In this document: piece by piece, positions 1 through 64,000 of the stretch
Layout of the letters: each line of letters starts with the position of its first letter
Numbering within the stretch: the first letter of the stretch is position 1
Assembly (NCBI GenBank): GCA_014800685.1
Contig: JAAVFQ010000008.1
Coordinates: forward strand, 1 to 64,000
Length of the DNA stretch: 64,000 bases
Direction: 5' to 3'
DNA from: Bacteroidales bacterium
Lineage (GTDB): Bacteria; Bacteroidota; Bacteroidia; Bacteroidales; Muribaculaceae
Notes under the pieces: model-generated
What the model saw: only the letters and a program-made list of their open reading frames with translations
Database searches by the model: none
Told to the model about the DNA's origin: nothing
Translations under genes and position numbers: made by a program

Positions 1-82
1 AACCCTCATTTAAGTTTTTCCCCAAAGTATATCTCAGGAGTGGCAAATGCAGCCTGAATCTCCCGATTTTATGTATAAAATA

Positions 83-117
83 GAGACTGTCTAACTTTGG
101 TTGTTAGACAGCCTCTC
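83..117. terminator. Strong stem-loop, probable terminator
   Basis: The arms at 83-95 and 103-117 pair as GAGACTGTCTAAC with GTTAGACAGCCTCTC around a 7-base loop, with one mismatch. No gene is visible in bases 1-82, so the stem-loop may end a gene outside the window or the minus-strand kinase gene that stops at 245. There is a T-rich stretch (gtttttaag) a few bases downstream on the plus strand, so direction is uncertain. Confidence 0.5.
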
Positions 118-244
118 TTAGGTTTTTAAGAATAAGACAGATGCAAGGCGCTGAGGCCGAGGCTGAAGGGAGCATACCCACGTATGTGACCGAAGCCGAA
201 TGGCGTTAGCAACGCCGCAGATGGTCTATTTCGGACGGATACAC
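118..244. repeat. Stem-loop-rich intergenic segment, possible dispersed repeat
   Basis: This non-coding stretch lies next to the stop codon of the kinase gene. It holds two perfect small hairpins: CATAC-ccac-GTATG at 173-186 and GGCGTT-agc-AACGCC at 202-216. They are flanked by loosely mirrored GC-rich words (gaggctgaagg near 159 and accgaagccga near 190). The base composition differs from the AT-rich spacers elsewhere in the window. I have an impression, not a verified match, that similar sequence recurs between genes in other Bacteroidales genomes. No second copy is seen in this window. Confidence 0.35.
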
Positions 245-955
245 CTAAATCTGCCACATCCTGCAGCCTTTCAGACAATGCTTCATCCGCCTTATCAGGC
301 TGCGGCGGCGGCAGTCAGACAGATAGCGAGACATCACCCCGCTCATACTTCTCCCCTCACGCTGCGAATAATAGGCAACGAGCCACTCCATCTCCTCACC
401 TTCAAATCCGCTGCGCCCGAAGGCGTGAAGAAGAGCCAGCGGAGTCACTGCCTTCCCTTTCAAGAGCCTATTGATATCGACCAGCGCCAGCCTCTCATTC
501 CCATTTTCATCCGTCTGCAGAATAAAATTACCGAGATTGGAGTCGCGCAAAAGTATTCCCTTTTGAGCCATATCAGCCATTACCTTGCCATAGAGCGATA
601 TCAACTCCGCACGCCGTTTTGCATCAGCCTTCTCCATCGCCTCTTTGAGAGTATCGCCGGAGATAAAGGCGCAGACATACACGCTGTCAAGATAAAAGCC
701 ACACGATTTACGAACGCTCCATGCCAGTGGCTCCGGAGTGTCAAATCCGTTGGAGAGCAGCAGCCGGGCGTTTTCATAAGAACGCTCGGCCTTTGTCTTG
801 CGAAAAAAGGAATATATCAGATGATTGGCCCACGTGGCTTTTCGGAACTGCTTTACGACTACTTTTCGGCCGAGCCAGTCGCCTATGGCCACATAATTTC
901 TGCCACGCTTTATCACGCGCTCTTCACGGAAATCCTCGAAGTGAAATGGTGTCAT
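245..955 (-). CDS. Kdo/WaaP-family lipopolysaccharide kinase-like protein
   Basis: This protein of about 236 residues has a protein-kinase-like fold of the lipopolysaccharide kinase (WaaP/InaA) type. Visible features are a lysine-bearing strand (GRKVVVKQF), a catalytic-loop-like stretch (LLRDSNLGNFIL) with Asp and Asn, and a following LVDINRL that takes the place of the DFG region. Family members phosphorylate sugars of the lipid A core (Kdo or heptose) at the inner membrane, but the substrate here is unknown. A GTG start at 1000 would add 15 residues. I prefer the ATG at 955 because homology-like sequence begins there. It lies downstream of the phosphohexomutase on the same strand with a short gap, so co-transcription is possible. 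Confidence 0.7.
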   Translation of the reverse strand: MTPFHFEDFREERVIKRGRNYVAIGDWLGRKVVVKQFRKATWANHLIYSFFRKTKAERSYENARLLLSNGFDTPEPLAWSVRKSCGFYLDSVYVCAFISGDTLKEAMEKADAKRRAELISLYGKVMADMAQKGILLRDSNLGNFILQTDENGNERLALVDINRLLKGKAVTPLALLHAFGRSGFEGEEMEWLVAYYSQREGRSMSGVMSRYLSDCRRRSLIRRMKHCLKGCRMWQI

Positions 956-1038
956 AAGAAAGGAAAGCGGTGTGCCGAAATCTGCGTTCCGCCACACCAC
1001 TCTTTATTACTTCTGTATGTTCTTTTTCAGATTAATTA

Positions 1039-2790
1039 TCAAGCCACGCCGAGGTCAGAAAGAATCTGATCTATGCGCTTTTCAGCCTTCTCCACGGTCT
1101 CTTCATACTTATCCTTGGAGGGCATATCCTCGCGCACCTCGATGTAGAACTTAATCTTCGGCTCAGTGCCGGAGGGGCGGACAGACACCTTATCGCCGGC
1201 CTCTGTGAAGAACTGGAGCACGTTAGAGGTAGTGGGGAAATTCATCTTCTCCACATCGCCGGTCTTTAGGTTACGGCAGTTGAGGTCGCTATAGTCCTTG
1301 ATGGTTACCACTTCCGAGCCTGCGAGAGTCTTGGGAGGATTTTCACGGAAGTTCTTCATCATGGCGACAATCTCGTCAGCGCCGGTCTTGCCCGGGCGCA
1401 CGATGCTTATGTTGCGCTCGCGTGAGAATCCATATTTTTCATATATATCGATAAGGAGTTCGTAGAGGTTCATATCCTTATCAGCTGCCCAGGCCGCCAT
1501 TTCAGCCATAAGAGAGTTGGCAGAGATAGAGTCCTTGTCGCGGCAGAAAGTCTCTGCGAGAAATCCGAAGCTCTCCTCACCGCCACCGATGTAACGGGCG
1601 TTGCCCTCCATATTGCGGATGACATCGGCAATCCACTTGAAACCGGTATAGCAGTCATAGCACTTCACTCCGTTGGCATCAGCGATACGCTTGATTGTCT
1701 CTGTGGTGACAATAGTCTTCACGCAGAATTCATTGCCGGTGATTTTGCCGAGCTCTGCATTGCGGGTGATCAGATAATTAAGAAGAAGCATGCAGAGCTG
1801 ATTGCCGTTGACGAGCTTATACTCGCCCTTCTTATCTCTGACTACGAGCGCGATACGGTCGGCATCCGGGTCGGCAGCGAGCACGATGTCGGCATCCACA
1901 GCCTTGGCCTTGGCAATAGCCATATCAAGCGCCTCTGAGTTTTCGGGATTCGGAGACTTAACGGTGGGGAAATCGCCATTCTGAATGTCCTGATCGGGCA
2001 CATGAAGCACATTGTGGAATCCCCAGCGTTCCAGCGAACGATACATGAGTCGTGAGCCTACGCCATGAAGAGGTGTGTAGACGATCTTCATCATTGAGTG
2101 ACGCTTGTCAGCCTCGGGAGAGAGGGAAAGTGAATGAACATCCTCAAGGAATTTTTCATCCATTTCCGGACCGATAATCTCTATCAGTTTCGGATCGGGA
2201 GTGAATTTTATCTGGTCTACAGACGTAATGGCATTCACATATTCGATGGTCTTGACATCGTGGGGGGCGATCATCTGCGCGCCATCGCTCCAGTAAGCCT
2301 TATATCCATTATATTCTCTGGGGTTATGGCTGGCCGTAATCATGACGCCGCTCTGGCATCCGAGCTTGCGGATAGCGTATGAAACCTCCGGCGTGGGGCA
2401 TCCGGAATCGAAAAGATAGACCTTGATGCCGTTTGCTGAGAAAATGTCAGCGGTGAGCTTGGCAAACTTCGGAGAATTATGACGCACATCGTAACCCACA
2501 ACGACGCTAATCTGAGGAAGCTCCTTGAAGACATCGTTGAGATAGTTGGCCAGACCCTGCGTAGCGGCGCCGACAGTGTAGATATTCATTCTATTTGAGC
2601 CGGGGCCCATGATGCCTCGCAGGCCACCCGTGCCGAATTCAAGATCCTTATAGAATGATTCTATCAGATTGGTCTTATCTTCTGCCTCAAGCATGGCCTT
2701 AACGGCAGTGCGTGTTTCTTCATCATATTGAGGGCCGAGCCATTTATTGGCCTTTTCGGTCACTAATGCGATTAACTGATCGTTGCTCAT
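1039..2790 (-). CDS. Phospho-sugar mutase (phosphoglucomutase/phosphomannomutase family)
   Basis: This is a 583-residue alpha-D-phosphohexomutase that interconverts hexose-1- and hexose-6-phosphates through a phosphoserine intermediate in the cytoplasm. All four signature sites are visible: the phosphoserine loop TASHNP (Ser about 154), the Mg-binding DPDADR loop (about 305), the sugar-binding GGGEESFGF loop (about 395), and the phosphate-binding RPSGTEPKIKFY near the C-terminus. The length matches the PgcA-like bacterial branch of about 580 residues. It starts at an ATG and is divergent from yicC. The sequence alone does not decide between glucose and mannose specificity. Confidence 0.93.
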   Translation of the reverse strand: MSNDQLIALVTEKANKWLGPQYDEETRTAVKAMLEAEDKTNLIESFYKDLEFGTGGLRGIMGPGSNRMNIYTVGAATQGLANYLNDVFKELPQISVVVGYDVRHNSPKFAKLTADIFSANGIKVYLFDSGCPTPEVSYAIRKLGCQSGVMITASHNPREYNGYKAYWSDGAQMIAPHDVKTIEYVNAITSVDQIKFTPDPKLIEIIGPEMDEKFLEDVHSLSLSPEADKRHSMMKIVYTPLHGVGSRLMYRSLERWGFHNVLHVPDQDIQNGDFPTVKSPNPENSEALDMAIAKAKAVDADIVLAADPDADRIALVVRDKKGEYKLVNGNQLCMLLLNYLITRNAELGKITGNEFCVKTIVTTETIKRIADANGVKCYDCYTGFKWIADVIRNMEGNARYIGGGEESFGFLAETFCRDKDSISANSLMAEMAAWAADKDMNLYELLIDIYEKYGFSRERNISIVRPGKTGADEIVAMMKNFRENPPKTLAGSEVVTIKDYSDLNCRNLKTGDVEKMNFPTTSNVLQFFTEAGDKVSVRPSGTEPKIKFYIEVREDMPSKDKYEETVEKAEKRIDQILSDLGVA

Positions 2791-3007
2791 AGTTTTATCG
2801 TTTTATTCTTTTCCTATCCGACGCCGGAGGAAACGCATTCTCTCCCCTATGCCGGACACTCTTTACTAATTAAACGCATCACACACTTAAAAGTTTTCCA
2901 ACGCTCATCGTTCGTGCAGATTCTATTAAATTTACGCTGTTTCCCCACTTCACTCTTGCGGGTTGGGGGCATAAGATAGCGTCATAAAATAAAAGATGGC
3001 CCGATGG

Positions 3008-3038
3008 TTGTCAAATTCAATTTTTTTTACTAATTTTG
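3008..3038 (+). promoter_or_regulatory. Bacteroidetes-type promoter upstream of yicC
   Basis: TAATTTTG at 3031-3038 matches the Bacteroidetes -7 consensus TAnnTTTG, and TTG at 3008-3010 sits 20 bases upstream at the -33 position. The start codon of yicC follows at 3082. It probably drives yicC and gmk. Confidence 0.75.
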
Positions 3039-3081
3039 CAGAGCCCCGCACATATTTTTCACCTCAAGAAAGAGCAGCAAG

Positions 3082-3960
3082 ATGTTGAAATCAATGACGG
3101 GCTTCGGACGCGGCGTGGCGTCCTCCCCTAACAAGAAGATAACTGTAGAAATCAAGTCGCTTAACTCCAAGCAGCTTGACCTCACCATGCGTGTGCCACA
3201 CTATTTCAGGGAGGCAGAAGTGGAAATGAGGAATAAACTAAGCGAGGCTCTGCGAAGGGGCAAGGTAGAAATGATGGTGTCTGTGGAGTCTAACGTCCCG
3301 GAAACTTCCGCCATAGTGAATATCGATGTCCTCTCCTCTTATAAGAAGCAGATAGAAGACCTCGGAAACGCCCTGCAGCTGCCGGAACCTGCCGACTGGT
3401 ATGCTACTCTCCTTAAGCTCCCCGATGCTCTGCGCACTGCTCAGGCTGAAGTAAGCGCTGAGGACATCAACGCTCTGCATCTGGCTACCGATGAGGCGCT
3501 CAAAGGGCTTGATGAGTTCAGAAGTCGCGAGGGTGAGAGACTTTCGCTCTTCTTCCGCTCCAAGATAGAAAACATCGGCGAGCTCCTGAAACGTACAGAG
3601 GTGTTTGAGGCTGAACGTATTCCCAAGATCCGCAAACGTCTGGAAGAGCAACTCGAAAAACTCTCCGGAATAGAGTATGAGCCGGGTCGGCTTGAGCAGG
3701 AGATGATTTTCTACATTGAGAAGCTGGACATCAATGAGGAAAAACAGCGTCTCCGCTCCCATCTCAATTATTTCGTGGAGACGATGGAGAGCAACGACGC
3801 TCAGGGTCTCGGAAAGAAACTCGGATTCATCTCTCAGGAAATGGGCAGAGAAATCAATACGCTCGGCTCAAAGTCAAATAATGCCGACATGCAGCGCATG
3901 GTAGTGCTTATGAAAGACGAACTCGAACAAATCAAGGAGCAGGTGCTCAACGTGCTCTGA
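3082..3960 (+). CDS. YicC family endoribonuclease
   Basis: This 292-residue protein matches YicC throughout. It has the N-terminal MLKSMTGFGR motif, a middle acidic/helical region, and the conserved C-terminal region that includes EKLDINEEKQRLRSHL and GKKLGFISQEMGREINTLGSK. YicC proteins are metal-dependent endoribonucleases linked to small-RNA turnover in E. coli; the substrate in Bacteroidales is not known. It stands first in a plus-strand run with gmk 42 bases downstream, the usual neighbour in many bacteria, and has a clear promoter at 3008-3038. Confidence 0.92.
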   Translation: MLKSMTGFGRGVASSPNKKITVEIKSLNSKQLDLTMRVPHYFREAEVEMRNKLSEALRRGKVEMMVSVESNVPETSAIVNIDVLSSYKKQIEDLGNALQLPEPADWYATLLKLPDALRTAQAEVSAEDINALHLATDEALKGLDEFRSREGERLSLFFRSKIENIGELLKRTEVFEAERIPKIRKRLEEQLEKLSGIEYEPGRLEQEMIFYIEKLDINEEKQRLRSHLNYFVETMESNDAQGLGKKLGFISQEMGREINTLGSKSNNADMQRMVVLMKDELEQIKEQVLNVL

Positions 3961-4002
3961 CACCCTATTGAGTCTACTAAGAAATCACTTTCTGAAATTG
4001 AA

Positions 4003-4575
4003 ATGGATAAAGGCAAGATAATAATCCTCTCAGCCCCTTCAGGCACCGGGAAATCCACCATAATCCGCCAGCTCATGGAGATGCCTGACCTCAACCTGGG
4101 ATTCTCCATCTCGGCTACCTCTCGCTCTCCCCGTCAAGGTGAAGAGCATGGAAGGGAATATTACTTCATCTCCGAAGAAGACTTCCGTGACAGGGTGGCC
4201 CGCGGTGAGTTCGTGGAGTGGGAAGAGGTCTATGCCGGCACCTGCTACGGCACTCTTCTCTCCGAAGTGGAAAGAGTCACGGGGAGTGGCAAAAATCTCA
4301 TCATGGATATTGACGTGAAAGGAGGCGTAAATGTCAAGGAGCGTTTTGGCGACGACGCTCTCTCCATTTTCATTCTTCCTCCTGACCTCGACACTCTCGC
4401 CCGCCGCCTGCGCGGCCGTGCCACTGACAGCGAGGAGAAGATAGCTCAGCGTCTTGCAAAGGCCGAATATGAACTGTCGTTTGCCGACCGCTATGACAGG
4501 CAAATTGTAAATGACTCTCTCCCGGAGGCTGTCTCTGAGGTAAGAAACGCCATTCTCTCTTTCTTAGGCAAGTAG
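4003..4575 (+). CDS. gmk: Guanylate kinase
   Basis: This 190-residue enzyme phosphorylates GMP to GDP with ATP, an essential step in GTP and dGTP supply. It carries the P-loop SAPSGTGKST (residues about 10-19), the GMP-binding SATSRSPRQGE and GREYYF motifs, and the lid-region arginines RRLRGRATDS. The length is typical of the bacterial enzyme. It lies 42 bases after yicC and 121 bases before nadD, and is probably co-transcribed with yicC. IMP dehydrogenase (guaB) of the same purine route lies about 40 kb away in this window. Confidence 0.96.
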   Translation: MDKGKIIILSAPSGTGKSTIIRQLMEMPDLNLGFSISATSRSPRQGEEHGREYYFISEEDFRDRVARGEFVEWEEVYAGTCYGTLLSEVERVTGSGKNLIMDIDVKGGVNVKERFGDDALSIFILPPDLDTLARRLRGRATDSEEKIAQRLAKAEYELSFADRYDRQIVNDSLPEAVSEVRNAILSFLGK

Positions 4576-4622
4576 GGTTTCAAATTTAAACCATAGATTA
4601 TTCTTATAGCAGACAATTCAAC

Positions 4623-4649
4623 TAAGTAAGTATTCAAAATTAAACGATA
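4623..4649 (-). repeat. Short end fragment of the TIR repeat family
   Basis: This 27-base stretch (taagtaagtattcaaaattaaacgata) matches the right-hand end of the 187-bp element at 40976-41162, in inverted orientation. It lies in the gmk-nadD gap with no other part of the element. A small hairpin (agcc-ttagc-ggct, then cttttatt) follows at about 4661-4680. Confidence 0.6.
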
Positions 4650-4696
4650 ATATGGGTTGAAGCCTTAGCGGCTCTTTTATTCACATTTCTTTCTCA

Positions 4697-5323
4697 ATGG
4701 GCAATATCTCTTCTCAAGACATCACTCTTATATATGGGGGCACTTTCGACCCTATTCATAACGGACACATCATGCTCGCCCGCTATGTAGCGTCTCTTCC
4801 GGATGTGAAAGAGGTCTGGCTCATGATTTCTCCTCAAAATCCTCTGAAACAGACTTCCAGAATTTCAGATGATCGCACTCGCCTGAAGATGGCCTCCATT
4901 GCCCTTGAAGATGAAGAGGCTCCAATCCGCGTCTCAGACTTCGAGACCCTTCTCCCCAAGCCTACTTACACGGCCGAGACGCTCAGACGTCTGTCGCAAA
5001 AATATCCTGAAAGAAGATTCGGACTGCTCATCGGCTCGGACAACTGGCTCTGCTTTGACTTATGGCGCGAAGCCCCCTACATCCTCTCCCACCACCCTAT
5101 CTTCATCTATCCGCGCCCCGGATATGAGGCCGGCGACTATCGTCCTGAAGCACTCTCAGCTATAGAGCATCCCGGTGTCACCTATCTTGAGAATGCCCCT
5201 CTGGCCGACATCTCATCTACTCACATACGCAGTCTACTGGCAGCCGGGATTTCTCCGGAGGGATTGACCCCCAAGCCTGTGGCTGACTTTATTCTTGAAA
5301 ATCATGAACGACTATATAGATAA
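4697..5323 (+). CDS. nadD: Nicotinate-nucleotide adenylyltransferase
   Basis: This 208-residue nucleotidyltransferase joins nicotinate mononucleotide to ATP, giving deamido-NAD for NAD synthesis. The N-terminal GGTFDPIHNGH motif (His-x-x-His at about 21-24) binds ATP. The C-terminal ISSTHIRSLL matches the conserved (S/T)xxxxR phosphate-binding site. GSDNW in the middle is also typical of NadD. Length is normal. The 3' end overlaps the start of the DUF5063 gene by 20 bases, which suggests translational coupling. Confidence 0.94.
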   Translation: MGNISSQDITLIYGGTFDPIHNGHIMLARYVASLPDVKEVWLMISPQNPLKQTSRISDDRTRLKMASIALEDEEAPIRVSDFETLLPKPTYTAETLRRLSQKYPERRFGLLIGSDNWLCFDLWREAPYILSHHPIFIYPRPGYEAGDYRPEALSAIEHPGVTYLENAPLADISSTHIRSLLAAGISPEGLTPKPVADFILENHERLYR

Positions 5324-5855
5324 CTCAGAAGACTTCAACGAGGACTTCGCGGCTCAACCAGCCGATACCACGCATCTTATGCACATCGTAGCTCTTGCCG
5401 GTGAATATTGCGCTGTGCTGGCTGACGCCCCTTCCATGGAGAAAGAAAATTTCGTGGCTGCCATGCTCCGGCTGCTCCCCTCACTATATATCGAATTCGT
5501 CTCGACTGAGCCCCAGGGCAATGATCCCTCCTTCTTCCTGACTCAATATCTCGAAGAGGATGACTACATGAGCGTCAGCAGAGGAATAGCCGCTCTGCTC
5601 GGCGAAGATGACTCTTATCTTGAGACGATTGAGGAAGATATGAAATATTCCGACACTCCGATCGGGGCCTCTCTCTCCGAAGGACTCACAGACATCTATC
5701 AGGACCTCTTCAATTTCATCACCGAGGTGAGAGAGAGCGAAGGGCTTCAACTTGCCGAGGCCTATGATGCCTGCCACGAAAACTTCGTAATGTATTGGAG
5801 CGCTACGCTATGCAGCGTCTTGCGCCCTCTGAATAATATACGTTACGGCAAATAA
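5304..5855 (+). CDS. DUF5063 domain-containing protein
   Basis: This acidic soluble protein of about 183 residues resembles the Bacteroidetes DUF5063 family, a recall-based assignment. It has no signal peptide or membrane segment and no known catalytic motif. An upstream TTG at 5295 is possible, but the ATG at 5304 is the likely start and overlaps the nadD stop region by 20 bases. The stop codon TAA lies inside a partial copy of the dispersed repeat (aATAAGCATATCTGAC), so the last bases of the gene abut or were replaced by the repeat. Its function is unknown; nadD is its tight partner. Confidence 0.75.
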   Translation: MNDYIDNSEDFNEDFAAQPADTTHLMHIVALAGEYCAVLADAPSMEKENFVAAMLRLLPSLYIEFVSTEPQGNDPSFFLTQYLEEDDYMSVSRGIAALLGEDDSYLETIEEDMKYSDTPIGASLSEGLTDIYQDLFNFITEVRESEGLQLAEAYDACHENFVMYWSATLCSVLRPLNNIRYGK

Positions 5856-5961
5856 GCATATCTGACCGAACCTCAACGTGAAATTTGCCCGAAAGGACAA
5901 GTTTTATAGCTCAAGAGTTTTCCTATAATATTTATCGTTTCATTGTTCGAACTTACTTAAA
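5852..5961 (+). repeat. Partial (right-hand 110 bp) copy of the TIR repeat
   Basis: From AATAAGCATATCTGAC to TTCGAACTTACTTAA this segment matches the right-hand part of the 187-bp element at 40976-41162 in the same orientation. It includes the agatat-aagc-atatct remnant, the gccc-gaaa-ggac segment and the cgttt...cgaacttactta end. It fills the whole gap between the DUF5063 gene and the M18 peptidase, overlaps the stop codon of the former, and ends nine bases before the ATG of the latter. Confidence 0.8.
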
Positions 5962-5969
5962 ACAAATTT

Positions 5970-7277
5970 ATGATACAGAAACTTATAGACCGTCTCGACA
6001 GAGGCACATGTAATTTCACTGCCGCGCGCGTGATTATTGAAGACCTCGAAAATGCGGGGTTCAAGCGTCTCCTCCCCTCTGAGGAATGGAAGCTCTGCAA
6101 AGGGGGCAGATATTATGTAGTGAAGAACGATACAGCCGTCTTCGCTTTCGTCATCGGTTCTGATGTTCCCTCTGCTTCAGGCTATCATATCATCTCGGCT
6201 CACAGTGATTCTCCGGGATTCAAAATCAAACCTAACGCTGAGATTTACGGTGATGGTGGAGTGGTGAGCCTCAATGTGGAGAAATATGGTGGCGGCATAC
6301 TCTACACCTGGTTTGACCGCCCGCTATCTATTGCCGGCCGCGTACTCGTAAAGGGTGCCGACCCTCTGCATCCCGTCACTCATATTGTGGATGTCAAACG
6401 CCCGGTGGCCACTATCCCTCATCTCTCCATTCACCTTAACCGGGGTGTAAATGACGGCAATCCTCTCTCCGTGCAGAAAGATATGAAGCCGGTGGTAGGC
6501 TATTGGGATAAGGAGGCTTACGAAGAAATAAAAGCAAAAGGGGGCATCGTGAAGTGCATAGTTGCTGAGGCTATCGGCATATCCCCCGAAGAGATTCTTG
6601 ACTACGAACTGAATCTCTATCCCACAGAAAAGGCATCTCTCACCGGTGTTAACTCTGAATATCTCCAGTCCGGACGCATAGATGACCTCGAAATGGCATT
6701 CGGCGGTCTGCAGGCTCTTCTGGACTCTCTTGACACCGAAACCAAGTCTACGCGCGTGCTCGCCGTTTTTGACAATGAGGAGACCGGAAGCGGCACCAAA
6801 CAGGGCGCTCATTCTCCCGTGCTCAGAAATATTCTTGAGCGCATCTGCATTTCTGTAGAGCCTGAGAGCCGGGAAGCCTTCTTCCGCTCTCTGGCCAATT
6901 CATTCATGATTTCTGCTGACGATGCTCACGCTTGGCATCCCAACTATAATGAAAAGTTCGACCCTACCAATCATCCCGTTATCGGGGGTGGTCCGGCCAT
7001 CAAAATAAATGCCAACTGCAAATACATGACGGATGGCGACGCGGCAGCTGTCTTCGCCGAAATTTGCCGCAAGGCGGGTGTGAAATGTCAGTATTTCGTC
7101 AATCATTCCGACGTGGCAGGAGGCTCCACTCTCGGTAATATTCTCACCGGGCAGATGGACATTCGCGGCGTGGATATGGGAAACCCCGTCTGGGCCATGC
7201 ATTCAGCCATCGAGACATGCGGCGTAGCTGACCATGAAGCAGCCGTCGGTGCCTTCACCACCTTCTATCGTCTCTGA
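5970..7277 (+). CDS. M18 family aminopeptidase
   Basis: This 435-residue zinc aminopeptidase removes N-terminal, mainly acidic, residues from peptides in the cytoplasm. Metal-ligand regions of family M18 are visible: SAHSDSPGFKIKP (about residues 75-90), FDNEETGSGTKQGA (about 268-281, with the catalytic Glu), SADDAHAWHPN, and the C-terminal HSDVAGGSTLGN. The C-terminal MHSAIE is also conserved. Length is typical for aspartyl aminopeptidases. The upstream gap is filled by a repeat fragment, so its promoter may lie within that repeat or further upstream. A terminator follows at 7316-7354. Confidence 0.93.
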   Translation: MIQKLIDRLDRGTCNFTAARVIIEDLENAGFKRLLPSEEWKLCKGGRYYVVKNDTAVFAFVIGSDVPSASGYHIISAHSDSPGFKIKPNAEIYGDGGVVSLNVEKYGGGILYTWFDRPLSIAGRVLVKGADPLHPVTHIVDVKRPVATIPHLSIHLNRGVNDGNPLSVQKDMKPVVGYWDKEAYEEIKAKGGIVKCIVAEAIGISPEEILDYELNLYPTEKASLTGVNSEYLQSGRIDDLEMAFGGLQALLDSLDTETKSTRVLAVFDNEETGSGTKQGAHSPVLRNILERICISVEPESREAFFRSLANSFMISADDAHAWHPNYNEKFDPTNHPVIGGGPAIKINANCKYMTDGDAAAVFAEICRKAGVKCQYFVNHSDVAGGSTLGNILTGQMDIRGVDMGNPVWAMHSAIETCGVADHEAAVGAFTTFYRL

Positions 7278-7315
7278 TACTTTCCCGCTTGCATAAGCGA
7301 CGTCCACAATATGAA

Positions 7316-7354
7316 AAAAGAGGTGTCACCAACTACTGAATGACACCTCTTTTC
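7316..7354. terminator. Bidirectional terminator between M18 peptidase and malQ
   Basis: The arms AAAAGAGGTGTCA (7316-7328) and TGACACCTCTTTT (7341-7353) form a perfect stem with A and T tails on opposite sides. It lies between two convergent genes, so it can serve both strands. Confidence 0.85.
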
Positions 7355-7378
7355 CTATTTTTCTATTTTCTATCCCGG

Positions 7379-10054
7379 TCAGCGTGCGCTGCCATTTATC
7401 TCTTCGCGAAGACGATGATTAAACGCATCGGCCCTGAGCAGGTCTTCCACCGTCAGATGCATTCTGTAGCGCCAGTAGTGCTGAGGATTAGCCGGAACGT
7501 TGATTATCTCATCCGCCGGATTTTCACGACGCAGCGAGCCGTCAGTGGCAAGCCAATCCTGCAGAGGAAGGATGCAGAGCATTGAGGGGCTCTTGAGCTG
7601 CAGGTCCACAATCTTCTCACACACCCAAGGCTCCGCATAGTAAGGAGCGGCTCCCCCTTCATGGAGCACATTGTTATAGAAGCGCTGGGTCGCTTCCCTA
7701 TCCTCTTCCCACCAGGCTCGGATGCCACCCATATCATGAGTGGATGTGGTGCAGACGGAATAATAGGGATAAGACCAGGTATCGCCAAATTCTGTTTCGG
7801 GATTTTTCGGCATACGCTGTATCTCCAGCGATAGTATCTGCAGGCGATTCATCACCTCCGGCACGCAGTCCGGAATCATTCCGAGGTCTTCAGCGCAAGT
7901 GAGCATTTTTGTGGAATCAAGCAATGGTGGCAACTTCCACATAGCCTTTCCATACCAGAAGTCCGTGTTGCGGCGATAGAAGAAATCGTTATAGAGCCGA
8001 TCGAAGCAATACTTCTCATAATCATTGAGCACCCGATATTGATAAGAGAACTGTGCCGAGATGCGCGGGTGATAAGTTCCCGGTCGGTAGGGGTCTTCTA
8101 TAAAGAGCACATCGTCTATAAGCCCGTAGAGAGCTTCACGCATACGACGGTTTTTCTCGTTCTCCTCCTGAGCATCGAAATACTCCTTTACCTTGAGCTG
8201 CGTATCCACAAAGTCGCGCAGCCTGTATCTGCCATAACCATTCTCCTCAAGGAAGCGCTCTTTGGCTTCCTGAACGTATTCTCCGAAGAAGTCGCCGAGC
8301 ATCCAGTCGAGAATCAGCGGGCGGGTCATTCTGTCGGTGTCTATCCAGAAGTCAAACGACGACCTCATCTCATCGGGAGTAAACGGCAGCGCAGGATTGA
8401 AATAACCCAAAAGACCATGCACGGCGTCAATAGGAATCTGCCAGATACGGAAGAAGCCCAGAATATGATCTATGCGATAGGCATCGAAATATTCGGCCAT
8501 CTTGCGGAAACGGTTTGCCCACCACGCGAAGCCATCTTTTGCCATTTCGTCCCAGTTATATGTAGGGAAGCCCCAGTTCTGTCCGAGCGCTGAGAAAGCA
8601 TCGGGGGGTGCTCCCGCCTGGCAATCCATATTGAATAGACGGCGGTTTACCCATGCATCCACGCTATGACGTCCAACCCCGATGGGGATGTCGCCTTTAA
8701 GCACTACGCGATGCTGATGAGCATAATCTCTCACCTCACGAAGCTGACGGTCGAGGTGAAACTGCAGGAAAATATAGTAGTCAGCCTCCACTCTGTGCTC
8801 AGTCAGAAAGACATCCACGAGTCCCTTATCAAAACGGGAGAGTTCGCCCCATTTGTCATTATCGGGAGTGCCGTTGACATCGCGGAGCACACACCATGCC
8901 GCGTAAGGGAAGAGCCATTCGGCATTGTCGGCCACAAACTTCCGATACTCCGGAGAAGACATCTGCTCCTTACCCTGAGTCTCAAAGACCCGATGCAGAT
9001 ATTTATCCTTTGCCTTAGTGACGCGCTCGTAGTCTATTTCTGCAAGGGCATTCAGTTCGGCACGAAGACGGGCATACTCCTCCCGCTCGCTCTTTTCAGG
9101 CAGGGAGCCTACGGCCTCCAGACGCAGATACATCGGATGCAGAGCAAACGATGAGTTGGCGCTATAAGGATAGGAATCTACCCACGTCCCTGTCTTCGTT
9201 GTGTCATTGATGGGAAGAATTTGAAGCACTTTCTGGTCCGTCTTCACACACCAGTCCACCATTTTCTTTATATCATAAAAATCCCCTACGCCGAAGTCAT
9301 CTTCGGTGCGTATGGAGAAAACAGGAATAGCTGTGCCCGCACCCTTCCAGTTATTGCGTGGATTTTCAAATCGCAGTCCGGCTATCACTCTTGAAGCATC
9401 GTTCTGGGGAGCAATCCCGTCAAGCACACGGTTGTCACGATTCTCCCACGCTACGGCCTCGCCGGTAGCCTTTTTCAGAATCACAAACTTATATTGAAGC
9501 GGCAGACGCAGTCGGGATGCCGGAATATTCACCTCCCATAAAGGGAAATGGGCATCATTCATTTTCAGGGCGAGGTCCGGCTGCCACTCTCCAAGCACAC
9601 TACCCTCTCCCGCTATGGCGAGCACCTCATCGGGTTCTATCATTGGAGCAAGCACCCTGACATTGATGGCTCCGGGGGCAGGATTCAGTGCCTCGTCGCG
9701 ACACACTCTGCCGAGCATTCCGTCCACAAAGGCCGAAGAGTAATACGGCTTGTCATGAGGGATGTCTTGCCATGCATCCTCTATGATCACCTTCCGCACT
9801 CCATTGGCCGGAGCCACCGTATGCTTGCCGCCCCATTCGAAACGCCAGGGAGCATCATCACTCTTTACTATGTATTGATATTTCACCGCTGTTCCTTCCG
9901 GCACTTCGATCTCCAATTCCCAGAGATCAGCACCATCAAGATGCATTTGGCGAGCTGAATGAATTTCATTTAGTCCTAACTGGGCCACATCCCCACTCAC
10001 ATAAAGCGACTCACCCCAGCGGGTGCGATAGCGTATTCTGAATGTTATTTTCAT
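7379..10054 (-). CDS. malQ: 4-alpha-glucanotransferase with N-terminal starch-binding domains
   Basis: This 891-residue GH77 amylomaltase transfers alpha-1,4-glucan segments between maltodextrins. The first ~250 residues contain two CBM20-like starch-binding modules (FRIRYRTRWGESLYVSGD at the start; EVLAIAGEGSVLGEWQ in the second). The GH77 core begins near the IRTEDDFGVGDF motif. AYRIDHILGF carries the catalytic Asp nucleophile and CAEDLGMIPDCVP the acid/base Glu. This two-CBM20 architecture and length are usual in Bacteroidetes. It is transcribed alone, convergent with the peptidase and divergent from the ribonucleotide reductase. No maltodextrin transport or susCD genes are nearby. Confidence 0.93.
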   Translation of the reverse strand: MKITFRIRYRTRWGESLYVSGDVAQLGLNEIHSARQMHLDGADLWELEIEVPEGTAVKYQYIVKSDDAPWRFEWGGKHTVAPANGVRKVIIEDAWQDIPHDKPYYSSAFVDGMLGRVCRDEALNPAPGAINVRVLAPMIEPDEVLAIAGEGSVLGEWQPDLALKMNDAHFPLWEVNIPASRLRLPLQYKFVILKKATGEAVAWENRDNRVLDGIAPQNDASRVIAGLRFENPRNNWKGAGTAIPVFSIRTEDDFGVGDFYDIKKMVDWCVKTDQKVLQILPINDTTKTGTWVDSYPYSANSSFALHPMYLRLEAVGSLPEKSEREEYARLRAELNALAEIDYERVTKAKDKYLHRVFETQGKEQMSSPEYRKFVADNAEWLFPYAAWCVLRDVNGTPDNDKWGELSRFDKGLVDVFLTEHRVEADYYIFLQFHLDRQLREVRDYAHQHRVVLKGDIPIGVGRHSVDAWVNRRLFNMDCQAGAPPDAFSALGQNWGFPTYNWDEMAKDGFAWWANRFRKMAEYFDAYRIDHILGFFRIWQIPIDAVHGLLGYFNPALPFTPDEMRSSFDFWIDTDRMTRPLILDWMLGDFFGEYVQEAKERFLEENGYGRYRLRDFVDTQLKVKEYFDAQEENEKNRRMREALYGLIDDVLFIEDPYRPGTYHPRISAQFSYQYRVLNDYEKYCFDRLYNDFFYRRNTDFWYGKAMWKLPPLLDSTKMLTCAEDLGMIPDCVPEVMNRLQILSLEIQRMPKNPETEFGDTWSYPYYSVCTTSTHDMGGIRAWWEEDREATQRFYNNVLHEGGAAPYYAEPWVCEKIVDLQLKSPSMLCILPLQDWLATDGSLRRENPADEIINVPANPQHYWRYRMHLTVEDLLRADAFNHRLREEINGSAR

Positions 10055-10364
10055 CTTTGTCTCTTTTGCGTTATTGCCGAATAAGGGGAACGATTAGGGT
10101 AAAATCAGATGCCCCCTACCTTAATTAACAATCGCAACGCCCGATAGTTCTGTCTCCTTGAAGGATATCTCCATCTCCGCAAGAGATAGTAGCTCCCTCA
10201 CCCGAAATATGAATGTTTTACTGACAGCTACTTAGGCATATTTCTATTCCCGGGCGGAAAACTTTTTATTTTTTTTCAGTCCGAAAATTTTCTAATCCGA
10301 TATTTTTTTACGACCTTTGCAGTCCTCAAAATCTTACGAAACTATTATTTATCTCCCCCTAATA
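10055..10364. other. Divergent intergenic region between malQ and the ribonucleotide reductase
   Basis: This is 310 bases without a gene. There is a small hairpin TATCTC-...-GAGATA near 10168-10190 and a weak promoter-like GACCTTTGC at about 10312-10320 in front of the reductase, which lacks the TA of the consensus. I see no malQ promoter of the TAnnTTTG type and no cobalamin-riboswitch B12 box. Confidence 0.5.
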
Positions 10365-12917
10365 ATGGACACATCTTCCTCATTGAAAGATACTTACTCT
10401 TATCAAGACGCTTACGAAGCTTCTCTGAAATACTTCAAGGGCGACGAACTCGCAGCCCGCGTCTGGGCCAGCAAGTATGCTCTAAAAGATTCATTTGGAA
10501 ACATCTATGAGAAGACCCCTGACGATATGCATCACAGGATAGCTGCCGAGATAGCACGCATCGAAAGCAAATATCCCAATCCTATGTCTGAAGAGGAAGT
10601 CTTCAGTCTGCTGAAAGATTTCAGATACATCGTGCCGCAAGGTAGCCCTATGGCAGGCATCGGCAATGACTTTCAGGTAGGCTCTCTCTCCAACTGCTTT
10701 GTCATCGGCGTCGACGGCAAGCCGGACTCCTACGGCGGCATCATCAAAATAGATGAAGAGCAAGTCCAGCTCATGAAACGTCGCGGTGGCGTAGGGCATG
10801 ACCTCTCTCATATCCGTCCTAAGGGCACTCCCGTAAAAAACTCCGCCCTGACCTCCACCGGACTCGTTCCCTTCATGGAGCGCTACAGCAACTCTACACG
10901 CGAAGTAGCTCAGGATGGCCGTCGCGGTGCCCTCATGCTCTCTGTCAGCATAAAGCATCCCGACTCCGAGCGTTTCATTGATGCAAAAATGACAGAAGGA
11001 AAGGTGACCGGCGCCAACGTCTCCGTAAGAATTGACGATGAATTCATGAACGCTGCCATCAGCGACACCCCTTATAAATTCCGCTATCCCGTAGACTCCG
11101 ACTCCCCCACCATAATTCAAGAGGGAAACGCCAAGACCCTTTGGGAGAAAATCGTGCATAATGCATGGAAAAGCGCTGAGCCGGGGGTGCTCTTCTGGGA
11201 CACTATCCTCCGCGAGTCTGTACCCGACTGCTATGCCGACCTCGGATTTCAGACCATCTCCACAAACCCCTGTGGCGAAATTCCTCTCTGCCCTTACGAC
11301 TCCTGCCGCCTTCTGGCCATAAACCTCTACAGCTATGTAGAAAACCCCTTCACCCCGGAGGCCAGATTTAATTTCGACCTCTTCCGCAAGCATGTGGGAA
11401 AGGCGCAGAGAATCATGGACGACATCATCGACCTCGAAATGGAGAAAATCGATCTCATTATTGAGAAAATAAAATCCGACCCGGAGACTGATGAGGTGAA
11501 AAACACAGAGCTCAACCTCTGGAACAAAATACGCACCAAGACTCTTAAAGGACGTCGCACCGGATGCGGAACTACAGGCGAAGGGGATATGCTCGCCGCC
11601 CTCGGCTTCAGATACGGCACCCCGGAGGCTACCCGCTTCTCCGAAGAAGTGCACAAGCAGCTCACGCTCGCCTATTACAACGCCTCCGTAGACATGGCTG
11701 CTGAGCGCGGGGCCTTTGAAGTTTACGACGCCGAGCGCGAGAAAAACAACCCCTTCATACTCCGTATCAAAGAGGCCGACCCTGCCCTCTACGACAAAAT
11801 GGTAAGACAAGGCCGACGCAACATAGCCTGCCTCACCATAGCCCCTACCGGCACCACATCGCTGATGACGCAGACCACCTCCGGCATCGAACCGGTATTC
11901 CTCCCAGTCTACAAACGCCGTCGTAAAGTCAATCCGAACGACGAAAACGTCACCATCGACTTCGTGGATGAAGTGGGAGACGCCTTCGAGGAATATATCG
12001 TCTATCACCACAAATTTCTCGAATGGATGCGCGTCAACGGCATCGAGCCTAAAAAGAATATGACCGTCGAGGAGATAGAGGAGCTCGTCAAAAAATCGCC
12101 CTACTACAAAGCCACCTCCAATGACGTGGACTGGCTTGAAAAAGTACGCATGCAGGGAGCCGTACAGAAATGGGTAGACCATAGTATCTCCGTCACTATC
12201 AATCTCCCCAACGATGTGAGCGAAGAGCTCGTAGGCCAGCTCTACGTAGAGGCTTGGAAAGCCGGATGCAAAGGATGCACAGTATATCGCGATGGCTCCC
12301 GCAATAACGTCCTTGAGTCTGTATCTAAGAAAAACGAGCCCAAAGAGGTGCTCATCCCCACTCCCGAGCATGTGGCCAAACGCCCCATTGAGCTTGAAGC
12401 AGACGTGGTGAGATTTCAGAATAACAAAGAGAAATGGATAGCTTTCGTAGGACTTGTAGACGGCAAACCCTACGAAATATTCACCGGTCTGGCCGACGAC
12501 GAAGATGGTATCTTCTGCCCCAAAAGCGTCTCTCATGGTAAGATTATCAAAGCCATGGACGAAAACGGCAAGAAAAGATATGACTTCCAGTTCATCAACA
12601 AACGCGGCTACAAGACCACTATCGAGGGCCTTTCCGAAAAATTCAATCCCGAATTCTGGAACTACGCCAAGCTCATATCCGGAGTGCTCCGATATGGCAT
12701 GCCCATTGATCAGGTGCTCAAACTTGTAGGGGGGCTTGAACTCGACTCCACCAATATCAATACATGGAAAAACGGCGTGGAGAGGGCTCTCAAAAAATAC
12801 ATTCCCAACGGCACCAATGCAGCCGGACAGAAATGCCCGCATTGCGGAGCCGAAACTCTCATCTACCAGGAAGGCTGCCTGATATGCACCAGCTGCGGCA
12901 CCAGCAAATGTGGCTGA
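10365..12917 (+). CDS. Adenosylcobalamin-dependent (class II) ribonucleoside-diphosphate reductase
   Basis: This 850-residue enzyme reduces ribonucleotides to deoxyribonucleotides using a coenzyme-B12-derived radical, without oxygen. Seen in the sequence are LSNCFVIG (redox cysteine, about residue 110), NPCGEIPL (about 303, active-site Cys and Glu), and APTGTTSLMTQTTSGIEP (phosphate-binding loop). A TSCPD-like C-terminal domain follows, then a zinc ribbon with CPHC and CTSC at the extreme C-terminus, which probably re-reduces the active site. A TTG at 10317 would add 16 residues but overlaps promoter-like sequence, so the ATG at 10365 is chosen. No small subunit is needed or present. Confidence 0.95.
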   Translation: MDTSSSLKDTYSYQDAYEASLKYFKGDELAARVWASKYALKDSFGNIYEKTPDDMHHRIAAEIARIESKYPNPMSEEEVFSLLKDFRYIVPQGSPMAGIGNDFQVGSLSNCFVIGVDGKPDSYGGIIKIDEEQVQLMKRRGGVGHDLSHIRPKGTPVKNSALTSTGLVPFMERYSNSTREVAQDGRRGALMLSVSIKHPDSERFIDAKMTEGKVTGANVSVRIDDEFMNAAISDTPYKFRYPVDSDSPTIIQEGNAKTLWEKIVHNAWKSAEPGVLFWDTILRESVPDCYADLGFQTISTNPCGEIPLCPYDSCRLLAINLYSYVENPFTPEARFNFDLFRKHVGKAQRIMDDIIDLEMEKIDLIIEKIKSDPETDEVKNTELNLWNKIRTKTLKGRRTGCGTTGEGDMLAALGFRYGTPEATRFSEEVHKQLTLAYYNASVDMAAERGAFEVYDAEREKNNPFILRIKEADPALYDKMVRQGRRNIACLTIAPTGTTSLMTQTTSGIEPVFLPVYKRRRKVNPNDENVTIDFVDEVGDAFEEYIVYHHKFLEWMRVNGIEPKKNMTVEEIEELVKKSPYYKATSNDVDWLEKVRMQGAVQKWVDHSISVTINLPNDVSEELVGQLYVEAWKAGCKGCTVYRDGSRNNVLESVSKKNEPKEVLIPTPEHVAKRPIELEADVVRFQNNKEKWIAFVGLVDGKPYEIFTGLADDEDGIFCPKSVSHGKIIKAMDENGKKRYDFQFINKRGYKTTIEGLSEKFNPEFWNYAKLISGVLRYGMPIDQVLKLVGGLELDSTNINTWKNGVERALKKYIPNGTNAAGQKCPHCGAETLIYQEGCLICTSCGTSKCG

Positions 12918-12986
12918 TGCGCACCTGACACACAAGTCTGCTTCAAAAAAAAGAGAAAAGATATGGCGCGGGTGCGAAAAAAATTG

Positions 12987-12994
12987 TAACTTTG
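12987..12994 (+). promoter_or_regulatory. Promoter -7 motif for tRNA-Ser
   Basis: TAACTTTG is an exact TAnnTTTG match, 68 bases upstream of the tRNA. A TTTG-type -33 element is not obvious. The leader between holds a short hairpin (ctcc-ctcc-gggag). Confidence 0.6.
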
Positions 12995-13062
12995 CACTCG
13001 CGCCGATCTTCAGCCCGCATCTCCCTCCGGGAGAGAGCGAAATGCAGAGCCTCCGCCATTAA

Positions 13063-13149
13063 GGAAAGATGCCGGAGCGGTCGAACGGGACGGTCTCGAA
13101 AACCGTTGTACCCTTACGGGTACCCAGGGTTCGAATCCCTGTCTTTCCG
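13063..13149 (+). tRNA. tRNA-Ser (anticodon CGA)
   Basis: The 87-base class II tRNA folds as a cloverleaf. The acceptor arms GGAAAGA (13063-13069) and TCTTTCC (13142-13148) pair, with discriminator G at 13149. The anticodon stem ACGGT/ACCGT encloses the loop CTCGAAA, giving anticodon CGA, which reads UCG. A long variable arm (gtaccc-tta-cgggtac) and the T-loop GGTTCGAATCC are typical of tRNA-Ser. The 3' CCA is not encoded. Confidence 0.96.
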
Positions 13150-13156
13150 CAACCTA

Positions 13157-13205
13157 TTGACACTAACTCGCTGCAAGAATAACCATTGCAGTGAGTTAGT
13201 GTCAA
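13157..13205. terminator. Twenty-base-pair hairpin downstream of tRNA-Ser
   Basis: The arms at 13157-13176 and 13186-13205 pair over 20 positions with a single G-T, around the loop gaataacca. It begins 8 bases after the tRNA and is followed by tttacaatag rather than a long T run. It may terminate the tRNA transcript or guide 3' processing. Confidence 0.65.
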
Positions 13206-13232
13206 TTTACAATAGTGTGATATAGAACAATA

Positions 13233-13266
13233 GTTTTTCATCTCACATTTTTCGAACTTACTTAAG
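13233..13266 (+). repeat. Right-end fragment of the TIR repeat family
   Basis: gtttttcatctcac followed by atttttcgaacttacttaag matches the right end of the 187-bp element at 40976-41162 with about 12 bases deleted inside. It ends seven bases before the ATG of the YitT-like gene. Confidence 0.6.
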
Positions 13267-13272
13267 TCTCTT

Positions 13273-14022
13273 ATGAACATAAGAAAGGAAAAGATAATAG
13301 GCTTTGTGTGGCAGCATATTCTGTTGCTGCTCTCGATGTTTTTCATGACTTTCGGGGTTGCCCTTTGCGTACGTTCTAATCTCGGCAGCGGCGTGATTTC
13401 TTCTATCCCCATGGCGTTCAGTCTCGCCGGAGAAGCGGGGAAGGCTCCGGGGCTGACCATAGGGGGCTACACTAATATCATGAATGTGATACTGGTGGTT
13501 GCGCAAATTCTGGTGCTTCGCCGCAGGTTTGAGCCTATTCAGCTTTTTCAGCTTCTCATCGGATTTATCTTCGGATTTCTCCTGGATGTCAACGTATGGC
13601 TCACCTCATTCTTTTCCACATATCAGACTCTCCCCTCCCAGATAATAGCTCAGCTGCTCGGAGCAACTATTCTGGGCTGTGCTGTAGCCACTGAGATACG
13701 ATGTGGCTCGGTCACTATGCCGGGCGAAGGTATTCAGGTAGCAATAGCTAAAGTCTCCGGCCGGCCTTTCCCCACCGTCAAGATTATCGTTGACACGACG
13801 TTAGTGATACTGGCCGTTATCTCCGGCTTCTACTTTTTCGGTAGCTGGCCACTGACCGTCGTTGGCCCGGGCACTCTCTTTGCCATGTTTTACGTAGGCT
13901 ATGTGGTTAAGCTGGTCAATCCGCATCTCGGATGGTTTGACCGTCTGCTGGATTATCGCCCGGGGTTTCGCCGATATATCTATGGACTTGCCCGGTTCAT
14001 CTATCCCAAGCATGAGGGCTGA
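13273..14022 (+). CDS. YitT/YczE-like integral membrane protein
   Basis: This 249-residue hydrophobic protein has about five to six transmembrane segments, seen as long hydrophobic runs near residues 13-33, 62-82, 90-110, 120-140, 165-187 and 195-213. The glycine-rich N-terminal part (GVALCVRSNLGSGVISSIP) and the middle PGEGIQVAIAK resemble the YczE/YyaS/YitT membrane family (DUF6198-type). No substrate is known for this family. It follows the tRNA and a repeat fragment and precedes a DsbA-like gene by 84 bases on the same strand. Confidence 0.75.
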   Translation: MNIRKEKIIGFVWQHILLLLSMFFMTFGVALCVRSNLGSGVISSIPMAFSLAGEAGKAPGLTIGGYTNIMNVILVVAQILVLRRRFEPIQLFQLLIGFIFGFLLDVNVWLTSFFSTYQTLPSQIIAQLLGATILGCAVATEIRCGSVTMPGEGIQVAIAKVSGRPFPTVKIIVDTTLVILAVISGFYFFGSWPLTVVGPGTLFAMFYVGYVVKLVNPHLGWFDRLLDYRPGFRRYIYGLARFIYPKHEG

Positions 14023-14106
14023 GCCGACACTCTATCCATCTGCTTTATCAAACTCTTGACGGGCATCGTTTGTTTCTCAAGTAAGAATCAAAACGAAGAC
14101 TTACTT

Positions 14107-14745
14107 ATGAAGACAATTGAAATTTGGGCGGATTTCGCCTGCCCCTATTGCTACATGGAAGAGAAGCAGCTGGCAGATATTATAGAGAAAGCCGGCATTT
14201 CGGAGGAGGTAAAAATCCGTTTCCTCTCTTATGAACTTGACCCTAAGGCGCCCGCCGTGCCTGTAGAGACGATGACTCAGCATTTCATGTCGGGTCATGA
14301 CTATACGGAAGAGGAGTCTCAGCATCTGATGGAGAGAATCACTAAGATGGCCTCGCGCGTCGGTCTTGACTATAAACTTGCCTCTACGCAGGTATGCAAC
14401 ACATATAGCGCCCATCGTCTGATGGAATATGCTCAGCAGAAGTATCCGTTCCCTACGGTCTTAAAGCTGAATTTCGCTATCTTTCATGCTAACTTTATAG
14501 AAAATCTACGGATCTCTGACCATTCTGTTCTTTTGACGATAGCTCAAAGCTGCGGACTTGACAAAGAAGAAGTGGAGAAAGTGCTGGGCAGCGATATGTA
14601 TGGCGAGCAAGTAAGGGCTGAAGAGAAGGAGGTGGACGCCCGCAAGGATTTCGACCTTATTCCATATATGATATTCAATAACTCGGAGGTGCTTCAGGGC
14701 GTCATCAGCCCGGGCGCTATGAAAAAGGCTCTTGGCCTTCTATAG
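14107..14745 (+). CDS. DsbA family oxidoreductase (FrnE-like)
   Basis: This 212-residue thioredoxin-fold protein has the N-terminal ADFACPYCYMEEKQL stretch, giving a CPYC active site around residues 12-15. A conserved Pro in the LIPYMIF motif sits at the cis-Pro position. It has no signal peptide, so it is cytosolic like FrnE rather than periplasmic like DsbA. The upstream TTG at 14056 would add 17 unrelated residues, so the ATG at 14107 is preferred. A second, similar protein is encoded at 20073-20789 on the other strand. The substrate is unknown. Confidence 0.85.
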   Translation: MKTIEIWADFACPYCYMEEKQLADIIEKAGISEEVKIRFLSYELDPKAPAVPVETMTQHFMSGHDYTEEESQHLMERITKMASRVGLDYKLASTQVCNTYSAHRLMEYAQQKYPFPTVLKLNFAIFHANFIENLRISDHSVLLTIAQSCGLDKEEVEKVLGSDMYGEQVRAEEKEVDARKDFDLIPYMIFNNSEVLQGVISPGAMKKALGLL

Positions 14746-14767
14746 CCGCTTCTTCAAAAGTAAGGCC

Positions 14768-14801
14768 CCGTTCTTAAGCATTAACAATTATCGGAGAACG
14801 G
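14768..14801 (+). terminator. Weak stem-loop after the DsbA-like gene
   Basis: CCGTTCT (14768-14774) pairs with AGAACGG (14795-14801), followed by agttaaaattt. It probably ends the DsbA-like transcript. It lies just before the MATE promoter. Confidence 0.45.
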
Positions 14802-14809
14802 AGTTAAAA

Positions 14810-14841
14810 TTTGCAGACGTGGCAAATAAATGCTAACTTTG
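14810..14841 (+). promoter_or_regulatory. Promoter of the MATE exporter gene
   Basis: TTTG at 14810-14813 and TAACTTTG at 14834-14841 are separated by 20 bases, an exact Bacteroidetes promoter. It implies a transcript start near 14848 and a leader of about 130 nucleotides. Confidence 0.85.
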
Positions 14842-14879
14842 CAGCGCTCATCGGAGGGTCGATAGTCGCAACTATTCAG

Positions 14880-14934
14880 GCTGGATAAGATGTCGGGTGC
14901 GCCCGGACTTACATCTTTTCCGGCTTGTTTTTTT
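14880..14934 (+). promoter_or_regulatory. Attenuator-like terminator hairpin in the MATE leader
   Basis: Arm GCTGGATAAGATGT (14880-14893) pairs with ACATCTTTTCCGGC (14911-14924) over 14 positions with one mismatch and one G-U. The apex carries a second hairpin CGGGTGCGCCCG (14894-14905). A run of seven Ts (14928-14934) follows. This has the form of an intrinsic terminator placed between the promoter at 14810-14841 and the start codon at 14978. A second ccggc copy near 14960 could compete for the GCTGG strand. The 30 bases before the hairpin could hold a sensing element, but I do not recognise a known riboswitch class. Confidence 0.65.
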
Positions 14935-14977
14935 GTGGCTATACCCCACTCTTCATAACCGGCTAAAGTTTCGTAAT

Positions 14978-16324
14978 ATGTCCACAGAAAAATTAGGTCT
15001 TGATTATGCCAACGGCCGCATCGGAAGAATTTTCTGCAAAATCTTCTTCCCTACTCTTCTCGGAATGATATTCAACGCCATGCTCACTATCATCGACGGA
15101 ATATTCGTCGGACGCGGCGTAGGACCCGAAGGAATAGCCTCAGTAAATATCGTGGCGCCTCTCTTCATGATAACTACAGGCATCGGTCTGATGTTCGGCA
15201 TCGGCACCTCAGTGGCGGCCGGCATCTCCTTAGCTTCTAAAGACTATGCGAGGACAAATGCCTCGGTTTCCTCAGCCTTTATATTTTCTACCTGTCTTAT
15301 AATCCTCCTGATCCTCCCTGCCATTATTTCTCCCGACGCCATACTCTCCCTTCTGGGGAGCTCGCCTGCCCTGCATTATCATACATACGGCTATCTGCGT
15401 TTTCTTCTTCCGGGGTTGATACCGTTGATGTGGCAGAGTATCGGAATGATGGTCATCCGCCTTGACGGCTCGCCAAAGTATGCTATGATGTGCAATATCA
15501 TCCCGTCACTGCTCAATATAGTCCTTGACTGGTGGATGGTTTTCCCTCTGGACATGGGAGTGCGTGGAGCTGCTCTCGCCACCTCCATATCCTGCATAGT
15601 GGGAGGACTCATGGCGCTGCTCTATTTCAGACGTTCATACGTGATACGTTTCACACGCCACATCACAGGGTTCTTCTCTTACGTGGCTATGCAGATGCGC
15701 ATAGGGTCGGCCGCTTTCGTGACAGAGGTAGCCATGTCCATAATGATGTTTACGGGCAACTATGAGTTTATGCATCTCTATGGCGAGGATGGCGTGGCTG
15801 CTTTCTCGATAGCCTGCTATCTATTCCCGCTGATTTTTATGATCAACAATGCCGTGGCACAGTCTGCCCAGCCGATTATGAGCTATAACTTCGGCGCCGG
15901 AGCGGATCTTAGAGTGAGAAAAGCTCTCAGAGTGTCGGTTATCGTAGCTCTTATCTGCGGATTTATAGCATCCTTTTCCATTTCGATATTTGCCGAGGGG
16001 ATAGTCTCGCTCTTTATTTCTCCGAAATGTGAAGCCGGACGGCTGGCGACAGCGGGTCTCCCGGTTTTTGCCATTGCGGCAATCTTCTTTGCCATTAACA
16101 TTGCTTTCATCGGATATTACCAGAGCATCAAACGAGCCTCCATTGCCTTGCTGCTCACTCTGCTGCGTGGAGTAATTCTTCTCATACCGCTTTTCCTCAT
16201 ACTTCCGCGTCTCTTCTCCTCATGGGGCGTCTGGGCAGCAATTCCGGCTGCTGAGATGCTGACTTTAGCTATCACGCTTGCTATCTTTCTTACCACCTCA
16301 CGACGCAGTCCGCGAAAATATTGA
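14978..16324 (+). CDS. MATE family efflux transporter
   Basis: This 448-residue inner-membrane transporter has about 12 transmembrane segments in two halves. Visible MATE features are the N-terminal stretch GMIFNAMLTIIDGIFVGRGVG, the paired LPGLIPLMWQSIG segment, and AQSAQPIMSYNFGAG at the start of the second half. Such proteins expel cations, drugs or metabolites using sodium or proton gradients; the substrate here is unknown. The chosen ATG at 14978 removes 27 upstream residues that would come from the leader hairpin. The gene has its own promoter and an attenuator-like leader. It is convergent with the AspT-like gene, with only five bases between the stops. Confidence 0.9.
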   Translation: MSTEKLGLDYANGRIGRIFCKIFFPTLLGMIFNAMLTIIDGIFVGRGVGPEGIASVNIVAPLFMITTGIGLMFGIGTSVAAGISLASKDYARTNASVSSAFIFSTCLIILLILPAIISPDAILSLLGSSPALHYHTYGYLRFLLPGLIPLMWQSIGMMVIRLDGSPKYAMMCNIIPSLLNIVLDWWMVFPLDMGVRGAALATSISCIVGGLMALLYFRRSYVIRFTRHITGFFSYVAMQMRIGSAAFVTEVAMSIMMFTGNYEFMHLYGEDGVAAFSIACYLFPLIFMINNAVAQSAQPIMSYNFGAGADLRVRKALRVSVIVALICGFIASFSISIFAEGIVSLFISPKCEAGRLATAGLPVFAIAAIFFAINIAFIGYYQSIKRASIALLLTLLRGVILLIPLFLILPRLFSSWGVWAAIPAAEMLTLAITLAIFLTTSRRSPRKY

Positions 16325-16329
16325 GGAAG

Positions 16330-18027
16330 TTAGACCACGGCAAGCACTATCAGCGAAGAGAATACCAATATCAGGTTGGCAGCTGCGTATGTCACCGTGT
16401 AGCCTATCACCGGCACCGTGCTCTCCAGAGCATCCTGTATTGCGCCGATAGAGGCGACTCCGCAGCGAGCCCCTGCCACACAGCCCAACGTCTCCGGCGC
16501 GGAGAAGCGGAAGAGCTTGCGGGCTATAAAGATATTTATCGTAAGGGCTATAAGAGTGGCCGCCATCCCCACAAAGAAGAGTGAGAAGCCTACGTGCTTC
16601 AGTCCCTCTATGAAAGAGGCTCCGGATGAGAGTCCGACTACGGCGATAAACATATTCAGACCCAGGTTATCAAACAGCCATATCACGGAAGTGGGGATAT
16701 GTCCGAACGTGGGGCGACGGTTTCTGAGCCATCCGAAGAAGAGTCCTGAGAGAAGGGCACCGCCACTGGTGCTCAGTGAGACAGGGACTCCACCGATGTG
16801 TATGGCCAAAGCGCCGATAAAACATCCGAGGGCCACTCCAAGACCCAATAGCACCATGTCGGTAGTCACTGTCTGGCGATCTTCATATCCAATATTCTTA
16901 GCGGCTACCGAGACGTTGCGGGGAGAACCACAAAGCGTAAGGACATCGCCACGCTCCAGAATGAGGTGATTCTTGCCCGGTATGCACATATTGTTTCTTG
17001 TAATCTTGCTTACAAGCACTCCCTTCATGTATGGCTGCTTGCGCAGCTCGCCGAAGGTCATACCGTCCACAAGGGATTTGGCTACCGTTACGGGCAGATT
17101 CTCCGAGCCGAAGCTCAGCAGCTCATGGTCTGCCACCTCTTTACCAAGAAATTCAGCCTCTTCCACCATGACCTCACTTCGCGCGCTAAGCACCATTAGG
17201 TCGCCTTTATGAATCTTAAGATCGGGCGAGGGGTCGGTTATTTTACCCTTTATGCGCAGCCGCTCCACAAAGATTCTTTCATTCTTACCTGCAAAATATT
17301 CCTCTACTTCAGCCACTGTGCGGGGATTGTCATACCACCAACAGTCGGCTGCATATACTCTGTAGGTCACCGGATTATCGGCAAGTACCATGCCGGGCTC
17401 TATATTGTCCGAGCCATCATCCAGCTCCCTTTCGATGGCTTTAGTCTCCTCTTTTACTTTCTTGATTCCGCCAAGAAGCATCGGGCCGATGATGGAGAGA
17501 AACCATGCCGAGCCGATGGTGCCGAAGACGTAAGTCACGGCGTAGCAGGTGGGGATTATATCCAGAAGATGAGCTTTCAGCTCAGGACTCATGCTGAGCC
17601 CCTTGATAGTTTCTGACGTTACGCCAAGGGAGGCTGAGGCTGTCTGTGAGCCGGCAAACATCCCCACTGCGACGCCCGTGTCATAACCCATGATTTTGGC
17701 TGCGAGAATCACAGTTCCGGCACAAACGAGCGCCCCGACCACTGCAAAGGCGAGCTGTTTGAGCCCCTGCCCCTTGAAGGCGCGGAAGAACTGCGGACCC
17801 ACACTATAGCCAATAGAGAAAAGAAAAAGCATGAAAAAGATAGATTTCACCACTTCAGGTATCTCTATCCCTATCTGGCCTATAAGCACGCCGATAAGCA
17901 GCGTGGAGGCCACTGAGCCAAGCGTGAATGATTTATATTTCAAACGCCCCAGCAGGAAGCCGAGACCGATAGTGAGGAAGATGGGAATGACAAGATTATG
18001 TCTTAAGATGTTTTCTATCCAGTCCAT
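16330..18027 (-). CDS. AspT/YidE-family putative exchanger (copy 1)
   Basis: This 565-residue inner-membrane protein has two membrane halves of about five segments each (residues 1-190 and 385-565). Between them lie two cytosolic RCK/TrkA-C-like domains (residues about 215-375). Each half has the glycine/alanine-rich re-entrant motif typical of AspT (FAGSQTASASLG and VAGARCGVASIGAIQ). AspT exchanges aspartate for alanine; YidE-type members have no assigned substrate. A paralogue of almost the same length lies at 27487-29190. It stands alone, with a 161-base gap to the OYE gene upstream in transcription. Confidence 0.85.
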   Translation of the reverse strand: MDWIENILRHNLVIPIFLTIGLGFLLGRLKYKSFTLGSVASTLLIGVLIGQIGIEIPEVVKSIFFMLFLFSIGYSVGPQFFRAFKGQGLKQLAFAVVGALVCAGTVILAAKIMGYDTGVAVGMFAGSQTASASLGVTSETIKGLSMSPELKAHLLDIIPTCYAVTYVFGTIGSAWFLSIIGPMLLGGIKKVKEETKAIERELDDGSDNIEPGMVLADNPVTYRVYAADCWWYDNPRTVAEVEEYFAGKNERIFVERLRIKGKITDPSPDLKIHKGDLMVLSARSEVMVEEAEFLGKEVADHELLSFGSENLPVTVAKSLVDGMTFGELRKQPYMKGVLVSKITRNNMCIPGKNHLILERGDVLTLCGSPRNVSVAAKNIGYEDRQTVTTDMVLLGLGVALGCFIGALAIHIGGVPVSLSTSGGALLSGLFFGWLRNRRPTFGHIPTSVIWLFDNLGLNMFIAVVGLSSGASFIEGLKHVGFSLFFVGMAATLIALTINIFIARKLFRFSAPETLGCVAGARCGVASIGAIQDALESTVPVIGYTVTYAAANLILVFSSLIVLAVV

Positions 18028-18188
18028 GGTAAGTGAAATATAGTTTATGGTAAACAGGTTGTAATTTTAAAATCCATAAAATTCCGGCGATAATAACTCC
18101 GAAATTTTCTAAAGGAAGTAGAACATTTATCTAACAACTTTCTCTCACTTATGTTCATCCTCCTGCAAGGAGCGTCTCTGGTTTCTCA

Positions 18189-19244
18189 TCATTGATTTTG
18201 TCCGAAAGTCTCCTCAAGTTGCCTGATTACCGGCCCGAACACGCAGCGCTCATATTTCGTACTGAAAATCTCAAAACACTTGTTGCAGTGAAGACAGCGC
18301 GACACCTCGGTTTCATCTCTCATCATCCTCGTGATAAAGTCAGGCTGAGTGAGTAGAGCGCGTGAAAGAGAGGCGAAATCTGTAGTCTGCAAGGCTCTTT
18401 CTATTGTTTCGCGCGAATAGATTCCACCTACGAGTGAAAGGGTCATTTCCGGGAAATGGCTACGCAGATATTTGGCCGCCTCGAGATAATATAAGGAATC
18501 CTGACGCGATTTCTTTGTAAAATCTATGCCGCTGATTTCTATAAGGCTTGCTCCGGATTCTGAAAGTAGGCCACAATAGTATGCCAGCAGAGCAAGATGA
18601 TCCTCTTTATCATCGCTATAGTTGGAATTTACTTTTACCATAATGATAAAATCCTCACCACACTCCTCCGCGACTCCTCTTAGAATCTCTTGCGGGAGCC
18701 TTACGCGGTTTTCCGGACTGCCGCCATAGCGGTCAGTGCGCTTGTTAAGACCCGGATCTAAGACAGCCTGCAGAAGATACCAATGAGCGAGATGGATTTG
18801 CACGCCGTCAAATCCGGCTTTCTTGGCTCTTACGGCTGCTTTCACAAACATGTCTCTTATCTCGGTCATTTCCTCAGTAGAGAGTCTATTGAAATCAAAA
18901 GGGTTAAGTCCGCGCGGGCCGGCGAGCGAAAGTTGTGCTATTGCCAGTGAGCCACCCCGCTTTATTGTTTCGGAAATGTGTGATAATCCGGGAATATAGC
19001 AGTCATCACCTATGCAAAGTTGCATTTCGTCTGCACGCAGAGCCAAATCCGGACTAACACTTAGATGGCCCGTGATGATAATTCCGATATTGTTAGCCGC
19101 CAATGTCTCATACATGTCTATTTCGGCTTCGCTCACCGTTCCGTCAGGATTGCCCAGATGATCATTAGTCGCGCTGCGGATAATTCTGTTTTTTACCATT
19201 CTACCCCTCAATTCGTATGGGGACTCAATTACGTTTGTTTTCAT
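18189..19244 (-). CDS. NADH:flavin oxidoreductase (Old Yellow Enzyme family)
   Basis: This 351-residue protein has the OYE TIM barrel. The FMN/substrate motifs HLAHWYLLQAVLDPGLNKR and DRYGGSPENRVRLPQEI (about residues 170-205) are clear, and SLVGGIYSRE near residue 280 fits the phosphate-binding strand. There is a C-terminal CLHCNKCF cysteine cluster. It lacks the Rossmann domains of 2,4-dienoyl-CoA reductases, so it is a single-domain ene-reductase-like enzyme. The cysteine cluster resembles the start of the iron-sulfur motif of those larger enzymes and may be a remnant. A TTG at 19256 is less likely than the ATG at 19244. It is followed on the same strand by the AspT-like gene. Confidence 0.88.
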   Translation of the reverse strand: MKTNVIESPYELRGRMVKNRIIRSATNDHLGNPDGTVSEAEIDMYETLAANNIGIIITGHLSVSPDLALRADEMQLCIGDDCYIPGLSHISETIKRGGSLAIAQLSLAGPRGLNPFDFNRLSTEEMTEIRDMFVKAAVRAKKAGFDGVQIHLAHWYLLQAVLDPGLNKRTDRYGGSPENRVRLPQEILRGVAEECGEDFIIMVKVNSNYSDDKEDHLALLAYYCGLLSESGASLIEISGIDFTKKSRQDSLYYLEAAKYLRSHFPEMTLSLVGGIYSRETIERALQTTDFASLSRALLTQPDFITRMMRDETEVSRCLHCNKCFEIFSTKYERCVFGPVIRQLEETFGQNQ

Positions 19245-19320
19245 CGTAGTTTGCAAGAAGTGTTACAACTTATCTTATTGGGAAGTTTACTTTTAAATGA
19301 TTTACGAACATCTATTTTTC

Positions 19321-19950
19321 TCACCTTCTTAATAGAATCATTTTTTCCTGCTCCACCGTAATCGGTGAGGAATGGCCCGAAAGAAGAACCGTATCTTCCG
19401 GAAGGGTAAGTATTTTCTCTAAGATGCTCTTCTCAAGCTCTCTTCTGTCGCCTCCGGGGAAATTAGTTAAGCCGGGGCCATGCTGATATAGAGTGTCGCC
19501 CACAAAGGCAGCCGAATCTTTGGGAGCATAATAAGTCACTGATCCGGGCGTATGTCCCGGCGTATGAATCACCTTCAGGAAGAATCCTGAGTTGGCCTTC
19601 AGCCTGATAGTTTCTCCATCATGGAGCTCTTCATAATGCGACACTATCATAGGCTCTTTTGAATTGCCGCTCAGATTAAGATATGTATCCGTGAGATAGG
19701 AACCATCGGAGGGGTCGATATATATAGGAGCCGCAAGACGCTCTCTCAAAATTTCCGCCGCACCGAAATGGTCAAAATGACCATGGGTGAGAAGAATTTT
19801 TTCAATGGTCCAGCCATTCCTGACTATTTCATCATATATGATTCCGGCCTGAGCTCCGGGGTCAATCAGAAATCCCGACTTAGTGATATCATCAATATAA
19901 AAGTAGCAGTTGGTGGCAAAAACGCCCTGCACAGTTAATTCTCTTATCAT
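19321..19950 (-). CDS. MBL-fold metallo-hydrolase (glyoxalase II-like)
   Basis: This 209-residue hydrolase has the metal motif THGHFDHFG (HxHxDH, about residues 56-64), then HTPGHTPGS (about 128-136), GDTLYQHGPG (about 150) and the C-terminal SGHSSP histidine. These are the full set for a binuclear metallo-beta-lactamase fold of the hydroxyacylglutathione-hydrolase type. Bacteroidetes generally lack glutathione, so the true substrate is probably another thioester or ester. The start at ATG 19950 is preferred over TTG 19956. It lies 76 bases before the OYE gene on the same strand, and the two could be co-transcribed. Confidence 0.88.
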   Translation of the reverse strand: MIRELTVQGVFATNCYFYIDDITKSGFLIDPGAQAGIIYDEIVRNGWTIEKILLTHGHFDHFGAAEILRERLAAPIYIDPSDGSYLTDTYLNLSGNSKEPMIVSHYEELHDGETIRLKANSGFFLKVIHTPGHTPGSVTYYAPKDSAAFVGDTLYQHGPGLTNFPGGDRRELEKSILEKILTLPEDTVLLSGHSSPITVEQEKMILLRR

Positions 19951-20008
19951 AATCAAGTAAAAAAATAGTTCGAATATTAGTATCGTTTAATTTTTCGAAC
20001 TTACTTAG
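19951..20008 (+). repeat. Short, internally deleted copy of the TIR repeat
   Basis: The right end tatcgtttaatttttcgaacttacttag (19981-20008) matches the element at 40976-41162. The stretch aatcaagtaaaaaaatag at 19951-19968 may be a degenerate left end, giving a copy of about 58 bases. It lies directly upstream of the MBL gene. Confidence 0.5.
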
Positions 20009-20072
20009 GAATAAAAATAGAATGAGGATGAACAGAAATTTTTCATTCCTGCCCATCCCCATCTGTATTTAA

Positions 20073-20789
20073 TCAGAGAAGCTGACATCCATCCGGGCCA
20101 CAGGCGTGCGGGCGTTCTCCGGTGAAATCTTCATTCTCTTTCTGCTGTCTTTTGAGTTCTCTTTCAAGAGCCGAACGGAAGCCCTCTACGGTCATTGCAC
20201 CCGGCACTGCAAAGTGTCCTCCGAAGTCAATGTAGGGCACTCCTCTCACTCCGCGCATGGCAGCTTCGCGCTCATCCAAACGAACCTCATCGTCATATTT
20301 ATCCGACTCCAGCACCTCTCTAATCTCTTTCTCATCCATACCTACTTCCACACCCTTGGCAAGAAGCACTTCATGGTCTGAAAGCACAAGATTTTCTGTG
20401 AAATAGGCTGCAAAGAGAGCTTCGTTAAGGCGCCCTACCGTGTCGCGGTCATATTTTGCCTCTGCCAGCTTCATGAGTCGATGAGCATCGCGCGTATTGC
20501 TATATTGAGTGGTAGCATAGCGAAAGTCTATGCCGAGCTCACGTCCGAGTTGAGAGATTTCCTCTATCTGCTTCTTCGCGCCCTCCAGAGAAAGACGGTA
20601 TTTTGCAGCGAAACGTTCCGGCGTGTTGGTAGTGACTTCCTTGGGAGCTGTCGGGTCGAGCTCAAATGCTCTGAAATCTATCCTCACATCATCCCGAAGA
20701 CCTAACTCCTCGATAGCCTTCTGAAGGCGAGTTTCGCCAATGTAGCAATAGGGGCACGCAAAGTCGCTCCAGATAGTCAGTGTCATCAT
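20073..20789 (-). CDS. DsbA family oxidoreductase (FrnE-like), MarR-linked
   Basis: This 238-residue cytosolic thioredoxin-fold protein has a WSDFACPYCYIGE motif giving CPYC near residues 12-15, and a RGVPYIDFGG motif with the cis-Pro. A cysteine pair (ACGPDGC) lies near the C-terminus, as in FrnE-type proteins where extra cysteines contribute to redox or chaperone activity. It is the second gene of a MarR-DsbA pair, 35 bases after the regulator. That arrangement is common for oxidant- or electrophile-responsive units. The MarR partner suggests induction by a small molecule; this is inference. Confidence 0.87.
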   Translation of the reverse strand: MMTLTIWSDFACPYCYIGETRLQKAIEELGLRDDVRIDFRAFELDPTAPKEVTTNTPERFAAKYRLSLEGAKKQIEEISQLGRELGIDFRYATTQYSNTRDAHRLMKLAEAKYDRDTVGRLNEALFAAYFTENLVLSDHEVLLAKGVEVGMDEKEIREVLESDKYDDEVRLDEREAAMRGVRGVPYIDFGGHFAVPGAMTVEGFRSALERELKRQQKENEDFTGERPHACGPDGCQLL

Positions 20790-20824
20790 AGTTTTTCCTT
20801 TCTTTTATTTGTTCTTTCTTTTGT

Positions 20825-21280
20825 TTATAAAGTATCTTGCTTATTAAGTATCTTGTCAAGAACGCTTACGAAAACTTCTCGCTCCAAAGGGGTTAATAAG
20901 CTTTCCAGCGCTTTATGTCTTTCTCCGGCCACGGCCATGATGCGCGGCTCTACTCTCCTGCCCTCTTCTGAGGCATACACTCTCAGGCAGCGGTGGCTCA
21001 CACTCTCCGTAGTGACGAAGCCTTTCCTTTCGAGAGAAGCCACCGTGCGGCACACAGCCCCCTTATCCTTTCCGATAAGCTCTGCTATCTCGCATTGCTG
21101 CATTCCATCTTCGGAAAATACAGCACGGAGCACCAGATATTCCGCCGGAGTGACCGGCAACTTCTCATTTCCCAGCGCCCCGGCCAACTCAGTCAACAGT
21201 CGCTGATACGCAGCTCCGAGCTTGCAGCCTACGTTGGGCATTTCATATCGGTGGTCTCGTGTGTGTGATTCTTTCTTCAT
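20825..21280 (-). CDS. MarR family transcriptional regulator
   Basis: This 151-residue winged-helix regulator carries the MarR core from about residue 35. The recognition helix lies around CEIAELIGKDKGAVCRTVASLERKGFV, followed by the wing (residues ~80-95) and a C-terminal dimerisation helix (LLTPLEREVFVSVLDKIL). There is one Cys in the N-terminal part (NVGCKLG) and two near the DNA-binding helices, which could sense oxidants. The start at ATG 21280 is preferred to the TTG at 21325. It precedes the DsbA-like gene by 44 bases including the stop, and probably controls its own operon. The palindrome at 21363-21378 is a candidate operator. Confidence 0.88.
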   Translation of the reverse strand: MKKESHTRDHRYEMPNVGCKLGAAYQRLLTELAGALGNEKLPVTPAEYLVLRAVFSEDGMQQCEIAELIGKDKGAVCRTVASLERKGFVTTESVSHRCLRVYASEEGRRVEPRIMAVAGERHKALESLLTPLEREVFVSVLDKILNKQDTL

Positions 21281-21299
21281 AGCAATTATATAACAAAGC

Positions 21300-21337
21300 A
21301 AGGAGCCCGATGGTTGACTATGCAACTATCAGACTCC
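21300..21337 (-). terminator. Hairpin in the marR leader / end of the 21.4-27.3 kb operon
   Basis: AGGAG (21300-21304) pairs with CTCCT (21333-21337). An inner GAT-g-GTTG stem pairs with CAAC-t-ATC around actatg. It lies between the stop of the upstream operon and the marR start. It may terminate that operon or fold in the marR leader. The T run is weak. Confidence 0.4.
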
Positions 21338-21362
21338 TCCAAAAATATCTTCTTATATTTAT

Positions 21363-21378
21363 TGACGTTTATACGTCA
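21363..21378. promoter_or_regulatory. Palindrome TGACGT-TTAT-ACGTCA, candidate MarR operator
   Basis: This perfect 6+4+6 inverted repeat is 83 bases upstream of the marR start codon. MarR proteins usually bind palindromes of this size near their own promoter. The link is inferred from position only. Confidence 0.4.
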
Positions 21379-21437
21379 GTCATTTGTCTTCAAAGATTCA
21401 TTTCTTCTTTTTCTAATATTTTATTTCTTCTAATATT

Positions 21438-22928
21438 TTATTTCAATCTTACCACGCCGGCCGATTGGCTTCTATATTCCGGGGCGGTAGCGCCGGCAGA
21501 CGCATAGAAATATGTGGCGTCGCAGCCGGTATATCGCTTACCATCCCTCTCAAAGTAATCCCCCTTGGCGCTTCCGTCAGTTATAGCCACAGCCGCCGAA
21601 AGATGATTGGGATAGACTATAAAGGCCGTATCAAGACCAAGGATCTCCCTCACCAGCTGCACAAAGTTGATGGCATGGTCTTCGCAGTCGCTGAGAGGAT
21701 AATACCAGCTTTCGTCCATAAAGAATACTCTGTCTTTGCCCCAGATCTCGCTATCATAACCGTATGGGAAGCTCTGCGCTACTTTCAGAAGAAGATTGAC
21801 GGCCTCATATTGCGAGAGTCCCTCCACGGCCTTTCGGAGCACGGGGATCACCGACTCTCTTATCTCATCGCTAAGAGGCATCAGCGCGTGGGGAGTCCAG
21901 CGAGAATCTTCCGATTTGCCGAGAGCGGCATCAGGATAGTCGCCAAGAAGGTCTATGAGGTTCTTATTGGTGGCTATGGAGAGCTTGAGGCCGGGGTGTC
22001 CGTGCACGTCTATTTCTCTGCGGGGAGCAGGTGTGTAAGAGAGCTTCGGCTGAGTGCCCATCGCCAACGAGAGAGGCGTCTCGCCGGGCACGGAAAACTC
22101 ACATACGCTGACGGCACCGCGAGGCTCAGTCAGGGCATAATACCATTTGCCATCGAGGTTATATCTCGAACGCCCGTAGAGGGTGCCGGAAGTGCTGAAA
22201 AGAAGATGCAGACGGCCATCGCCTACCGAGAGTGCAAATCTTATATCAAACCCTGACTGACTGAGCAGATAGCCCGTAAGCAAGACTGCCGCGTTGGCGT
22301 CTGTGCCGCTAAGATTTTTCGCCACGCTCTGAGCCATAAGCATATAATACCAGTCCGGAAGCCGTAGGGATTCTCGCGCCTCAAGGCAGGAGTGCAGGAG
22401 ATTATCTGTGGAACTTCTGCTTAGCATCCTCCATGCGTCGGCCAGCTGGCCGGGGGAGTTGCCGCCGGTGGAGAACGACCGGAAACCAGGCATATTTATC
22501 TTGACGGGCGTTCCGTAGAAGTCAAGGGTGAATGAGCCGGCATATTCTTCAGGCGAGGGGGCGACGGGCTCGTATGGCCGGGGGCGAGGCTGAGGGTCGG
22601 GACGTGGGAGCTCATCCTCAATAATTATAACGGGCTCCGGGGTGCCGGGAAGGGGATTGTCACCCTCCGGCATCCTGACCGGGCCGGGGTCCGGAATAGA
22701 GGGTCTGGTGAGCGGAGTTATGGTCTCCACAGCACTCCATTTCCCCTCTAAGGCCTCAGCATACTGACGGTTGACTTTATCCCTGAATGACTCGTAGTCG
22801 CTTTTCAGCTGCCCGGAAAAGGCTTGATATTCCTGTTCGAGCCTTTGACGGAATTCCTCAGGGGTCTCCGCCCTTGAAGCCAGAGGCAGAAGAAGCCCTG
22901 AGAGAAGAATGACAACTGATTTCTTCAT
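21438..22928 (-). CDS. Exported transglutaminase-like cysteine-protein, function unknown
   Basis: This 496-residue protein has a signal peptide (MKKSVVILLSGLLLPLASRA) and a helical segment to about residue 60. A proline-rich linker (about 80-125) follows, then a large domain. Near the C-terminus, PLSDCEDHAINFVQLVREIL, then YPNHLSAAVAI, then KRYTGCDATYF give a Cys-His-Asp order like the transglutaminase/papain-like core. The Cys sits at the start of a helix, as in that fold. Whether it is catalytic is not known. It is the last gene of a four-gene operon and starts within the TAATG overlap of the PEGA gene stop, so translation is probably coupled. Confidence 0.6.
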   Translation of the reverse strand: MKKSVVILLSGLLLPLASRAETPEEFRQRLEQEYQAFSGQLKSDYESFRDKVNRQYAEALEGKWSAVETITPLTRPSIPDPGPVRMPEGDNPLPGTPEPVIIIEDELPRPDPQPRPRPYEPVAPSPEEYAGSFTLDFYGTPVKINMPGFRSFSTGGNSPGQLADAWRMLSRSSTDNLLHSCLEARESLRLPDWYYMLMAQSVAKNLSGTDANAAVLLTGYLLSQSGFDIRFALSVGDGRLHLLFSTSGTLYGRSRYNLDGKWYYALTEPRGAVSVCEFSVPGETPLSLAMGTQPKLSYTPAPRREIDVHGHPGLKLSIATNKNLIDLLGDYPDAALGKSEDSRWTPHALMPLSDEIRESVIPVLRKAVEGLSQYEAVNLLLKVAQSFPYGYDSEIWGKDRVFFMDESWYYPLSDCEDHAINFVQLVREILGLDTAFIVYPNHLSAAVAITDGSAKGDYFERDGKRYTGCDATYFYASAGATAPEYRSQSAGVVRLK

Positions 22929-24667
22929 TATAAAAGAAGTGAGGCGCCGATGGAAAAGAATGAGCTCTTATAAGAGATGCTGCCGCTGTCGTCGGGATTA
23001 TGCATCACCTTGTGGTCTTTGAGTCCGATAGAATACTTAGCCTCTATCTGAAGCGCCCGCAGCTGTATGGAAAAGCCCACGAGAGCGGAGTAGTCGAACG
23101 CATCAGGGAAGTAGGTGTCATACTCCTCATTGTGGCCGTAGCCTACGTCGAGAGTAGACTTGTCATCATAGGTGAATTTGTTGGATAATCCATAGGTCAT
23201 GGCTGCTCCGACATTGAGCGCAATGGAGTAGTTCTTATGAAGTGGAAGGCGAAACTGATACTGCAAAGGCACGAAAATAGCGCTCTCCTGACAGTCTACT
23301 TCACCGCCTGCTATCTCCTTGGCGGTGCCGAATGTGCCCTGCCAGAAGACGCCTGTGCTCAGACCTTGGCCATATCCGAAATATGGCTGATATGTGATAC
23401 CTATCTGGACACCGTTCGAGCCTCCCTCTTCGCCTACCCAGTTGCGTTTGGTGGCCTTTCCGTTTACTGAGTAGTTATAGAAGCGATGCACGTAGGCGGC
23501 CGTAAGTCCCCATGAACGTTTGTTATAGTCAATGTCGTATGGATGATAGCCCACGCGCTTGCGATTGGGGATTTTAATGAGCACATCCTTCGTTTTTGGA
23601 CCTACCTTGATTTTTTTTGCTCCGGTATATCCATTATAAGAAGCGGAGACATCATATCTGCCATAGTCGAGGAGCTTGAAGGTTGGTGTCTGGCCTATCA
23701 CCTGACCATTTACGACTATTGTGGCTCCTTTTACCTCCTCATTGTTCTGCTTGGCCATAAAGGAAACGGTCTTAGTGCCCAGCACTTTCACCTTATATTC
23801 CGCCGGGGTATTTTCATCCACGAAAAGATAGTCGGTCACTTCATCGCGTCCGCGCTTGGCGATGATGGTATATTTGAACTCGTATGGAGCATCCTCAAGC
23901 GTCACGCGTCCCAATCCGCTCTTTAACATCTGCCCGTTATAATAGACTTCAAGCGCGGCGTCTTTTGGGTCAGCCTCTATGCGGATGTTCTTTTTTTTGC
24001 GCAGATCATAATGAAATGCTTTCTGAGAGGAAGAGACGTCTATGCCATGCTCCTCTTTTGAATCAGCCACTGCGGGATTGGGCGAGGCGATTGCAATATG
24101 ATGATAACCCATCTTCTCCTTCTCGAAGGTGCAGGGGGTCAGCTTTTTCGTCTTGCCGTCAAGCGTCACCTCCGCTCCCGGAGGGTCTGATGTAAAGGAG
24201 ATGTCCTCGCGTCCGGGATTAAGTATCGTTGCTTCATAGACACACTTCACATCATAGTTATGAGCCGGAATCTTAACGGAGCCTAACGAGCTGTTGGTTA
24301 GTGTAACCTCTACATCGCTTCCCGCGGTCAGAAAGATTTTCAGCTCATAGAGATTATGGTTTGAGCCGACGGGCACCGCCTCCACTCCTACTACAGAGGA
24401 CTGGCGTGAAGTTTGCACATTCATCTCTTTGATATCACTCGGACTCATATTCTCAAACTTTACTATGAGAAGAGCGCAGACATCATCGCCATCCTCGTTA
24501 GTCGGCCAGTCGATGTTGAGATGCGTAGTGTTGGTGAGGCCGAGGTCAGTCTTGGCCTGTCTGTTGCCGGAGGAATAAGATTTCCAGGAATTGGGTTTGA
24601 ATTCAAGCTCGGCAGAAGCCGATGCCATGAAGAGAGATATTAGAAGAAGGGAAAATATCTTTTTCAT
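22928..24667 (-). CDS. PEGA domain protein with C-terminal outer-membrane barrel
   Basis: This 579-residue exported protein has a signal peptide (residues 1-19) and an N-terminal beta-rich domain. At least one clear PEGA repeat follows (SDPPGAEVTLDGKTKKLTP...GYHHIAI, about 157-190). Two more PEGA-like units lie near residues 225-280 and 297-365 (GATIVVNGQVIGQTPTFKLLDYG). From about residue 378 to the end, alternating strands with aromatic ends (WGLTAAYVHRFY..., SFFSIGASLLL) suggest a beta-barrel. PEGA domains bind surface or periplasmic partners. The stop overlaps the start of the transglutaminase-like gene by one base. It probably anchors the operon's products at the outer membrane. Confidence 0.7.
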   Translation of the reverse strand: MKKIFSLLLISLFMASASAELEFKPNSWKSYSSGNRQAKTDLGLTNTTHLNIDWPTNEDGDDVCALLIVKFENMSPSDIKEMNVQTSRQSSVVGVEAVPVGSNHNLYELKIFLTAGSDVEVTLTNSSLGSVKIPAHNYDVKCVYEATILNPGREDISFTSDPPGAEVTLDGKTKKLTPCTFEKEKMGYHHIAIASPNPAVADSKEEHGIDVSSSQKAFHYDLRKKKNIRIEADPKDAALEVYYNGQMLKSGLGRVTLEDAPYEFKYTIIAKRGRDEVTDYLFVDENTPAEYKVKVLGTKTVSFMAKQNNEEVKGATIVVNGQVIGQTPTFKLLDYGRYDVSASYNGYTGAKKIKVGPKTKDVLIKIPNRKRVGYHPYDIDYNKRSWGLTAAYVHRFYNYSVNGKATKRNWVGEEGGSNGVQIGITYQPYFGYGQGLSTGVFWQGTFGTAKEIAGGEVDCQESAIFVPLQYQFRLPLHKNYSIALNVGAAMTYGLSNKFTYDDKSTLDVGYGHNEEYDTYFPDAFDYSALVGFSIQLRALQIEAKYSIGLKDHKVMHNPDDSGSISYKSSFFSIGASLLL

Positions 24668-24769
24668 TTTTTAGATTTTATACCGGACTTTATATAGGGC
24701 TAATCGTCCGGCGGAACATTAGTGAGAAGGTCTGCACTTCAATATCAGATGACCCGCTCAAAGGAATTT

Positions 24770-26665
24770 TCAGTAGCCTATGGGGAAACTCTTTTTAAGA
24801 TTTTCGATAGGAATAAAATAGGGAGTCCACGTGCGCACATTGATTTCCGAACCTTTGGGCCGCATATTGATCTGCAATGCAAGATAGCCTCTGTCGGAAT
24901 AAAGAGAGGATTTATAGCACTGATTCAGCTCTATCCAGATGACGTCATTATTGACAAGGCCCTCGATATTTGATACTTTGGAGATATAGGTGTCTTCAAA
25001 TATCAGCTGGATAAAGGAGTTTTTCCTGAAGTCTTCTTTAAGGCGTGCGATATATGAATCCTTCGTATGCTTCTTGTAGGTCACTTTATTTCCGAGAGAA
25101 AGGCCGGAGACCTCCCCGGGACCATAGAAGCGTTTACGCACTTTAGGGCTGAGAGTGCCGGTGATGATAATGGCATTGTCTGAGAATATGCTCTCTATAT
25201 AGTCAAGGCGTTTCAGAGCGTAAGCCGTCTGATAATCCTCCATAAACTGCAGAAGAGCATATCGGGAGTCGAGCCCCCATGAGGCCTCGCGGAATATGTC
25301 ATTCTCTGCACGCTGAGTGAGAGCGTATGCCACAGACTTTATTTTCCCGGTCTCAGGGTCGAAGCGAAACACTATCTTTTCGTTTGAGACGTGCTTGCTG
25401 CTCTTGATGGCCACGGGGATGCTCTTTCCCACGATGTAATTGCCTGACTCCTCTACTGTATAAGAAGGATTAGCCTTAGTTACAGTCACTGAGCCGCTGC
25501 CCATCATCAGCTGAAAAAGACGGAAGCCCTCATCGGTGAAGCAATCACGCACAGACTGCGTATCACGCTTTCTGATGGCCTGCTCCACCCTTTTCATCAT
25601 ATCGATATATGCCTGAGCCTTCTCCGAGAAAGGACGCTCTATGGTTTTTCTCGGCTCCTTGATGATTGGGGCAGCATCCTCTTGAGCGGCCTCAGCCTCG
25701 CTCTTCGACTGGCGAGGGGCGGGCACTTCCGGCACGCTCTCCGCTTTCACCATCTTGTCTTTCTTCATCTTCAAAGGCACTCGCAGCGATGCTCTTTCAT
25801 CAAAGTTCATGCGCTTATACCCTTTGGGATAAACTGATGCTACTGTCGGAGAATAATTCCTTCCGTCTTGAGCGAAATCGTATAGCAAACGGATGCTCAC
25901 TTCATTCATCCCCTCGAGTCTATGGAACGGAAGCACTCCCCGCCCGCTCTTGCAATGCACGGGAGAGACCATTCTCTCTCCATTGAAATAGCCAATGTCA
26001 AGCATCGACACCGGACGACCGTCGTAGGTAGCCTCGATATTCACGAGATAGCGATCATAATCATCCGGCGATTCAGAGATTTGCTCGTTGGGTATGCTGA
26101 TTGAAATATTAGAAAGCACTCCGGGTATATGAGAAGAAAGCCATGTCTTGGCATCCTTTTCGCCGGCGGGAGTCTTCACATTCACCTTGTCCTGATAGGT
26201 GGAGAGCAGACGCAGAGCCCAGGTGTAATATTTCAGAGCCTCGGAGATGTTGAGCTGTTCCTCTTGCGAGATGCCCTGCTTCACAAAGTCGGCTATCATC
26301 TCCTTGCGCTCTTCCTCAGCCCGGCGGAGGTCAGCCTCAGAGACATAGACCATCACTACATAGTCCTTGCCGCTCTGAGTCATAAGCTCTTCGAGATTCT
26401 CAATAGTGGCGACAGTCAGCGAGGTCGTGGTGTTGGAAAACTCATCATTGACCAGCGAAGATTCCGACACGAGCACAGTCTTCAGTTTATGCATCAAATC
26501 TTCCCTCGCCGCCTCTTTGGCCTCATCGTAAGATGCAGAGCGAGCCTCTCCCCAACGGTAGCGGGAATCGGCTCTTATCCGGCTCATTCTACTTTCAACG
26601 TCTGTCTGTGCCATGCAGAGCAGAGCCAGACAGAAAGAAAGGAGTGTGAAGATGATTCTTCGCAT
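24770..26665 (-). CDS. Exported LPP20-like large protein, function unknown
   Basis: This 631-residue protein has a signal peptide (MRRIIFTLLSFCLALLCMAQ). Residues about 35-150 look like the LPP20 fold: an alanine-rich helix (SYDEAKEAAREDLMHKL), beta strands, then EQLNISEALKYYTWALRLLSTY, a tetratricopeptide-like helix pair. The middle part is beta-rich (about 165-310) and followed by a charged linker. The C-terminal half has an NTF2-like look (AIRKRDTQSVRDCFTDEGFRLF). The upstream ATG at 26716 lies inside the preceding gene and is rejected. It starts two bases after the stop of the first gene of the operon. Confidence 0.6.
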   Translation of the reverse strand: MRRIIFTLLSFCLALLCMAQTDVESRMSRIRADSRYRWGEARSASYDEAKEAAREDLMHKLKTVLVSESSLVNDEFSNTTTSLTVATIENLEELMTQSGKDYVVMVYVSEADLRRAEEERKEMIADFVKQGISQEEQLNISEALKYYTWALRLLSTYQDKVNVKTPAGEKDAKTWLSSHIPGVLSNISISIPNEQISESPDDYDRYLVNIEATYDGRPVSMLDIGYFNGERMVSPVHCKSGRGVLPFHRLEGMNEVSIRLLYDFAQDGRNYSPTVASVYPKGYKRMNFDERASLRVPLKMKKDKMVKAESVPEVPAPRQSKSEAEAAQEDAAPIIKEPRKTIERPFSEKAQAYIDMMKRVEQAIRKRDTQSVRDCFTDEGFRLFQLMMGSGSVTVTKANPSYTVEESGNYIVGKSIPVAIKSSKHVSNEKIVFRFDPETGKIKSVAYALTQRAENDIFREASWGLDSRYALLQFMEDYQTAYALKRLDYIESIFSDNAIIITGTLSPKVRKRFYGPGEVSGLSLGNKVTYKKHTKDSYIARLKEDFRKNSFIQLIFEDTYISKVSNIEGLVNNDVIWIELNQCYKSSLYSDRGYLALQINMRPKGSEINVRTWTPYFIPIENLKKSFPIGY

Positions 26666-26666
26666 T

Positions 26667-27296
26667 TTATTTCTCTTCGCCGAATACTTTATCGTGGATT
26701 GAGTCGATGGCTCCATTGTTTCTCTCTACCTCTTCGGCTATTCTCTTAGCACGAAGGCGGCCTGAGTCGGCATCTACTATGAAATAAGCGCGGAGGGTCC
26801 ACTGCTTGCCGTTGTCGGTACGCTTTTTGAGAAGGATGACACGGCGGATGTCTCCCTGAAACTCATGTTTCACTTTCGCTGCTACGCGGGCTATGTATTC
26901 CTCGAAGGCGCGCTCATTGTCGGAATTTGTAGAGTTGGCCAGATCAGCGCCGAGCATCGCCTGAACCTCCTGCGCATAGATGGATTGAGCATTGAGGAGA
27001 AGAGCTTTCTCACCGGCAGAGACTGTCTGGGCTACCACTTCGTGTTCTATGCCCTGCTTAGTGCCACCGAAATCTGTGGTCTCAAGATAAAAGTTTTTGA
27101 GAGCCATTTCAAGAGGGAGCACTCCGGTATATTCCCATTTCTGCTTCTTGAGCTCTTTAGCCTGCTTTTTAGCTGTCTTCTCAGCCTCTTTCTCAAAGGC
27201 TTTCTGCTGCTTGGTATACTCTTTAGTCTGAGCGCTCATCGTGGCGCTTACGCCTCCCATCATGAGGGCTAATGCAAGTATTAGTACTTTTTTCAT
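26667..27296 (-). CDS. Small exported LPP20-like protein, function unknown
   Basis: This 209-residue protein has a signal peptide (MKKVLILALALMMGGVSATMSAQ) and a lysine-rich coiled-coil-like segment (residues ~28-52). A domain follows with GEKALLLNAQSIYAQEVQAML and DIRRVILLKKR...WTLRAYFIVDADSGR, resembling the LPP20 helix-strand pattern of the next gene. It is first in a four-gene operon with the genes ending at 24770, 22928 and 21438. A promoter lies at 27326-27357. The function is not recognised. The shared fold with the second gene suggests that they bind each other or a common partner. Confidence 0.6.
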   Translation of the reverse strand: MKKVLILALALMMGGVSATMSAQTKEYTKQQKAFEKEAEKTAKKQAKELKKQKWEYTGVLPLEMALKNFYLETTDFGGTKQGIEHEVVAQTVSAGEKALLLNAQSIYAQEVQAMLGADLANSTNSDNERAFEEYIARVAAKVKHEFQGDIRRVILLKKRTDNGKQWTLRAYFIVDADSGRLRAKRIAEEVERNNGAIDSIHDKVFGEEK

Positions 27297-27325
27297 AATT
27301 CGAAAATTAATTATGGAACATTTTG

Positions 27326-27357
27326 CAAAATTAATACAAAAAAAACAAATAGTCAAG
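27326..27357 (-). promoter_or_regulatory. Promoter of the LPP20/PEGA operon
   Basis: On the minus strand TAATTTTG (27333-27326) fits TAnnTTTG, with CTTG (27357-27354) 20 bases upstream. The first gene of the operon starts at 27296. Confidence 0.6.
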
Positions 27358-27417
27358 TCCATTTTTGATCCATTTTAATACGCTTGCAGTTGGATTCCGA
27401 CCTGCATTTACAAATAG

Positions 27418-27466
27418 AAGAAGAGGGTGCAGTTCAAAATAAAAAATTTTGACACACCCCCTTCTT
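27418..27466 (-). terminator. Terminator of the second AspT-like gene
   Basis: AAGAAGAGGGTG (27418-27429) pairs with CACCCCCTTCTT (27455-27466) with one mismatch. An A/T-rich inner stem (caaaat...attttg) lies inside. It lies 21 bases past the stop at 27487 on the minus strand. Confidence 0.65.
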
Positions 27467-27486
27467 GATACGTTAACGTCTGTCGG

Positions 27487-29190
27487 CTATGCCGTAAGCA
27501 ACACGAGCGCTATTCCTAAAATGATGAGAAGCGTGTTGGACACCGCATAGGTGATAGTATATCCAAGGGCAGGCACACTGCTGCCGAGTCGCTCTTGCAC
27601 GGCGCCAAGACCGGCGGTAGTCTTTCGCGCTCCCGCACAGCAGCCCAACGTGACGGCCGGATGAAATTTGAAAATCTTGTGGCCTATGAGAATTGCAAGG
27701 AAAAGGGGCACTAAGGTTACGATAAGCCCGGCAAGGAATATTTTGGGGCCGACAGCTGAGAACGCACTGATAAAGGAGGGCCCCGAAGCTATGCCGATAA
27801 CGGCGATATACATGTTAAGTCCCAGATTGTTGAATACCCATAGGGATGCTTTCGGGATAGCTCCGTAGACCGGTCGCTTTGACCTGAGCCAGCCGAGCAC
27901 CAGACCGGAGACCAAAGCGCCTCCGCTGGCTCCGAGACTTACCGATACATTGCCTAATCGGATGGCAAGCGCTCCGAGGAGACCGCCGAGCAGGATGCCT
28001 ATCCCGATGAAGACAAAATCGGTGGCGAGTGTCTTCGGGTCGGCATATCCTATCTCATGAGCAGCCTTGTCCAAATCCTTCTTGCGCCCTACAAGCTCTA
28101 TGATGTCGCCGGGGTGCAATTCTGTTTCCGCAAGTGGATTGAGGGGCACGTCATTGCGGACTATGCGCTTGATGTCCACGCCGTCCATCCATTTGTTATC
28201 AAAGAGTTCTCTGACGGTTTTCGCGGGACAGCTGCGCGCCACTGTTACGTCCACATCCTCTACGGGGAAATTCAGTATCTTCACCCCTGCCTCTTCCGGG
28301 CCTAACCAATCATTGTCGCCTACTATCATCTCACGGCGTCCGGCAAGCACTACTGTGTCGCCGCGAGCTATCATGAGGTCGGGGGTTATGGCATCGATGA
28401 TCTCACCACCGTTTGCCTTAAGCATACGGTCTACGGTGATACGCCGTCCATCATCCAAAAATTTCGTTTCGAGGTCACTGACGCTACGCGGCTCACTCAT
28501 CCAGCTTCCGGTGGCCTTATAGGCACGGAAGGCTACCGGCCTGCAGGCAATGAAGCTTGCAGGATCAGCATTGGAAGAGGCCGGACTCAATGTCTTCTCA
28601 AGCTCGCGCGTCATCTTCTTCACCTTGTCCAGACCACCCATCATCGCAGGGCCTACATATCCTAAGAGCCACACGGCGCCGAGCGTGCCGAAGACGTATG
28701 TCATAGCATAACAGACGGGGATGGCATCCTTCATGGCCTGTATCGTTTCCGGAGAACCACTGAGCGAGGCCACCGTATCCTCTCCCGCGCCCACTACAGG
28801 CGAGGCGGTGGAGGCTCCGGCCATCATGCCCACGGCCTGCCCGGGATTGAGGTCGAAAAGGTAGGCGGCGCCGAGAGCGGCCCCAAGTATCATGACGCAC
28901 ACCACGACCGCGAATATCACCTCTTTCAGGCCATCTCCACGCAGCGACCTGAAAAATTGTGGCCCCACACTATAGCCGATACAAAAGAGAAACAGGAGGA
29001 ATGACACCGTCTTCAGCGGCCCTCCCACATCTATATTCATCTGCCCTACCAGAACTCCTACTATAAGAACAGCAGTGACTGTGCCGAGGGCTATCCCTTT
29101 AAATTTCAATTTGCCGAGCCAGAATCCTACTCCGATAGTAAGAAAGACGGCCAGCGCCGGCGTATGCCGGAATGTTTCTACAAGCCACAT
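27487..29190 (-). CDS. AspT/YidE-family putative exchanger (copy 2)
   Basis: This 567-residue inner-membrane protein has the same design as copy 1 at 16330-18027: two membrane halves around a pair of RCK/TrkA-C domains (about 215-385). Signature stretches are MAGASTASPVVGAG in the first half and CAGARKTTAGLGAVQ in the second. The two copies share many blocks, for example SVGPQFFR and the YAMTYVFGTLG/YAVTYVFGTIG pair. They differ in the substrate-motif residues (TASASLG against TASPVVG), so they may carry different anions. A full copy of the TIR repeat lies directly upstream at 29208-29393, where the promoter would be expected. Confidence 0.85.
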   Translation of the reverse strand: MWLVETFRHTPALAVFLTIGVGFWLGKLKFKGIALGTVTAVLIVGVLVGQMNIDVGGPLKTVSFLLFLFCIGYSVGPQFFRSLRGDGLKEVIFAVVVCVMILGAALGAAYLFDLNPGQAVGMMAGASTASPVVGAGEDTVASLSGSPETIQAMKDAIPVCYAMTYVFGTLGAVWLLGYVGPAMMGGLDKVKKMTRELEKTLSPASSNADPASFIACRPVAFRAYKATGSWMSEPRSVSDLETKFLDDGRRITVDRMLKANGGEIIDAITPDLMIARGDTVVLAGRREMIVGDNDWLGPEEAGVKILNFPVEDVDVTVARSCPAKTVRELFDNKWMDGVDIKRIVRNDVPLNPLAETELHPGDIIELVGRKKDLDKAAHEIGYADPKTLATDFVFIGIGILLGGLLGALAIRLGNVSVSLGASGGALVSGLVLGWLRSKRPVYGAIPKASLWVFNNLGLNMYIAVIGIASGPSFISAFSAVGPKIFLAGLIVTLVPLFLAILIGHKIFKFHPAVTLGCCAGARKTTAGLGAVQERLGSSVPALGYTITYAVSNTLLIILGIALVLLTA

Positions 29191-29207
29191 TTTGTCAGAT
29201 ATTTAGT

Positions 29208-29393
29208 TTAAGTAAGTTCTAAAAATTAAACGATATATATGAGAAGAAACTCTTGTACTATAAAACTTGTCCTTTTGGGCTAATTTCACGTTGTCTCTCA
29301 GTCAGATATGCTTATATCTTCCTTAGATTCGCCGAGAAATTATCTCCTAAATCACTTCGTTTTATATGCACATTAATTTTCTCACTTACTTTA
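29208..29393 (-). repeat. TIR repeat, near-full copy B (186 bp)
   Basis: Read on the minus strand, this segment follows the copy at 40976-41162 almost base for base, from taaagtaagtgagaaaattaatg to cgtttaatttttagaacttacttaaa. Both ends, the agatat-aagc-atatct hairpin and the agcccaaaagga segment are present. It has no open reading frame of note. It lies between the start of the AspT-like gene (29190) and the terminator of the beta-lactamase operon (29398-29434). Confidence 0.85.
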
Positions 29394-29397
29394 GTGG

Positions 29398-29434
29398 AAA
29401 AAAGAGAGAATGACTGTGGCCACTCTCTCTTTTG
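29398..29434 (-). terminator. Terminator of the polyphosphate/beta-lactamase operon
   Basis: On the minus strand AAAAGAGAGAG...CTCTCTTTTTT forms a stem, with an inner tgg-cca, followed by a run of Ts. It lies 17 bases past the beta-lactamase stop codon at 29451. Confidence 0.75.
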
Positions 29435-29450
29435 TAACAAATATATTTCA

Positions 29451-30377
29451 TTAATGGTTTTGCCTCTGAGCATCAAGTCCGCTCTGCACGATTGCCGAGA
29501 TGTCAGCTATTATTTTCTCGGTAGCCTCGTCATCCTCGTACGAGTCGGCCACGAAGACGGCTATCACATAATGACTCCCGTCCGGCCTTTTCACATAGCC
29601 CACATCATTTATGGCCATCTGTCTGCCATCGGGCAGGTTGAATCCGGTGCCTGTCTTGTGGCCTACCGTGTATCCCAGAGGGAGGAGCGGAGCGGATAGT
29701 CTGTTACGGCCGGTAGAGCAGTTTTCCATCAGATTTCTTATTAGAGCCACCGGCTCATCCTGTGGAGCAAGGAGCAGAGTCTCTATCAGCCGGGCCATGT
29801 CGAGGGGTGTCGAGAAATTGTCATAACATCGCGCAGGGTCTTCGTGCATATCTGCTTCACTGCACTCCACAGCCACGCCGTGAATCCCTTTCTCATTAAG
29901 CCATTGCGCTACTTTCCGGGGCCCTCCGGCCTCTCTGAGCAGAATATCGGAGGCGTTGTTATCGCTCATCTGCAATGAATAGGCAAGGAGTTCCGGCACG
30001 GGGATTAAGGCTCTCTCCTCTCCATACTTTTCGAGCATCGGAGACCATGTGTCTCTCTCCAGACTCTTGCCATCCACCTCCACTTCATAGTTCAGGCTCC
30101 CGCCGGCTTGAGCTCTCGCATCGGCAAGGGCAAGCGCTATGGGCAATTTATAGACGCTCAGCATCGGAAAGCTGTCCTTCTCATTGACTCCGTATGTCAG
30201 GTCGCCACAAATCACGGCTACCCCTATTCGCGGATTGCTCTTAGATACATACTCCTTTAATCTGAACTCAAGAGAATCAGTGGCTCCATGCATGGCAAGG
30301 ATTTTCACTGAGAGGAGAATAAGTAATACGAGACCTCTATTCATATTCATCTGACTCATAGTGCGGATGCCCTGCAT
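29451..30377 (-). CDS. Class A beta-lactamase (subclass A2-like)
   Basis: This serine hydrolase of up to 308 residues has all class A motifs: SVYK (SxxK, nucleophile Ser), SDN in MSDNNASDILL, the omega-loop Glu in SEADMH, and KTG in GHKTGTGF. The EAxMH omega-loop form is that of the CfxA/CblA/PER branch found in Bacteroidetes. A signal peptide lies within residues about 11-33 (MNMNRGLVLLILLSVK...). The annotated ATG at 30377 is only one base past the stop of the Cthe_2159-like gene, but ATGs at 30359 or 30350 are also possible. It is the last gene of the VTC/DUF4956 operon, which is unusual for a resistance gene. Confidence 0.9.
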   Translation of the reverse strand: MQGIRTMSQMNMNRGLVLLILLSVKILAMHGATDSLEFRLKEYVSKSNPRIGVAVICGDLTYGVNEKDSFPMLSVYKLPIALALADARAQAGGSLNYEVEVDGKSLERDTWSPMLEKYGEERALIPVPELLAYSLQMSDNNASDILLREAGGPRKVAQWLNEKGIHGVAVECSEADMHEDPARCYDNFSTPLDMARLIETLLLAPQDEPVALIRNLMENCSTGRNRLSAPLLPLGYTVGHKTGTGFNLPDGRQMAINDVGYVKRPDGSHYVIAVFVADSYEDDEATEKIIADISAIVQSGLDAQRQNH

Positions 30378-30378
30378 A

Positions 30379-32103
30379 TTATTCTTTCACACATTGCTTG
30401 CCGCCGCAGTAGGCCGAGAAATAGTCGGCGCCATCGAGACTTTGAGAGGCTACGAGGAGGGAAGCTCCTTCGTAGGAGCGTGGCATGACGAAACTCATCA
30501 GGGTATTCGCGCCATTGGATGACGCAATAGCGACAGATTCGCCCACTTTTGCTGAAAAACCGGTCCAAGACTTATGAACTACACCTGAGACAACCGGCTC
30601 TGTGGAGGGAGAGCCGCCCATGGCAACGAGCGTGCCGCCTGCCACGTTCACCCCTTCCGCCACCTTGCAGTCTACGCCGGAGGCCGGACTGGAGCCGCCG
30701 GCTGCTATCACCTTGCCCCCCGCTATGCTCACGCTCTGCTTTGCATTCAGACCATCTTCTGCAGCTGAATATGCAAGGATGCTGCTCTGGCCATCTATCT
30801 TTATGGTGTAGGCATTAATGGCGTCGTCGTGAGAGTATATGCTGAGCATGCAGTCGCTCACGGTTATCGCAGCGTCACTCTCCATGCCGCGCGAGCCGTC
30901 GGCTTTTCCGGATGAAATCACGAGGAGTTCGCCGCCGGTGAGCGTGATGTCTTCAGTGGCCTTGATGGCTTTGGCCGAGGAAGTGAGCGAAGGTGCATAT
31001 TCGTATCTTGTGCCTGAACATACCACTTCGGTTTTTCCTCCGGAGATGTCAACGGTAGTTCCGGCGTTTATCCCTTTGCCACCTTTGCCGAGGGAGCGCA
31101 GACTGACGTCGCCGCCTGATATCTTCACTCCGGCATCTGCCTTCAGACAGGCAGCGGAGGACGTGTCGAAGGTCTCTTCGTCATAAATGGCATCGCCGGA
31201 GGTGCCGAGCACCACTCGCCCACCCTCTATGCGGATGTCACGGTCACATTTCATACCTTTGCCGGCAGGCGCTGTTGTGGTGCCGAAGACGTAGCCTCCC
31301 ATGACGAGAATACCGATGTCGTCTGTCAGGTCGCCATTGGCATGATAGCAGTTTCTGGCAGCCTCAGTGACCGCGAGAGTCACTCCGGGTCTGATGGCCA
31401 TGAATCCGTCGGTGGCAATTCCGTGACGATAGCGTCCCTTGACTTCGAGCACGCCATTGCCACTGACAATCACGTCGCCTTCACTGAAAAGACATCCCTT
31501 GCGGTCTTCAGTATATGACGTCTCGCCGGGGAGATAGTAATCATCCTCCTCATACTCCTTGGCATCAGCGAGAGTATTGACAGAGCCTTCAGCAAGGCGA
31601 ACGAACATTCTCTTCTTGCACTGGGAGTTGATGGCCGGCCCTTTGCGCGACTCAAGATTAAGGCCTGAAAGAGTCAGCAGAAAGCGGTTTGCGCCGTAGA
31701 TTTTAAGACCTCCGTCGGCAGAAGATCCTTTTAATATGATCTCTACGCCACTGACGTTGGCACTTTTCATGTCTATAGTGACGTAAGCACCACTGACGTC
31801 TGTCTTCACGCCTGCTATCTGAGAAGTCACAGTGGCGGTGGCACCGCTATATTCTATCTCTATCTTTCTGCCGAAAGAGGAGAGTTCATGATAAAGATCA
31901 GCGTTCTGCCCTACGGCATCGGCCGAGAAGTCATCGGCACGCTCACCATTCCATACGGGGAGGGAGGAGCTATAGGCAGGTATATTGGCATCTTCAGACG
32001 CCTGGCCTTCGCGTCCGGGAGCATCCGGACCCTCTTCGCTGCAAGAGGCCAGCGTGATTGAGGCGCAGAGCAGAGAGAATATAGTAGTTTTTATAAATTT
32101 CAT
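30379..32103 (-). CDS. Cthe_2159-type beta-helix lipoprotein
   Basis: This 574-residue protein has a lipoprotein signal ending in LASC (Cys about 20). It is built of repeated beta-helix turns of the form ISGG-x-V-x(n)-S-x-GKGINA and VSDC-x-L-x-IYSHDDAINA. The repeats D-G-hydrophobic-N/D-A recur about every 25-30 residues (about 150-520). This matches the Cthe_2159 (PF14262-type) family, known from Clostridium thermocellum as a plant polysaccharide/polygalacturonate binder. Ligand here is unknown. It is in an operon with the VTC and DUF4956 genes, the neighbourhood often seen for this family. An outer-membrane location is inferred from the lipobox. Confidence 0.8.
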   Translation of the reverse strand: MKFIKTTIFSLLCASITLASCSEEGPDAPGREGQASEDANIPAYSSSLPVWNGERADDFSADAVGQNADLYHELSSFGRKIEIEYSGATATVTSQIAGVKTDVSGAYVTIDMKSANVSGVEIILKGSSADGGLKIYGANRFLLTLSGLNLESRKGPAINSQCKKRMFVRLAEGSVNTLADAKEYEEDDYYLPGETSYTEDRKGCLFSEGDVIVSGNGVLEVKGRYRHGIATDGFMAIRPGVTLAVTEAARNCYHANGDLTDDIGILVMGGYVFGTTTAPAGKGMKCDRDIRIEGGRVVLGTSGDAIYDEETFDTSSAACLKADAGVKISGGDVSLRSLGKGGKGINAGTTVDISGGKTEVVCSGTRYEYAPSLTSSAKAIKATEDITLTGGELLVISSGKADGSRGMESDAAITVSDCMLSIYSHDDAINAYTIKIDGQSSILAYSAAEDGLNAKQSVSIAGGKVIAAGGSSPASGVDCKVAEGVNVAGGTLVAMGGSPSTEPVVSGVVHKSWTGFSAKVGESVAIASSNGANTLMSFVMPRSYEGASLLVASQSLDGADYFSAYCGGKQCVKE

Positions 32104-32116
32104 AGTTCGGGATTCA

Positions 32117-32163
32117 GAATCACTTCGTTTATATGTACATTAATTTTTCGCACTTGATTAAAA
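32117..32163 (-). repeat. Left-end fragment of the TIR repeat
   Basis: On the minus strand aatcaagtgcgaaaaattaatgtacatataaacgaagtgattc matches the left end of the element at 40976-41162. It sits in the gap between the DUF2490 gene and the Cthe_2159-like gene, inside the operon. Confidence 0.65.
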
Positions 32164-32171
32164 CTAAATGG

Positions 32172-32903
32172 TCAGAGGCGGAACGTATATCCAACCCCGA
32201 TGACATTCTGATTATCTGTGCCTGCCTCTACGCCCTGCACGAAGCGGTAGAAGAGCTCTACTCTATTGTGCTTGTTTATCTTATACTCTGAGCCTATGGT
32301 ATATCTCACTTTCTCTACACTGAACTGACGACTCAGATTGTCATAAAGTTCTATTGAGGCGAATGGCTCAAATTTGCTTTTGCGTATGTTATAGTCGCAA
32401 TGCAGTCTTGAGCGGAGTATATGCTTGTCTTTTGGAGCTATCCATTCATCATCTTTACGGGTCTCCCCGTCGGGTTCATATTTCTCCACCCATTTGCCGA
32501 GGCGATGCGTATACTGATACCTTTCCCTAAGCGAGAGACTGAACCGTCCGGCCTTTATCTTCCCGGTGACGGAGGCATATACGCGATGACGTCCTATCCA
32601 GTAGGGAGGGATGATATTCCCTTTTCGGGTCTCCTCTTCGAGCGTATGGCTCATAATATACTTGTAGCCAGCATCTATCTTGAAGTATTTTTGCTTATAC
32701 TCGCCGCTTAGCCCTATGGTGACGCGCTCAGTACTTTTCAGAGCATCGTGTGTGCGGTATTCCACTTCTGCCCCTACTTCCCATTTCTTGCCAAAGCCCG
32801 CACTGAAGTCTGCTGAAGTCCATAACTCCTGAGAGTGAGCCACCGGCACTGCAGCGAGCATCAGCAGGCCTGCTAATATTTTTTTCATAGGTAATATCAT
32901 CAT
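32172..32903 (-). CDS. DUF2490 outer-membrane barrel protein
   Basis: This protein of about 243 residues has a signal peptide (MKKILAGLLMLAAVPVAHS). The rest alternates short strands with aromatic and charged ends (WEVGAEVEYRTHD, KYFKIDAGYKYIM, VIGVGYTFRL at the C-terminus), as in a DUF2490 outer-membrane beta-barrel. The function of DUF2490 is unknown. Its start overlaps the DUF4956 stop in an ATGA arrangement at 32903-32900, so coupled translation is likely. The ATG at 32888 would give a tidier signal peptide. Confidence 0.75.
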   Translation of the reverse strand: MMILPMKKILAGLLMLAAVPVAHSQELWTSADFSAGFGKKWEVGAEVEYRTHDALKSTERVTIGLSGEYKQKYFKIDAGYKYIMSHTLEEETRKGNIIPPYWIGRHRVYASVTGKIKAGRFSLSLRERYQYTHRLGKWVEKYEPDGETRKDDEWIAPKDKHILRSRLHCDYNIRKSKFEPFASIELYDNLSRQFSVEKVRYTIGSEYKINKHNRVELFYRFVQGVEAGTDNQNVIGVGYTFRL

Positions 32904-33562
32904 TCCTCCTTGGGGAGTTTAAGCATTTTATTCACTATATTATCCCCGAAACGCTTCTTATCACGATAATAGACTTTGAGCATGGCTGTGTCCCTAAGGA
33001 AATCAACGGCTCCTATCTGCACGTTGGCTATTTCGAGTCCGAGCCTCTGGCGCAAATCAGCTATCAACTCATCCCGTTTCTCCGGGGTGATAAGGTCTAT
33101 GCGGTCATATATCACATATTTCTCTTCGTATGAATTGGCAAAAGGAAGCCTCTCGCAGAAGAAGATTATTGCGATAAAGATGAGATTGGTGAGTGTAAGC
33201 TCGCCGAAACTCAACGAGACTGCAAGCGCATTAATCACCGATAGGGCTATTATGACGAAAAGATAGGTCATTTCCCTCACCGACATCGACTCCGTCCGGT
33301 AGCGTATTATCCCGAATATGGCAAAGAGTCCTAATGCAAATCCCACTTTAATCTTAACACTGCCAAGCAGATATATCAGGAAGAAAATGCTGACGGAGAT
33401 TAAGGCGAAGGTGAAGAAATATTCTCGGCGGCGACTCTTGGGATAATAGAGCCCCGCTATTATTATCATTACGAAAACTGTGTTGAAGAGGAATCTTAAC
33501 AGCAACGCTGTCATGTCGGCTGTGTCTATCAGCGGAGCATCAAGAAGTTCTAAATCTTCCAT
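32900..33562 (-). CDS. DUF4956 integral membrane protein
   Basis: This 220-residue protein has four predicted transmembrane segments (about 20-40, 48-67, 72-90 with the RYRTESMSVREMTY loop, and 100-140). A cytosolic alpha/beta domain of about 70 residues follows (DLITPEKRDELIADLRQRLGL...). The loop RYRTESMSVREMTY is the family signature. DUF4956 proteins commonly neighbour VTC-type polyphosphate polymerase genes, as here. A channel or transfer role for the polymer is a guess. It lies 43 bases after the VTC gene. Confidence 0.85.
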   Translation of the reverse strand: MEDLELLDAPLIDTADMTALLLRFLFNTVFVMIIIAGLYYPKSRRREYFFTFALISVSIFFLIYLLGSVKIKVGFALGLFAIFGIIRYRTESMSVREMTYLFVIIALSVINALAVSLSFGELTLTNLIFIAIIFFCERLPFANSYEEKYVIYDRIDLITPEKRDELIADLRQRLGLEIANVQIGAVDFLRDTAMLKVYYRDKKRFGDNIVNKMLKLPKEE

Positions 33563-33605
33563 TTCTACTATATTGGAGTTGTTAAACGCATATTTTCAGA
33601 ATTTG

Positions 33606-34364
33606 TCAGCGGGCGAGACGCTCGGAGTTTGTCAGCATGCGGTCTATCATGCGTAATCGTTCTTTGAACCTATGTGCGGGAAGGGTGGCATCTGTCATAG
33701 CCAGCCCCATGCAGTATTTGCTGAAACCCGACGCCTTTATGCGGAGCTTACGCAGCAATGGAATCACCGGCGACTCCGATCGCCCGTCTCTCTTCAGTTC
33801 TATTACAACGAGGCCGGACAAATCTTTATTATTTCCTGTGGTGAAATTATTGAAGCTCAGTGAGGTGTCGATCGTCAGACGTTCGGTAAATGCGCGGTTC
33901 ACCAGAGTAAGTCTTCTAAAACGGTTCTCTATTTTGGGCGTCAGCATCCCGGCCTCATATCCCGAGTTCTGCCGGATAAACTCTGAGCGCACGTCATCCG
34001 ACGTGGCATCAGTGTGCTTCATGCGCTCCTTTCGGGTACGTCCTTTATTGTTCTTGCGCTTCACTTCCAAAAACTCCAGACCGGAACCCTCATATCTGCG
34101 TATGCGAATTTTACGGCGCGAAAGACGCCCGCGCTGATGTTCACGATACATCTCTAAGTCGGAAGTGTCATAATACCTTGTATAGTAGGGCATCAGCACC
34201 TCTCCTTCTATCTCTTGAAGATAGTAATCATCCGCCATAAGCGAAAGAAGACTGTGCAACTGCTTCTCCGTAGCGAGATACTTAGTGTCAATTCTATTCA
34301 TCAGCCTCACGCTCTTCATATCATCAAGCGTGATTCTGTCAAATCTCTCCAACACTTCTGTCAT
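33606..34364 (-). CDS. VTC-domain polyphosphate polymerase-like protein
   Basis: This 252-residue protein belongs to the triphosphate tunnel metalloenzyme group. It shows the tunnel residues in order: MNRIDTKY (about 22-29), YYTRYYDT, RRKIRIRRY, LEFLEVKRKNNKGRTRKER, and near the end VVIELKRDGR and GFSKYCMG. In yeast, the VTC domain makes polyphosphate from ATP. Bacterial members are often next to DUF4956 and Cthe_2159/CotH genes, and their product is not well defined. It is the first gene after the promoter at 34442-34473 and starts the operon. Confidence 0.85.
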   Translation of the reverse strand: MTEVLERFDRITLDDMKSVRLMNRIDTKYLATEKQLHSLLSLMADDYYLQEIEGEVLMPYYTRYYDTSDLEMYREHQRGRLSRRKIRIRRYEGSGLEFLEVKRKNNKGRTRKERMKHTDATSDDVRSEFIRQNSGYEAGMLTPKIENRFRRLTLVNRAFTERLTIDTSLSFNNFTTGNNKDLSGLVVIELKRDGRSESPVIPLLRKLRIKASGFSKYCMGLAMTDATLPAHRFKERLRMIDRMLTNSERLAR

Positions 34365-34441
34365 AATTTCTACGCTATTCAGTTGCTCTCTCTATTATCT
34401 CCAGCTGACAACGAATAAATCCGTCCTCTTTATGAGGTCTA

Positions 34442-34473
34442 CAAATTTATAAATTAAATCCGTATATCACAAA
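34442..34473 (-). promoter_or_regulatory. Promoter of the VTC/DUF4956/beta-lactamase operon
   Basis: TAAATTTG (34449-34442 on the minus strand) and TTTG (34473-34470) are 20 bases apart, an exact Bacteroidetes promoter. The VTC gene starts at 34364, about 75 bases downstream. Confidence 0.8.
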
Positions 34474-34528
34474 CATTTAAGCATTTTTAACGCCATTTTT
34501 CATCCCGCTGCTGTCGTGCCTGATTTAC

Positions 34529-36415
34529 TCAACTAAACCAGCTATCTATCTTTCGGCGTGGCAAAACCTTATACACAGGTTTGCCGTATGGAGTCAGGGC
34601 CGGGTCGGGAAGCGACATCAGCTGACCTACTATATGCTCCATTTCCGTCTCCGAGAGACGGGTGCCACCGGTGATTGCAGCACACTTGGCCATCACAAGA
34701 GCCATCCGTTTCCTTACCGCAAGTTCGGGAGACTCTTCTGTGCCGTAATTTATGGTATCATCGGAAATGCTCTCCATGATACCCACGATGACATCGGCCG
34801 GATTGGTCTTGGAGAGCGCAGCCGGAGCCCCCTCTATAGTCCATACTCCCGGACGGCTACATTTGAGCATGAATCCCATATTCTTAAGCTCATCCTCAAT
34901 CCCTTCGAGAGCCAGCTGCTGCGACTCGTCGAGATGAAGGCTTTCAGGAAACATGATTCTCTGGCTGGATATTCTATCTCCTGCCGACTTGGAAAGAAAC
35001 TCTTCGTAGAGTATGCGGGTATGAGCCCTATGCTGGTCTATTATCATCAGGCCTTCGCGCGTAGAGGTGATAATATATTTCTGACCATATTGCATGCATA
35101 TAGTCTGTCTGGCTTCCGGCATCTCCGGGAGCTCCCCGGCGGAAGAAAGTTGCGCAACGTCAGGCAGCTCCTCACGCTTTCTTTCCATAAATCCGGCATA
35201 GAGCGCCTCCCAGTCCGACGTCGGCTTCGTAGGGCGCCAGGCGCTCCCTACTTTCCTGTGGGGAGTGTAGTCGGTCTGAATGTCGCTGAAGGGATTATCC
35301 TCCTCATTTCCGGATAGGAAGGGGTTATAGTCTTTCGGGATGTCGAGAGCGGGAGCCACCGGCTCATCCCCCTTTTCCAAGGGAGCCACGGGGAGCACCT
35401 CGGCAGTGAAGTCTATGGAGGGAACAGCCGAGTTACTTCCTAAAGAGGCTCTGACAGCTCCGGCAAGAATTGGCCATATCTCCTTCTCGTTCTCGAATTT
35501 AATCTCGTTTTTAGTGGGATGGATATTTACGTCTATCGTGGCCGGGTCAACCTCAAATCGCAGAAAATAGCAGGGCTGGGTGCCTGCGGGAATGAGCGAT
35601 TCGAAGCAGTTGACAATAGCCTTATGGAAATAGGGGTGCTTCATATTGCGCCCGTTGACTATGAAGTATTGGAGGGGATTTCTCTTTCGGGCATTCTCCG
35701 GGCGCGATATGTATCCCTCTATCTTCACGAGCGAAGTGTCTACGCTGACGGGCAGAAGCTGCATATTGAGATTGTTTCTCCAGATGTCGGTGATGCGCTG
35801 TTTGAAATTTCCCGGAGGGAGACTGAAGTGCCGGCTACCGGTATCGATGGAGAGACGCAGATGATTGTTCACCAGAGCAAGGCGTTCGAACTCGCGCATG
35901 ATGTTGGCAAGCTCCACGCTATCAGATTTCAGGAATTTACGCCGCGCGGGAATATTGAAAAAGAGGTTTTTCACCATTATATTGGTGCCCTGCTCGCAGA
36001 CGCAAGGCTCCTGACTCTCCACTTTTGAAGCGCTTATGCAAAGGCGCACTCCCATACGGTCGTCAGCAGTGCGTGTGCGCAATTCTACCTGGGAGATAGC
36101 ACATATCGAGGGAAGCGCCTCCCCTCTGAATCCCATAGTCCGCAGAGAGAAGAGGTCGTCGGCACGAGCTATTTTTGATGTGGCGTGACGCTCGAAGGCC
36201 ATTCGGGCATCTGTCTCGGTCATCCCTTTGCCATTGTCTATGACCTGAATAAGGGTGCGTCCGGCATCCTTGATTATGACCCTTATGTCTGTAGCTCCGG
36301 CATCGACGGCATTCTCTATCAGCTCCTTTATGACGGAGGCCGGCCGCTGTATCACCTCGCCGGCGGCTATTTGATTGGCCACCGAGTCAGGTAATAATCT
36401 TATTATGTCTGCCAT
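34529..36415 (-). CDS. mutL: DNA mismatch repair protein MutL
   Basis: This 628-residue protein has an N-terminal GHKL ATPase with IAAGEVIQRPASVIKELIENAVDAGA (about 16-41), DNGKGM and GFRGEALPSI. A transducer domain, a variable linker (about 340-430) and the C-terminal MutL_C dimerisation domain follow. It couples MutS mismatch recognition to strand removal. The C-terminal motif reads DQHRAHTRILYEEF; the endonuclease motif DQHA(x)2E(x)4E is not exact, so nuclease activity is uncertain. It lies 27 bases after the OstA-like gene and ends that gene run. Confidence 0.95.
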   Translation of the reverse strand: MADIIRLLPDSVANQIAAGEVIQRPASVIKELIENAVDAGATDIRVIIKDAGRTLIQVIDNGKGMTETDARMAFERHATSKIARADDLFSLRTMGFRGEALPSICAISQVELRTRTADDRMGVRLCISASKVESQEPCVCEQGTNIMVKNLFFNIPARRKFLKSDSVELANIMREFERLALVNNHLRLSIDTGSRHFSLPPGNFKQRITDIWRNNLNMQLLPVSVDTSLVKIEGYISRPENARKRNPLQYFIVNGRNMKHPYFHKAIVNCFESLIPAGTQPCYFLRFEVDPATIDVNIHPTKNEIKFENEKEIWPILAGAVRASLGSNSAVPSIDFTAEVLPVAPLEKGDEPVAPALDIPKDYNPFLSGNEEDNPFSDIQTDYTPHRKVGSAWRPTKPTSDWEALYAGFMERKREELPDVAQLSSAGELPEMPEARQTICMQYGQKYIITSTREGLMIIDQHRAHTRILYEEFLSKSAGDRISSQRIMFPESLHLDESQQLALEGIEDELKNMGFMLKCSRPGVWTIEGAPAALSKTNPADVIVGIMESISDDTINYGTEESPELAVRKRMALVMAKCAAITGGTRLSETEMEHIVGQLMSLPDPALTPYGKPVYKVLPRRKIDSWFS

Positions 36416-36442
36416 CTCGAAATTTTCCTTTAATTCTGACTA

Positions 36443-38434
36443 TCATTCTGCCGGCAACGCTTCGGGCGACATCGCGCCCGGACGTGCATCAACTTCCGGC
36501 CGTGAATTGCCGAAATACTCCAGAAGAGCATCCGGGACTATGCCGAGGTCATCCTCCCAATACATACGGTCGCCATACCATCCGCGCTTCGGCCTTATGG
36601 CCTCCAGCCATTGGAAGCCGGGGAGATATTTCTGATCATGCTTTTTGGCCATGAAAAGCGGCGTGACGGTGCCGGAGACCTCCGGCCACATCTTGAGCTT
36701 GTCAAGTTTGCGGTCAGTCATGTCTACTGTGAGGAACGAGCTTTCGGCCATCACTATCTTCGAATAGGTGGAATCTTGCTCCTGAGGCAAGAAAATGGTC
36801 TGGACGTTCTGTTCAAGCTCCAGATGCCGCAGATTATTATCCTGGAAATAGGATTTCAGTTGTTTCCCTTTCAGCTGATTATAGAAGTCTTCCTCCACAT
36901 GCTCGGCAAGAAAAGACTCCGATGGGATGAAGGCGTAATCAGCTGTTGAGTCGTTAAGATGGACGTGAATCTCGGAGCCGGAAATCTGACGCTCACCGCT
37001 CCAGACAGCCGGCTTTACGAATAGACGGGCCATCGAGTCAATCTCGGTATAGATAATGGAGTCGGCTATTCCCTGCACCGTATTGTTGAAGAAGCGGCCG
37101 TTGCGTATAGCCTTAGCCGTATAGAAATCTTTCGGAGTCATAAGTGAGCTGTCGAGCTCCTGTCGCTCCGGAATTACGGGCACTGAGTCTCCGGCGGCCA
37201 GTGACTCCTCTATGGCACGACGCTTTATCTCTTCGTAAGAGCGACGGGCCTGCTCAAGAATTTCGGGAGCAAACACCATTTGGGTCTGCACGAGAGTGAG
37301 GATGGTGTCAGCACGGAGGAAATTGGTGTCAGGTCTGGAGTATTCTATCAGGAGTGGATGTCCGGTAGAGAAGGCGAGACGCTTTAGCTCGTCATACTCT
37401 CCATACTCTCCGTAAAGAATGGATTTCCGGGCCGTATCGGTAATCACCATCGGGCGCCCGTCATTCCCTTCGGCCATGATGGCCTTGGAGACGCGGGCTA
37501 TTTTGTCATAAATAATCCTATCACCCTCCAGAGTTATCACGTTGCCGGCGGAATCGGTATGCTCTATCAGAGAGCGGGAGGTGAGCTCGGCGTTATCCGT
37601 GCGTGTATTATAAGTGCCGGAATTGGTGATGATGACATCCGTGCGCCCCTCTATCCTTGTGGGTGAATTGATACGCGCGATTCCTGTTCGGGTATTGTAG
37701 AGAAGCTCCTGGGTAGTAAGCCGGAAGCCATCTTTATTATTTACCAGAAGAACGTCATCTCTGAATTCCGCCTCTTTCGTTGCCGGGGAATAGTTACCAT
37801 AGATTGAGGTCAGGGTGCTGAGGCCGTCGTCAAGCTCTCCGCCATGTTCATACCATCCGAATTGGCGTCCGAGGTCATAGTCAAGGCTATCGGTAGTCAG
37901 GCGCGTATTGCGGTTGATAAGCCTTACCTTTGGCTGTGAGGCACCACAGCGCAGACGGGCCTGCTTCGACTGGCCGTTATAGAAAAGGCGGTCGGCATAA
38001 ACAAAGAGAGTATCCCCCTGCTGCATTTTCACGTGGCCGTATGCATTCAGCGAGTTGAACTCCGGATAGTAAAAGGCCGAGTCGCAATACATCCACATAT
38101 TGCCCTGACGGAATTTCACGTTTCCGGAGACAATCTGATGCTCATATCCATCCGACTCGCGGCGATAAAGAGAGTCTGCATTTTCCAGAAAGACCTTATC
38201 CTTCTGATAGCGGTTGATAGCCGGTATCTGCGGCTGGATAGGCACGGTGGGCTTCGGGCGAGTATAGGTCTCCTTAGCCGGCGTCTTCTTCTTGTTAGAT
38301 GCCTTTTTAGTCTGGCTTTGAGCTATGAGGGTGCCACAACAGCACACTGCAGCGAGGAGAACCATAAAGGCTCCCCTCAGCCGGTTAAATTTACGGCTTC
38401 CGACGTATGGTGAAACTCCTTTTTTCATCCCCAT
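36443..38434 (-). CDS. OstA/LptA-like envelope protein
   Basis: This 663-residue protein has an N-terminal signal sequence (hydrophobic run ~18-38) and a basic region. A long OstA-type beta-jellyroll repeat region follows (about 95-330), with units such as GHVKMQQGDTLFVYADRLFY and FRLTTQELLYNTRTGIARI. This is the LptA/LptD periplasmic fold that carries lipopolysaccharide to the outer membrane. It is longer than LptA, shorter than LptD and has no obvious barrel. It lies 21 bases after surA and before mutL, as usual for Bacteroidetes. Confidence 0.8.
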   Translation of the reverse strand: MGMKKGVSPYVGSRKFNRLRGAFMVLLAAVCCCGTLIAQSQTKKASNKKKTPAKETYTRPKPTVPIQPQIPAINRYQKDKVFLENADSLYRRESDGYEHQIVSGNVKFRQGNMWMYCDSAFYYPEFNSLNAYGHVKMQQGDTLFVYADRLFYNGQSKQARLRCGASQPKVRLINRNTRLTTDSLDYDLGRQFGWYEHGGELDDGLSTLTSIYGNYSPATKEAEFRDDVLLVNNKDGFRLTTQELLYNTRTGIARINSPTRIEGRTDVIITNSGTYNTRTDNAELTSRSLIEHTDSAGNVITLEGDRIIYDKIARVSKAIMAEGNDGRPMVITDTARKSILYGEYGEYDELKRLAFSTGHPLLIEYSRPDTNFLRADTILTLVQTQMVFAPEILEQARRSYEEIKRRAIEESLAAGDSVPVIPERQELDSSLMTPKDFYTAKAIRNGRFFNNTVQGIADSIIYTEIDSMARLFVKPAVWSGERQISGSEIHVHLNDSTADYAFIPSESFLAEHVEEDFYNQLKGKQLKSYFQDNNLRHLELEQNVQTIFLPQEQDSTYSKIVMAESSFLTVDMTDRKLDKLKMWPEVSGTVTPLFMAKKHDQKYLPGFQWLEAIRPKRGWYGDRMYWEDDLGIVPDALLEYFGNSRPEVDARPGAMSPEALPAE

Positions 38435-38454
38435 CTACAGGAAAAGCAAGCTGC

Positions 38455-39810
38455 CTATTTCACCCAGCCGGAATATTTAAAGTCGCAGCTCTCCCAGCCA
38501 TCTTCTATGCGCACGAAGGTTTCCTTGATTTTTTTCTCCACCCATTCGCGCAGTATCTCTTCACGCCGATGATTCTCATACATCTCTTTGATCATATTGT
38601 AATCCTCGGTGATGGTAGCTGTGTGTCCGTCTGTGCGGCTCTTAAGCTTGACGATAGCCACTACGTCTGAATTTTTCTTGGAGTCTTTCATGATGAAAGC
38701 ATCGGAAATATCACCCGGCTTCATAGTCTCCAGTTGGCGGGCTATTTCGGGAGGAAGATCCTGCATTTCAAAACGGGAAGATCCGGTGGTCTGATTCATC
38801 ATCACTCCATTATTATTTTTCGTGTCTTTATCCTGCGACACTATTCTGGCAGCCTCTTCAAAGCCGAAACGCCCCGCTACTATCTCTTTGCGCAGAGAGT
38901 CAAGCCTGACCACGGCCGCATCCAAATCCTTGCTATTGACTTTCGGACGGAGCAGTATGTGGCGGCAGTTGACCTGGTCGCCTCGCTTCTCTATGAGCTG
39001 GATGATGTGATATCCGAATTCCGTCTCCACGATTCTGGAGACTTTGTTGGGGTCGCTAAGATTCCATGCCACATTGGAAAATTCGGGCACAAAATCGCTT
39101 CTGTTATGAAAACCGAGCTCACCGCCCTGCATGGCCGAGCCATCTTCACTGTAAAGGATGGCAAGCGTGGAGAAGGATGACTCTCCTTTGTTGATCTGAT
39201 CCGTAAACTCTCTGAGTCTTGACTTCACATCCTCTATTTCCTGACGGGGAATGACGGGATTGAGCGTTATGATCTGCGCCTCTACCTGCATAGGCACATA
39301 GGGGATAGAGTCGGCAGGCAGAGATGCGTAATATTTCTTCACATCGTTAGGAGTAGACTTGAGGTTCTTTGTAAGATTGCGCTGCACTTCATTAACGATG
39401 AGACTGTTACGGGTGATTTCCGCAAGCTGTTCGCGCAGTGCCGGAAGCGACTTGTGGAAATAGTCTTCCACCCTCTCCTTGCTGCCGAGATTGGCTATGA
39501 AGAAGTTAATGCGGCGGTCTACCATCGCACTTACTTGTGAGGGCTGAGCCTCTATAGTGTCAAGTTTGGCCTGATTGAGATAAAGTTTCTCCACCGCCAT
39601 CTCTTCGGGAATGACACAATAGGGATTTCCGGCGATGGGAGACCCTTCACTCCTGAGCTGCTGATACTGCTCTTCTATTTCTGAGCGGAAGATAGGCTCA
39701 TCACCCACCACCCAGGCCACTTCGTCTATTACACTCTTATTCGTATGGGCGATTGCGGTGACTGCGGTCAGCACCAGAATGGCACCCAGCGACTTTCTGG
39801 TCAGTTTCAC
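38455..39810 (-). CDS. SurA-like periplasmic peptidyl-prolyl isomerase
   Basis: This 451-residue chaperone has a signal peptide (MKLTRKSLGAILVLTAVTAIAHT) and a SurA N-terminal helical domain (VAWVVGDEPIFRSEIEEQYQQL, about 32-53). Two parvulin/rotamase-like domains follow (about 170-300 and 290-400), the first with GGELGFHNRSDFVPEFSNVAW. It helps outer-membrane proteins fold in the periplasm. The start codon is GTG; no better ATG lies near. It is third of three consecutive isomerase genes. Confidence 0.88.
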   Translation of the reverse strand: MKLTRKSLGAILVLTAVTAIAHTNKSVIDEVAWVVGDEPIFRSEIEEQYQQLRSEGSPIAGNPYCVIPEEMAVEKLYLNQAKLDTIEAQPSQVSAMVDRRINFFIANLGSKERVEDYFHKSLPALREQLAEITRNSLIVNEVQRNLTKNLKSTPNDVKKYYASLPADSIPYVPMQVEAQIITLNPVIPRQEIEDVKSRLREFTDQINKGESSFSTLAILYSEDGSAMQGGELGFHNRSDFVPEFSNVAWNLSDPNKVSRIVETEFGYHIIQLIEKRGDQVNCRHILLRPKVNSKDLDAAVVRLDSLRKEIVAGRFGFEEAARIVSQDKDTKNNNGVMMNQTTGSSRFEMQDLPPEIARQLETMKPGDISDAFIMKDSKKNSDVVAIVKLKSRTDGHTATITEDYNMIKEMYENHRREEILREWVEKKIKETFVRIEDGWESCDFKYSGWVK

Positions 39811-39820
39811 TATTTAATTA

Positions 39821-39848
39821 ATTAAGTAAGTTCTAAAATCAAACTAAT
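39821..39848 (-). repeat. Short end fragment of the TIR repeat
   Basis: attaagtaagttctaaaatcaaactaat matches the right end of the 187-bp element in inverted orientation. It lies between two isomerase genes. Confidence 0.5.
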
Positions 39849-39875
39849 CTTTTTCTCATAAGCATGGAGGTCATA

Positions 39876-40766
39876 TCATTTCAGTCTCGTACGGCTCACG
39901 GGGTCATAGCCGATTTTCTTGAGTCTCCCCTCCCTGAGGGCTCGCTTATATAGTCCTGTCATGAGTCGTCGCTCATAGTCGTCGTTTCGCGTGCGGGAGA
40001 GTATCTCTCTGATTTTCGGCTCTGCAAATTCGTAAGGCATGCGCTCGCCGGAATGAATATGCTCGGTCAGATGCAGAAGGTAGGTAGCTCCGTTGTAGGA
40101 TGTGGAGAAGTCGGCGGTCTCCTCCACAAAGGCATCGGCATCAAAAAAGCGATAAGGTATTTGGGCCGATATCTGCTCCCAGTCCACCCACTTGTCTATG
40201 AAGTAGTCATACTGAATGGCCTGCTCCACTCCCACTTTCTCCAGGCGGTCCACCGACTCTTCTGTGGGATGAGCCATCAGGCGTGAGAGCTCGCCCGATT
40301 CTGCCACTTCATCAGGCACCTTCATGTATATCCCTTTCACCAGAGGCTGCTCCAGTACAAGCTCATCGGCATGCTGCTCATAGTAGGCTTTGACGTCCTT
40401 CTCCGGCACTTTCTCGGCCTGACTGCTCCTCACATTGCGCCGATATTCCGCAATTATAAGCTGCCGGCGATATTTTTCCACAAGACGGTTGATGCGATCC
40501 ATGTCGGGAAGAGTCTCCTCCGCGAAGTCCGTAAGCAGCTGATTCTGTATCCAGGAGTCCACTATGGCATTAAAGAGCTCGGCACTATCCTCTTTCGCAA
40601 GTCCCGGTGGCATCTGCACCAGTACGTCACGCATGGTCAGCACTGAGTCGCCCATCTGCAGAAGCACCTCTTCACGGGCATCTGCCGTGAGGGTCTCGTG
40701 TCTGCACCCTGCGAGCATGATTGCTGCAAGACATATCGCTGCTGACTTTAGTCTCAATCCGTGCAT
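39876..40766 (-). CDS. Lipoprotein related to SurA/PpiC chaperones
   Basis: This 296-residue lipoprotein has the signal MHGLRLKSAAICLAAIMLAGC, Cys 21. Its helical N-terminal domain (LLQMGDSVLTMRDVLVQMP...) resembles the SurA chaperone domain. A clear parvulin domain with GG..G motifs is not seen, so catalysis is doubtful. The ATG at 40766 is chosen; the 112 residues before it are not protein-like. A TAACTTTG motif lies 64 bases upstream (40830-40837). It lies between the two isomerase genes at 38455-39810 and 41159-43084. Confidence 0.75.
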   Translation of the reverse strand: MHGLRLKSAAICLAAIMLAGCRHETLTADAREEVLLQMGDSVLTMRDVLVQMPPGLAKEDSAELFNAIVDSWIQNQLLTDFAEETLPDMDRINRLVEKYRRQLIIAEYRRNVRSSQAEKVPEKDVKAYYEQHADELVLEQPLVKGIYMKVPDEVAESGELSRLMAHPTEESVDRLEKVGVEQAIQYDYFIDKWVDWEQISAQIPYRFFDADAFVEETADFSTSYNGATYLLHLTEHIHSGERMPYEFAEPKIREILSRTRNDDYERRLMTGLYKRALREGRLKKIGYDPVSRTRLK

Positions 40767-40829
40767 CTTCTTTCTTTCGGAAGGGAGAGCTTTCCTGCAT
40801 TTCCCGCTCTCTTCGGTCTTATCAATCAG

Positions 40830-40837
40830 CAAAGTTA
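40830..40837 (-). promoter_or_regulatory. Promoter -7 motif of the SurA-like lipoprotein gene
   Basis: TAACTTTG on the minus strand matches TAnnTTTG; the gene starts at 40766. No TTTG is seen at -33. It is preceded by a run of Ts. Confidence 0.6.
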
Positions 40838-40910
40838 CAAAAAAAAATTGATACTTCCGGCCTTTGCCTCTAAAATCGCCCTCGAAGCGCTTGTTAAAAA
40901 CAGTAAAAAA

Positions 40911-40947
40911 AGCGTGTCTGCAACGGGAAGCCCCCGACAGACACGCT
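40911..40947 (-). terminator. Terminator for the 41159-43084 isomerase gene
   Basis: AGCGTGTCTG (40911-40920) pairs perfectly with CAGACACGCT (40938-40947). On the minus strand it is followed by a run of seven Ts. It lies more than 200 bases past the stop codon because a repeat lies between. Confidence 0.85.
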
Positions 40948-40975
40948 GATTCATTTTCTAAGAGCACGTATACTC

Positions 40976-41162
40976 TTAAGTAAGTAGAAAAATTAATGTA
41001 CATATAAAACGAAGGAATTTTGGAGATAATTTCGCGGCGAATCGAAGGAAGATATAAGCATATCTGACTGAGTGCCAACGAGAAATTAGCCCAAAAGGGC
41101 AAGTTTTATTGTACAAGAGTTTTCATCTCACATATATCGTTTAATTTTTCGAACTTACTTAT
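40976..41162 (+). repeat. TIR repeat, near-full copy A (187 bp)
   Basis: The left end TAAGTAAGTAGAAAAATTAA and the right end TTAATTTTTCGAACTTACTTA are inverted repeats of about 20 bases with one indel. Inside are AGATAT-aagc-ATATCT (about 41052-41067) and GCCC-aaaa-GGGC (about 41090-41101), two small hairpins. There is no coding potential. The right end supplies the TAA stop codon of the isomerase gene at 41159-41161. Copy B (29208-29393) is the same sequence inverted. Confidence 0.85.
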
Positions 41163-43084
41163 TTAATTTTCTTAAGTTCCTTATCGTAGATTACTACGGG
41201 ATAACGGGCTTTAAGCTCATCCACCCATTCATTCTCAAGCTCATTCTGATATGCGTTGGTGACCACTACTTTGGCATCCTGCACATCTTCAGGCTCAGTA
41301 AGAATTTTCTGGTCGTAGAGGAAATAAGTGGTAAAAGCGGGATTCTGCGGCGTGGCTGCCGCTTCTCCGAAGACGAGATTGTCTACAAGGGGATTCTGCC
41401 CGCGTGTCATCAGTATCTTGTCTATGGCTGCCTCGCCCTTAAACTCCTTGCGGATGGTCTTAACATATTCCTCCTCGGGGAGCTGCTGGAGACGCAGGCG
41501 AACGTTTTCTGCTACGCTGTCGTTAGCGGCCTGAACGAGATAGCCTTTCACGTGAGGTTCGCTCCATGCAAACTCATCGCGGTGCTCTTCGAAATATTTC
41601 TGAAGACCCTCTTTATCCTTTCCGGCACGATCCCACACGCGACGGACACTCATCTCATAAAGAAGCGAGCCATCGCGATATTCGTTGAGAAGATTTCGAA
41701 ATTCGGGCTGCTCTTTCTGCAAGTTAGCCACTGCCTCCTCGCGAAGGAATCTGGCTTCGAGCTTATCCACTTCGTCATCAAGACGGCTTACGGCAAAGTC
41801 ATTTGTGCCGTAATGGAAGCGGCGCAATGCCGGAAGGAGTTCCGCTACCGTGTAGGTTTTCTTATTTATGGTCAGCAGCGGAAGCGAAGCCTGCGCAGGC
41901 TCGGAATATTTGGCCACAAGAAGAGAGTCAAGACCGAGTGCTCTCACGTCGGCGTGAAGAGCCTCTATCGTACGCTTGTTGCGCTGTGGACGATACTTCT
42001 TCTTATACGTCTCCAACTGATGCTGCTGGACTACGTCATGGCGCATACCGGATGGATTGGCAAACATGTCCATGATACGGGGATAGACCACATCTTTCTC
42101 CGGGAGCGGGAACACCTCGAAGCGACGAATGATATGCCAGCCGTATGGAGACTGCACCGGGGCGCTGATTTCGCCATCACTCAGAGAATAGGCAGCTTCA
42201 TTGAATGAGGGCACCATGTCGCCGGAAACGAAGGGCGCAAGCATTCCACCCTTCTGGCCGCTACGCTTGTCATCGCTATGCGCTACGGCAAGCGACTCAA
42301 AGAGCGTGGGATCAGACTGAATGAGGGCATAGATGCTGTCGATTTCCGCTTTTGCCTTAGCTTTTTCTTCATCGGAGGCATTGGGAGCCACGCTTTTCAT
42401 GATGTGAGCGGCCTGGATAGAACCGCGTGCGGGGATTTTCTTACCACCCTTTACGATATGGAATCCCTTGAAGGTCTCCACTACGTCGGAGTATTTTCCC
42501 TCAGGAGTGTCAAAGACAGCCTCTTCGAAGGCATAAGGGAACTTGCCGGCCACTATATAGCCCATGGAACCTCCGTTGCCATTGGAGGAGGGGTCGTCAG
42601 AGAGGGACGCTGCCAGCTCCTCGAAGGACGCTCCTTTGAGAAGAAGATTGCGGATGCTGTCAGCCTTCTGACGACCCGCCGCGTCCGCACCGGGCACCTT
42701 GAGAACCATAATGTGCTTGGCCTCTGCCTCGGTGTGCATATTTTTCCACATCTTGTCGGCAAGGCTTCTCACATAAACCGTGTCAAGAAGGAAAGGCTGC
42801 GCAAGCTCGGCGGCATACTGATCCATCTCTTTGCGGAATTCGGGAAGGGTGTCAAGGCCATGAGCCTTGGCATCGGCCACCTTCATCTTATAGATGGCAA
42901 ACATATCCACATACTTTTCAAGCGGCTGGGGCTCAATCTGCTGCTGCGAGTTCTTCTTGAAAAGATACTCAAACTCGGATTTCGGCACATCCACGCCGTT
43001 TATTTTCATCACCACCGGGTCCTTCGCGGCCCATGCAAGTGCTGATAGCGACAGGATGCCACCTGCCATCAATTTGGATTTCAT
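41159..43084 (-). CDS. Large two-parvulin peptidyl-prolyl isomerase
   Basis: This 641-residue exported protein has a signal peptide (MKSKLMAGGILSLSALAWA). Its helical N-terminal domain has VMKINGVDVPKSEFEYLFKKN (about 24-44). Two parvulin domains follow, about 120-225 (GGSMGYIVAGKFPYAFEEAVFDT) and 225-345 (GGMLAPFVSGDMVPSFNEAAYSL). The rest to residue 641 is a long helical chaperone-like domain. It catalyses proline isomerisation and assists envelope-protein folding in the periplasm. The stop codon TAA lies in the end of TIR repeat copy A. It is the first isomerase after guaB. Confidence 0.88.
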   Translation of the reverse strand: MKSKLMAGGILSLSALAWAAKDPVVMKINGVDVPKSEFEYLFKKNSQQQIEPQPLEKYVDMFAIYKMKVADAKAHGLDTLPEFRKEMDQYAAELAQPFLLDTVYVRSLADKMWKNMHTEAEAKHIMVLKVPGADAAGRQKADSIRNLLLKGASFEELAASLSDDPSSNGNGGSMGYIVAGKFPYAFEEAVFDTPEGKYSDVVETFKGFHIVKGGKKIPARGSIQAAHIMKSVAPNASDEEKAKAKAEIDSIYALIQSDPTLFESLAVAHSDDKRSGQKGGMLAPFVSGDMVPSFNEAAYSLSDGEISAPVQSPYGWHIIRRFEVFPLPEKDVVYPRIMDMFANPSGMRHDVVQQHQLETYKKKYRPQRNKRTIEALHADVRALGLDSLLVAKYSEPAQASLPLLTINKKTYTVAELLPALRRFHYGTNDFAVSRLDDEVDKLEARFLREEAVANLQKEQPEFRNLLNEYRDGSLLYEMSVRRVWDRAGKDKEGLQKYFEEHRDEFAWSEPHVKGYLVQAANDSVAENVRLRLQQLPEEEYVKTIRKEFKGEAAIDKILMTRGQNPLVDNLVFGEAAATPQNPAFTTYFLYDQKILTEPEDVQDAKVVVTNAYQNELENEWVDELKARYPVVIYDKELKKIK

Positions 43085-43193
43085 ACGAAAATTCAGTATC
43101 TGTGTTAGTTCAAAATTCTATGCGAAGATAAATGGCCACACCCGTTTTTTCATCGAGTGTATGCCTTATATCTTTGATTCTTCTGAAATAACG

Positions 43194-43235
43194 GAGTGCG
43201 CCGCCGAAAATTGTATTCGGGGCGCACTCTTTTTA
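43194..43235. terminator. Hairpin between guaB and the isomerase gene
   Basis: GGAGTGCGCC pairs with GGCGCACTC, with an inner CCGAA-TTCGG stem, and a T run follows on the plus strand. The neighbouring genes run on the minus strand, where the downstream side is not T-rich. It may still end guaB, or fold in the isomerase leader. Confidence 0.4.
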
Positions 43236-43312
43236 TATTTTATTGATCGGGGGCTTAGACCCTGTCTACTTTTAAACTAAATAAAACATCAGATCAAGTG
43301 TGGCTGGCGGTC

Positions 43313-44806
<1,494 letters not shown>

Positions 44807-44926
44807 CTAAAATTACGTATCGTCATAGCAATCAGCATTTTCGCTGCCACACAGACGATATTTCAGGATGAGAAATGCCTGAGGCCCGGGGCTTTCCCCT
44901 TGCGGCTCTCAGATATTTATTGCGTG

Positions 44927-44958
44927 CAAAGTTAACTATAATTCACGAGATGACCAAA
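44927..44958 (-). promoter_or_regulatory. Promoter of guaB
   Basis: TAACTTTG (44934-44927) and TTTG (44958-44955) on the minus strand are 20 bases apart. guaB starts at 44785. Confidence 0.8.
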
Positions 44959-44983
44959 TGCGGAAGAGGATTTTTAGCATTTT

Positions 44984-46105
44984 TTACGCCTTTGAATCCC
45001 TTTTGAGAAACTCTTGAAGTCGGGTGGCCGTCAGCGTGCCGGCGAGGTCTCGGCCAACAAGTCTGCCGTCTACTAAATATTCCTTCCTCATGACTCGCTG
45101 TGCCCATTCTATCAGGTTGTCTATGGAAGGAGTGGCTACTCCTACGCTCTCCGCTATTGATTTTATCATGATGAGTCCGAAGTCCACATCCTCTGTGAAG
45201 AGACGGTGGTCTGTGTCTATCTGATACCCCCCTTCCAGTCTTTTCATCGGAGCGGGTTTATCGCGGAATGCCTTGATCGAGCGTATCTTGCGCGTCAGGG
45301 CTTCCACTCCGTCCACTTCATAATATTCCTTGAGGGAGGGAACTTCGCGGCCGTCCATCGGGAGACGCGACATGACTTCATGGAGTTCTTCATCGCAGGC
45401 CAGCCATCGGCGCGAGGCCTCATCTGTCCAGTCCATATATAGCTCAGGGACGCGCTCGTATATTCTCCCCGGCTCCCAGTCTTTGAAGAGCACACTCATG
45501 GAAGCGGGATGCAATAGCGGATTGCTATTGCTGAGGGTGGCTTCAAGCCAATGGGAAAGCAGCTCTACGGGTGTGCGGAACCATTCTTCGAGCATCCCTT
45601 TAAACTCCAAGGGTCTCTCTATGTTGACGCACGCTACTTTAAGAAGTGGCTTGTATCCCTGAATGTCGGCCCTATGACCATATTCAAGCGGGCGCCCTAT
45701 GGCCGGAACTCTCTGAAAACAGAATGCGCTCACTCCGAGTCCGAATATTTCGAAAGCTCTGAGGAAAAATCCTGAACCTCCGAAGGATGACCCTATAATG
45801 GCATCGGGACGTAGATATTCTCGTATTCGCTCCATCTGAGATGCGAAGGCAAATCCCGGCAGACAGATGTAGACTACGTCGGCAAAGGGGATGGTATCCT
45901 CAGGCCGGGATGTGACGATGTTAAGAGTGGCTTCATATCTCTTACCTTCAGGATCTATGCCTGTGAACGATTTGACCCACTCGTCCGGACGTCTTGTGAG
46001 GACATCTACCGCATAGCCCGGAAGCGAGCCGATCATGGCTGCCGCCACATGACTCTGCGAACCGCCTCCGCAGATGCATACTCTTATTATCGCTTTCTTA
46101 TCCAT
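44984..46105 (-). CDS. NAD/NADP octopine/nopaline dehydrogenase-family protein
   Basis: This 373-residue protein has an N-terminal Rossmann fold with VCICGGGSQSHVAAAMIG (about 9-26). A helical C-terminal domain follows with the NSNPLLHPASM motif (about 210), both typical of octopine/opine dehydrogenases. These reductively join an amino acid and an alpha-keto acid with NAD(P)H. The substrate in Bacteroidales is not known. The ATG at 46105 is chosen; earlier in-frame residues lie in the promoter. A TAACTTTG motif lies upstream at 46161-46168. It is transcribed alone. Confidence 0.83.
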   Translation of the reverse strand: MDKKAIIRVCICGGGSQSHVAAAMIGSLPGYAVDVLTRRPDEWVKSFTGIDPEGKRYEATLNIVTSRPEDTIPFADVVYICLPGFAFASQMERIREYLRPDAIIGSSFGGSGFFLRAFEIFGLGVSAFCFQRVPAIGRPLEYGHRADIQGYKPLLKVACVNIERPLEFKGMLEEWFRTPVELLSHWLEATLSNSNPLLHPASMSVLFKDWEPGRIYERVPELYMDWTDEASRRWLACDEELHEVMSRLPMDGREVPSLKEYYEVDGVEALTRKIRSIKAFRDKPAPMKRLEGGYQIDTDHRLFTEDVDFGLIMIKSIAESVGVATPSIDNLIEWAQRVMRKEYLVDGRLVGRDLAGTLTATRLQEFLKRDSKA

Positions 46106-46160
46106 CTGTCTTAACTCTGTAAGATGACCGCTTTCTCTTAGACTGGCTGCCATCAGCTTG

Positions 46161-46190
46161 CAAAGTTAATAAAAGAATCTTATCTGCACA
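46161..46190 (-). promoter_or_regulatory. Promoter of the opine-dehydrogenase-like gene
   Basis: TAACTTTG lies at 46168-46161 on the minus strand, with a partial TGTG match near 46190. The gene starts 56 bases downstream at 46105. Confidence 0.6.
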
Positions 46191-46245
46191 AGTCTCCGCG
46201 AATCTCCGGGCTAAGATATATGCTCGCGCCACCCTTTGCCGGCAA

Positions 46246-46839
46246 CTACATCTTTATCTCTGAGATGTCAACCAAATGATTTACTATCGCATAGATAGTG
46301 AGACCTGTGGCGGAATGTATCTCCAGCTTACGGGCTATATTGCGCCTGTGGGTGATGACTGTGTGCACGGATAGAAAAAGACGCTCTGCAATTTCCTTGT
46401 TGGTGAGTCCTTTCACTACGAGGGTGACTATTTCTTTTTCTCTCTGAGAGAGCTGATCTTTCGGCTTCTGCGACTCTTCGGGATTTGAGATGAGATTGAT
46501 TATTTTAGAAGAGAGTGTCCCACTGTCATCTATGACGGAGACGGTAGCGTCAAAAAGATTGCGTGTGTCCGGAGGAATCGGACCGACCTCTATGCCGACT
46601 ATTATTATCTCCTCCCCTACCTCCTTGCGAAAGAGTGTGGGATTGAATATTCCGCCGAATGAGGGGGTGACAAATACCATTCTTACTTCCGGGCGCCGAC
46701 ATTTCTCCACGAGGTCCTGATAAGAAATTGCCTCAGCTGAGGTGATGCGTACCTCCGAAATACGCTGAAGGGTCACGGCCAGACCGGAATTAATGATCGG
46801 CGCCGAGGATGCTATGACGGTGTGTATGGATGGTTTCAT
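46246..46839 (-). CDS. LuxR-type regulator with degenerate receiver
   Basis: This 197-residue regulator has a C-terminal LuxR helix-turn-helix (LSQREKEIVTLVVKGLTNKEIAERLFLSVHTVITHRRNIARKL, about 130-173). Residues 1-120 look like a response-regulator receiver, but the strand that should carry the phosphoacceptor Asp reads RMVFVTPSF, so phosphorylation is unlikely. It overlaps the hemerythrin-domain gene by four bases (ATGA), so the two are translated together. It may respond to a small molecule or to its partner. Confidence 0.8.
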   Translation of the reverse strand: MKPSIHTVIASSAPIINSGLAVTLQRISEVRITSAEAISYQDLVEKCRRPEVRMVFVTPSFGGIFNPTLFRKEVGEEIIIVGIEVGPIPPDTRNLFDATVSVIDDSGTLSSKIINLISNPEESQKPKDQLSQREKEIVTLVVKGLTNKEIAERLFLSVHTVITHRRNIARKLEIHSATGLTIYAIVNHLVDISEIKM

Positions 46840-47552
46840 CCTGCCAGCCCCTCCCCGGGCGTATCGAGCTGTTTCTCCAGATGCTCTATGGCCGGAACAA
46901 AGAGCAGATCTTCCACCTGGCAGTGATTCTGCAATTCCTCTTCACATCTGTATATTTCATAGAGCGCCGTATTCAAAAGATTGGCATCGGCTCCCTCAGG
47001 ACAGTATCTTATGATGAGTGTCTTCAACTCTTTTAGCTTGGAGGCCACCTCTTCATGATGGTCGGAGTAGGTGGATATCTTGAAGTCGGGATTCATCCTT
47101 CCATCAAGCAGATGGCGCACATATTCAAAGACGTGTTTCTCCTCATATTCCATGTGTGTGCGCACTTCGTGCATGTATTCGTCAAAGAATTTAAGAATCA
47201 GGAAGGAGATGTCGGTGGTGCGAAAGCGGATTCCCTCTATGAGTTTGCGTCTTATCTCGGGGAGTGAGTATTCGAGGAAATAAATATGGCTTTGGCGGAG
47301 ATATTGCAATATGGAGGGGATGGAGATCACCTCTGTATCAATATCAGATAAAGGAATGGAATGCGACACAAAATTGACTACTGCCAGAAATGTGGTGCAG
47401 TCCACGTCGTTTTCGCGGCACACTTCCTCCACGGTTTTATCTCCGAAACCTACTTTTATGCCGAAGCGTGACATTACCTGAATCAGGCTGTAATTATCGG
47501 CTATAAGACTGACCATACGGTCATCAGGGGTATATATAAAGTTGGTGGTCAT
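46836..47552 (-). CDS. RIC/ScdA-type hemerythrin-domain protein
   Basis: This 238-residue protein has an N-terminal ScdA-like domain (residues ~10-70). A hemerythrin four-helix bundle follows, with histidines and carboxylates in HMEYEEKHVFEYV, YSDHHEEV and NHCQVEDLLFVPAIEHLE (about 130-230). ScdA/YtfE (RIC) proteins repair iron-sulfur clusters after oxidative or nitrosative damage using a di-iron site. A four-base overlap with the LuxR-type gene makes a two-gene operon. The leader is over 200 bases long, with a hairpin. Confidence 0.85.
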   Translation of the reverse strand: MTTNFIYTPDDRMVSLIADNYSLIQVMSRFGIKVGFGDKTVEEVCRENDVDCTTFLAVVNFVSHSIPLSDIDTEVISIPSILQYLRQSHIYFLEYSLPEIRRKLIEGIRFRTTDISFLILKFFDEYMHEVRTHMEYEEKHVFEYVRHLLDGRMNPDFKISTYSDHHEEVASKLKELKTLIIRYCPEGADANLLNTALYEIYRCEEELQNHCQVEDLLFVPAIEHLEKQLDTPGEGLAG

Positions 47553-47643
47553 AATAAATAACCTGTTTATTCTCTAAAATCAACGAGTTAAATCAGCCTA
47601 TAATTCGGGCTAAGAGTAAACACACTCTAAATTTAAAAGAAAG

Positions 47644-47677
47644 CGGAGAGAACATCTCAAAACGTCTGCTCTCTCCG
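47644..47677 (-). terminator. Hairpin in the leader of the hemerythrin operon
   Basis: CGGAGAGA (47644-47651) pairs with TCTCTCCG (47670-47677). On the minus strand it is followed by ctttcttttaaattt. It lies after the promoter at 47760-47789, so it could be an attenuator; it could also end the flavin-reductase transcript. Confidence 0.5.
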
Positions 47678-47759
47678 GAATACTTTCCGATTAATCCGGC
47701 ATTTACCTCCGGAGCATCAATGTTTCTAACTCTAATAACTACGATGGCTTATCGTACTG

Positions 47760-47789
47760 CAAAGTTAGTCATTTCATTCGCCTCCCACA
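47760..47789 (-). promoter_or_regulatory. Promoter of the hemerythrin-LuxR operon
   Basis: TAACTTTG (47767-47760) on the minus strand, with TGTG near 47789-47786 about 19 bases upstream. The hemerythrin gene starts at 47552, a leader of about 200 bases. Confidence 0.6.
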
Positions 47790-47829
47790 ATCCCCATTTG
47801 TAGGTAATTTTTCATGCCGGATGTCCCGT

Positions 47830-48402
47830 TCACTTACGCTCCTTTCTTACTGAGAAGCCAAACTTGCCGATAAATCTACCCAACTCGTAATATTTACCAT
47901 GCGAATAAGCCAGCAACCCGGCTTTTTCAAGCGAAAACTCTCCGGTCTCTGCATCTATATATCTCTCATCAGCGCGGACGTTGACCACCTCGGCGAGAAA
48001 CATATCATGAGTGCCAAGCCGCGTGATACTCTTCACTTTACACTCTATGCTCAGCGGAGACTCCTCTATCGTGGGAGAGGCTACGGCCACCCCGGCTATC
48101 GGTGTGAGTCCCGTCTCTTTCCATTTGTCATAGTCGCGTCCGGATCTGACACCGGCCCAGTCTGTGGCTTTGGCCATTTCGGCAGTAGTCAGATTAATGG
48201 TAAACTCCATATTCTCTACTACCAGAGGATAGGAATATCGCTCCGGCCTCACTGAGATAAAGCACATAGCGGGATCAGAACATACAGTTCCGGTCCATGC
48301 TACTGTCAGCATATTCCAGTTTTCGGGGGAGGAGCCGCAAGTCACCAGCACGGCGGGCAGCGGATTGAGCATCGTGCCCGGTCGCCAATTCTGTTTTGAC
48401 AT
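47830..48402 (-). CDS. Flavin reductase-family FMN-binding protein
   Basis: This 190-residue protein belongs to the flavin reductase-like split-barrel family. It shows NMLTVAWTGTVCSDPAMCFISVRPERYSYPLV near residues 29-60 and a C-terminal GKYYELGRFIGKFGFSVRK. Such proteins bind FMN and reduce flavins with NAD(P)H or act as small flavoproteins. Partner enzyme is unknown. It has its own start 25 bases past the stop of the next upstream gene (48427). Confidence 0.85.
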   Translation of the reverse strand: MSKQNWRPGTMLNPLPAVLVTCGSSPENWNMLTVAWTGTVCSDPAMCFISVRPERYSYPLVVENMEFTINLTTAEMAKATDWAGVRSGRDYDKWKETGLTPIAGVAVASPTIEESPLSIECKVKSITRLGTHDMFLAEVVNVRADERYIDAETGEFSLEKAGLLAYSHGKYYELGRFIGKFGFSVRKERK

Positions 48403-48426
48403 AATAAGTAAGTATTAAGCCCTGAG

Positions 48427-48891
48427 TCAGTCTATCAATTCACAATAGAAGGTATGGGTATAAATTTCTCCTCCCGTAGTGGTATAGGGCACACAAGGGC
48501 CGTCAAGTCCTCCGGAAGTCTTGATGACGAACTCTGCATCGTCGCCATTGCAGATTATCGCTCCGGAAATCAGTCGCACTTTGTCATCTCCATCCACGAT
48601 AAACTGAGGAGCCTTATTTTCGGGCATGGTAATGATGTATTCCTTAGCGCCTCCCGCACCACGCTGCGCGCGCCATTCACCTTCATATTTTGCGGCGCCG
48701 TAAGTGCACGTCATTTCTCCGCTCCCGGAGTCCTCATGTCCATACAGATAGATTTTCCATATACTCTCCTGGCCATCTTCCACCTGGGCTTCGAGCCATA
48801 ACCTTAGCGTGGCGGCTTCGGCCTCCGTCGCAGAAAACATGGAGACGAGCGCCACGAGCATAACGGAAAATAATATTCTAAATCTTTTCAT
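48427..48891 (-). CDS. Small secreted protein, function unknown
   Basis: This 154-residue protein has a signal peptide (MKRFRILFSVMLVALVSMFSATEAEA). The mature part is rich in short beta strands (TLRLWLEAQVEDGQ..., YTHTFYCELID) with two cysteines near the end. I do not recognise a family. It is on the same strand as the flavin reductase (25-base gap) and pyrI (62-base gap), but a link to either is not supported by more than position. Confidence 0.6.
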   Translation of the reverse strand: MKRFRILFSVMLVALVSMFSATEAEAATLRLWLEAQVEDGQESIWKIYLYGHEDSGSGEMTCTYGAAKYEGEWRAQRGAGGAKEYIITMPENKAPQFIVDGDDKVRLISGAIICNGDDAEFVIKTSGGLDGPCVPYTTTGGEIYTHTFYCELID

Positions 48892-48953
48892 CTATTACGT
48901 CTTAAATTTCAAACGGCTTTTGGGAGTCTAAACCCCACTCTTGCCATACACTC

Positions 48954-49409
48954 TCACTTGCTGATGTCCTTACCGGAAATCTCATGCTCGCAATAATGGC
49001 AAGAGAGTGTGACCGGAGTGCGGTCCACAACATTGAAGACCGATTTCATTGGCTCGTTGCGGGTGATGCACTTGGGATTATTGCACTCTACTATGCCCAC
49101 TATAACATCAGGAAGAACCACAGGCTCCTTGCTCACTACCTCATAGTCACGTATCGTATTGACCACGGCCGAGGGGGCAATGATGGCAATTCTGCTGAGT
49201 ATTTCTGCGGGAAAGAATGTATCAGCAACCTTTATAATACCCTTTTTGCCAAGGCGCTTGCTTTCGAGATTGCATCCTATGGTGACGCTCTTGTCAAGCT
49301 CCGCTATGCCCAGCAGGTCTACAGCCTTGAAGAGAGCTTCTACCGGTATGTGGTCTATAACTGTGCCATTGCGCAGAGCAGCCACGGCAAGTTCTGTTTT
49401 CTTATTCAT
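48954..49409 (-). CDS. pyrI: Aspartate carbamoyltransferase regulatory subunit
   Basis: This 151-residue subunit binds CTP/ATP and regulates pyrimidine synthesis through the PyrB catalytic trimer. The allosteric domain runs from AVAALRNGTVIDHIP (about 7-21). The zinc domain has four cysteines in CNNPKC and CHYC (about 108-140). The ATG at 49409 is the usual start; an earlier in-frame ATG at 49493 lies inside pyrB. It lies 41 bases after pyrB. Confidence 0.95.
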   Translation of the reverse strand: MNKKTELAVAALRNGTVIDHIPVEALFKAVDLLGIAELDKSVTIGCNLESKRLGKKGIIKVADTFFPAEILSRIAIIAPSAVVNTIRDYEVVSKEPVVLPDVIVGIVECNNPKCITRNEPMKSVFNVVDRTPVTLSCHYCEHEISGKDISK

Positions 49410-49450
49410 TCGAATATTTACTTTTGATGGAGTCGGTATATGTTTCCACT

Positions 49451-50380
49451 TTATTTTCCCTCTTTGAAGTCTTTGATGCCGAGAGCACGACATATCATGG
49501 CCTGACGCGCATAGACTCCGTTCTTAGCCTGCTGGAAATAGTAAGCTTTGGGATTGTCGTCCACATCCTGACTTATCTCATTGACGCGCGGCAGCGGATG
49601 AAGTATGCGGAGATTGGGGCGCGAGGTGTCGAGCATACGGTTTTCCAGATTATAGAGGTCCTTGACGCGCTCATATTCCATAAGGTCGGTAAATCTCTCT
49701 CTCTGCACTCGCGTCATATAGATGATGTCGCTGCGGTCTATAATCTCGCGTGAGAATTCTTCGCTAACCTCGAAGGGTATATCATTCTTCCGGCAGAAGG
49801 CGATAAACTCTTCCGGCATCTGGAGCTCAGGGCAGGCCACAAATATGAATTTCACCCTGAAGTGACTCATGGCCATAAGGAGGGAGTGGACCGTGCGTCC
49901 ATACTTGAGGTCTCCTACCATCGTTATAGTAAGGTCATCGAGCCTTCCTTGAGTCTTATAGATGGAGTAGATGTCAAGCATAGTCTGCGACGGGTGCTGA
50001 TGCGCTCCGTCTCCGGCGTTGATTATCGGGGTTTCAGTCACTTCTGATGCATATCTGGCAGCTCCTTCGAGATAATGCCGCATCACTATGAGGTCAACAT
50101 AGTTTGACACCATTTTAATGGTATCTTTGAGCGTTTCGCCCTTTGATGTGGAGGTGGCTGCAGGGTCAGAAAATCCTATGACTCGGCCACCCAGCCGATT
50201 GACGGCCGTCTCGAAACTGAGCCGTGTGCGCGTAGAGGGCTCGAAGAAGAGGGTGGCCACTATTTTTCCATCAAGAATGCGGCTGTCGGGATGCTCTTCA
50301 AAATATGCGGCATCAGCCATGAGGTCAAGAATATCCTGCTTGCTCAGATCATTGACTGAGACTATACTTGAATTATCCAT
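49451..50380 (-). CDS. pyrB: Aspartate carbamoyltransferase catalytic subunit
   Basis: This 309-residue enzyme joins carbamoyl phosphate and aspartate to carbamoyl aspartate. It has the carbamoyl-phosphate loop [13 protein letters not shown] (about 46-58), the [16 protein letters not shown] motif, and the C-terminal [13 protein letters not shown]. The ATG at 50380 fits the promoter at 50402-50433. It forms the pyrBI operon with pyrI. Confidence 0.97.
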
Positions 50381-50401
50381 GCGATTTCGTGTAAGTAGAA
50401 G

Positions 50402-50433
50402 CAAAATTACTACTTATTTTCTAATCATGCAAA
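50402..50433 (-). promoter_or_regulatory. Promoter of pyrBI
   Basis: TAATTTTG (50409-50402) and TTTG (50433-50430) on the minus strand are 20 bases apart. The -33 element lies inside the 3' end of the AraC-type gene (stop at 50421). The leader is only about 15 bases, with no room for an E. coli-style pyrBI attenuator. Confidence 0.8.
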
Positions 50434-51305
50434 TTATCATCCGGAGATTTTCTGAATTGTTTGGGAGTCATGCCGGTAGCTTTGCGGAAGAATTTTCCGA
50501 AGGCCGAGGCTGTGGCGAAGTGCAAGGCATCTCCTATCTGAGAGACCGTAAGGGTAGATGACTTTAGCATTACTTTTGCCTCCAGCAGTAGATATCGGTC
50601 TATCCACTGCGACGCGGAGAAGCCTGTCACTTCCTTTACTGTCCGTGAGAGATGCTTGGGCGTCACGCTTAGTTTTTCGGCATAATATGACAGGTTATGC
50701 TCGGTGATGAAATGAGTCTGAACGAGGCTGAGAAAATCATCTGCTATTCTGCGGGAGGCGGAGGGAAGCGACTCCATTCGCGGCGTTCGCCTCAGACGCT
50801 GACTGTTGGCAAAGAAGAAGGATATGATATAATGCAGGATGGCCTGCAGACGATCCGGATTCTCCTTATTGTTATATAGCGTCTGAAGAGTATTATACAG
50901 TCTCGTAAACTCCGCTCCCATCCTGACATCGAGAGGTATCACAATGTTGGTCAGCGCCGTTGCCGATCTTCTTTCCCGGAAATAGATGCTGATTCTGTCG
51001 GTAAAATCCTGAGACACCACTACGACTCCGGCATCAAGGTCTTCCGAGACCGATCGTATGTGAAAATAGGAATTGGCGCGGATGCAGATATAGGTAGGGC
51101 CTTTCAGCTCATATCTTCTCAGATTGATGTCCACGACGCATTCGCCTCGCTTGAGAAAGATGAAGGCATTTGTAGCAAACCGCATTGGCTCAGTGCTATA
51201 AGCTGCTATTGCCGCCGGGATTTGATTCAGTATCCAGAAGTCGCTGTTCAGGATGTCGGAGATCTTTGCCGGAAGGTTTACTTTGTATTTTAGGGCTACG
51301 TCCAT
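50421..51305 (-). CDS. AraC family transcriptional regulator
   Basis: This 294-residue regulator has an N-terminal cupin-like sensing domain (about 20-150). Two helix-turn-helix motifs lie at the C-terminus (about 190-285), including YYAEKLSVTPKHLSRTVKEVTGFSA and VSQIGDALHFATASAFGKFFRKATGMTPKQFR. The ligand and target are unknown. It is upstream of pyrB on the same strand but pyrBI has its own promoter within its 3' end, and it is divergent from the 51384 gene, with 78 bases between. Confidence 0.9.
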   Translation of the reverse strand: MDVALKYKVNLPAKISDILNSDFWILNQIPAAIAAYSTEPMRFATNAFIFLKRGECVVDINLRRYELKGPTYICIRANSYFHIRSVSEDLDAGVVVVSQDFTDRISIYFRERRSATALTNIVIPLDVRMGAEFTRLYNTLQTLYNNKENPDRLQAILHYIISFFFANSQRLRRTPRMESLPSASRRIADDFLSLVQTHFITEHNLSYYAEKLSVTPKHLSRTVKEVTGFSASQWIDRYLLLEAKVMLKSSTLTVSQIGDALHFATASAFGKFFRKATGMTPKQFRKSPDDNLHD

Positions 51306-51383
51306 AATCTTTTCACACTCTCAGGGCGTTAGATAAAGTAGCTATAGCTCATTTTATCTTATACACTAATCTTAATTACCGCT

Positions 51384-52007
51384 ATGAATCACACATATTT
51401 TCTTATTGCTCTTATCGTGGCAATATTTGCATATTGCGCACTCGTGGCTCGCCGGCGCCGCCCCTCACCTGCCGAGCCGGCTGAAGACTCCGCACCCTCT
51501 GACACTCTTAATGAAACCACACGCGAGACGCTGGGCGAAAGAGCCTGCATATACATGACTGAAAACGTGGCTGCAATCATGCGTCGACATTCTCGAGACA
51601 AATGTGTGGCTATCCCGCTGACTTCCGGAGCAACCGCTGGGGCCGCCGCAGACATTCTTCATCATCTCTTGCCGGGAGACCCCCTCGAACTTCGTCCCGG
51701 CTCCGATGAGGATATTTGCAGCGTCGATGTCTTCTCCGGACAACACTGCGTCGGTTCTCTCTATCTGGGCGACGCTGAAGAGGCAATGGCTGTCATTACA
51801 GGATTTGACCTGAAAGGAGCATACGTCTGCGAGCAAAACAGCTATGACTATTATGACCGCGTTTCGCTGAGAATTATTCTTTTTTACGGCGATAAAGAGA
51901 CCGGCGAATGCCCTGAGACAATCGATGATACCCTTATCAATGCCGACACCCCTTATAAGGTGACTTTAGGCGGAAATCCGGTGACTGTGACGCTCTTTCA
52001 GAATTAA
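51384..52007 (+). CDS. Membrane-anchored protein with HIRAN-like stretch, function unknown
   Basis: This 207-residue protein has one N-terminal membrane segment (MNHTYFLIALIVAIFAYCALVARRRR), then a linker. A folded domain follows at about 55-200. LLPGDPLELRPGSDEDICSVDVF and CVGSLYLGDAEEAMAVI resemble the HIRAN pattern (a small beta-barrel), which is a weak match by eye. If right, a HIRAN-like domain tethered to the membrane would be unusual. The gene is divergent from the AraC-type regulator and convergent with the zinc-ribbon gene. Confidence 0.55.
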   Translation: MNHTYFLIALIVAIFAYCALVARRRRPSPAEPAEDSAPSDTLNETTRETLGERACIYMTENVAAIMRRHSRDKCVAIPLTSGATAGAAADILHHLLPGDPLELRPGSDEDICSVDVFSGQHCVGSLYLGDAEEAMAVITGFDLKGAYVCEQNSYDYYDRVSLRIILFYGDKETGECPETIDDTLINADTPYKVTLGGNPVTVTLFQN

Positions 52008-52035
52008 AAGACTCAGAGAGCGGTTGCATTTAAAT

Positions 52036-52064
52036 CTTACCCTCTCTCAGCGTGAGAGGGTAAG
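52036..52064. terminator. Terminator between convergent genes
   Basis: CTTACCCTCTC (52036-52046) pairs with GAGAGGGTAAG (52054-52064) around a seven-base loop. The right arm codes for the last residues of the zinc-ribbon protein, so the hairpin overlaps its stop codon. Confidence 0.7.
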
Positions 52065-53162
52065 AGTATGGCCGCCGTCAGAGCCTACGCTGCCATAGAA
52101 ATTCCTGAAATCCCCTGTGTAAGAGCCATTGAAGTGAGAGTCATAATCGGGATTGCCTGAAATGCTTTCTTTCCAGTAGACATTGCCATACTCATCTATG
52201 GAGCCATTGACATTTATCCAGCTCGTCTTCTTGTCTCCATATTTCCTAAGGGTGCTTTCATAGGCATACTTGCCGGATAAGATATATCCTCCTGAGGATT
52301 TTTCCGTAAACGTCAGTGTCCCGCGTATGGGATAGTCGTCATCGACATCACCGGTATAGGAATATGTATATTTCCCTACTTCGGGCCTCTGCACTTCCAC
52401 ACTTTCCACTTTATTTTCCTTCGCCGCCTCCTCCTTATTTATCAGCTCTACGTCGCTTATCTTCCACTCGCCGTCAAACTCTTTAAGGGTGACTAACGAT
52501 GTGGCCTTCACGCCGTTGTCAATATAATCCACGCGCACCATATTGTCTTCAGACGAAGTGACAGAGATGAGGCGCGACTCCTTATCGGAGGATGAGGCCT
52601 CTCCGGTAAGAAATTTATACATGGCATATTTAGAGTCAGATGTGCGCACTTTCTCCAGCATGCGTGGCGACAGACTGGATTTCAAGTCCCTGAGTGTGGG
52701 ACTTCCGAAGACACATTCAGTGTAGAAGTTCCTCACCATGTCTTCCTGATATTCCTCTATGTTCTCTATCTTAGGCTTGTCAGCTCCTCTCTGAGAAGTG
52801 AAATACCATACGCAACCTCCGGCCACTACAACTACAAGAGCCACAATGAGAAATAGCACGGCGAGGGTATTCTTTTTCTTTGGGGGTGGAGGCATCATGT
52901 TCCCTCCATAATTTCCATAATTATTATCGCTCTGAAAAGGGGGCACCGCTCCGGAAGAAGGCGCTATCTGTGTGGGCTCTTCAGAATAGCGGTTGCCGGG
53001 AGCCAGACTGGGGCTTTCATCTCTCTGATATTGTGTGTTTTCTGAAGAGGCAGGAGTCTCCACTTCAAACACGTTGACGGCTCCGCAGAAAAGGCACTCA
53101 GCACTTTTCACTCCATCGGGCACTTCACTGACGTTGCCACACCTATGACATCTGAATTTCAT
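52047..53162 (-). CDS. Zinc-ribbon membrane protein, function unknown
   Basis: This 371-residue protein has an N-terminal zinc ribbon (CHRCG and CLFCG, residues about 4-26). A proline/asparagine-rich linker and one transmembrane segment (about 98-120) follow. The outer part holds a DUF3828-like alpha/beta region (FYTECVFGSPTLRDLK..., ~145-250) and a beta-rich C-terminal domain (~265-371). This cytosolic-ribbon-plus-exported-domain design suggests envelope sensing, but no partner is evident. It lies 71 bases after recQ on the same strand. Confidence 0.65.
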   Translation of the reverse strand: MKFRCHRCGNVSEVPDGVKSAECLFCGAVNVFEVETPASSENTQYQRDESPSLAPGNRYSEEPTQIAPSSGAVPPFQSDNNYGNYGGNMMPPPPKKKNTLAVLFLIVALVVVVAGGCVWYFTSQRGADKPKIENIEEYQEDMVRNFYTECVFGSPTLRDLKSSLSPRMLEKVRTSDSKYAMYKFLTGEASSSDKESRLISVTSSEDNMVRVDYIDNGVKATSLVTLKEFDGEWKISDVELINKEEAAKENKVESVEVQRPEVGKYTYSYTGDVDDDYPIRGTLTFTEKSSGGYILSGKYAYESTLRKYGDKKTSWINVNGSIDEYGNVYWKESISGNPDYDSHFNGSYTGDFRNFYGSVGSDGGHTLTLSR

Positions 53163-53233
53163 ATCGTTTGAATTTTAATGGAACGTATATTTGAGTAAGC
53201 AAGTAAAAATGAATTTTGAACACTTACATAGTT

Positions 53234-55408
53234 TTAGTTACCCATATCCGAAATAAACTTGATGCGCACCAGCCTCACCTCCTCTTCCGTATAGTCGTCA
53301 GCGAGGTCGCTTATTGCCTCCTCAAGATTGTCCTCTTCGCCTTCCCGCAGATATTCCATTATATCCTCCTGAAGGTCATCGTCGAGGAGTTCGTTGAGAT
53401 AATAGTCTATGTTGATTTTGATTCCACCCTCCACGATGGATTCAAGCTCATCGAGAAGCTCAAGGAAATCAAGCCCCTTATTATCGGCGAGCTCATCAAG
53501 CGGTATCTTTCTGTCTATGCCCTGGATGAGAAAGACCTTTGTCTTGCTTCTGCTTGCTATGGTGCGCACTTTGAAGTCCTCAGGGCGCTCTATGTCGTTA
53601 TCCTCTACATACTTTCTTATAATCTCAAGAAACTCCGCGCCGTAACGTTTGGCTTTTCCCACTCCTACTCCCGGAATGGTCTGCAACTCTTCTACTGTCA
53701 CGGGATAAGTAGTGGCCATCGCCTCAAGAGAGGGGTCTTGAAAGATGACGTAGGGAGGGAGCTCCACGCGCCGCGCAAGAGATTTTCGCTGAGCCTTCAG
53801 GATAGCGAACAGCTGCTCATCAGCCGCTCCCCCTCCTCGTGGCATCGACTCGGACTCGCAGTCATTGAAGTCGTTATCCTCCACCACTTCGAAGCGACCG
53901 GGATTTTCGAGAAATCGGCGCCCCGACTCTGTCACTTTGATTATGCCATAGTTCTCCAGATCGCGGCGGAGGTAACCGGCTATGACGCCCTGATGTACCA
54001 GGGCACTCACAAACTTATCATCCCTCCCCTCAAGTGTGCCGAAACTCTCCAGCACATCATGCTTATAGGAGCGAATCTCATCAGTGCGTCTGCCCACCAG
54101 GAAATTCACGAGATATTCTGCACGAAAGCGTTCCTGAATATCCTGAACGGCTTCTATTACCGCACACAGTTCGTCTGATGCCTCTATGCGTGTCTTCGGA
54201 TGGAGGCAGTTGTCGCAGGCTCCGCAATTCTCCTCCTCAAAGTCCTCTCCGAAATAATGAAGAAGTATCCTGCGGCGACATACCGACGACTCCGCATATC
54301 CGGCTGTCTCCTGAAGCAACTGGCGCCCTATCTCCTGCTCGGAGGGGGATTTCGTCTGTATCAGCTTTTCGAGTTTCTGAAGGTCTTTGCGCGAATAGAA
54401 CGTTATGCAGCATCCTTCGCCGCCGTCTCGTCCTGCACGTCCCGTCTCCTGATAATATCCCTCCAGACTTTTGGGAATGTCATAATGCACCACATAGCGC
54501 ACGTCAGGCTTGTCTATGCCCATCCCGAAGGCTATCGTGGCCACTATCACGTCTACCTGTTCATGCAGGAAGGCATCCTGATTAGACGCTCTGGTGGCCG
54601 GATCCATCCCGGCATGATAGGCCAGCGCCGCTATATCGTTGACCCTAAGCATCTCGGCTATCTCCTCGACTTTCTTGCGAGAGAGACAGTAGACTATCCC
54701 GGACTGTCCCGGGCGCGACTTTATGAGACGGATAAGGTCGCGGCCCACATCCTTGGTCTTGGGCCTCACTTCATAATAGAGGTTACGGCGATTGAAGCTC
54801 GATTTGTAGACGTGAGCATCGCTCATCCCCAGATTCTTCTGAATATCGTGCTGCACTTTAGGCGTTGCGGTGGCCGTCAGAGCTATCATCGGGCGCGCTC
54901 CTATGACGTTGATAATCGAGCGTATGCGACGATATTCAGGACGGAAGTCATGCCCCCATTCCGAGATGCAATGAGCCTCGTCCACTGCATAGAAGGAGAC
55001 GTTGACCCCTTTGAGGAAGTTGATGTTATCCTCCTTGGTGAGCGATTCCGGGGCTACGTAGAGAAGTTTTGTGCGACCCTCCACCACATCGCGTCTCACC
55101 TTTTCCGACTGCGCCCTATTGAGCGAGGAATTGAGGAAGTGAGCCACATCATCATTCTCCTCAAACTGGCGGATGCTGTCCACCTGATTCTTCATCAGAG
55201 CTATAAGTGGCGAAATAACCACAGCGCACCCCTCTGACATCAGCGCAGGCAGCTGGTAGCAGAGAGATTTCCCTCCGCCGGTGGGCATCAGCACGAAGAC
55301 ATCGTGCCCATCCAGTAGCGAATGGATTATTTCTTCCTGATTTCCTTTAAACTTATCAAAGCCGAAATGATGTCCGAGTGCTTCCAATACTCGCTGACGG
55401 TCTGCCAT
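53234..55408 (-). CDS. recQ: ATP-dependent DNA helicase RecQ
   Basis: This 724-residue helicase has a Walker A (MPTGGGKSLCYQLPAL, about 40-55), DEAH (AVDEAHCISEWGHDFRPEY, about 138) and motif VI (QETGRAGRDG). A zinc-binding RQC region with CRRRILLHYFGEDFEEENCGACDNC, an HRDC domain (about 525-600) and a C-terminal helix-rich extension with an acidic stretch follow. RecQ unwinds DNA in recombination repair and fork restart. Domain content and length are typical for Bacteroidetes RecQ. It has a promoter at 55455-55486. Confidence 0.96.
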   Translation of the reverse strand: MADRQRVLEALGHHFGFDKFKGNQEEIIHSLLDGHDVFVLMPTGGGKSLCYQLPALMSEGCAVVISPLIALMKNQVDSIRQFEENDDVAHFLNSSLNRAQSEKVRRDVVEGRTKLLYVAPESLTKEDNINFLKGVNVSFYAVDEAHCISEWGHDFRPEYRRIRSIINVIGARPMIALTATATPKVQHDIQKNLGMSDAHVYKSSFNRRNLYYEVRPKTKDVGRDLIRLIKSRPGQSGIVYCLSRKKVEEIAEMLRVNDIAALAYHAGMDPATRASNQDAFLHEQVDVIVATIAFGMGIDKPDVRYVVHYDIPKSLEGYYQETGRAGRDGGEGCCITFYSRKDLQKLEKLIQTKSPSEQEIGRQLLQETAGYAESSVCRRRILLHYFGEDFEEENCGACDNCLHPKTRIEASDELCAVIEAVQDIQERFRAEYLVNFLVGRRTDEIRSYKHDVLESFGTLEGRDDKFVSALVHQGVIAGYLRRDLENYGIIKVTESGRRFLENPGRFEVVEDNDFNDCESESMPRGGGAADEQLFAILKAQRKSLARRVELPPYVIFQDPSLEAMATTYPVTVEELQTIPGVGVGKAKRYGAEFLEIIRKYVEDNDIERPEDFKVRTIASRSKTKVFLIQGIDRKIPLDELADNKGLDFLELLDELESIVEGGIKINIDYYLNELLDDDLQEDIMEYLREGEEDNLEEAISDLADDYTEEEVRLVRIKFISDMGN

Positions 55409-55454
55409 AATGTTCTGAGGTTAGACATTCGGACTGATTGCCCGATTGCATTAA

Positions 55455-55486
55455 CAAAGTTAATACTTTTTTTTGATATTCACAAA
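55455..55486 (-). promoter_or_regulatory. Promoter of recQ
   Basis: TAACTTTG (55462-55455) and TTTG (55486-55483) on the minus strand are 20 bases apart. The start codon lies 46 bases downstream. Confidence 0.8.
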
Positions 55487-55618
55487 TTCCTCATCCTTTT
55501 TATTTTGAGATCCAACCGAGATTATCCTCTCTCTTTCAGACCCCGGCTTAGATAGAACCATTTCAGGCCGGACGGCGTTTCATAAGTAATTACTGACGGT
55601 TTATTATCGATTCTTACT

Positions 55619-56863
55619 ATGAAAAAACACATACTCTCCATTATATCTATTCTATTGCTTATGTTTGCTCTGCCGGCCCATGCCATTACGGTGAAAGACT
55701 CCGCAGAGCTTCGTTTCCGCACTTCACATACCGATCTTGACACTACGTTTGCTGACAATCCTGTCCGCCTCGCGGAGCTCCGCATGCGTCTTGACTCTCT
55801 TGCCGGATCTTCGCGTCCATACGAACTCAGACGCATTTCTGTCATTGGCGGGGCGTCGCCCGAAGGCTCTCTCGCTTTCAATGAGCATTTGTCACGGGGC
55901 AGGGCTGCCCGCATTTTCGATTACTTCAACACCATCGTTTCCCTTCCCGACTCTGCCACCTCCTTCACATTTCTCGGCCGTGACTGGGCCGGACTTCATA
56001 GCCTCGTGATGAAGGATGTGCGCACCCCCTCCAGAGACCGGGTGCTTGAAATCTTAGACTCTATTTCCTCTCCGGAGGATGGCGAGCGCGCCCTGAAGGT
56101 GCTGAAAGCCCTTGATGGCGGCCGCCCCTATTCCTATCTCTATCGCCACCATTTCCCGGCGCTTAGGGAGTCCCGGTTATTTCTGGAATACGAGCCTGCA
56201 CGCTCTCTCATTCCTCTCCCTGACTATGAGGCATCTCTCTCCAGGCTTGCGCCACGGCCTCAGCCTGTGATAAACACCTCTTCCCCTTTCCCGACGATTT
56301 GCCACTCTTGCCGTCCTTTCTATATGGCGCTGAAGACCAATATGCTCTCCGACGTGCTTGCACTTCCGGAGATCGGGATAGAATTTTATCTCGGCCGCAA
56401 CTTCTCCATCGTTGCCAACTGGACATACGGATGGTGGGATACGGATAGCAGGCATCGCTACTGGAGAGCATACGGCGGCGACATTGCCGGAAGATGGTGG
56501 TTTGGCAAAGCTGCTCATCAAAAGCCCCTCACCGGTCACCACATCGGGATTTATGCCGGTGTGAACACTTGGGACTTCGAATGGGGCGGCACCGGATACA
56601 TGGGTGGAAAACCCGGAGGAACTCTCTGGGATAAATGCCTTCCTTACGCCGGAGTGGAATATGGTTATTCCCTACCCATAGCGAGACGTCTCAACATTGA
56701 CTTCACGCTCGGCATTGGATATATGCAAGGCACATACTATAAGTATATTCCCAAAAACGGACAGTACGTCTGGCAGTCTACCCACAAACTGCGCTGGTTC
56801 GGCCCTACGAAAGCGGAAATCTCTCTCGTGTGGCTGATTGGCTGCGACAATTTCAATAAGTAA
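55619..56863 (+). CDS. DUF3575 domain protein of the fimbrillin locus
   Basis: This 414-residue exported protein has a signal peptide (MKKHILSIISILLLMFALPAHA). An OmpA-like periplasmic region follows (about 50-150, with ISVIGGASPEGSLAFNEHLSRGRA). The C-terminal DUF3575 region (YMALKTNMLSDVLALPEIGIEFYLGRNFS..., about 225-414) forms a probable outer-membrane barrel. DUF3575 genes often accompany fimbrillin and FimB/Mfa2 genes, as here. The FimB/Mfa2 gene starts 19 bases after its stop. Its role in fimbria assembly is inferred from location. Confidence 0.8.
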   Translation: MKKHILSIISILLLMFALPAHAITVKDSAELRFRTSHTDLDTTFADNPVRLAELRMRLDSLAGSSRPYELRRISVIGGASPEGSLAFNEHLSRGRAARIFDYFNTIVSLPDSATSFTFLGRDWAGLHSLVMKDVRTPSRDRVLEILDSISSPEDGERALKVLKALDGGRPYSYLYRHHFPALRESRLFLEYEPARSLIPLPDYEASLSRLAPRPQPVINTSSPFPTICHSCRPFYMALKTNMLSDVLALPEIGIEFYLGRNFSIVANWTYGWWDTDSRHRYWRAYGGDIAGRWWFGKAAHQKPLTGHHIGIYAGVNTWDFEWGGTGYMGGKPGGTLWDKCLPYAGVEYGYSLPIARRLNIDFTLGIGYMQGTYYKYIPKNGQYVWQSTHKLRWFGPTKAEISLVWLIGCDNFNK

Positions 56864-56882
56864 GCATAACAGAGTTGATATT

Positions 56883-57836
56883 ATGAAATTTCACCACATC
56901 ATATACGTCGTTACCATCCTGCTCCTTACCGGATGCACGCATAAAGACCTCGTTTTCGACCATGAGTCTACTGCCCACGTGCGCGTGATTTTTGACTGGG
57001 AGGATGCTCCCGATGCAAATCCCCGCTCCATGACCCTTTATATGTATAGCTCTCTGGGTGGCGACCCGCTCAGATATACTTTCGACAATAAGAATGGCGG
57101 ATACATCTATCTCCCTTACGGCACTTACGATGCCCTCGCCCTCAATGGCGACATCTATGAGTGGGCGGCGGAAAGAAATCTCTATGATGCCTCCTCACTT
57201 GAGGTGCTCACCCCTGACATGAAGGGGCATACCACATACGCCCCTCTCCCGGCCGAATATCTCGAACATTTGCTGGGGAAAGATGCCGGCGAGCGCGTCA
57301 TCCTCCCGCCGGGTCTTCTTTACACCGGACGCACCGACGGATTCTCTGTCTCTGTTGCCGATGGCGACAAGACTATAATCTTACGCCCGCGCGAGGCTAC
57401 TTGCCACTATACTATTGACATCATAAATGTCGAAAATATTTCCGTTCTTGGGGGCGCTACCCTCAACGGCACTCTCTCGCAAATGGCGGAAAGCTATTTC
57501 GCCGGAGCATTCCATGCCGGCGAGAAGGATGTCGCCATCCCCTGCTATTTCGTCGCCGATGCTGAAAAGAATACCCTTCACTCGGAATTTCTTACTTTCG
57601 GGCATACCCCCTCCGTCAGACGGAACAATAACCTGCGGCTCTATCTCCCCCTCAAAGACAATAGTGTGCGCTGCTATGACTATGACGTGACATCGCAGGC
57701 CCATGATGCCCCGGATCCTCATCACGTCCACATCGTCATTGACGGACTCTCGCTCCCTCACACTATTGACACGGGAGGTGGCATCATCCCTGACGTCAAC
57801 CAATGGGAAAGCGTCATTATTCCGATCCCTATGTAA
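56883..57836 (+). CDS. FimB/Mfa2 family fimbrial anchor lipoprotein
   Basis: This 317-residue lipoprotein has the signal ending LLLTGC (Cys about 17). The N-terminal fimbrillin-like beta region (VRVIFDWEDAP..., YGTYDALALNGD) matches FimB/Mfa2, which anchors type V fimbriae to the outer membrane and limits their length in Porphyromonas. The ATG at 56883 is chosen; the in-frame upstream residues overlap the DUF3575 gene. It lies between that gene and the fimbrillin gene. Confidence 0.85.
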   Translation: MKFHHIIYVVTILLLTGCTHKDLVFDHESTAHVRVIFDWEDAPDANPRSMTLYMYSSLGGDPLRYTFDNKNGGYIYLPYGTYDALALNGDIYEWAAERNLYDASSLEVLTPDMKGHTTYAPLPAEYLEHLLGKDAGERVILPPGLLYTGRTDGFSVSVADGDKTIILRPREATCHYTIDIINVENISVLGGATLNGTLSQMAESYFAGAFHAGEKDVAIPCYFVADAEKNTLHSEFLTFGHTPSVRRNNNLRLYLPLKDNSVRCYDYDVTSQAHDAPDPHHVHIVIDGLSLPHTIDTGGGIIPDVNQWESVIIPIPM

Positions 57837-57876
57837 TGACGTCTCTATAATTCTCATCCTCTACACCTTTTCTTAC

Positions 57877-57926
57877 TCATGTTTTTAATACATCGAATCC
57901 TTAATCATGTATTTTTAACACATCGA
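57877..57926. repeat. Two direct repeats upstream of the fimbrillin gene
   Basis: TCATG-TTTTTAATACATCGAA (57877-57897) and TCATGTATTTTTAACACATCGAA (57905-57925) repeat with a period of about 28 bases in the 138-base gap before the fimbrillin gene. A pair of binding sites is possible. No TAnnTTTG promoter is seen in this gap. Confidence 0.5.
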
Positions 57927-57974
57927 ACAAACCCGCTCCCCTCATGGTTATAAATATAAGTAATACATACCACT

Positions 57975-59048
57975 ATGAAAAATACACTATTAGCTCTCAC
58001 AGCTGTTTCCGCTCTCGCGCTTGCATCCTGTGCTTCCGACGAACCCGTGAATGTCAACCACGGCGACTCCATAGCTTTTCGCCCTGCCTTCGCCACTCGT
58101 GCCACTGAGACCACCAACGCCAATCTTCAGGACATCTATGTCACATCTTTGCTTGGTGACCAAAACTATTTCAACGATGCGAAATACTCTCGCCAAGGCA
58201 CCGAATTCCTTTCAATAGGCGACTACTACTGGCCCGCCGATGACACCGAACTGCAATTCTATGCTTACGCTCCCTCTGCTGAAGAATTAGGCGGAGACAT
58301 CGTTATCAACTCCTCCACAAAGCAGCTCCAGAATTTCTATGTCGCTGACCAAATAGCTGACCAGGTAGACTTTATCACGGCTAACGCTACCGGCAAAAAA
58401 TCCCTTTATGAATCCACCGGAATGCCGCTGACTTTCGACCACCGCCTCGCTCAGATTGAGATTCAGGCTAAATCGGAAAATCCCCATTACAACTTTGAGG
58501 TCATTGGCGTCAAAATAGGTCGTCCGCAATATTTGGGCACCTATGACTTCGCCACTAATGAGTGGACGCTCGACGAATGGCATGACACTAATGTCTGGGT
58601 CAACTCATGCGACACTACAACCCTCACGGCAACCCCTCAGAGCATTATGGGCCCCTCCGGAAATGCCATGATGCTACCGCAGACTCTCACTCCATGGATG
58701 GTCAAGGGGGATCCTGACAATGCTGCCCGCGGTGCTTATCTTGCTGTGCTGGTGCGCATCACTGAAAAAGACACCGGAACCGTGATCTTCCCCCTCCCCT
58801 CTGACACTACTAAGGACTCTACCGGCCAAGTCCGCAAATATGCCTGGTCTGCCGTGCCCCTGTCCGGCACTTGGGAGCAGGGTATGAAATACATTTATGT
58901 CCTTGACTTCACCAACGGCGGCGGCAACACCGACCCCGATGACCCGCACAAGCCCGGCGACAATATCCTCGCTCCTATACATCTCAATGTAGTGGTCAAT
59001 CCCTGGAAAGACTCCAACATACCCATTGACGAAACCGGAGTGGAGTAA
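57975..59048 (+). CDS. Fimbrillin family lipoprotein
   Basis: This 357-residue protein has a lipobox signal (MKNTLLALTAVSALALASC, Cys 19) and then an ATRATETT stretch. Family members are cut after an Arg near here by an Arg-specific protease before assembly. The rest alternates beta strands (DIYVTSLLGDQ, DTELQFYAYAP, FDHRLAQIEIQAKSE, a fimbrillin signature) as in the two-domain transthyretin-like fold of type V fimbriae. It is probably the structural or an accessory tip subunit. It follows the FimB/Mfa2 gene and is followed by a terminator. Confidence 0.88.
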   Translation: MKNTLLALTAVSALALASCASDEPVNVNHGDSIAFRPAFATRATETTNANLQDIYVTSLLGDQNYFNDAKYSRQGTEFLSIGDYYWPADDTELQFYAYAPSAEELGGDIVINSSTKQLQNFYVADQIADQVDFITANATGKKSLYESTGMPLTFDHRLAQIEIQAKSENPHYNFEVIGVKIGRPQYLGTYDFATNEWTLDEWHDTNVWVNSCDTTTLTATPQSIMGPSGNAMMLPQTLTPWMVKGDPDNAARGAYLAVLVRITEKDTGTVIFPLPSDTTKDSTGQVRKYAWSAVPLSGTWEQGMKYIYVLDFTNGGGNTDPDDPHKPGDNILAPIHLNVVVNPWKDSNIPIDETGVE

Positions 59049-59138
59049 ATCCGCAGGCGCAGATAAAATTACACTCACAGGAGTGAAAGGCAACTATCTC
59101 TGTAAGAGTATCTCTGAAGTTGCACACCGGAAAAATCA

Positions 59139-59190
59139 GACTTCGATGCTCAGTAAATGGCATATTTCGCGAGCATCGAAGTCCCTTTTT
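59139..59190 (+). terminator. Terminator of the fimbrillin operon
   Basis: GACTTCGATGCTC (59139-59151) pairs perfectly with GAGCATCGAAGTC (59171-59183), followed by ccttttt. Confidence 0.85.
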
Positions 59191-59222
59191 ACCCACGCAC
59201 GCAAAAAGTTTAAACTCCTAAA

Positions 59223-59254
59223 TTGGCATATCTCGATTTTTTTCATTAACTTTG
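59223..59254 (+). promoter_or_regulatory. Promoter of trigger factor
   Basis: TTG at 59223-59225 and TAACTTTG at 59247-59254 are 21 bases apart. The gene starts at 59353. Confidence 0.75.
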
Positions 59255-59352
59255 CCGCCGAATTGTGAAAATCGGCTGGCGCCGCTCCTATCGCTGTGCC
59301 CGCAACCACCATTCACCCCTGAGAATAAATTTTTTAGTACTTCTATAATTTT

Positions 59353-60708
59353 ATGAACGTATCTTTTAATAAGCTCAACGATGTCACCGGTCAGCTCACC
59401 GTGACTCTGGATGAGAAAGATTATGCCGACAAGGTTAAGAAAACCCTCAAGCAAATCTCCAAGAATAGACCCGAGCCCGGATTCCGTCCCGGTCACACCC
59501 CGATGGGTCTGCTCGAAAAGAAATATGGCAAGTCTGTGAAATATGACGTCATCAACCAGGAAGTTGGCGATGCCGTCTTCAACTATATCAAAGAGAACAA
59601 GCTCAACGTCCTTGGCAACCCCATGCCCGAGGCTAACGAGGATTTCGACCTCGACAAGGCCGACTTCACTTTCACCTTCAAAGTAGGTCTCGCCCCCGAA
59701 ATCACCACTCACGTAGACAAGGATATGCATATCCCCTACTACACTATTCAGGTGACCGATGAGATGATCGACCGTCAGAGCGAGCAGCTCCGCCAGCGCT
59801 TCGGCGAGCAGGTGAAGGGTGAGGAAGTGGACAGCAACGCCGTGATTAAGGGCGTTATCACCGAGCTCGATGAGAACGGTCAGCCCAAAGCTGATGGCAT
59901 CGTAGTGGAAAACGGCATCCTCGCTCCCCGTCATTTCACCAGCGATGAGCAGAAAGCCCTCTTCGAAGGCCATAAGCTCGGAGATCAAATAATCTTCAAC
60001 CCCGCTGCCACTTGCGACGGCAACGAAATCGAACTCTCTTCCATGCTCAATATCCCCCGCGAAGAGACAGCCGACCACAAAGGCAACTTCAGTTTCGACA
60101 TCAAGGAAATCATCGTGCTCAAACCCGCCGAGCTCAACCAGGAATATTACGACCAGGTATTCGGCAAAGACCAGGTGCACAATGAAGAGGAATATCGTGA
60201 GGCTCTCCGCTCCATGATAGCCACTCAGCTCACCGCCGACAGCAACTTCCGCTTCTCTATCGATGCAAAGGACGTTATCACCAAGGCTGTAGGCGAGATT
60301 GAGCTCCCCACCGAAATCCTCGTCTCTTACCTCATGCAGCAGAACGCAGAGCTCACTCGCGAAGATGCCGAGAAGCAGTTTGAGGCTATGCGTGGCGACC
60401 TCGTTTGGCAGCTCATCCGCGATGCCGTAGCCGCTCAGCTCGACGTTAAGGTGGAAGAGGATGACCTCCGCAATGTAGCCCGTCTGATGGCTCAGCAGCA
60501 GTTCGCTCAGTATGGCATGACAAATGTGCCCGCCGAGGCTCTTGACAAGTATGCCGACGACATTCTCAAAGACCGCAACGCTCGCCAGCAGGTAGCCAAT
60601 CAGGCAGCCGACATGAAGATTTTCGGCGCTATCAAGGAGGCTGTCACAGTGGATGACAAAGAGGTGTCTGTAGAAGAATTCAACGCCCTCTTCCAGCCTC
60701 AGGCCTGA
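59353..60708 (+). CDS. tig: Trigger factor
   Basis: This 451-residue ribosome-associated chaperone starts with a ribosome-binding domain. In place of the usual GFRxGxxP signature it reads PGFRPGHTPMGLLEKKYG (about 45-62). The middle peptidyl-prolyl isomerase-type domain (about 155-250) is weakly conserved, as in other Bacteroidetes. The C-terminal helical substrate-binding domain makes up the rest. The gene order tig-clpP-clpX matches the common bacterial order. A terminator lies between tig and clpP (60749-60784), so clpPX may have its own promoter. Confidence 0.95.
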   Translation: MNVSFNKLNDVTGQLTVTLDEKDYADKVKKTLKQISKNRPEPGFRPGHTPMGLLEKKYGKSVKYDVINQEVGDAVFNYIKENKLNVLGNPMPEANEDFDLDKADFTFTFKVGLAPEITTHVDKDMHIPYYTIQVTDEMIDRQSEQLRQRFGEQVKGEEVDSNAVIKGVITELDENGQPKADGIVVENGILAPRHFTSDEQKALFEGHKLGDQIIFNPAATCDGNEIELSSMLNIPREETADHKGNFSFDIKEIIVLKPAELNQEYYDQVFGKDQVHNEEEYREALRSMIATQLTADSNFRFSIDAKDVITKAVGEIELPTEILVSYLMQQNAELTREDAEKQFEAMRGDLVWQLIRDAVAAQLDVKVEEDDLRNVARLMAQQQFAQYGMTNVPAEALDKYADDILKDRNARQQVANQAADMKIFGAIKEAVTVDDKEVSVEEFNALFQPQA

Positions 60709-60748
60709 TCGCAGCTAACACTCTATAGCACAGCAAATACAAATTAGA

Positions 60749-60784
60749 GGCGGTGTGTCAAGACAATGGCTCTGACACGCCGCC
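60749..60784 (+). terminator. Terminator of trigger factor
   Basis: GGCGGTGTGTCA (60749-60760) pairs with TGACACGCCGCC (60773-60784) with one G-T, followed by ctaaattttg. Confidence 0.75.
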
Positions 60785-60933
60785 CTAAATTTTGTTTAGA
60801 GTGTGTTTAGACCCTTTCTCAAAAGAAATCTTATCGCCGGCCATAAAACCTTCCCTCTCCTCTATGCGTTTTATCTTGGAGCGACATTCTGGCACGCTTT
60901 TTGCCGACTCACGCTCATAAAAAGAAACGACTT

Positions 60934-61665
60934 ATGAAAAATGACTTCAGAAATTTTGCCGTAAACCACCTCGGCATCAACTCAAACACACTTGACGACT
61001 ACGCTCGCAAAGCCGCACGTCTGAACCCCGGTCTCACCTCCGTGGCCACTCCTCCCACAGCCGACTATCTTAATCCTTATATCCTCGAAGAGCGTCAGCT
61101 CAACGTCACTCAGATGGACGTTTTCTCTCGTCTCATGATGGATCGTATCATCTTTCTCGGCACCCAGGTCACCGACCAGAGCGCCAACATCATTCAGGCT
61201 CAGATTCTCTACCTTGACTCGGTAGACCCCGAAAAGGATATCAACCTCTATATCAACTCTCCCGGCGGCTCTGTCTATGCCGGACTCGGCATCTATGACA
61301 CCATGCAGTATGTCAATAGCGACGTCTCCACCATCTGCACCGGAATGGCCGCCTCTATGGCCGCCGTCCTCCTTGTGGCCGGAGAGCATGGCAAGCGCTT
61401 CGCCCTCCCTCACTCCCGCGTCATGATTCATCAGCCGATGGGAGGCATACAGGGACAGGCTTCCGACATCGAAATCACTGCCCGCGAGATTCTCAAACTC
61501 AAAGAGGAACTCTATCGCATCATCTCTGACCACTCAGGACAGCCCTTCGAAAAAGTGGAGCAAGACTCCGACCGTGACTACTGGATGATAGCCCGCGAAG
61601 CAAAAGAGTATGGCATGATTGACAATATCCTTGTCAACGAGAGAAAAAAGAAAGAGAATAAGTAA
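60934..61665 (+). CDS. clpP: ATP-dependent Clp protease proteolytic subunit
   Basis: This 243-residue serine protease subunit has [19 protein letters not shown] (about 108-126), the nucleophile Ser in [10 protein letters not shown] (near 140), and the His in [10 protein letters not shown] (near 165). An N-terminal extension of about 35 residues precedes the usual ClpP core, probably a propeptide. It assembles with ClpX into a proteasome-like complex. The in-frame TTG at 60901 is less likely than the ATG at 60934. It lies 11 bases before clpX. Confidence 0.96.
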
Positions 61666-61676
61666 CTAAACGTCTG

Positions 61677-62921
61677 ATGGCTAAAAAGAAATCATGTTCG
61701 CTATGCGGGTCGCAGGAGTCTGCCTCCAATCACGTTGTGGAGCTCGCTCCCGGCTTCAACATCTGCGAGGAGTGTGGCCAATACATAGAAAACGCATTCA
61801 ACGCCGACAAGGCTGAGCGCTCCGCTTCCAAAGCGTCGGAGGCCGCTCCCGACAAGAAAATACCCACGCCAAAGGAAATCAATGACTTCCTCGACAAATA
61901 CGTCATCGGGCAGCAGGAGGCTAAAAAGTATCTCTCCGTGGCTGTCTATAACCACTATAAGCGTGTGGAGCAGCAGGGTGATGACAATCCCGACGACGAC
62001 GTTGACATCGAGAAGTCAAACATCATTATGGTAGGGCCCACCGGCACCGGAAAGACTCTCCTTGCCAAAAGCATCGCCAGACTCCTTGATGTCCCCTTCA
62101 CCATCGTTGATGCCACTGTGCTCACCGAAGCCGGATATGTGGGCGAAGATATCGAATCGCTCCTCACCCGACTCCTTCAGGCCTGTGACTATGACGTAAA
62201 GAAAGCCGAGAAGGGCATCGTCTTCATTGACGAAATTGACAAAATAGCACGCAAGAGCGACAACCCCTCTATCACAAGAGACGTCAGCGGAGAGGGTGTG
62301 CAGCAAGGTCTGCTTAAACTCCTCGAAGGCTCCACAGTGCTCGTGCCCCCCAATGGCGGCAGAAAACACCCTGAACAGAAGCTCATCGCCGTAGACACCA
62401 AAAACATTCTTTTCATCTGCGGCGGAGCCTTTGACGGTATCGAAAGAAAGATTGCATCCCGACTCAACACCCGGGTGGTAGGATACGGCCAGGATGAGGT
62501 GGCCCGCAAGCAGCATCGTGAAAATCTGATGCGATACGTAACCCCTCAAGACCTCAAATCATTTGGCCTAATCCCTGAAATCATCGGACGACTGCCAATA
62601 CTCACCAGCCTCGAGCCCCTTGACAAGAAAGCGCTCAGAAGGATTCTCACCGAACCCAAAAACGCTATCATCCGTCAGTATAAGAAACTCTTCCAGCTTG
62701 ACGGCAAGGAGCTTGAATTTACCGATGAGGCGCTTGACGTTATCGTAGACAAAGCCGTGGAATATAAACTCGGCGCGCGCGGACTGCGCTCCATCGTTGA
62801 GACCGTAATGGTAGATGCCATGTTTGACGCTCCCGGCTCAAAGCAGGACACTTACACCGTAGATGCCGACTATGTCCGCTCCCGCATTGACAAGGCTTAC
62901 GGACTCGCGCCGGAAGTCTGA
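61677..62921 (+). CDS. clpX: ClpX ATPase subunit of the Clp protease
   Basis: This 414-residue unfoldase has an N-terminal zinc-binding domain (CSLCG and CEECG, about 7-40). The AAA+ core carries Walker A (GPTGTGKT, about 119-126) and Walker B ([11 protein letters not shown], about 182). Further conserved regions are [18 protein letters not shown] and the sensor [12 protein letters not shown]. It recognises and unfolds substrates for ClpP. It is co-transcribed with clpP, 11 bases downstream. A strong terminator follows. Confidence 0.97.
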
Positions 62922-62963
62922 CCGCTCTCGCACATAGCGACCTCCCGGACTGCAAACTAATAG

Positions 62964-63007
62964 CATGACAGACGCAATGTCAAATCTTTGCGTCTGTCAT
63001 GTTTTTT
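62964..63007 (+). terminator. Terminator of clpPX
   Basis: CATGACAGACGCAA (62964-62977) pairs perfectly with TTGCGTCTGTCATG (62988-63001), followed by TTTTTT (63002-63007). Confidence 0.92.
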
Positions 63008-63014
63008 ATTGCAT

Positions 63015-63045
63015 TTTGATATGTGAAGGATTTTTTGTAACTTTG
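63015..63045 (+). promoter_or_regulatory. Promoter of the PBP1A-like gene
   Basis: TTTG (63015-63018) and TAACTTTG (63038-63045) are 19 bases apart. The leader to the ATG at 63187 is about 140 bases and contains a perfect TAAGAAT-ttttc-ATTCTTA hairpin (63112-63130). Confidence 0.8.
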
Positions 63046-63186
63046 CGTTTTGAGCGAGTGAGAAAATTTAACGGACTCATAAATGGACAAGCTTAATCTC
63101 ATAAGAATTTTTCATTCTTACCCGGGCCGTTGAAATCTTTAAACTTGCTTGACACCTACATAGTTATCCATCACTAACAGACCCTT

Positions 63187-64000
63187 ATGGCTGACCATAG
63201 AGAATATTATAACACGGAAAACGGAGGCCGTGAAGAACGAAAACAGCGCCGCTCACGGGCTTCAGAGTTTATTAAATGGATGTGGATCGGGTTTCTCGCA
63301 CTCGGCTTCTTCATCTTCCTGCTCTTTCTGCTCATTTACAATGGTGTCATAGGCTATATGCCCCCCATTGAAGAGATAGAAGATCCCCACAACTCTCAGG
63401 CTTCCGTGGTCTATGCCTCTGACGGAACGACCGAGCTGGGACGCTTCTTCCTCTCCTCGGGAAACCGCGTGCCCGTAGACTATGACTCCATCTCAAGAAA
63501 CGTCATTGACGCTCTGATAGCCACTGAAGACGTGCGCTTCAAAGAACATTCAGGCATCGACTTCATGGCTCTCGGACGTACAGGTGTCAAGACTCTGCTG
63601 CTTGGCGACAAATCATCCGGAGGTGGCTCCACCATCACTCAGCAGCTCGCAAAGCAGCTTTACTCCCAGCCCTCGCAAAATCCCTTCAAGAGAGCCATGC
63701 AGAAGCCCATAGAGTGGATGATAGCCATCAAGCTCGAACGCTTCTACACCAAGGAAGAGATCATAACTATGTATCTCAACCGCTTCGACTTCCTCAACAA
63801 TGCCATCGGCATCAAGACCGCAGCTTACACATATTTCGGCAAACTCCCCGACCAGCTCACGGTGCCGGAAGCCGCCACCCTCGTCGGAATGTTGAAGAAT
63901 CCCTCATTCTACAATCCCCGAAGATATGAGGAGCGCACACGCGAACGCCGCAATGTAGTTCTCGACCAGATGGTCAAGGCCGGTTTCCTTTCTGAAACCG
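63187..64000 (+). CDS. Penicillin-binding protein 1A-type transglycosylase (partial, cut by window end)
   Basis: The open frame starts at ATG 63187 and runs to the window end (about 271 residues). It has a charged N-terminus and one transmembrane segment (WMWIGFLALGFFIFLLFLLI, about 32-51). The GT51 transglycosylase domain follows, with ATEDVRFKEHSGID (about 118-131) and GGGSTITQQLAKQL (about 150-163). These are the donor/acceptor motifs of class A penicillin-binding proteins, which polymerise peptidoglycan glycan strands. The transpeptidase half should lie beyond the window. It has its own promoter at 63015-63045. Confidence 0.9.
   Translation, partial: MADHREYYNTENGGREERKQRRSRASEFIKWMWIGFLALGFFIFLLFLLIYNGVIGYMPPIEEIEDPHNSQASVVYASDGTTELGRFFLSSGNRVPVDYDSISRNVIDALIATEDVRFKEHSGIDFMALGRTGVKTLLLGDKSSGGGSTITQQLAKQLYSQPSQNPFKRAMQKPIEWMIAIKLERFYTKEEIITMYLNRFDFLNNAIGIKTAAYTYFGKLPDQLTVPEAATLVGMLKNPSFYNPRRYEERTRERRNVVLDQMVKAGFLSET

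Follow-up and report, generated by a model that had tools for sequence, protein, structure and literature searches.

To judge from sequence comparison, the dispersed repeat of the window (the whole stretch of 64,000 nucleotides analysed here, C8:1-64000) is probably a miniature inverted-repeat transposable element (MITE) of gut bacteria, about 186 bp long, which would be mobilised in trans by DDE transposases of the IS630 family, insert at TA and conserve a folded core that serves its spread. A non-autonomous element of the MITE type had been proposed in the preliminary description, and the many copies, their sharp length mode, a TA duplication and the IS630 ends found in relatives all point to such an element. 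The regulatory or structured-RNA role named there as the alternative was borne out in part: the structure of the repeat covaries strongly and favours one strand, and the repeat is still of the mobile type.

Copies, ends and target site

The window contains a full-length element of 185 bp with TA at both tips at 40977-41161 (+), delimited by alignment and BLAST, and a second full-length element with about 90% identity to it at about 29209-29392 (-). Both near-full copies had been recognised before, with boundaries that took in one or two flanking bases. The six further pieces reported were all recovered as BLAST or end-motif matches, and the window holds at least six fragments: the right half of the element (query 79-186) at 5852-5959 (+), an isolated right end belonging to the second subfamily at 4623-4658 (-), a right-end fragment with an internal deletion at 13233-13264 (+), a 57-bp piece at 19951-20007 (+) that keeps the right end and has decayed on the left, a left-end fragment at 32115-32160 (-) and a lone right end at 39823-39848 (-). 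The claimed lack of coding potential held for the gene calls, which are home-made, with uncertain predicted starts, and cross neither full copy; mechanical open reading frames overlap both (29253-29699, +, and 39876-41102, -). Alignment of the copies placed the terminal inverted repeats of the first element at 40977-40996 (+, left) and at 41142-41161 (-, right, also found by the end-motif scan). The inverted ends described earlier are thus present, and they are not alike throughout: the left-end consensus TAAGTAAGTGAGAAAAATTAATGTACAT and the right-end consensus TAAGTAAGTTCTAAAAATTAAACGATAT differ inside the tip, and the element therefore has polarity. The left end of the window copy is one base short of the consensus.

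The genome assembly, probably of a Muribaculaceae species, comprises 2.13 Mb in 33 contigs and is 93% complete. BLAST of 40976-41162 against it, a check suggested at the outset, returned at least 40 near-full copies (the best 40 of 169 candidates), and motif scans allowing up to three mismatches found the core 54 times, against one match in the reversed control. The end motif matched 352 times (10 in the control), with 83 left ends and 109 right ends counted in the genome and none of either in the control. The first observation of a repeat family is thereby confirmed, and was an understatement. Among 45 aligned full copies, 43 belong to subfamily 1 and two to a second subfamily with about 70% identity to it. 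Pairing of 85 left ends (two of the window added by hand) with 100 of the 109 right ends gave 58 pairs less than 6 kb apart and left 27 left ends without a partner; 36 pairs span 184-187 bp, 12 span 56-80 bp, four span 100-119 bp and six have other lengths. Three long left-right pairs, of 2.9-4.0 kb, were considered as a possible autonomous element. The element thus has the properties of a MITE, being short and non-coding, with terminal inverted repeats and many copies of fixed length. At one site (C9:7435-7572), two left ends of the second subfamily form a perfect palindrome. The plasmid and phage collections searched gave no match to the element. Two IMG/VR viral contigs (L307 and L308) carry an element like the second subfamily, by eye very similar to the copies of Muribaculaceae Isolate-036.

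Nearly all aligned copies start with TAAGTAAGT and finish with ACTTACTTA, some with single changes, while in five fused copies C or CG replaces the first T or TA of the opening; the base just outside the aligned copies is variable. The check for target-site duplications gave an exact result at one clean locus. In the relative G332, an element of the second subfamily (L134) lies within ...AAAACAAA[TA]AGTAAGTG...CACTTACT[TA]TCGTTTT..., and the sibling copies L135 and L136 retain the empty site AAAACAAATATCGTTTT, with the sequence AAAACAAATATCGTTTTATTTTTAAGAACTACTTA common to both. This comparison shows at that one clean locus that TA is the target and that it is duplicated on insertion. Nested insertions in the genome of the window were less clean: L018 fits apart from one altered base in the right flank, the insertion at C8:159580 fits on the left side and lacks one CTTA in its right remainder, and each of L025, L026 and L031, which carry deletions, fits on one side. 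In addition, a partial right end is fused to a full copy at five loci (L011, L015, L033, L035 and L042), the junction being ACTTAC-AAGTAAGT at four of them and ACTTAC-GAGTAAGT at L042; this recurrent fusion may represent a dimer or composite whose parts spread together. A right-end sequence with the recurrent junction was also seen joined to a core-less copy (L359).

Fold conservation in the core

The core of the window copy (40996-41118, +) folds into a single long hairpin, which covaries strongly among species. As modelled it has 124 nt and 41 drawn pairs, and its tip module, GAAGGA-AGATAT-AAGC-ATATCT-GACTGA (41044-41071, +), consists of tandem G.A steps flanking a 6-bp hairpin. Two alignments were analysed. 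The first, A1, was aligned by sequence; of 35 inner domains considered for it, 30 were used, drawn from 14 genomes (G038b, G056a, G056b, L050 and L019 were left out). It showed two-sided changes at 36 of the 41 pairs, and 91.5% of the paired cells could pair, against 74.8% when shuffled and at most 44.3% when slid. The second, A2, comprises 53 copies from 50 chosen sources that were aligned to the core model and so lean towards it; two-sided changes were present at all 41 pairs, and 92.5% of the paired cells could pair, against 64.9% when shuffled and at most 45.6% when slid. The helices covary beyond these controls, as those of a structured RNA family do. Included in A2 is L213, which bears a Paenibacillus label; together with L216 and L248 from the same assembly (MAG NALB_7961_12) it carries copies of Bacteroidales type, and the MAG is possibly mislabelled.

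The core model built from the A1 structure matched 156 of 297 genomes of the family, in 19 of 30 genera and with the own genome included, and 16 of 393 genomes of the order, four of which belong to the same family. DNA BLAST of the element found it in 17 of 61 genomes of the genus, again including the own. No Rfam family matched the element at the gathering threshold; only weak hits with E values of 0.94-6.9 were returned, and those such as BTnc060 (E 2.4) were taken as chance.

One strand of the core appears to be selected, because G-U pairs are in excess, the GAAGGA strand folds better and the G.A steps are conserved on it. G-U cells outnumbered A-C cells by 51 to 15 in A1 and by 88 to 15 in A2, where the sign test gave 26:3 over positions (P = 1.5e-5) and 38:4 over rows, with 11 equal. 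Of the two strands, the GAAGGA strand reached the lower minimum free energy in 52 of 53 copies when folded as RNA and in all 53 when folded as DNA, with a mean z of -7.3 (40 shuffles per copy), and the tandem G.A tip of the form GA-NN-GA-hairpin-GA-NN-GA was found in 43 of 53 copies compared to 85 of 1,060 shuffles. The core would most likely act through a hairpin formed by the GAAGGA...GACTGA strand, either in transcripts that run into it from neighbouring genes or in single-stranded DNA; the tolerance of G-U favours RNA, with single-stranded DNA as the alternative.

Over 43 copies in the genome of the window, core variability was 0.079 at paired and 0.087 at unpaired positions, and single changes to G-U and A-C numbered 39 and 25, 12 of the 39 G-U changes coming from one pair. 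The copies of one genome therefore decay almost neutrally, and selection seems to act on the lineage that spreads. This similar variability also speaks against the reading of the element as a cis-regulatory RNA of host gene leaders, in which each copy would be kept for its own gene and dispersal would be secondary. The one-strand bias of the fold agrees with such a role, as does the position of the right ends, which in 18 of 64 copies are no more than 60 bp upstream of a predicted start, compared to six for left ends. However, both orientations occur: of 41 copies in same-direction contexts, 26 had the right end toward the start (p = 0.12), and a second sample of ends gave 9:6 vs 3:7 (p = 0.23), with 17 of its 71 ends unclassified. 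A strict sense-strand placement before genes was dropped as a candidate on these two values. Together with the TA insertion and the ends shared with insertion sequences, which indicate mobility, these results make a role in host gene leaders unlikely. Placement of copies inside genes was likewise rejected, with none among the 64 mapped copies under the rule of the script, home-made gene calls and uncertain starts; L148, which is cut at a contig end, was left out of this mapping.

Slightly less probable still is that the core has no function and folds only because the MITE is palindromic. Other small elements such as RUP and Correia also fold, according to the parts of the literature covered here (PMC2229807, PMC3049150), and the near-neutral decay of copies within one genome would fit. 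A passive fold, however, would need neither two-sided changes at all 41 pairs, nor the excess of G-U over A-C, nor conserved G.A steps. The core-less copies speak against it as well. Their ends are recognisable and their breakpoints are mostly different, with shared junctions only in L362/L363, at the base of the hairpin, and in L357/L358, so that a limited spread of short core-less forms is possible. No core-less form is as numerous in the own genome as the 186-bp form, though intact ends exist, and this, with the differing breakpoints, suggests that the core helps spreading. On the preferred reading, the core would serve the spread of the element and not the host genes at each site, and the hairpin would make a new insertion tolerable or aid movement of the element.

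IS630 transposons in related genomes

A transposase with the same ends had been named as a test of mobility, and it was found in relatives, where the shared ends extend over about 31 bp, and not in the own genome. These transposons are of the IS630 family (DDE_3), measure 1.1 kb, encode HTH_23 and DDE_3 domains and form two groups, A and B. A transposase together with both ends (at most two mismatches), about 1.1 kb apart, was present at 13 of 35 loci examined; many of the remaining loci are fragments or contig ends, and L154 was excluded from the two-ended loci for a misplaced best left hit. The terminal sequence is TAAGTAATTCAGAAAAATAAATGAACATATC in the G032 transposon (L155) and TAAGTAATTAAGAAAAATAAATGAACATATC in the G045 transposon (L158), and both closely resemble the subfamily 1 left end. 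The left end of the window copy scores low against the insertion sequence ends because of its missing base, and consensus ends were used instead. The left-end consensus of subfamily 1 matched group A ends at 24-26 of 31 positions and group B ends at 21-23, a difference of a few bases only, while that of subfamily 2 matched group B at 24-27 and group A at 17-21. Among 54,792 positions of eight loci, only 11 and 8 reached 22 of 31 for the two consensuses. The right end matched the insertion sequence ends more poorly than the left end did, at 20-25 of 31 for group A. The element thus shares with IS630-dependent MITEs of the RUP type a TA target and ends common to an IS630 transposon, the latter in relatives only, and IS630-family DDE transposases would act in trans on these ends.

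The partner transposase was not found in the own, incomplete assembly. The transposase query found nothing there, and PF13358 (DDE_3) gave a single below-cut-off hit, in an unrelated frame of 466 amino acids, in this 93% complete assembly. The profile was above cut-off in five of 24 element-bearing genomes and did not detect DDE_3 in G332 and G007, which carry near-identical element copies. Relatives of the transposase query occurred in 24 of 297 genomes of the family. If the same 297 genomes underlie both scans, 140 of the 156 core carriers lack a transposase match and the core is present in 16 of the 24 transposase carriers, a weak co-occurrence. As neither the own assembly nor the majority of element-bearing genomes has the transposase, we read this as gain and loss over time, in which the transposase would have come and then gone; the alternative is that the assemblies are incomplete.

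That a single-strand mechanism (HUH, REP/RAYT or IS200-like) moves the element with the hairpin as its substrate is most improbable, since a hairpin conserved on one strand and the deletions at its base in L362 and L363, which suggest folding in single-stranded DNA, would suit it, but the terminal inverted repeats, the TA duplication and ends matching those of DDE_3 transposons do not. REP-type elements have, to our knowledge, neither terminal inverted repeats nor a TA duplication.

Known elements and the tip module

The closest counterpart in kind is RUP of Streptococcus pneumoniae, an IS630-type TA MITE for which IS630-Spn1 is the proposed mover; as described in parts of PMC2229807 and PMC3049150, it is a small non-coding repeat with a TA target, IS630-like ends and a folded form, and RUP, ERIC and Correia all fold. 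In these descriptions RUP differs in its length of 107 bp and its distribution (pneumococcus, less in S. mitis, rarely in other streptococci); the word stem 'covar' does not occur in PMC3049150. The Correia or NEMIS elements of Neisseria are also TA-ended, with inverted ends and a folded RNA, in the description given in part of PMC2229807. ERIC (IRU) is likewise a TA-ended hairpin repeat in that part of the source, and the tip of an E. coli copy (L318), AG-GA-GCTTAC-ATAA-GTAAGT-GA-CT, shares the plan of the core tip, with one change in L319. ERIC nevertheless measures 127 bp and has other ends and other stems, and the core model R1 scored L318 at 13.8 bits (E = 2.7) and did not match L319. Since length, ends and stems differ and the R1 score is not significant, the element is no member of ERIC as set by its 127-bp consensus. 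Within the Bacteroidales, Porphyromonas gingivalis carries the MITEs MITE239, MITEPgRS/464, MITE700 and BrickBuilt; in the part of PMC4596501 covered, P. gingivalis MITE ends are tabulated beside IS5-family ISPg elements and the term 'IS630' has 0 occurrences. The Cardinium MITE is IS982-derived, according to the abstract of PMC9769881. The element was not named in the titles and abstract openings of the open-access papers retrieved on MITEs of Muribaculaceae and Bacteroidetes, on MITE covariation with IS630, and on ERIC with IS630 or with 23S-5S spacers. So the mechanism is of a known kind, and the conserved folded core is what is new.

The core tip resembles, as far as sequence comparison tells, ERIC, enterobacterial 23S-5S spacer hairpins and repeats of Campylobacterota. 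A 28-base tip pattern run over GTDB genome contigs found at least 115 stretches; among the 80 listed, 58 were named as Bacteroidota, one only as 'bacterium', 15 as Enterobacterales, two as Campylobacterota and one as a gammaproteobacterium, and three came from the doubtful Paenibacillus MAG. Inspection by eye placed a 5S-like sequence after the match in 14 of the 15 listed Enterobacterales records, and the fifteenth record ends early. Rfam identified 5S in the four Enterobacterales records submitted (L192, L200, L212 and L228) and, in two of them, L192 and L228, also a 23S immediately preceding. In each of the four the tip module belongs to a long hairpin immediately upstream of the 5S rRNA, in L192 and L228 also directly behind 23S. 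R1 scored 19-27 bits on the spacer hairpins (E 0.0004-0.06), which had been preselected by the pattern. Three Campylobacterota loci (L194, L247 and L340) are hairpin repeats in which CAAGGCG or CAAGGCC and AACGC flank the tip module, and the L247 repeat is TA-ended by eye.

A 24-base pattern allowing both tip forms matched 1 to 64 times per genome in 15 genomes, chosen for having hits or, in one case, as the own genome; its reversed control had no match in 14 of them and two in one. The module was also considered as general to Bacteroidota, and this was rejected: the longer pattern matched one of 395 sampled genomes of the phylum, the own, with three mismatches. Matches by chance are therefore rare, and the phylum as a whole does not share the tip. 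That match came through a second repeat only, and the element of the window, having a different tip-stem sequence, gave none. The second hairpin repeat, AGACAGATGCAAGGCGCTGAGG...GAAGGGAGCATACCCACGTATGTGACCGAAGCC...CAACGCCGCAGATGG, lies at 130-233 (+) of the window and has seven pattern matches in the genome. Its copies L324, L338 and L349 stand immediately 3' of a terminator-like hairpin, and its CAAGGCG...CAACGC frame is ERIC-like. One tentative possibility, on balance rather doubtful, is that the tip (GA-AG-GA, a 6-bp stem, GA-CT-GA) is a portable functional part reused by unrelated TA mini-transposons of several phyla, with the Bacteroidales elements, ERIC, the Campylobacterota repeats and the hairpins of enterobacterial 23S-5S spacers as its carriers, and would bind a common host factor that aids spread or makes insertions harmless.

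Bacterial MITEs are often viewed as passive leftovers. Here, a MITE lineage keeps its fold by compensatory change across the family even as its individual copies decay. This suggests a role of the fold in spread. The question of why ERIC, RUP and Correia all fold becomes testable, with two IS630/MITE pairs to compare, and the tip module offers a concrete bait for a binding partner.
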